Below, one piece after another: positions 1 to 17,966 of a stretch of 17,966 nt of DNA. Position numbers and translations under genes: made by a program. Source of the DNA: Actinomycetes bacterium (GTDB taxonomy: Bacteria; Actinomycetota; Acidimicrobiia; Acidimicrobiales; Acidimicrobiaceae). The DNA is taken from NCBI GenBank assembly GCA_021844725.1, contig JAKBSX010000007.1, positions 1 through 17,966 on the forward strand, given 5' to 3'. The notes under the pieces are model-generated. The model worked only from the letters and a program-made list of their open reading frames with translations, was not told the origin of the DNA and searched no databases. Every line of letters starts with the position of its first letter. Within the stretch, counting starts at the first letter, position 1.

Positions 1-370
1 TTTCCACCTGTCCAATGACAGCATCTAATGCCCGGGTCACCATGTAACACAATGCGGTATCTACTACATCTGACGAAGTAAGGCCATAGTGAATCCATGC
101 ACCTGCGGGAAAACCAATTGCGGCCTGAACTTCATCTACGAATGCGGCGACATCGTGGTTTGTTATCTTTTCTCTTTCAAGCACTTTCGCTACGAAATCG
201 GCGTCAATCACAGGCGCCTTCGACCGCACTTCTTTGGCGTGCTCTGCCGGAACCACTCCGAATTTCGCCCAAGCTTCAGTTGCCAAAATTTCCACTTCAA
301 GCCAAGTCGCAAATCTGGCCTGATCGGAGAAAATATCTGTTATCTCTTTGGGACTGTATCTATCGATCAC
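1..370 (-). CDS. purB: Adenylosuccinate lyase, N-terminal 123 codons (partial at left edge)
   Basis: The frame read leftward from a GTG at 370 begins MIDRYSPKEITDIFSDQARF and stays open to the window edge. It contains the fumarase/aspartase-superfamily segment GLTSSDVVDT and the conserved NHDVAAFVDEV stretch typical of bacterial PurB near residues 68-98. PurB removes fumarate from SAICAR and from adenylosuccinate, so it works directly after PurA in AMP synthesis and also in IMP synthesis. It is the third gene of purA-purD-purB, 53 nt after the purD stop. The start is GTG with only a weak purine-rich ribosome site (GGTAAG). Family assignment is firm; the C-terminal three quarters lie outside the window. 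Confidence 0.93.
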   Translation of the reverse strand, partial: MIDRYSPKEITDIFSDQARFATWLEVEILATEAWAKFGVVPAEHAKEVRSKAPVIDADFVAKVLEREKITNHDVAAFVDEVQAAIGFPAGAWIHYGLTSSDVVDTALCYMVTRALDAVIGQVE

Positions 371-423
371 AACTTACCAATCTAAATTCTTTTTATAAAT
401 CGTATTGCCGGTGAAGCTGAGCC

Positions 424-1659
424 TCAACCATTTTCACTTGCTCGCAGCGCTATATCGCTACGGTACTGCATATTTTCGAACCGGATGCTGGAGATTGTTT
501 TATAAGCCAACTCTCTTGCTGCTCTCAAATCCTTGCCCGTCGCTGTAACATTCAGCACTCTGCCCCCCGCTACTACCAGTTCTCCAGAAGAAAGAGACTT
601 AGTCCCGGCATGATAAATCCGCACATCAGGATCGAGACTCGTGGAGTCTATCGAAATCTGAGCCCCGGGTATTGGCCGCTCGGGATAACCTTCAGCAGCC
701 AAAACTACAGTGACGACAGCCTCATCAATCACCTCGGGCTTAGTTTTCAACTCTCCCTGAGCAAGCTGATATAGCAGTTTAGCCAGGTCATTTTGGATCC
801 TTGGAACAACTACCTGGGTCTCGGGATCGCCGAATCTTATATTAAACTCAACAACTTTCGGACCATTACTGGTGAGCATTAGTCCTGCATAAAGGATTCC
901 CCGATAATCAATCCCCCTCCTGATAAACTCCTTTATCAGCGGATCAATCGACTCATTTATTACCCGGTCTATTAACTCAGGGCCAACACCGGGAACTGGA
1001 CTAAAGGCACCCATTCCTCCAGTATTAGGCCCAAGATCGTTATCGTATATTCGCTTAAAATCACTTGCTGGGGGAAGAGCGAAACCTTTGTGGCCATCGC
1101 AAAGAACCAGCACTGAAATTTCCGGACCCTCCATGGCCTCTTCAATGACAACCTTTGTCCCGGCGCTGCCAAAAGAATGTCCGCTCAATTTCTCCGTGAC
1201 ATCAAAAATCGCCTCATCACGATCTGTGGTAACCAGAACCCCTTTGCCGGCAGCCAACCCATCGGTCTTTATCACATATGGTCCGGGGTATGAATTGAGA
1301 TATTCAATCGCGCTTTTTGAATCAGTAAATGTTCGAAACGATGCAGTTGGAATACCGGCTGAATGCAAAATCTCCTTCATCCAGGCCTTAGAACCCTCCA
1401 GCTGTGCACCGACACGTCCTGGGCCAACTACCAGTTTGCCCAGGTCTCTAAGACGATCCGCTATTCCATCTACCAAAGGAGCTTCAGGCCCGATGACATA
1501 AAGGTCGGCTTCAATCGATTCAAATGGACCTGGTGAAATCTCAGCAATTTCCGCTATCCCAGGATTACCTGGAAATACCACTACCTCATGTCCGGATGAA
1601 ACAAAAGAGTCGACTAGTGCATGCTCGCGACCTCCAGAACCGTAAACCGCGATCTTCAC
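424..1659 (-). CDS. purD: Phosphoribosylamine--glycine ligase (GARS)
   Basis: PurD makes glycinamide ribonucleotide from phosphoribosylamine, glycine and ATP, the second step of purine synthesis. The protein is 411 residues, close to the usual 420-430. It opens with the GSGGREHAL nucleotide-binding motif (residues 7-15). The ATP-grasp core shows KTDGLAAGKGVLV, the segment DNDLGPNTGGMGAFSPVP, and the metal/ATP site EFNIRFGDPETQ. The start is GTG at 1659, immediately after the purA TAA (TAAGTG, no spacer). Its Shine-Dalgarno sequence GGAGA lies in the last purA codons, 5 nt before the GTG, so translational coupling with purA is likely. No truncation or frameshift is seen. Confidence 0.97.
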   Translation of the reverse strand: MKIAVYGSGGREHALVDSFVSSGHEVVVFPGNPGIAEIAEISPGPFESIEADLYVIGPEAPLVDGIADRLRDLGKLVVGPGRVGAQLEGSKAWMKEILHSAGIPTASFRTFTDSKSAIEYLNSYPGPYVIKTDGLAAGKGVLVTTDRDEAIFDVTEKLSGHSFGSAGTKVVIEEAMEGPEISVLVLCDGHKGFALPPASDFKRIYDNDLGPNTGGMGAFSPVPGVGPELIDRVINESIDPLIKEFIRRGIDYRGILYAGLMLTSNGPKVVEFNIRFGDPETQVVVPRIQNDLAKLLYQLAQGELKTKPEVIDEAVVTVVLAAEGYPERPIPGAQISIDSTSLDPDVRIYHAGTKSLSSGELVVAGGRVLNVTATGKDLRAARELAYKTISSIRFENMQYRSDIALRASENG

Positions 1660-2976
<1,317 letters not shown>

Positions 2977-3044
2977 TTATCTATCTCATAAATCACTTCG
3001 TTACCAAAGTTGGCACAGATCATAAATCCTAGCTGAAATCAACC

Positions 3045-5543
3045 TCAAGATAGGACAAGATGTGGAGCATCCAGCGACGGAACGTCAACTTTTATGACCG
3101 AGCCCTCGGAATATTTATTTTCAAGGAGCGCAATTGCTATCGGATCACTCAATTCCCTTTGAACTACCCGCTTCAGAGGCCTTGCACCGTATACCGGATC
3201 ATAGCCAACCCTCGACAACCAGGCCTTGGCCTGATCTGTAATCTCAAGCTTTAGTGATCTCACCTCAAGCCGCTGACGCAGTGAGCTGACAACAAGGTCA
3301 ACTATCTTCGTAAGGTCATCCTGGCTGAGCGAGTGGAACCTGATAATTTCATCGATCCTGTTGATAAATTCAGGCCTGAAAACTGTAGCCGGATCCCCAG
3401 AAATGTTGGAGGTCATAATCAGTACTGTATTGGTAAAGTTAACTGTCTGCCCTCGTGAATCAGTCAGCCTGCCGTCATCTAAAACCTGAAGCAGTATATT
3501 GAACACATCAGGGTGGGCTTTCTCTATTTCATCCAGCAATACTACCGCATACGGACGACGTCTGACCGCCTCGGTGAGCTGGCCGCCCTCGTCAAACCCT
3601 ACATAACCTGGGGGGGCTCCCACCAGTCGTGAAACTGTGTGGCTCTCCTGATATTCGCTCATGTCGATACGTATCATTGCCCGTTCATCGTCGAACAAAA
3701 ACTCGGCAAGGGTCCTTGCCATTTCGGTCTTTCCGACTCCGGTGGGACCCATAAACAAAAATGAGCCGATCGGGCGATTGGGATCACTGATCCCAGCCCT
3801 TGACCGCCTTATTGCATTGGCAACAGCTGACGCGGCCTCATCCTGGCCAACTACCCTTTGGTGCAGATACTCTTCCATGTGCACCAGTTTGGCAATCTCG
3901 CCTTCCAGCAGCTTCGAAACTGGGATCCCTGTAGCTTTTGAAACTACTTCGGCAATGTCCTCTTCGTCAACTTCCTCTTTGAGCATTCTTCCCTGGTCCT
4001 GCATTTCCATAAGCCTCTCGGTGGCCATCGAGACTTCTTTGGTCAGACGGGGTATTTCTCCATATCTCAGTTCCGCCGCCTTATCTAAATGCCCTTCTCT
4101 CTCAAACCGCTCAGCCTGGTCCTTTATACTTTCCAGCTTCTCCTTGATACTGCGGATAGCGTCAATGGCTTCCTTTTCCGATACCCACTTAGCTTTGAGA
4201 GAATTGAACTCTTCATTCAGATTTGCTATCTCCGACTCAAGTCTCGAGAGGCGCTCCTGGGAGGCTTTATCAGTTTCTTTGGCCAGAGAAATCTTCTCGA
4301 TCTCCAGCTGTCGTATCTTTCGATTGACGACGTCGATCTCGGTCGGCATCGAATCAATTTCGATCCTCAACCTCGAAGCAGCCTCGTCTATTAAATCAAT
4401 GGCCTTATCAGGCAGAAAACGGTCGGTGATATATCTATCCGATAAAACTGCCGCTGCTATCAAAGCTGAGTCCTGAATTCGCACACCGTGATGGACCTCA
4501 TATTTATCCCTGAGGCCTCTGAGGATCGCCACGGTCGCGTCTACGCTCGGTGGATCCACAATGATCTTCTGGAAACGCCTTTCCAGTGCGGGATCTTTTT
4601 CAATATATTTTCTGTATTCATCTAAGGTGGTAGCCCCGACCATCCTTAGCTCGCCCCGAGCCAACATAGGCTTCAACATATTGGAGGCGTCCATAGCACC
4701 TTCGGTGGCTCCAGCTCCAACTACGGTGTGTAACTCATCAATGAAGGTGATGATTTCACCATCCGAGTCAGATATCTCCTTGAGTACCGCCTTAAGCCGC
4801 TCTTCAAATTCACCCCTGAACTTCGCTCCGGCCACCATCGCCGCCAGATCAAGTCCGATCAACCGCTTATGGCGGAGCGACTCTGGTACATCGCCCTCGA
4901 CAATTCTTTTAGCCAAACCTTCCACAATCGCTGTTTTACCGACTCCTGGCTCTCCGATCAGGATCGGGTTATTCTTGGTTCGACGTGAAAGAACCTGTAT
5001 TACCCTTCGGATCTCGTCATCGCGGCCTATAACCGGATCGATCTTTCCTTTTCGAGCCTGATCGGTCAAATCCCGACCAAATTTTTCAAGTGCCTGATAA
5101 GTTGCCTCTGGATTTTGCGAGGTTACATTATGTGAACCGCGAACCTCCCGGAGCGCAACCATCAGGGATTCCCGGGAAACCCCAATCAGGTCGGACAGGT
5201 TCACCAAAAGGTGTTCTACCGAAATATATTCGTCACCCATCTTTTCACGTAGCGAATCTGCTCCATTTAGCACTTCAATAAAGGCCCGGGAGTATTGGGG
5301 TTCGGTCCCATAGGCTTTTGACATTTTGGCAGTTGCATCGCTAAGAGTATTTCTCAGAGACAACGGGGAAATACCTTCCCGATTCAGAATAGGTAAGGTC
5401 AGCCCCTCTTGTTGAGACATCAGCGCCAGAAGGAGGTGGGCAGGAGTTATCTCAGAGGCCGAGGTCTCCCTGGCATTTGCAGTTGCTTGCGCGATGGCTT
5501 CTTGAGTCTTTATTGTCCAACGATTCGGATCAGTTCCAGCCAT
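3045..5543 (-). CDS. clpB: ClpB disaggregase (Hsp100 AAA+ ATPase)
   Basis: ClpB is a hexameric two-ring ATPase that pulls proteins out of aggregates together with DnaK/DnaJ/GrpE. The 832-residue protein has the Clp N-domain (about 1-145), AAA1 with Walker A GEPGVGKT (197-204), Walker B ITFIDE (265-270) and pore loop GAKFRGE. It has a full coiled-coil middle domain (about 400-525), which separates ClpB from ClpA/ClpC-type proteins. AAA2 has Walker A GPTGVGKT (599-606), pore loop GAPPGYVGF, Walker B VVLLDE, and the arginine-finger segment FRPEFINR (722-729). The segment between sensor TSN (711-713) and FRPEF is only eight residues, shorter than in E. coli or mycobacterial ClpB as I recall them. 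The start is ATG with GGGAGG 7 nt upstream. It follows hspR by 40 nt, so it is the last gene of the HspR-controlled operon. Confidence 0.97.
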
Positions 5544-5583
5544 CTAATTGCCTCCCATCTCTTTTACCCAAATCTTCTCCTGA

Positions 5584-5994
5584 TTACTTTTGTCGTTGAA
5601 AACTTTTCAAAACTGTCAAAGTGTGTGAAAAAGGCACCAGCTCTCGTTTGTACTGCCGCTCCACCTCTTCGCTGTAACGTTTCAATTCCTCTTTTGCTGC
5701 GGCAAGCTGGCTCCTGAGAGAAGCTATCTCATTCTCCATTTCGATAAACTTCTTGACTCCTTCCAAGTTCAGCCCCGAGTTGGTGAGCTCCTGAATCTTG
5801 CGGAGCTTTTGGACATCTTCCTCGCTGTAACGACGAGAGCCTCCCCCGGTTCTGATTGGATCCACCAACCCCTTGCGTTCATAAATCCTTAGAGTCTGTG
5901 GATGCATGCCAGCCAGCTCTGCGGCAACCGAAATTACATAAACAGCCTTAAGCGAACCCTTGCCTGGGTCTAAATAACCGTTACTTTCGAGCAC
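5584..5994 (-). CDS. hspR: HspR, MerR-family heat-shock repressor
   Basis: HspR is the actinobacterial repressor of the dnaK operon; in characterised species it binds HAIR inverted repeats with DnaK as co-repressor. The N-terminal winged helix (about residues 18-60) carries VYVISVAAELAGMHPQTLR and YERKGLVDP, followed by RTGGGSRRYSEEDV, all hallmark HspR/MerR sequence. The C-terminal half is a charged coiled coil (about 85-120). I chose the GTG at 5994 because GGAGG lies 9 nt upstream. A TTG three codons earlier would touch that GGAGG directly and cannot use it. The gene then overlaps the dnaJ 3' end by 14 nt, giving 136 residues. Its place inside the operon means autoregulation, and the likely operator lies in front of dnaK. 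Confidence 0.93.
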   Translation of the reverse strand: MLESNGYLDPGKGSLKAVYVISVAAELAGMHPQTLRIYERKGLVDPIRTGGGSRRYSEEDVQKLRKIQELTNSGLNLEGVKKFIEMENEIASLRSQLAAAKEELKRYSEEVERQYKRELVPFSHTLTVLKSFQRQK

Positions 5995-7111
5995 TTGCCT
6001 CAACCTCCAAATACTTTCTTGGCGACTCTTTAGTTGCTAGCGCAAACGCCTCAATTGCTTTTCTCTGCTCTTCCGTCAACTTTTTAGGTACATCGATCTC
6101 CAGAGTGACCAGCAGGTCGCCCTTATCATTTGATTTCCCCCGTTTAAGAACGCCCTTCCCTTTGGCGCGCAAGGTGAGGCCTGATTTAGCCCCCGGAGGT
6201 ACCTTCAAAGAAACTTGACCATCCAAAGTGGGGACGGTGATTGTAGTACCGAGTGCAGCTTCTGCAAACGTAACTGGCACCGTGAGCGCCAGGTCGGAGC
6301 CTTTCCGTGAAAATATTTTGTGTGGAGTAACATGAATCACCACGTACAGGTCGCCCGCAGGACCACCGTTGGCTCCAGCACTCCCTTTTCCTTTTAGCCG
6401 GATCCTGGATCCATCTTCAACTCCATAGGGAATCCTGACATTTACCTGACGGTTCTTAGACTCCACACCTCTGCCATGACAGTTAGGACACACCTTTTCG
6501 ATTCTCAATCCCCGGCCGCCACAGGCCGGACACGGTCTTGAAAAAGAAAAAAATCCCTGATTGTCAGATACCGACCCGGTACCTTGACACCTGGCGCATA
6601 CAACCGGTGCAGAACCGGGAGCGCTACCAGTTCCATGGCAAGTAGAACATGGCACATCGGAAATGATATTTAGTGAAGTAGTAACACCCCGTACAGCATC
6701 TTCAAACGAAATGTGAACTTCCGCCTCTAGATCCGCTCCCCGGACCGGGCCTCTTTTTGAAGTCGAACTCCGGGCGCCGCGATTAAACAACCCGCCGATT
6801 AAATCGCTCAGGTCTTCAACCCTCGCACCGCTAAAATCGCCACCGCCAGACTGTCCACCAAAACCGGTGAATCCTCCGGACGACATCATTGATCTGGCTT
6901 CGTCATACTCCTTGCGCTTAGCGGAATCGCCAAGAACTTCATATGCGGCAGAAATATCTTTGAACTTGTCCTCCTGGCCCGGGTGAGAATCAGGATGATA
7001 TTGTTTAGCAAGCTTCCTATAAGCGCGAGTGATCTCTTTGTCAGTTGCAGTCTTTGATACTCCCAAAATCTTGTAATAATCTTTTTCAAACCACTCGCGC
7101 TGCGGAGCCAT
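5981..7111 (-). CDS. dnaJ: DnaJ (Hsp40) co-chaperone
   Basis: DnaJ delivers unfolded clients to DnaK and stimulates its ATPase. The 376-residue protein is type I and complete. It has a J domain (about 8-73) with HPD at 39-41, a Gly/Phe-rich linker (about 79-95), and four zinc-binding CxxCxGxG-type repeats with cysteine pairs C155/C158, C172/C175, C194/C197 and C208/C211. These are followed by the two substrate-binding beta domains. The start is ATG, 9 nt after the grpE stop. AAGGA at the end of grpE is a somewhat distant ribosome site. The 3' end overlaps the hspR start. Cysteine pairs are complete, so zinc binding should be intact. Confidence 0.97.
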   Translation of the reverse strand: MAPQREWFEKDYYKILGVSKTATDKEITRAYRKLAKQYHPDSHPGQEDKFKDISAAYEVLGDSAKRKEYDEARSMMSSGGFTGFGGQSGGGDFSGARVEDLSDLIGGLFNRGARSSTSKRGPVRGADLEAEVHISFEDAVRGVTTSLNIISDVPCSTCHGTGSAPGSAPVVCARCQGTGSVSDNQGFFSFSRPCPACGGRGLRIEKVCPNCHGRGVESKNRQVNVRIPYGVEDGSRIRLKGKGSAGANGGPAGDLYVVIHVTPHKIFSRKGSDLALTVPVTFAEAALGTTITVPTLDGQVSLKVPPGAKSGLTLRAKGKGVLKRGKSNDKGDLLVTLEIDVPKKLTEEQRKAIEAFALATKESPRKYLEVEASARK

Positions 7112-7120
7112 ATCTATTTT

Positions 7121-7684
7121 TTATCCTTGTCCTACTACCTTTACCATTGCTGGACGTACCACTTTTTGCTTCCATCTATAACCGGTACGGAGTACCTCTG
7201 TTACCTTGGCGCGGCCTTCACCGGGCTCATGTATCACTGCTTCATGACAGGTCGGGTCGAAATCCACATCAGCGATGTTTATCTGCTCCAGCCCTTCCTT
7301 TGCCAATATATCGAAAAGCGAGTTTGATATTTGTGCCAGGGAAGACGTCAATTCCGGGTTCTCTCCTGAGTGCGCCAATGCCAGCTCAATATTGTCAAGT
7401 GCCGGCAATAACCGTACGATCAAAGCCTCTACCTTCTGGTCCCCGACTTCCAGGGACTGCCTGGTTACCCGCTTACGATAATTATCGAAGTCCGCAGCAG
7501 TTTGCTGCAACGACCTCAGATACTCATCCCTTTGCGCGGTAAGCTGCTCAACCATATCTTCCGCAGTTGGTGCAGATTGTTCCGGCTGAGCTTCTACCTC
7601 GTCTTCAGGCTGAAGAGATTCTTTAGCATCCAACGAAGACAGGTCGTCTGGAATTTCTGGATTTTGGTTATTAAATTCGCTCAT
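7121..7684 (-). CDS. grpE: GrpE nucleotide exchange factor
   Basis: GrpE releases ADP from DnaK. The N-terminal third is acidic and probably disordered. A long helix follows (AEDMVEQLTAQRDEYLRSLQQ, in part), then the GrpE signature from DFDNYRKRV through LLPALDNIELAL to the C-terminal beta domain with GYRWKQKVVRPAMVKV. I chose the ATG at 7684 (187 residues) because AGAGGA precedes it. An in-frame ATG at 7729 would add 15 residues but lies inside a strong hairpin and has only CGGGG in front of it. The AGAGGA-to-ATG distance is short (about 3-5 nt), so initiation may be modest. The gene lies between dnaK (65 nt away) and dnaJ (9 nt away). Confidence 0.93.
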   Translation of the reverse strand: MSEFNNQNPEIPDDLSSLDAKESLQPEDEVEAQPEQSAPTAEDMVEQLTAQRDEYLRSLQQTAADFDNYRKRVTRQSLEVGDQKVEALIVRLLPALDNIELALAHSGENPELTSSLAQISNSLFDILAKEGLEQINIADVDFDPTCHEAVIHEPGEGRAKVTEVLRTGYRWKQKVVRPAMVKVVGQG

Positions 7685-7708
7685 AATTCCTCTGCTTAGA
7701 TGCCCCTG

Positions 7709-7733
7709 GGGGATGCTCTGAGCGAGCATCCCC
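7709..7733 (-). promoter_or_regulatory. Intercistronic hairpin between dnaK and grpE
   Basis: GGGGATGC and GCATCCCC form a perfect 8-bp GC-rich stem with a 9-nt loop. There is no T-run after it, so it is not a simple terminator. Flanking GATGC (7737-7741) and GATGCCCC (7699-7706) can pair with the same arms and give alternative folds. Plausible roles are protecting the 3' end of dnaK mRNA or lowering expression of the distal genes; both are inference. Confidence 0.6.
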
Positions 7734-7749
7734 GAAGATGCTTATCCGA

Positions 7750-9606
<1,857 letters not shown>

Positions 9607-9636
9607 TTATAAAGCTTGTGAAAATTTACATTATCC

Positions 9637-9667
9637 ATTATAGCTAAGTTGAGTGTGACCATATCAA
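9637..9667 (-). promoter_or_regulatory. Probable dnaK operon promoter
   Basis: On the minus strand TTGATA (9667-9662) and a perfect TATAAT (9642-9637) are separated by 19 nt. That is longer than the optimal 17, which could make the promoter weak on its own or dependent on an activated state. Transcription would start near 9630 and give a leader of about 35 nt before the dnaK GTG. The HAIR-like repeat covers the -35 and most of the spacer. Confidence 0.6.
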
Positions 9668-9670
9668 CTT
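9646..9670. promoter_or_regulatory. HAIR-like HspR operator
   Basis: AAGTTGA-N11-TCAACTT is a perfect 7-bp inverted repeat with 11-nt spacing. The described HAIR element, CTTGAGT-N7-ACTCAAG, has the same geometry when written as CTTGA-N11-TCAAG. Here the outer C/G pair is changed to G/C and the next two bases inward match on the left half only. Its position over the dnaK promoter, with hspR in the operon, supports HspR binding. Confidence 0.7.
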
Positions 9671-9685
9671 TTCTATATGTTCCTC

Positions 9686-9691
9686 TATAAT
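9686..9691 (+). promoter_or_regulatory. Candidate -10 box for gpmA
   Basis: A TATAAT on the plus strand lies 40 nt before the gpmA ATG. No good -35 is present at 16-18 nt (the site falls on the HAIR-like repeat). If used, transcription would start near 9698, and HspR bound at 9646-9670 would lie over its -35 region. Weak evidence. Confidence 0.35.
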
Positions 9692-9731
9692 TCTACAAAA
9701 TTGTTTCTTACTTGGCCATACGCGCTATCTT

Positions 9732-10427
9732 ATGATCATGGCAAGTTTGATTCTATTAAGACATGGGCAGAGCACCTGGAATTTCGAGGAACGCTTTACC
9801 GGTTGGGTCGACGTAGACCTGACTGAAAAAGGAGTAGAAGAGGCATACCAAGCAGGTAGACGCCTACTGGAAGAAAATATAGACATTGACGTAGTACATA
9901 CCTCAGTACTGCTCCGGGCCATCAGAACGGTTGATGCAGCACTGCATGCCTATGGCAGATCCTGGGTTCCGGTATACAAGCACTGGAGACTGAACGAAAG
10001 GCACTACGGAGCACTTCAGGGATACAACCGGGAAGAAATGGCGAAAATCCATAGTCCCGAACAAGTGCGTATTTGGCGCAGAAGCTACGACGTCCGCCCT
10101 CCTCTCTTGGACATGGAAGATGAAAGACATCCCAGGTTTGACCCAAGGTACAGCCAACTTGCGCCAGATGTCCTGCCACGTGGAGAATGCCTCAAAGACG
10201 TCTTGGAGCGGATGCTGCCCTATTTCTTTGATGCTATCGTGCCAGATTTAAAAAGTGGTAAGAACGTTCTTGTATCGGCTCACGGAAACTCGCTCAGAGC
10301 GATGATAAAGCATCTTGAAAATATCGGAGACGAGGAAATTCTCGACCTTGAAATCCCCAACGGAATTCCGATTGTGTACCACTTTAATGAAAACTTCAAA
10401 GCAGAAAAAACCCACAATCTGGATTAG
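9732..10427 (+). CDS. gpmA: 2,3-bisphosphoglycerate-dependent phosphoglycerate mutase
   Basis: GpmA interconverts 3- and 2-phosphoglycerate in glycolysis and gluconeogenesis, using a phosphohistidine. The 231-residue protein matches the dPGM family length. It contains LLRHGQSTWN with the phosphorylated His at 11, RFTGWVDVDL, LLRAIRT, LNERHYGALQGYN with catalytic Glu at 89, and SAHGNSLRAMIKHL with the second His at 184. It lacks the deletions that mark short broad-specificity phosphatases of the same superfamily. Two starts are possible, ATG at 9732 and ATG at 9738; neither has a clear ribosome site, so a very short leader is possible. It is transcribed divergently from dnaK across 137 nt. Confidence 0.95.
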   Translation: MIMASLILLRHGQSTWNFEERFTGWVDVDLTEKGVEEAYQAGRRLLEENIDIDVVHTSVLLRAIRTVDAALHAYGRSWVPVYKHWRLNERHYGALQGYNREEMAKIHSPEQVRIWRRSYDVRPPLLDMEDERHPRFDPRYSQLAPDVLPRGECLKDVLERMLPYFFDAIVPDLKSGKNVLVSAHGNSLRAMIKHLENIGDEEILDLEIPNGIPIVYHFNENFKAEKTHNLD

Positions 10428-10576
10428 TCCGCAAATAATCGGTAGTTACAAATCAATTGAAGCGTCATAGTTTGAGTTCTCTGGGCCCAAACCGGCAGTT
10501 GGCGTTTTCTGTTATACAGCTGACTACCTTTTCAAAATCCCTCCGAAAGAACCTAAAAACACTTAAGCGTCAGTTC

Positions 10577-10582
10577 TATAAT
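10577..10582 (+). promoter_or_regulatory. Candidate -10 box upstream of tadA
   Basis: TATAAT lies in the 279-nt gap between gpmA and tadA, with no convincing -35. The rest of this gap (10428-10706) shows only a weak bulged hairpin near 10489-10513 followed by TTTT, a possible but poor gpmA terminator. I see no gene in it. Confidence 0.3.
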
Positions 10583-10706
10583 TCGAAACTCCCCCTCTTA
10601 AAATCTAAATATAGCCAGGTTGTTTTAACGTAGCGCAGTGCTGCACCGGCTCGCAAAAAACGGAACCCGAGGCCAGAGAAAGCGTGAGACCCACTTGGAT
10701 AAAGAC

Positions 10707-11177
10707 ATGCTGGACCCAAATGGAGATGCAGACGAATATTTCATGGATTTAGCTCTGAAGGAGGCGAAGCTTGCTCTAATTGAAAAAGAGGTTCCGATCG
10801 GTGCCATAGTGGTGAAAGAGGGGAAATTAATTGCTTCAGCTCATAACTTACGGGAGAGCCTCAATGACCCCACAGCACATGCGGAAATACTGGCTCTCAG
10901 AAAAGCCTCGGAGAGCCTTGGTAGTTGGCGGCTAAGCGACTGCACCGTATATGTGAATCTCGAGCCATGTCCAATGTGTGCTGGCGCTCTTATAAGTGCA
11001 AGGGTAAGGAGGGTGGTTTACGCCAGCAGTGACCCCAAAGCCGGAGCTCTTGGAACGCTCTACAACTTAGGCAGCGACCCTAGACTAAATCATGAACTTG
11101 AAATTCGAAGTGCGGTGTTGGAAGAATATTCCTCTAACTTGATTTCAGAGTTCTTTCGCGGGCTACGTACCCGCTAA
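10707..11177 (+). CDS. tadA: tRNA(adenine34) deaminase TadA
   Basis: TadA deaminates A34 to inosine in tRNA-Arg(ACG) and related tRNAs. The protein shows the zinc site of cytidine-deaminase-fold enzymes: HAEILAL with catalytic Glu, and PCPMCAGALISAR with the two zinc cysteines. The C-terminal helix ends SEFFRGLR, as in TadA. I chose the ATG at 10707 (156 residues), which puts the start about ten residues before the family-typical YFMDLALKEAKLAL. The open frame extends back to a GTG at 10638, but that 23-residue basic extension has no counterpart in the family. Neither start has a strong ribosome site. A tRNA gene starts 12 nt after the stop. Confidence 0.92.
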   Translation: MLDPNGDADEYFMDLALKEAKLALIEKEVPIGAIVVKEGKLIASAHNLRESLNDPTAHAEILALRKASESLGSWRLSDCTVYVNLEPCPMCAGALISARVRRVVYASSDPKAGALGTLYNLGSDPRLNHELEIRSAVLEEYSSNLISEFFRGLRTR

Positions 11178-11189
11178 CCTGTTGTGCCG

Positions 11190-11277
11190 GGAGGGATGCG
11201 AGAGCGGACGAATCGAACGGTCTCGAAAACCGTCGTGTCGAAAGGCACCGTGGGTTCAAATCCCACTCCCTCCGCCA
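11190..11277 (+). tRNA. tRNA-Ser (anticodon CGA)
   Basis: A complete class II tRNA of 88 nt. The acceptor arms are GGAGGGA and TCCCTCC, then discriminator G and an encoded CCA. The anticodon stem ACGGT/ACCGT holds the loop CTCGAAA with anticodon CGA at 11224-11226, which reads UCG. A long variable arm (GTGTCGAAAGGCAC) and the T arm GTGGG-TTCAAAT-CCCAC are present. It lies directly after tadA and before a terminator, so the two are likely co-transcribed. Confidence 0.97.
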
Positions 11278-11279
11278 GG

Positions 11280-11327
11280 CCACCGCTGTGGATTGAAACT
11301 TCACACTGCAGCGGTGGTTGGCTTTTT
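11280..11327 (+). terminator. Rho-independent terminator after tRNA-Ser
   Basis: CCACCGCTG (11280-11288) pairs perfectly with CAGCGGTGG (11309-11317). A T5 run follows at 11323-11327, after a short TTGGC. It begins 2 nt after the tRNA CCA and would end the tadA-tRNA transcript. Confidence 0.85.
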
Positions 11328-11380
11328 GCAGAGCCTGTGAATCCATTTAGTTCAAAACTTTGCCAACCAAAACCTATACC

Positions 11381-12310
11381 CTAGCCGTGGCTATGTTGAT
11401 CTGTATTTTGAGCTCTTTTTTCCAGCCATCTTCGCAATCCGTTGGCGTTGGCATGCATGCCATTGAGGGTGTCGAACATTTCCACTACCTGCGGATCCTT
11501 GTCATCGGTTTCAAAACGAAACGCAGCTTCCAGAGCAGCTTCTATATCCTGGTTGTTTGTAAAAGCCTGTTCAGCAACGAACGCCCATCTATTTACAACA
11601 TCTTCTGCATTTAGAATCAACTCTTCGCTGTTTGGGAAAAGCCCGTAATGGGCCATGGCTATCCCAGAGGGATTATATGCAAGAAACTTTTTCAATGAAG
11701 ATAGAACCAGTTCCAGGTCAAAATCTGGGGGAGGAGTAGCCGGTCGGAGTACTCCAATCTCCGGGATCAAGACGCCAATTGCGTCTCCAGAGAACACTGT
11801 GCCGCTATTTGAGTCAAAAAATCCCAGATGATGCTTAGCGTGACCTGGCGAATCAATTGCTTCGAGGTATCTATTGGCTGAAACATTTATCCGTTCTCGA
11901 TCTTCCAATACCTTTACCCGAGAAGACTCAGTCGGTTCAAGCCGTCCATATAACGAGTCCAAAAGATCCCCATAAACCATCGAAGCCGAATTTACCAGCC
12001 TTGAGGGATCGATAAGATGGCGAGCTCCTACTGGATGGACATAAATAGTAGCATTCGGAAACACCTTGGCGATGTCTCCCACAGCTCCAGCATGATCAAG
12101 ATGTATATGGGTTACCGCCACCCCAGCAAGGTCATTGGGTCCCAATCCGATCGAGTTCAGCTCAGTTACAACCGCCTCAAAGGAACTCTGGGATCCGGTT
12201 TCGATCAATACCGGAGCGTCTCCGGTTATGACAAATCCAGCTGTAAGGTGCTGCCACCCTCCGAGCATTGTATCGATTTCGATGACTCCGTCAGTAATTT
12301 CTTTAGCCAC
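11381..12310 (-). CDS. Metallo-beta-lactamase-fold hydrolase, substrate unknown
   Basis: The 309-residue protein has the full MBL-fold metal site: THIHLDH with H68, H70, D72 and H73, then SPGHAKHH with H157, SGD with D176, and AHYG with H221. This indicates a two-metal hydrolase. The family includes lactonases, thioesterases, glyoxalases and others, and nothing here tells them apart. A C-terminal extension of about 80 residues is mostly helical and charged, ending in NANGLRRWLEKR. There is no signal peptide, so it should be cytoplasmic. The start is GTG with a weak GAG ribosome site. It lies 77 nt downstream of the ABC-F gene in the same direction, possibly after a weak terminator. Confidence 0.85.
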   Translation of the reverse strand: MAKEITDGVIEIDTMLGGWQHLTAGFVITGDAPVLIETGSQSSFEAVVTELNSIGLGPNDLAGVAVTHIHLDHAGAVGDIAKVFPNATIYVHPVGARHLIDPSRLVNSASMVYGDLLDSLYGRLEPTESSRVKVLEDRERINVSANRYLEAIDSPGHAKHHLGFFDSNSGTVFSGDAIGVLIPEIGVLRPATPPPDFDLELVLSSLKKFLAYNPSGIAMAHYGLFPNSEELILNAEDVVNRWAFVAEQAFTNNQDIEAALEAAFRFETDDKDPQVVEMFDTLNGMHANANGLRRWLEKRAQNTDQHSHG

Positions 12311-12324
12311 AAAATCACTCTACT

Positions 12325-12358
12325 AAAAAACCGCCTCCCGTGAAATCCATATAGGAGG
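12325..12358 (-). terminator. Weak terminator candidate after the ABC-F gene
   Basis: On the minus strand CCTCC and GGAGG (12358-12354 and 12338-12334) form a 5-bp stem with a 15-nt loop. CGG and a run of six T follow. The stem is short for its loop, so it may be inefficient or a chance structure. Confidence 0.35.
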
Positions 12359-12387
12359 AATTTCAGACATCTGTAAACGAATGCAGG

Positions 12388-13992
12388 TTAGGCCATAGCC
12401 ACTAACTCGAGATAATTGTCATCGTAATAATCCACCAGTCCATCGGGCAGTATAAGCACCTTGTCCGGATTGAGGGAACTTGCGAATGGCTCATCATGAG
12501 TTACCACCATCATCGTTCCCTTCCAGGATGACAGTGAAGTAGCAATCGCAATTCGAGATTCTGGGTCCAGGTTATTTGTTGGCTCGTCAAGTAGCAGCAG
12601 ATTATGCCTTCCTGCGACTAATAGCGAGAGCGACAGCTTGGTTTTCTCTCCACCTGACAGTGTGTGAGTTGGCTGAAAGATGACGTCTCCGACGAGACCA
12701 AAGGAAGCTAACAGACTTCGGCTTTCCGTTATCGTCCCCCCTAAGGTTTGATTCATTTGGGCAATGGGGGTACTGAAGGGATCCAGGTTTTCATGCTCCT
12801 GCGCGTAATAGCCGACACTTACGTCGCGTCCAAATTCAACCTTGCCCAAATCAGGAGTAAGCTCGCCAGTGATCAGTCTAAGCAAGGTGGTCTTGCCGGC
12901 ACCATTAAGTCCGACTACCAAAAGCCGTTCAGCCCTCGAGACTTCGAAAGACACGTCCTCGAACACTGGTCCCTGGCCAAACCCCTTGCACAATCCGGAC
13001 ACCATCAACACGTCTTTCCCACTCGATGGAGGATCAATCATGCGGGCTGCGACTTTGACCCTTGAATTGTCAGAGGCATCGCCAATCTGGCCTACTAATC
13101 GCTCTACGCGCTTGTCCAGCGACTGGGCCACCTTTGCCCGCTTGGCACTGGAATGTCTCATTGAGTCTGCCTGCGAACCCAGGCGTTTGATTTCGCCCTG
13201 AAGCCTCAAATTCCGCTTCCTCTCTGCAGCCTCATCCTCACTTCGAGCCCTTTTATATTGAGTGAACGTTCCTTTGTACTCAACCAGCTTGCCGTCACCC
13301 AGCCCTCGCTCCAGATGAAAAATCCTCGTGATCGCTTCATCTAACAAGTCGAGATCGTGACTAATGACAATCAGTGCCCCGGGATACGAACGCATAAACG
13401 ACAGAAGCCAATTCTTTGAATCCAGATCAAGGTGGTTGGTAGGCTCATCCAGTAACAGTATGTCGCTCCCGGCATAGAGAATTCTCGCAAGCTCCACTCT
13501 TCGTCGTTCACCGCCGGAAAGATGTGAAAGTGACAATGAGAATCTACTTTCGGATATACCCAAGCCGGCAAGTATCTTTTTGGCATCAGATTCGGCCTGA
13601 TATCCACCACTATTAGAGAAGGCTTCTTCCTTACGGGTAAATTTCCTGATATTCGAGTCGCTTGGATCAAGTTCCATATCAAGTCGGACTTTTTCAAGCT
13701 CCTCTGACAGATGGTCCAGTCCCCGGCCAGATATAACCCGGTCTACTACCCGTGAAAGTGCTGCCTGGTCGTCAACTTTGGCCTCCTGGTTCAAATAGCC
13801 AAGACCACCGCTAATCGTAATTTTGCCCGTGGCAGGTTGAGTCTCGCCAGCCAGAACTTTTAGCATGGAGGTCTTGCCGGCACCGTTGCGACCTACTATG
13901 CCTACCTTATCTCCAGGCACGACACGAAAACTGACGTCATCGACAATCAGCTTTCCACCAATCTCAACTGAAAGCTTTTCTGCAATTAGCAT
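12388..13992 (-). CDS. ABC-F family ATPase (ribosome-associated type)
   Basis: The 534-residue protein is two fused nucleotide-binding domains without membrane segments, the ABC-F layout. NBD1 has Walker A GRNGAGKT (34-41), signature LSGGE (158-162) and Walker B ILLLDEP (178-184). NBD2 has GLNGAGKT (361-368), LSGGE (445-449) and LLLLDEP (465-471). A basic helical linker (about 240-305, QYKRARSEDEAAERKRNLR and onward) is the P-site tRNA interaction motif region. ABC-F proteins act on the ribosome as translation factors or antibiotic-protection factors. No feature here identifies EttA, Uup or a resistance type with certainty, and nearby genes give no hint of a resistance locus. The start is ATG without a strong ribosome site. 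Confidence 0.9.
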   Translation of the reverse strand: MLIAEKLSVEIGGKLIVDDVSFRVVPGDKVGIVGRNGAGKTSMLKVLAGETQPATGKITISGGLGYLNQEAKVDDQAALSRVVDRVISGRGLDHLSEELEKVRLDMELDPSDSNIRKFTRKEEAFSNSGGYQAESDAKKILAGLGISESRFSLSLSHLSGGERRRVELARILYAGSDILLLDEPTNHLDLDSKNWLLSFMRSYPGALIVISHDLDLLDEAITRIFHLERGLGDGKLVEYKGTFTQYKRARSEDEAAERKRNLRLQGEIKRLGSQADSMRHSSAKRAKVAQSLDKRVERLVGQIGDASDNSRVKVAARMIDPPSSGKDVLMVSGLCKGFGQGPVFEDVSFEVSRAERLLVVGLNGAGKTTLLRLITGELTPDLGKVEFGRDVSVGYYAQEHENLDPFSTPIAQMNQTLGGTITESRSLLASFGLVGDVIFQPTHTLSGGEKTKLSLSLLVAGRHNLLLLDEPTNNLDPESRIAIATSLSSWKGTMMVVTHDEPFASSLNPDKVLILPDGLVDYYDDNYLELVAMA

Positions 13993-14078
13993 AACTTATA
14001 CAGCCTAAGCCTCAAAACTGATAATGCGCCTAATCGTGCGAGCAAAACATCGATAGGCAGGTGCTGGGACCAGAAATG

Positions 14079-14864
14079 CTAATAGGTCTGAGAGGTATTA
14101 AGCTCCCGACGGATAACCTTCCACTCAGGAAGAAATTGATCCATCACCTGAGTAAACCTTGGCCCATGGCCGTGCTCGATGAGGTGGGCTAACTCGTGAA
14201 CGACAACATATTCAATACAACGGCTTGGCTTTTTTGCAAGCTCCAAAGATAGCCATATCCTGGCGTCCGAGACATTGCAGCTGCCCCATCTTGTTTTCAT
14301 TTTTTTGATTCGCCATTGGCTGGCTTTGACTCCCATCACAGGCTCCCATTTTTCAAAATATGGTTGAGCAATGGCTTTGATTTGAGCTCGATACCACTCA
14401 TCCAATAGTTTGCCCCGCTGGATATCGGTGTAGCCGGGGGGCACTTTCATCTCTATTACATCAGGCTCGCACACGCGTACAGACGGACGACCGGAAGTAT
14501 TAAAGACATTCAGCCTCAGCAGCGAACCACAGTAAAAATGGCGCTCACCTGACATGAATCGGGGATGCTCAATTCCTGAACTTGCCCGGGCCTGCTGAGT
14601 CCTGATCCATTCCAAACGTTTCTCGACTATGTCAGTAATTGTTGAAATTGGTAAACCAACTGGGACAGAAATACGAACTGCTCCGTTGGGCGGATATACC
14701 CTCAGGTGAACATTCTTGATCTTTTTTCGATACAGTTCTACGCTGATATCGCCTACCTTGAGAACCGAAACCGTCCTTGAATTCTCATTGCCGATATTGG
14801 AGGACGGTTTTGACTTTTGGGTTCCTCGGAATAGGTTTCTTGAACTGCGCAACATAAGTTCCAT
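14079..14864 (-). CDS. YgjP-like (DUF45) zinc metallopeptidase
   Basis: The 261-residue protein carries VVHELAHLIEHGHGPRF, a gluzincin-type HExxH site (H223, E224, H227) with a likely third ligand at H233. It also has the DUF45 hallmark WRIKKMKTRWGSCN (184-197) and the N-terminal KKIKNVHLRVYPPNGAVRISVP strand region. This combination defines the YgjP/DUF45 (M48-related) family of cytoplasmic putative peptidases, whose substrates are not known. The first 35 or so residues are basic and serine/asparagine-rich, without family similarity that I recognise. The ATG lies 5 nt after the stop of the marP-like gene, so the two are probably co-transcribed and coupled. An in-frame ATG three codons later is an alternative start. 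Confidence 0.87.
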   Translation of the reverse strand: MELMLRSSRNLFRGTQKSKPSSNIGNENSRTVSVLKVGDISVELYRKKIKNVHLRVYPPNGAVRISVPVGLPISTITDIVEKRLEWIRTQQARASSGIEHPRFMSGERHFYCGSLLRLNVFNTSGRPSVRVCEPDVIEMKVPPGYTDIQRGKLLDEWYRAQIKAIAQPYFEKWEPVMGVKASQWRIKKMKTRWGSCNVSDARIWLSLELAKKPSRCIEYVVVHELAHLIEHGHGPRFTQVMDQFLPEWKVIRRELNTSQTY

Positions 14865-14869
14865 TGATG

Positions 14870-16069
14870 CTACGAAACGCAGCCGCCGCTTGAAACACCT
14901 TTAGTAGAGTGCTCATTGGCTAAGATTTTTTGATCAACCGCCGGGCTTGCAAGGGCAAATCCGATATTTGGATTGGTGGTGGATCGTGAAAATACCACCC
15001 CTATGACTTGTCCCTTCATATTGAGCAATGGTCCACCGGAGTTGCCGGGACGAACAATAGCTTCAATCTCGTATACCAGTCTGGTAGTCAGCCCTTGGCC
15101 GTAAATATCTCTTCCAGTTGCGTTGAAGGTAGCCATGACCCCGGCCGGTCCATAAGTCAGCGGACCGCCACCTGGATACCCAAGCACTACAGCTTCTGTG
15201 TCCCTGTATACCGTCTGAGTGGATACAGTCAATGGAGGCTCAGTCAAACCCTGAGTTTTCAGCAGTGCAAGGTCAAGTCTGGGATTGAAATAGATTACCG
15301 TTGCGTGGTGCTGACCACGGCTGTCGATAATGTATGGATTAGCTATCCCAGCCACTACGTGGGCATTTGTCACCACAATATTGGGTGCAACAACAAATCC
15401 AGAACCTTCCTGAATTTGGCCACAGCCAACCCCTTCAATCTTTAGCGTTGAGACTTCGGCGGTCTTAACCACCTGATTCACTTGAGCGGTGTCTGGTAGC
15501 CCTACTGGCCCGGCCAGCTGAGGTGGCAATGACGCAAACACAGAGGGAAAACCTTGTGAGTTAACAAATGCTTGTACTCTGGAAAATACTGAAGGGGCCG
15601 CCGGCAAAACGTTATCCAAAGCCCGTACGATCCTCGAACTTGCCACTTGAGAGGATAACCAGGTAAATGGGGAATTGACAGCTATACCGGCCAAAATCCA
15701 CACTCCCAGCAGCGTAGCCACCACTGCAATTGCGGCACCCAGTGCAGAGTCCACCGCTGCCAACTTGACTTTCCTAATGGTGCGCCATGCCTTTACGCCT
15801 ATTCGCCGACCAGCTCCGGCAAGAAGTGTTGCCGTACCGAACAAAATGACCAGCGAGACAATGGTACGCCACAGTGGAGTATGGATTGGCCCAACTATAA
15901 CCGGCGCGACAATTGCACCAAGAAATAGCCCAATCCAGAATCCTGCATAGGAGCCTAGCTGGACCGATGCTCCCAATTGAATCCCACGAATTGCAGAGAT
16001 TGCAACGGCGATCAAAAGAATAACATCTAGAATGTCAAAACCTATTGCGGCGGTTAAATGAAATGGCAC
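14870..16069 (-). CDS. marP: MarP-like membrane serine protease (CvpA + trypsin-like domains)
   Basis: The 399-residue protein begins with four hydrophobic helices (about 12-30, 40-60, 66-86 and 105-130), the CvpA/colicin V production-like domain. A periplasmic trypsin-like protease follows. The catalytic triad is H237 (VVTNAHVV), D266 (PRLDLALL) and S344 (RPGNSGGPL). C216 and C397 flank the protease. In Mycobacterium tuberculosis MarP (Rv3671c), as I recall, the triad is at 235/264/343 and the regulatory disulfide joins 214 and 395, so the match is nearly residue for residue. MarP is needed for acid and oxidative stress tolerance there. The start is GTG with a weak GAAGAG ribosome site. It lies downstream of the peroxiredoxin, separated by 208 nt with two palindromes, and directly upstream of the YgjP-like gene. 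Confidence 0.92.
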   Translation of the reverse strand: MPFHLTAAIGFDILDVILLIAVAISAIRGIQLGASVQLGSYAGFWIGLFLGAIVAPVIVGPIHTPLWRTIVSLVILFGTATLLAGAGRRIGVKAWRTIRKVKLAAVDSALGAAIAVVATLLGVWILAGIAVNSPFTWLSSQVASSRIVRALDNVLPAAPSVFSRVQAFVNSQGFPSVFASLPPQLAGPVGLPDTAQVNQVVKTAEVSTLKIEGVGCGQIQEGSGFVVAPNIVVTNAHVVAGIANPYIIDSRGQHHATVIYFNPRLDLALLKTQGLTEPPLTVSTQTVYRDTEAVVLGYPGGGPLTYGPAGVMATFNATGRDIYGQGLTTRLVYEIEAIVRPGNSGGPLLNMKGQVIGVVFSRSTTNPNIGFALASPAVDQKILANEHSTKGVSSGGCVS

Positions 16070-16177
16070 TAATGCATCTCTTCATAGTATTTTCGGACAA
16101 AGGGAAACCTAGAGCAAAGCATAGATCGATTACCACCCACACTAACCCGATAAATTCTAACTTTTAACTACGTTGTG

Positions 16178-16195
16178 CTAGGTAAATCGACCTAG
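16178..16195. repeat. Palindrome CTAGGT-N6-ACCTAG
   Basis: A 6-bp perfect inverted repeat between the peroxiredoxin and the marP-like gene. An alternative pairing, AAATC (16184-16188) with GATTT (16195-16199), overlaps it. GTGCTAGG at 16175-16182 is also the inverse complement of CCTAGCAC at 16265-16272, next to the peroxiredoxin stop. It could be an operator or part of a 3' structure; function unknown. Confidence 0.5.
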
Positions 16196-16201
16196 ATTTG
16201 C

Positions 16202-16225
16202 TGGAATTATCCAAAGATAATTCCA
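16202..16225. repeat. Perfect 10-bp hairpin between peroxiredoxin and marP-like gene
   Basis: TGGAATTATC and GATAATTCCA form a perfect 10-bp stem with a CAAA loop (TTTG on the minus-strand transcript). No T-run follows in either direction, so it is not a textbook terminator. As DNA it is a strong dyad about 130 nt upstream of the marP-like start. It may end or protect the peroxiredoxin mRNA or bind a repressor; the sequence alone does not decide. Confidence 0.6.
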
Positions 16226-16277
16226 CGGATCACCTAAAAATAGATGACCGTCCTAAGCCCATCCCCTAGCACGTTTT

Positions 16278-16742
16278 CTACTTAGCAGTGAGTCTCTTTA
16301 AATCCTCTAAGACTTGCTGAGCATGACTTTGAGGATCAGATACCTCATATGAAACTTGTATTATTCCATCAGGATCTATCAGGTAGCTAATACGCTTTGG
16401 CAAACTTTCATACTGATCACCCGGTTCGCGCATCACTTGATAAAGCGGTCCAACTTTCTTTTCTGAATCACTTAGCAGCTGATACTTGAACCCCTGCTCC
16501 TGGGCAAATTTTCTATTCTCCTCAACCGAATCGAAAGATGCACCCAGAATTACCGTCCCTAGCTCCTGTAAATCTTGGGATCTGTCACGCAGACCCTGAC
16601 CTTCGATGGTTCAGCCAGGAGTCCCAGCTTTGGGATACCACCAAAGCAGAACCCACTTGCCTTTAAATGACGATAGCGACACCAAATTGCCAGATTGATC
16701 CGGCAAGGTGAAGTCTGGAGCCGCTGTAGTTGACTCTAGCAT
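16278..16742 (-). CDS. Bcp/PrxQ-type peroxiredoxin with in-frame TGA, probable selenocysteine
   Basis: The frame from ATG 16742 to TAG 16278 is 154 codons with one internal TGA at codon 44 (16613-16611). It reads MLESTTAAPDFTLPDQSGN, then WYPKAGTPG-TGA-TIEGQGLRDRS, then VILGASFDSVEENRKFAQEQ, KYQLLSDSEKKVG and KRISYLIDPDGIIQ. This is the AhpC/TSA thioredoxin fold of Bcp/PrxQ proteins, which reduce peroxides. The TGA replaces precisely the peroxidatic Cys of the family motif TPGCT, so it is most simply selenocysteine. The protein has no cysteine anywhere and no resolving Cys, so it would be a one-selenocysteine enzyme needing an external reductant. Length and both flanks are intact, which argues against decay. 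GAAAGG lies 8 nt before the ATG. It is divergent from the CopD-like gene. The main alternative is a nonsense mutation or base error. Confidence 0.85.
16577..16596 (-). promoter_or_regulatory. Candidate bacterial SECIS stem-loop
   Basis: In the mRNA, GGGUCUG pairs with CAGAUCCC through GGG/CCC and UCUG/CAGA, with a single bulged U on the 3' arm. The apical loop is CGUGA. The loop begins 21 nt after the UGA, inside the range given for bacterial SECIS elements (about 16-37 nt), and has a G at its second position as the consensus asks. UC/GA pairs at the base can extend the stem past an A/AA internal loop. The structure lies in the coding sequence, as bacterial SECIS elements do. Not tested by folding software. 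Confidence 0.7.
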
Positions 16743-16887
16743 GTTCGATACCTTTCACCTAGTTTTACTATGCAAGCTTATCTGATTATTTGCCTTACTT
16801 CAGAAATACTCCTATCTAATACCAGATACCCGCATCAGACGAAATGCCCCGGTTGGCGACTATCTTCTATTCCGGAGGTTTTATAAA

Positions 16888-17292
16888 GTGCTTGCGTCTG
16901 CAATAAATGGAATCCGTCTCAGCATTCACGTTTTAGCCGCAACGGTATGGGTTGGCGGCCAGATTACACTTGGGGGTCTGGTACCAAGCATCAGGAAGGT
17001 ATCGCCGGAGGCGATATCTGCTGTAACCAAGGCTTTTGGACGGCTTTCGTGGCCCGCTTTTTGGATACTGGTTTTGACTGGATTCTGGAATATCGGTGCA
17101 GTCAATATCAATTCCCAGTCAACAGCATGGCAGATAGTTCTATATGTAAAGATATTTATCGTGATTGTCTCCGGTGGATCAGCGTATCTGCATACAAAGT
17201 CAAAGACAACCAGGTCCCTGGCGATTTGGGGCGCAATTTCCGGCCTTTCAGCGGTTTCAGCACTTGTTATGGGCGTTTTCCTCGCCAACTAA
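16888..17292 (+). CDS. Small four-helix membrane protein, CopD-like
   Basis: The 134-residue protein has four predicted membrane helices (about 9-33, 51-73, 80-101 and 110-132) with short loops and a final LAN. The first helix, IHVLAATVWVGGQITLGGLVP, carries the His and WVGG pattern seen in CopD-domain and related heme/copper membrane proteins. A Lys in helix 3 (YVKIFIVIV) and a His at 102 also fit. CopD-type proteins are linked to copper handling or quinone/heme-bearing membrane domains, but no metal role can be shown here. The start is GTG with GGAGG 9 nt upstream. The gene is divergent from the peroxiredoxin across 145 nt. Confidence 0.75.
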   Translation: MLASAINGIRLSIHVLAATVWVGGQITLGGLVPSIRKVSPEAISAVTKAFGRLSWPAFWILVLTGFWNIGAVNINSQSTAWQIVLYVKIFIVIVSGGSAYLHTKSKTTRSLAIWGAISGLSAVSALVMGVFLAN

Positions 17293-17304
17293 TCTCCGAA
17301 TGTT

Positions 17305-17333
17305 TTTACAGCAGAGATCTGCTCACTTATAGA
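17305..17333 (+). promoter_or_regulatory. Probable gltB promoter
   Basis: TTTACA (17305-17310) and TATAGA (17328-17333) are separated by exactly 17 nt, a good sigma70-type promoter. Transcription would start near 17340 and leave a leader of about 70 nt. The spacer holds the near-palindrome GCAGAGATCTGC, a possible protein site. Confidence 0.6.
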
Positions 17334-17408
17334 TAAAATTAATATCTGTCATCGCTCGAGCCAATGTCGTCTCGGACGAAGCCAGAGAAGTAAAACTATT
17401 CGATCGAG

Positions 17409-17966
17409 ATGACGGGTTTAAAATACATGAGCAAAAATCCCAAAAATTTTGGACTATATAACTCTGAGTTCGAACATGATGCCTGTGGTGTTGCATTTGT
17501 AGCCAACATGAAAGGTGATAAGTCCCACGACATTGTAGAAAAGGGACTTACCGCACTTCTAAACCTTGAGCACAGGGGTGCTTCAGGGGCTGAAGTCAAT
17601 ACCGGTGACGGCGCCGGGATTCTGATTCAGATACCCGACAAATTCTTCCGTGAAAATGCAGACTTTGAACTTCCGGCACCTGGTTTCTACGCAGTTGGAA
17701 ATATGTTTATCCAAAAGGGATCCGAGCAGGCCGTACAAGAGGTAATTGCCAAAACTGCTGCCGAAGAAGGCGTAAAGATACTTGGCTACAGGGTGGTTCC
17801 GACCGATAACTCAACTTTAGGAATAACAGCTCTTTCGGTAGAACCTTCAGTCATCCAGCTCTTTATCGCTGGCGAAGCCAACCAAAGCGGGATAGAACTG
17901 GAACGGCTTGTCTATGTATTCAGGAAAAGGGTTGAGAACTCAACTGATGCAGTGTATTTCTCATCA
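17409..17966 (+). CDS. gltB: Glutamate synthase large subunit, N-terminal 186 codons (partial at right edge)
   Basis: The frame is open to the window end. The segment FEHDACGVAFVANMKG contains the N-terminal nucleophile Cys of the class II glutamine amidotransferase domain, exposed after propeptide removal. LLNLEHRGASGAE and NTGDGAGILIQIPDKF are also typical of GltB. GltB releases ammonia from glutamine and channels it to 2-oxoglutarate, making glutamate with the small subunit GltD. Two starts are possible, ATG at 17409 and ATG at 17427. The propeptide would be 25 or 19 residues, and neither start has a clear ribosome site. The FMN, central and C-terminal domains lie outside the window. Confidence 0.93.
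   Translation, partial: MTGLKYMSKNPKNFGLYNSEFEHDACGVAFVANMKGDKSHDIVEKGLTALLNLEHRGASGAEVNTGDGAGILIQIPDKFFRENADFELPAPGFYAVGNMFIQKGSEQAVQEVIAKTAAEEGVKILGYRVVPTDNSTLGITALSVEPSVIQLFIAGEANQSGIELERLVYVFRKRVENSTDAVYFSS

Follow-up and report, generated by a model that had tools for sequence, protein, structure and literature searches.

A TGA codon at the peroxidatic position of a Bcp/PrxQ-type peroxiredoxin gene from an Acidimicrobiia-like actinobacterium is very probably read as selenocysteine

An earlier inspection of the DNA stretch analysed here (17,966 nucleotides in its full length, called the window below), made from the letters alone and referred to as the sequence-only reading, had proposed that a 154-codon frame containing one TGA, at codon 44, encodes a selenocysteine (Sec)-containing peroxiredoxin. 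The coordinates and the motif given for that frame proved exact. The genes and features of the locus are the following:

16742-16278, minus strand: gene for a predicted Sec-containing Bcp/PrxQ-type peroxiredoxin, with ATG start, 154 codons and TAG stop
16613-16611, minus strand: the in-frame TGA (codon 44), which is probably decoded as selenocysteine and occupies the peroxidatic position in PxxxTxxU
16578-16596, minus strand: SECIS-like hairpin with a 7-bp stem (GGGUCUG/CAGAUCC) and a 5-nt loop, CGUGA (16585-16589)
16751-16760, minus strand: purine-rich stretch AGGTGAAAGG, similar to a Shine-Dalgarno sequence and lying 8 nt ahead of the ATG, identified by eye
14870-16069, minus strand: MarP-family membrane serine protease gene, downstream of the peroxiredoxin gene (NCBIfam NF033740, 342.5 bits, cut-off 250)
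16888-17292, plus strand: gene for a small CopD-like membrane protein, divergent (weak matches below family cut-offs)

TGA44, which in the translation lies in the context ...YPKAGTPG-U-TIEGQGLRD..., is the sole internal stop of the frame, and there is no further disruption. The read-through protein matched the Pfam family AhpC-TSA (PF00578) with an E-value of 3.3e-33 over residues 7-130 and thus on both sides of the TGA, as the sequence-only reading had noted for family similarity at large. We are highly confident that the gene, which belongs to an Acidimicrobiia-like actinobacterium, encodes a functional selenoprotein, in which UGA44 would be decoded as Sec to give a peroxidase of the Bcp/PrxQ fold, and the evidence is set out below.

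To place the TGA in its family, orthologues were sought in 61 genomes (the window's own genome and 60 relatives). Close orthologues, at 48% identity or more, were found in 10 of these genomes, one in each: the own genome, six of the nine genomes of the same genus (62-64% identity) and three genomes of the same order (48-55%). All 10 contained exactly one in-frame stop, always TGA and always at the same residue, and the scattered other disruptions in close relatives that would speak for decay were absent. Residues P37, T41, the Sec position and R117 were invariant across the 10 orthologues, and the remaining matches listed in the same genomes lay below E 1e-24 and were nearly all free of stops. 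A close match was absent from three congeners in the 61-genome search; in two of them (G001 and G005) the contig breaks off beside marP, at the end where one would expect the peroxiredoxin gene, and in the third (G008), which is 69% complete, marP was not found either. Since the locus is broken or missing in all three, absence of the gene is not shown in any congener. A wider scan of the genome_contigs collection, with patterns drawn from TGA genes, gave at least 571 confirmed stretches, and among the best 80 of these (the titled loci) codon 44 was TGA in 57 and TGC or TGT in 23, counts that do not represent a frequency. The titles of the 57 TGA loci among these best 80 named Actinomycetota in 31 cases, 20 of them Acidimicrobi-, with Alphaproteobacteria, Gammaproteobacteria, Gemmatimonadetes, Marinimicrobia, SAR324 and more among the others. 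Within the matched stretches of the titled loci, the only extra stop was a TGA near the end of one locus (L164). The aligned position is occupied by Cys or TGA in homologues, both forms being present in the titled loci and Cys also in database homologues, which agrees with the proposal that the TGA stands in place of the catalytic Cys.

A bacterial SECIS element has been described, in the passages of PMC13188914 available to us, as a hairpin with a loop of 3-9 nt and a stem of 4-16 bp, located 16-37 nt from the UGA, with a G within the first two loop bases and a minimum free energy (MFE) of -7.5 or lower. The hairpin in the window spans 18 to 36 nt from the U of the UGA, its loop begins 21 nt after the UGA with G and U as loop bases 2 and 3, and its core folds with -8.2 kcal/mol, and it thus fits the published rule (7 bp, CGUGA, 21 nt, -8.2 kcal/mol). 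To assess whether such a hairpin accompanies the TGA in general, we compared 64 TGA genes (57 titled loci, six further relatives and the window) with 23 Cys genes, which together make 87 rows; the loci L021, L024 and L026 had been dropped beforehand as duplicates, since their contigs agree in length and position with those of L118, L123 and L136. Stems of 6 bp or more with the same loop start were present in 58 of the 64 TGA genes and in none of the 23 Cys genes, the loops of these 58 measuring 5 nt (13 genes), 6 nt (4) or 7 nt (41); the remaining six TGA genes had no 6-bp stem at this place. When such stems were accepted anywhere within the published rule, the counts were 58/64 and 1/23, and with the additional demand of an MFE of -7.5 or lower they were 55/64 and 1/23. 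The energy threshold alone discriminated poorly, being reached by 61/64 TGA genes, yet also by 12/23 Cys genes. The Arg52 codon, which forms the loop, was CGT in 61 of 64 TGA genes as against 6 of 23 Cys genes.

The stems were also compared with those of random synonymous re-codings drawn with local codon use. The mean stem length was 6.3 bp in TGA genes against 2.8 bp in their re-codings, whereas the corresponding values for Cys genes were 2.1 and 2.2. Taken individually, 34 of 64 TGA genes but none of the 23 Cys genes reached p<=0.05, the window having a p of 0.04; its hairpin is only moderately unusual when 48 nt are compared with shuffles (z -1.36). The type of base pair also varied, through changes in both arms of the stem, in the 13 genes with a 5-nt loop: one pair was C-G in 11, G-C in one and U-A in one (the window), and another was G-U in 10 and C-G in three. 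As the sets with 5-nt and 7-nt loops were picked for having a stem, the share of paired positions is no evidence and only the change of pair type counts. A search against Rfam gave nothing above cut-off at the SECIS position. Overall, as judged from these comparisons of coding sequences, the putative SECIS element is kept behind the TGA beyond what the protein requires. Against this background the idea that a pseudogene or a sequencing error has turned a Cys codon, TGC or TGT, into TGA, which draws on the single base that separates these codons and on the fragmented draft assembly of 90 contigs, has next to no chance of being right, given the same TGA in six congeners at 62-64% identity, its presence in 57 of the 80 best titled loci, which come from several phyla, and the hairpin retained behind it.

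The sequence-only reading had also held that the organism decodes Sec. The window's own genome (G000) is a draft of 2.65 Mb in 90 contigs, 94.9% complete, and contains two genes of the Sec pathway above cut-off:

C52:19515-19606: tRNA-Sec with anticodon TCA (69.2 bits, cut-off 47)
C56:7180-8103 (the same as L095 1501-2424): selD (377 bits, cut-off 125)

This selD has an in-frame TGA of its own, in the motif SHGAGU-ACK, at what we take to be the catalytic position of SelD. An in-frame TGA is likewise found in the selD of eight of the nine congeners, and the SelD of two further genomes (G048 and G055) has none. A second tRNA-Sec match in the own genome (C81, 48 bits, above cut-off) is a tRNA-Gly according to ARAGORN. 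Searches with profiles and with the SelB of a congener did not find selA or selB in the draft assembly of the own genome, nor in G002 and G003, which both carry the TGA peroxiredoxin gene. Among the nine congeners, selA was found in seven (partial in G006) and selB in seven, the latter with a congener's own SelB as query; at E <= 1e-75 the selB search had found nine of 61 genomes and no congener. The SelB-wing_2 domain (PF09106) had no match in the own genome, a weak test because the congener SelB that was scanned has SelB-wing_3 (PF09107) instead. The best match to the selB model there (207.5 bits, cut-off 242) was a 401-residue frame that by eye is EF-Tu. Of the sel genes, tRNA-Sec(TCA) and selD are in the genome. 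The failure to find selA and selB touches the refuting condition set in the sequence-only reading, but that condition asks for a complete genome, and the assembly is an incomplete draft.

Across the 61 genomes, tRNA-Sec was present in all 10 that have the TGA gene and in 14 of the 51 others (Fisher p 2e-5, uncorrected for kinship), and selD above cut-off was present in nine of the 10, the exception being G009, where it was not found. Within family f1, tRNA-Sec occurred in nine of the 10 genomes of the genus (G008 lacking it), and in G011; the 26 other genomes gave none. In G011, which has tRNA-Sec, selA, selB and a TGA-containing selD, the search yielded no TGA peroxiredoxin. Together, tRNA-Sec, the TGA-containing selD, the SECIS-like hairpin and the conserved TGA support the view that the organism decodes Sec. 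It would be extremely improbable for TGA to be a general sense codon in this organism, for example for Trp or Gly. Trp in four and Gly in one of the 120 homologues listed at position 44 would fit such a code, but Cys stands there in 112 of them, the purD, clpB and dnaK genes of the same window stop at TGA with ordinary lengths, and the UGA-reading tRNA that was found is tRNA-Sec. The Trp forms (P0051, P0054, P0065 and P0076, none of which has a Cys) and the Gly form (P0060) have the appearance of TGA genes that gene callers translated with genetic codes 4 and 25.

The missing selA and selB could also mean that Sec synthesis has been lost, leaving the peroxiredoxin gene as a relic or as one truncated at codon 43. 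The arrangement of the sel genes in congener G009, in which selA and selB were confirmed by profile and the other genes named by eye, bears on this point. There tRNA-Sec is followed by genes for a small metal-binding-like protein, a sigma factor and a small protein, by nadE and a GGDEF/EAL protein gene, and then by glnA, a second glnA-like gene, a response regulator gene, mrp, a NUDIX gene, selA and selB. Contig C52 of the own genome matches the first part of this order and ends 316 nt beyond its nadE match; the contigs of G003 and G002 end 484 nt beyond the nadE match and 254 nt beyond the GGDEF/EAL match, respectively. An mrp orthologue was not found in any of these three genomes, which gave only matches of 39-40% identity, and neither was glnA in a search run without a positive control. 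Because mrp and glnA, located in G009 on the stretch from tRNA-Sec to selA, were not found either and the contigs end ahead of them, we read the absence of selA and selB as one unassembled stretch, and an assembly gap is the simplest reading. With tRNA-Sec and a TGA-containing selD retained and the peroxiredoxin gene otherwise undisrupted, loss of Sec synthesis is very unlikely, and a functional selenoprotein gene remains the reading that we adopt.

The order marP, peroxiredoxin, CopD-like gene and gltB-like gene was common to the window and to all six congener loci that have the gene (L018-L023; L118 is L021 again). In the other loci searched, with flanks of up to 3 kb, no marP, CopD-like or gltB-like gene was found next to the peroxiredoxin gene. 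G010, a genome of the same family in which tRNA-Sec is lacking, has marP, copD and gltB in the same arrangement, and its gap between marP and copD gave no peroxiredoxin match at E 1e-4. With this single outgroup, the peroxiredoxin gene seems to have been gained or lost between marP and copD near the root of the genus.

We next consider the function of the protein. An AlphaFold2 model, with Cys in place of Sec, had a mean pLDDT of 98.1 and places residue 44 near the start of a helix (residues 42-53). The nearest solved folds were those of Bcp/PrxQ, and the one-Cys AhpE of Mycobacterium tuberculosis appeared further down the list. Against NCBIfam the protein scored 116.1 bits for the thioredoxin-dependent thiol peroxidase Bcp (PRK09437, cut-off 140) and 62.5 bits for PrxU (NF040737, cut-off 270), both below cut-off. 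The protein shares fold and active-site motif with the two-Cys Bcp/PrxQ peroxiredoxins; however, at position +5, where these have their resolving Cys, it has Gln49, and it contains no Cys at all. The +5 Cys was present in all 20 Cys paralogues fetched from genomes of the same family and order and in 20 of the 23 Cys loci, whereas it was absent from 62 of the 64 TGA genes, 37 of which, the window's included, encode no Cys whatsoever. That loss of the +5 Cys is tied to Sec is weakened by the 82 of 120 listed homologues in which a Cys at position 44 likewise goes without the +5 Cys. Of these 82 forms, 58 carry a Cys at residue 63, and 16 are without a second Cys. Cys63 (in query numbering) lies where a predicted strand begins and may be an alternative resolving Cys; it also occurs in 10 of the 64 Sec forms.

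That the gene encodes a real selenoprotein whose main job is not peroxide removal, such as a thiol-disulphide oxidoreductase or a redox sensor, would be in keeping with the equivalog cut-offs of PRK09437 and PrxU not being reached. We regard it as unlikely, since the invariant P37, T41, Sec position and R117 of the 10 orthologues and the match of the fold to Bcp/PrxQ and AhpE peroxidases argue against it, and a protein without Cys cannot form a CxxU or UxxC pair. As a peroxidase, the protein would work as follows. SelB bound to the hairpin just downstream would bring Sec-tRNA(UCA) to UGA44, where we infer that Sec is inserted, and translation would run on to the TAG to give a 154-residue peroxidase of the Bcp/PrxQ fold whose peroxidatic residue carries a selenol. 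The selenolate would then reduce peroxide and be turned into selenenic acid. The absence of Cys from the protein makes an internal Sec-Cys bridge impossible, and oxidised Sec would hence have to be reduced from outside the chain, that is, by an outside thiol (a low-molecular-weight thiol or a redoxin) and not by an internal resolving Cys. The gene sequences thus suggest a one-Sec cycle with an outside thiol, which in Actinomycetota would perhaps be the mycothiol or mycoredoxin system.

Among known systems, the AhpE of M. tuberculosis (PDB 1xxu, 4x0x and 5id2) has a similar fold (TM 0.87-0.88), is called one-Cys in the titles of its PDB entries, and the title of 5id2 names mycothiol exposure; in contrast to the protein described here it uses Cys, and it is more distant by profile search, where the best chain reached 1.8e-29 and 1xxu 5.7e-16. 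PrxU of Eubacterium (Peptoclostridium) acidaminophilum likewise has Sec at the peroxidatic position, but the window protein reaches only 62.5 bits of the 270 set for that family, and PrxU has a resolving Cys where the window protein has none. The closest likeness is to the Sec peroxiredoxin family (COG1225/PF00578), and that Sec-containing peroxiredoxins were already described, as the sequence-only reading had stated, is well founded, the family being established in the accessible parts of PMC1088965, PMC2398784, PMC9312934 and PMC13188914. In excerpts of the respective papers, Sec peroxiredoxins with TxxU number 43 genes in Sargasso Sea data (PMC1088965), 253 genes are given for GOS data (PMC2398784) and 91, in 78 organisms, for a survey of sequenced bacteria (PMC5029168); COG1225/Bcp is named for the Sec peroxiredoxin (PMC9312934), and a 2026 review gives PxxxTxxU as its motif (PMC13188914). 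No mention of peroxiredoxin was found in PMC12013277. The window protein shares with this family, as portrayed in those excerpts, the domain, TxxU/PxxxTxxU, a SECIS behind the UGA and widespread Cys homologues, and we found nothing that sets it outside the family. Neither Acidimicrobiia nor a resolving Cys of Sec peroxiredoxins is mentioned in the accessible parts of PMC1088965, PMC2398784, PMC9312934 and PMC13188914, and we found no paper on selenoproteins in Acidimicrobiia in the open-licence literature, which yielded a sponge-microbiome paper that names selenocysteine once and a paper on Acidihalobacter, although the metagenomic peroxiredoxin sets may include such sequences. The novelty is small, as far as those parts of the cited papers go, and lies in the taxonomic group and in the cysteine-free form, on which they do not remark. 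With these results the known Sec peroxiredoxins gain a group centred on Acidimicrobiia.

To follow the exchange of Sec and Cys we built two trees, in both of which Sec was entered as Cys. In a tree of 107 rows, in which the Cys forms were mostly distant ones, 63 of the 64 Sec genes fell together and one (L191) stood apart. In a quick tree of 143 rows, to which 70 of the 82 close Cys forms were added and from which most distant ones were omitted, there were 16 changes of state, at least four of them forced by starred branches, and it follows from these changes that exchanges between Sec and Cys have happened repeatedly, the direction of any one of them being what we infer from the tree. The Cys form P0002 (61% identity, no second Cys) falls inside the window's genus-level clade in the 143-row tree and, on this placement, is probably a natural Sec-to-Cys change. 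We put forward, as a tentative proposal that may well fail, that the window protein belongs to a Cys-free, one-Sec branch of Bcp/PrxQ in which the selenol would carry out the entire reaction, with outside-thiol recycling, closer in its mode of action to selenium glutathione peroxidases than to two-Cys Bcp, and marked by repeated replacement of Sec and Cys. The family offers a natural Sec/Cys series at one active site, with 37 of 64 Sec forms free of Cys, and hence a clean system in which to ask what advantage Sec brings when a resolving Cys is missing.

Three of the 120 database entries listed (P0005, 97 aa; P0082 and P0092, 108 aa) start after the Sec codon, and one such entry is 91% identical to the window protein over 62% of it. 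These three look like truncated calls of a selenoprotein of the window type, and such post-Sec entries show gene callers cutting Sec peroxiredoxin genes.
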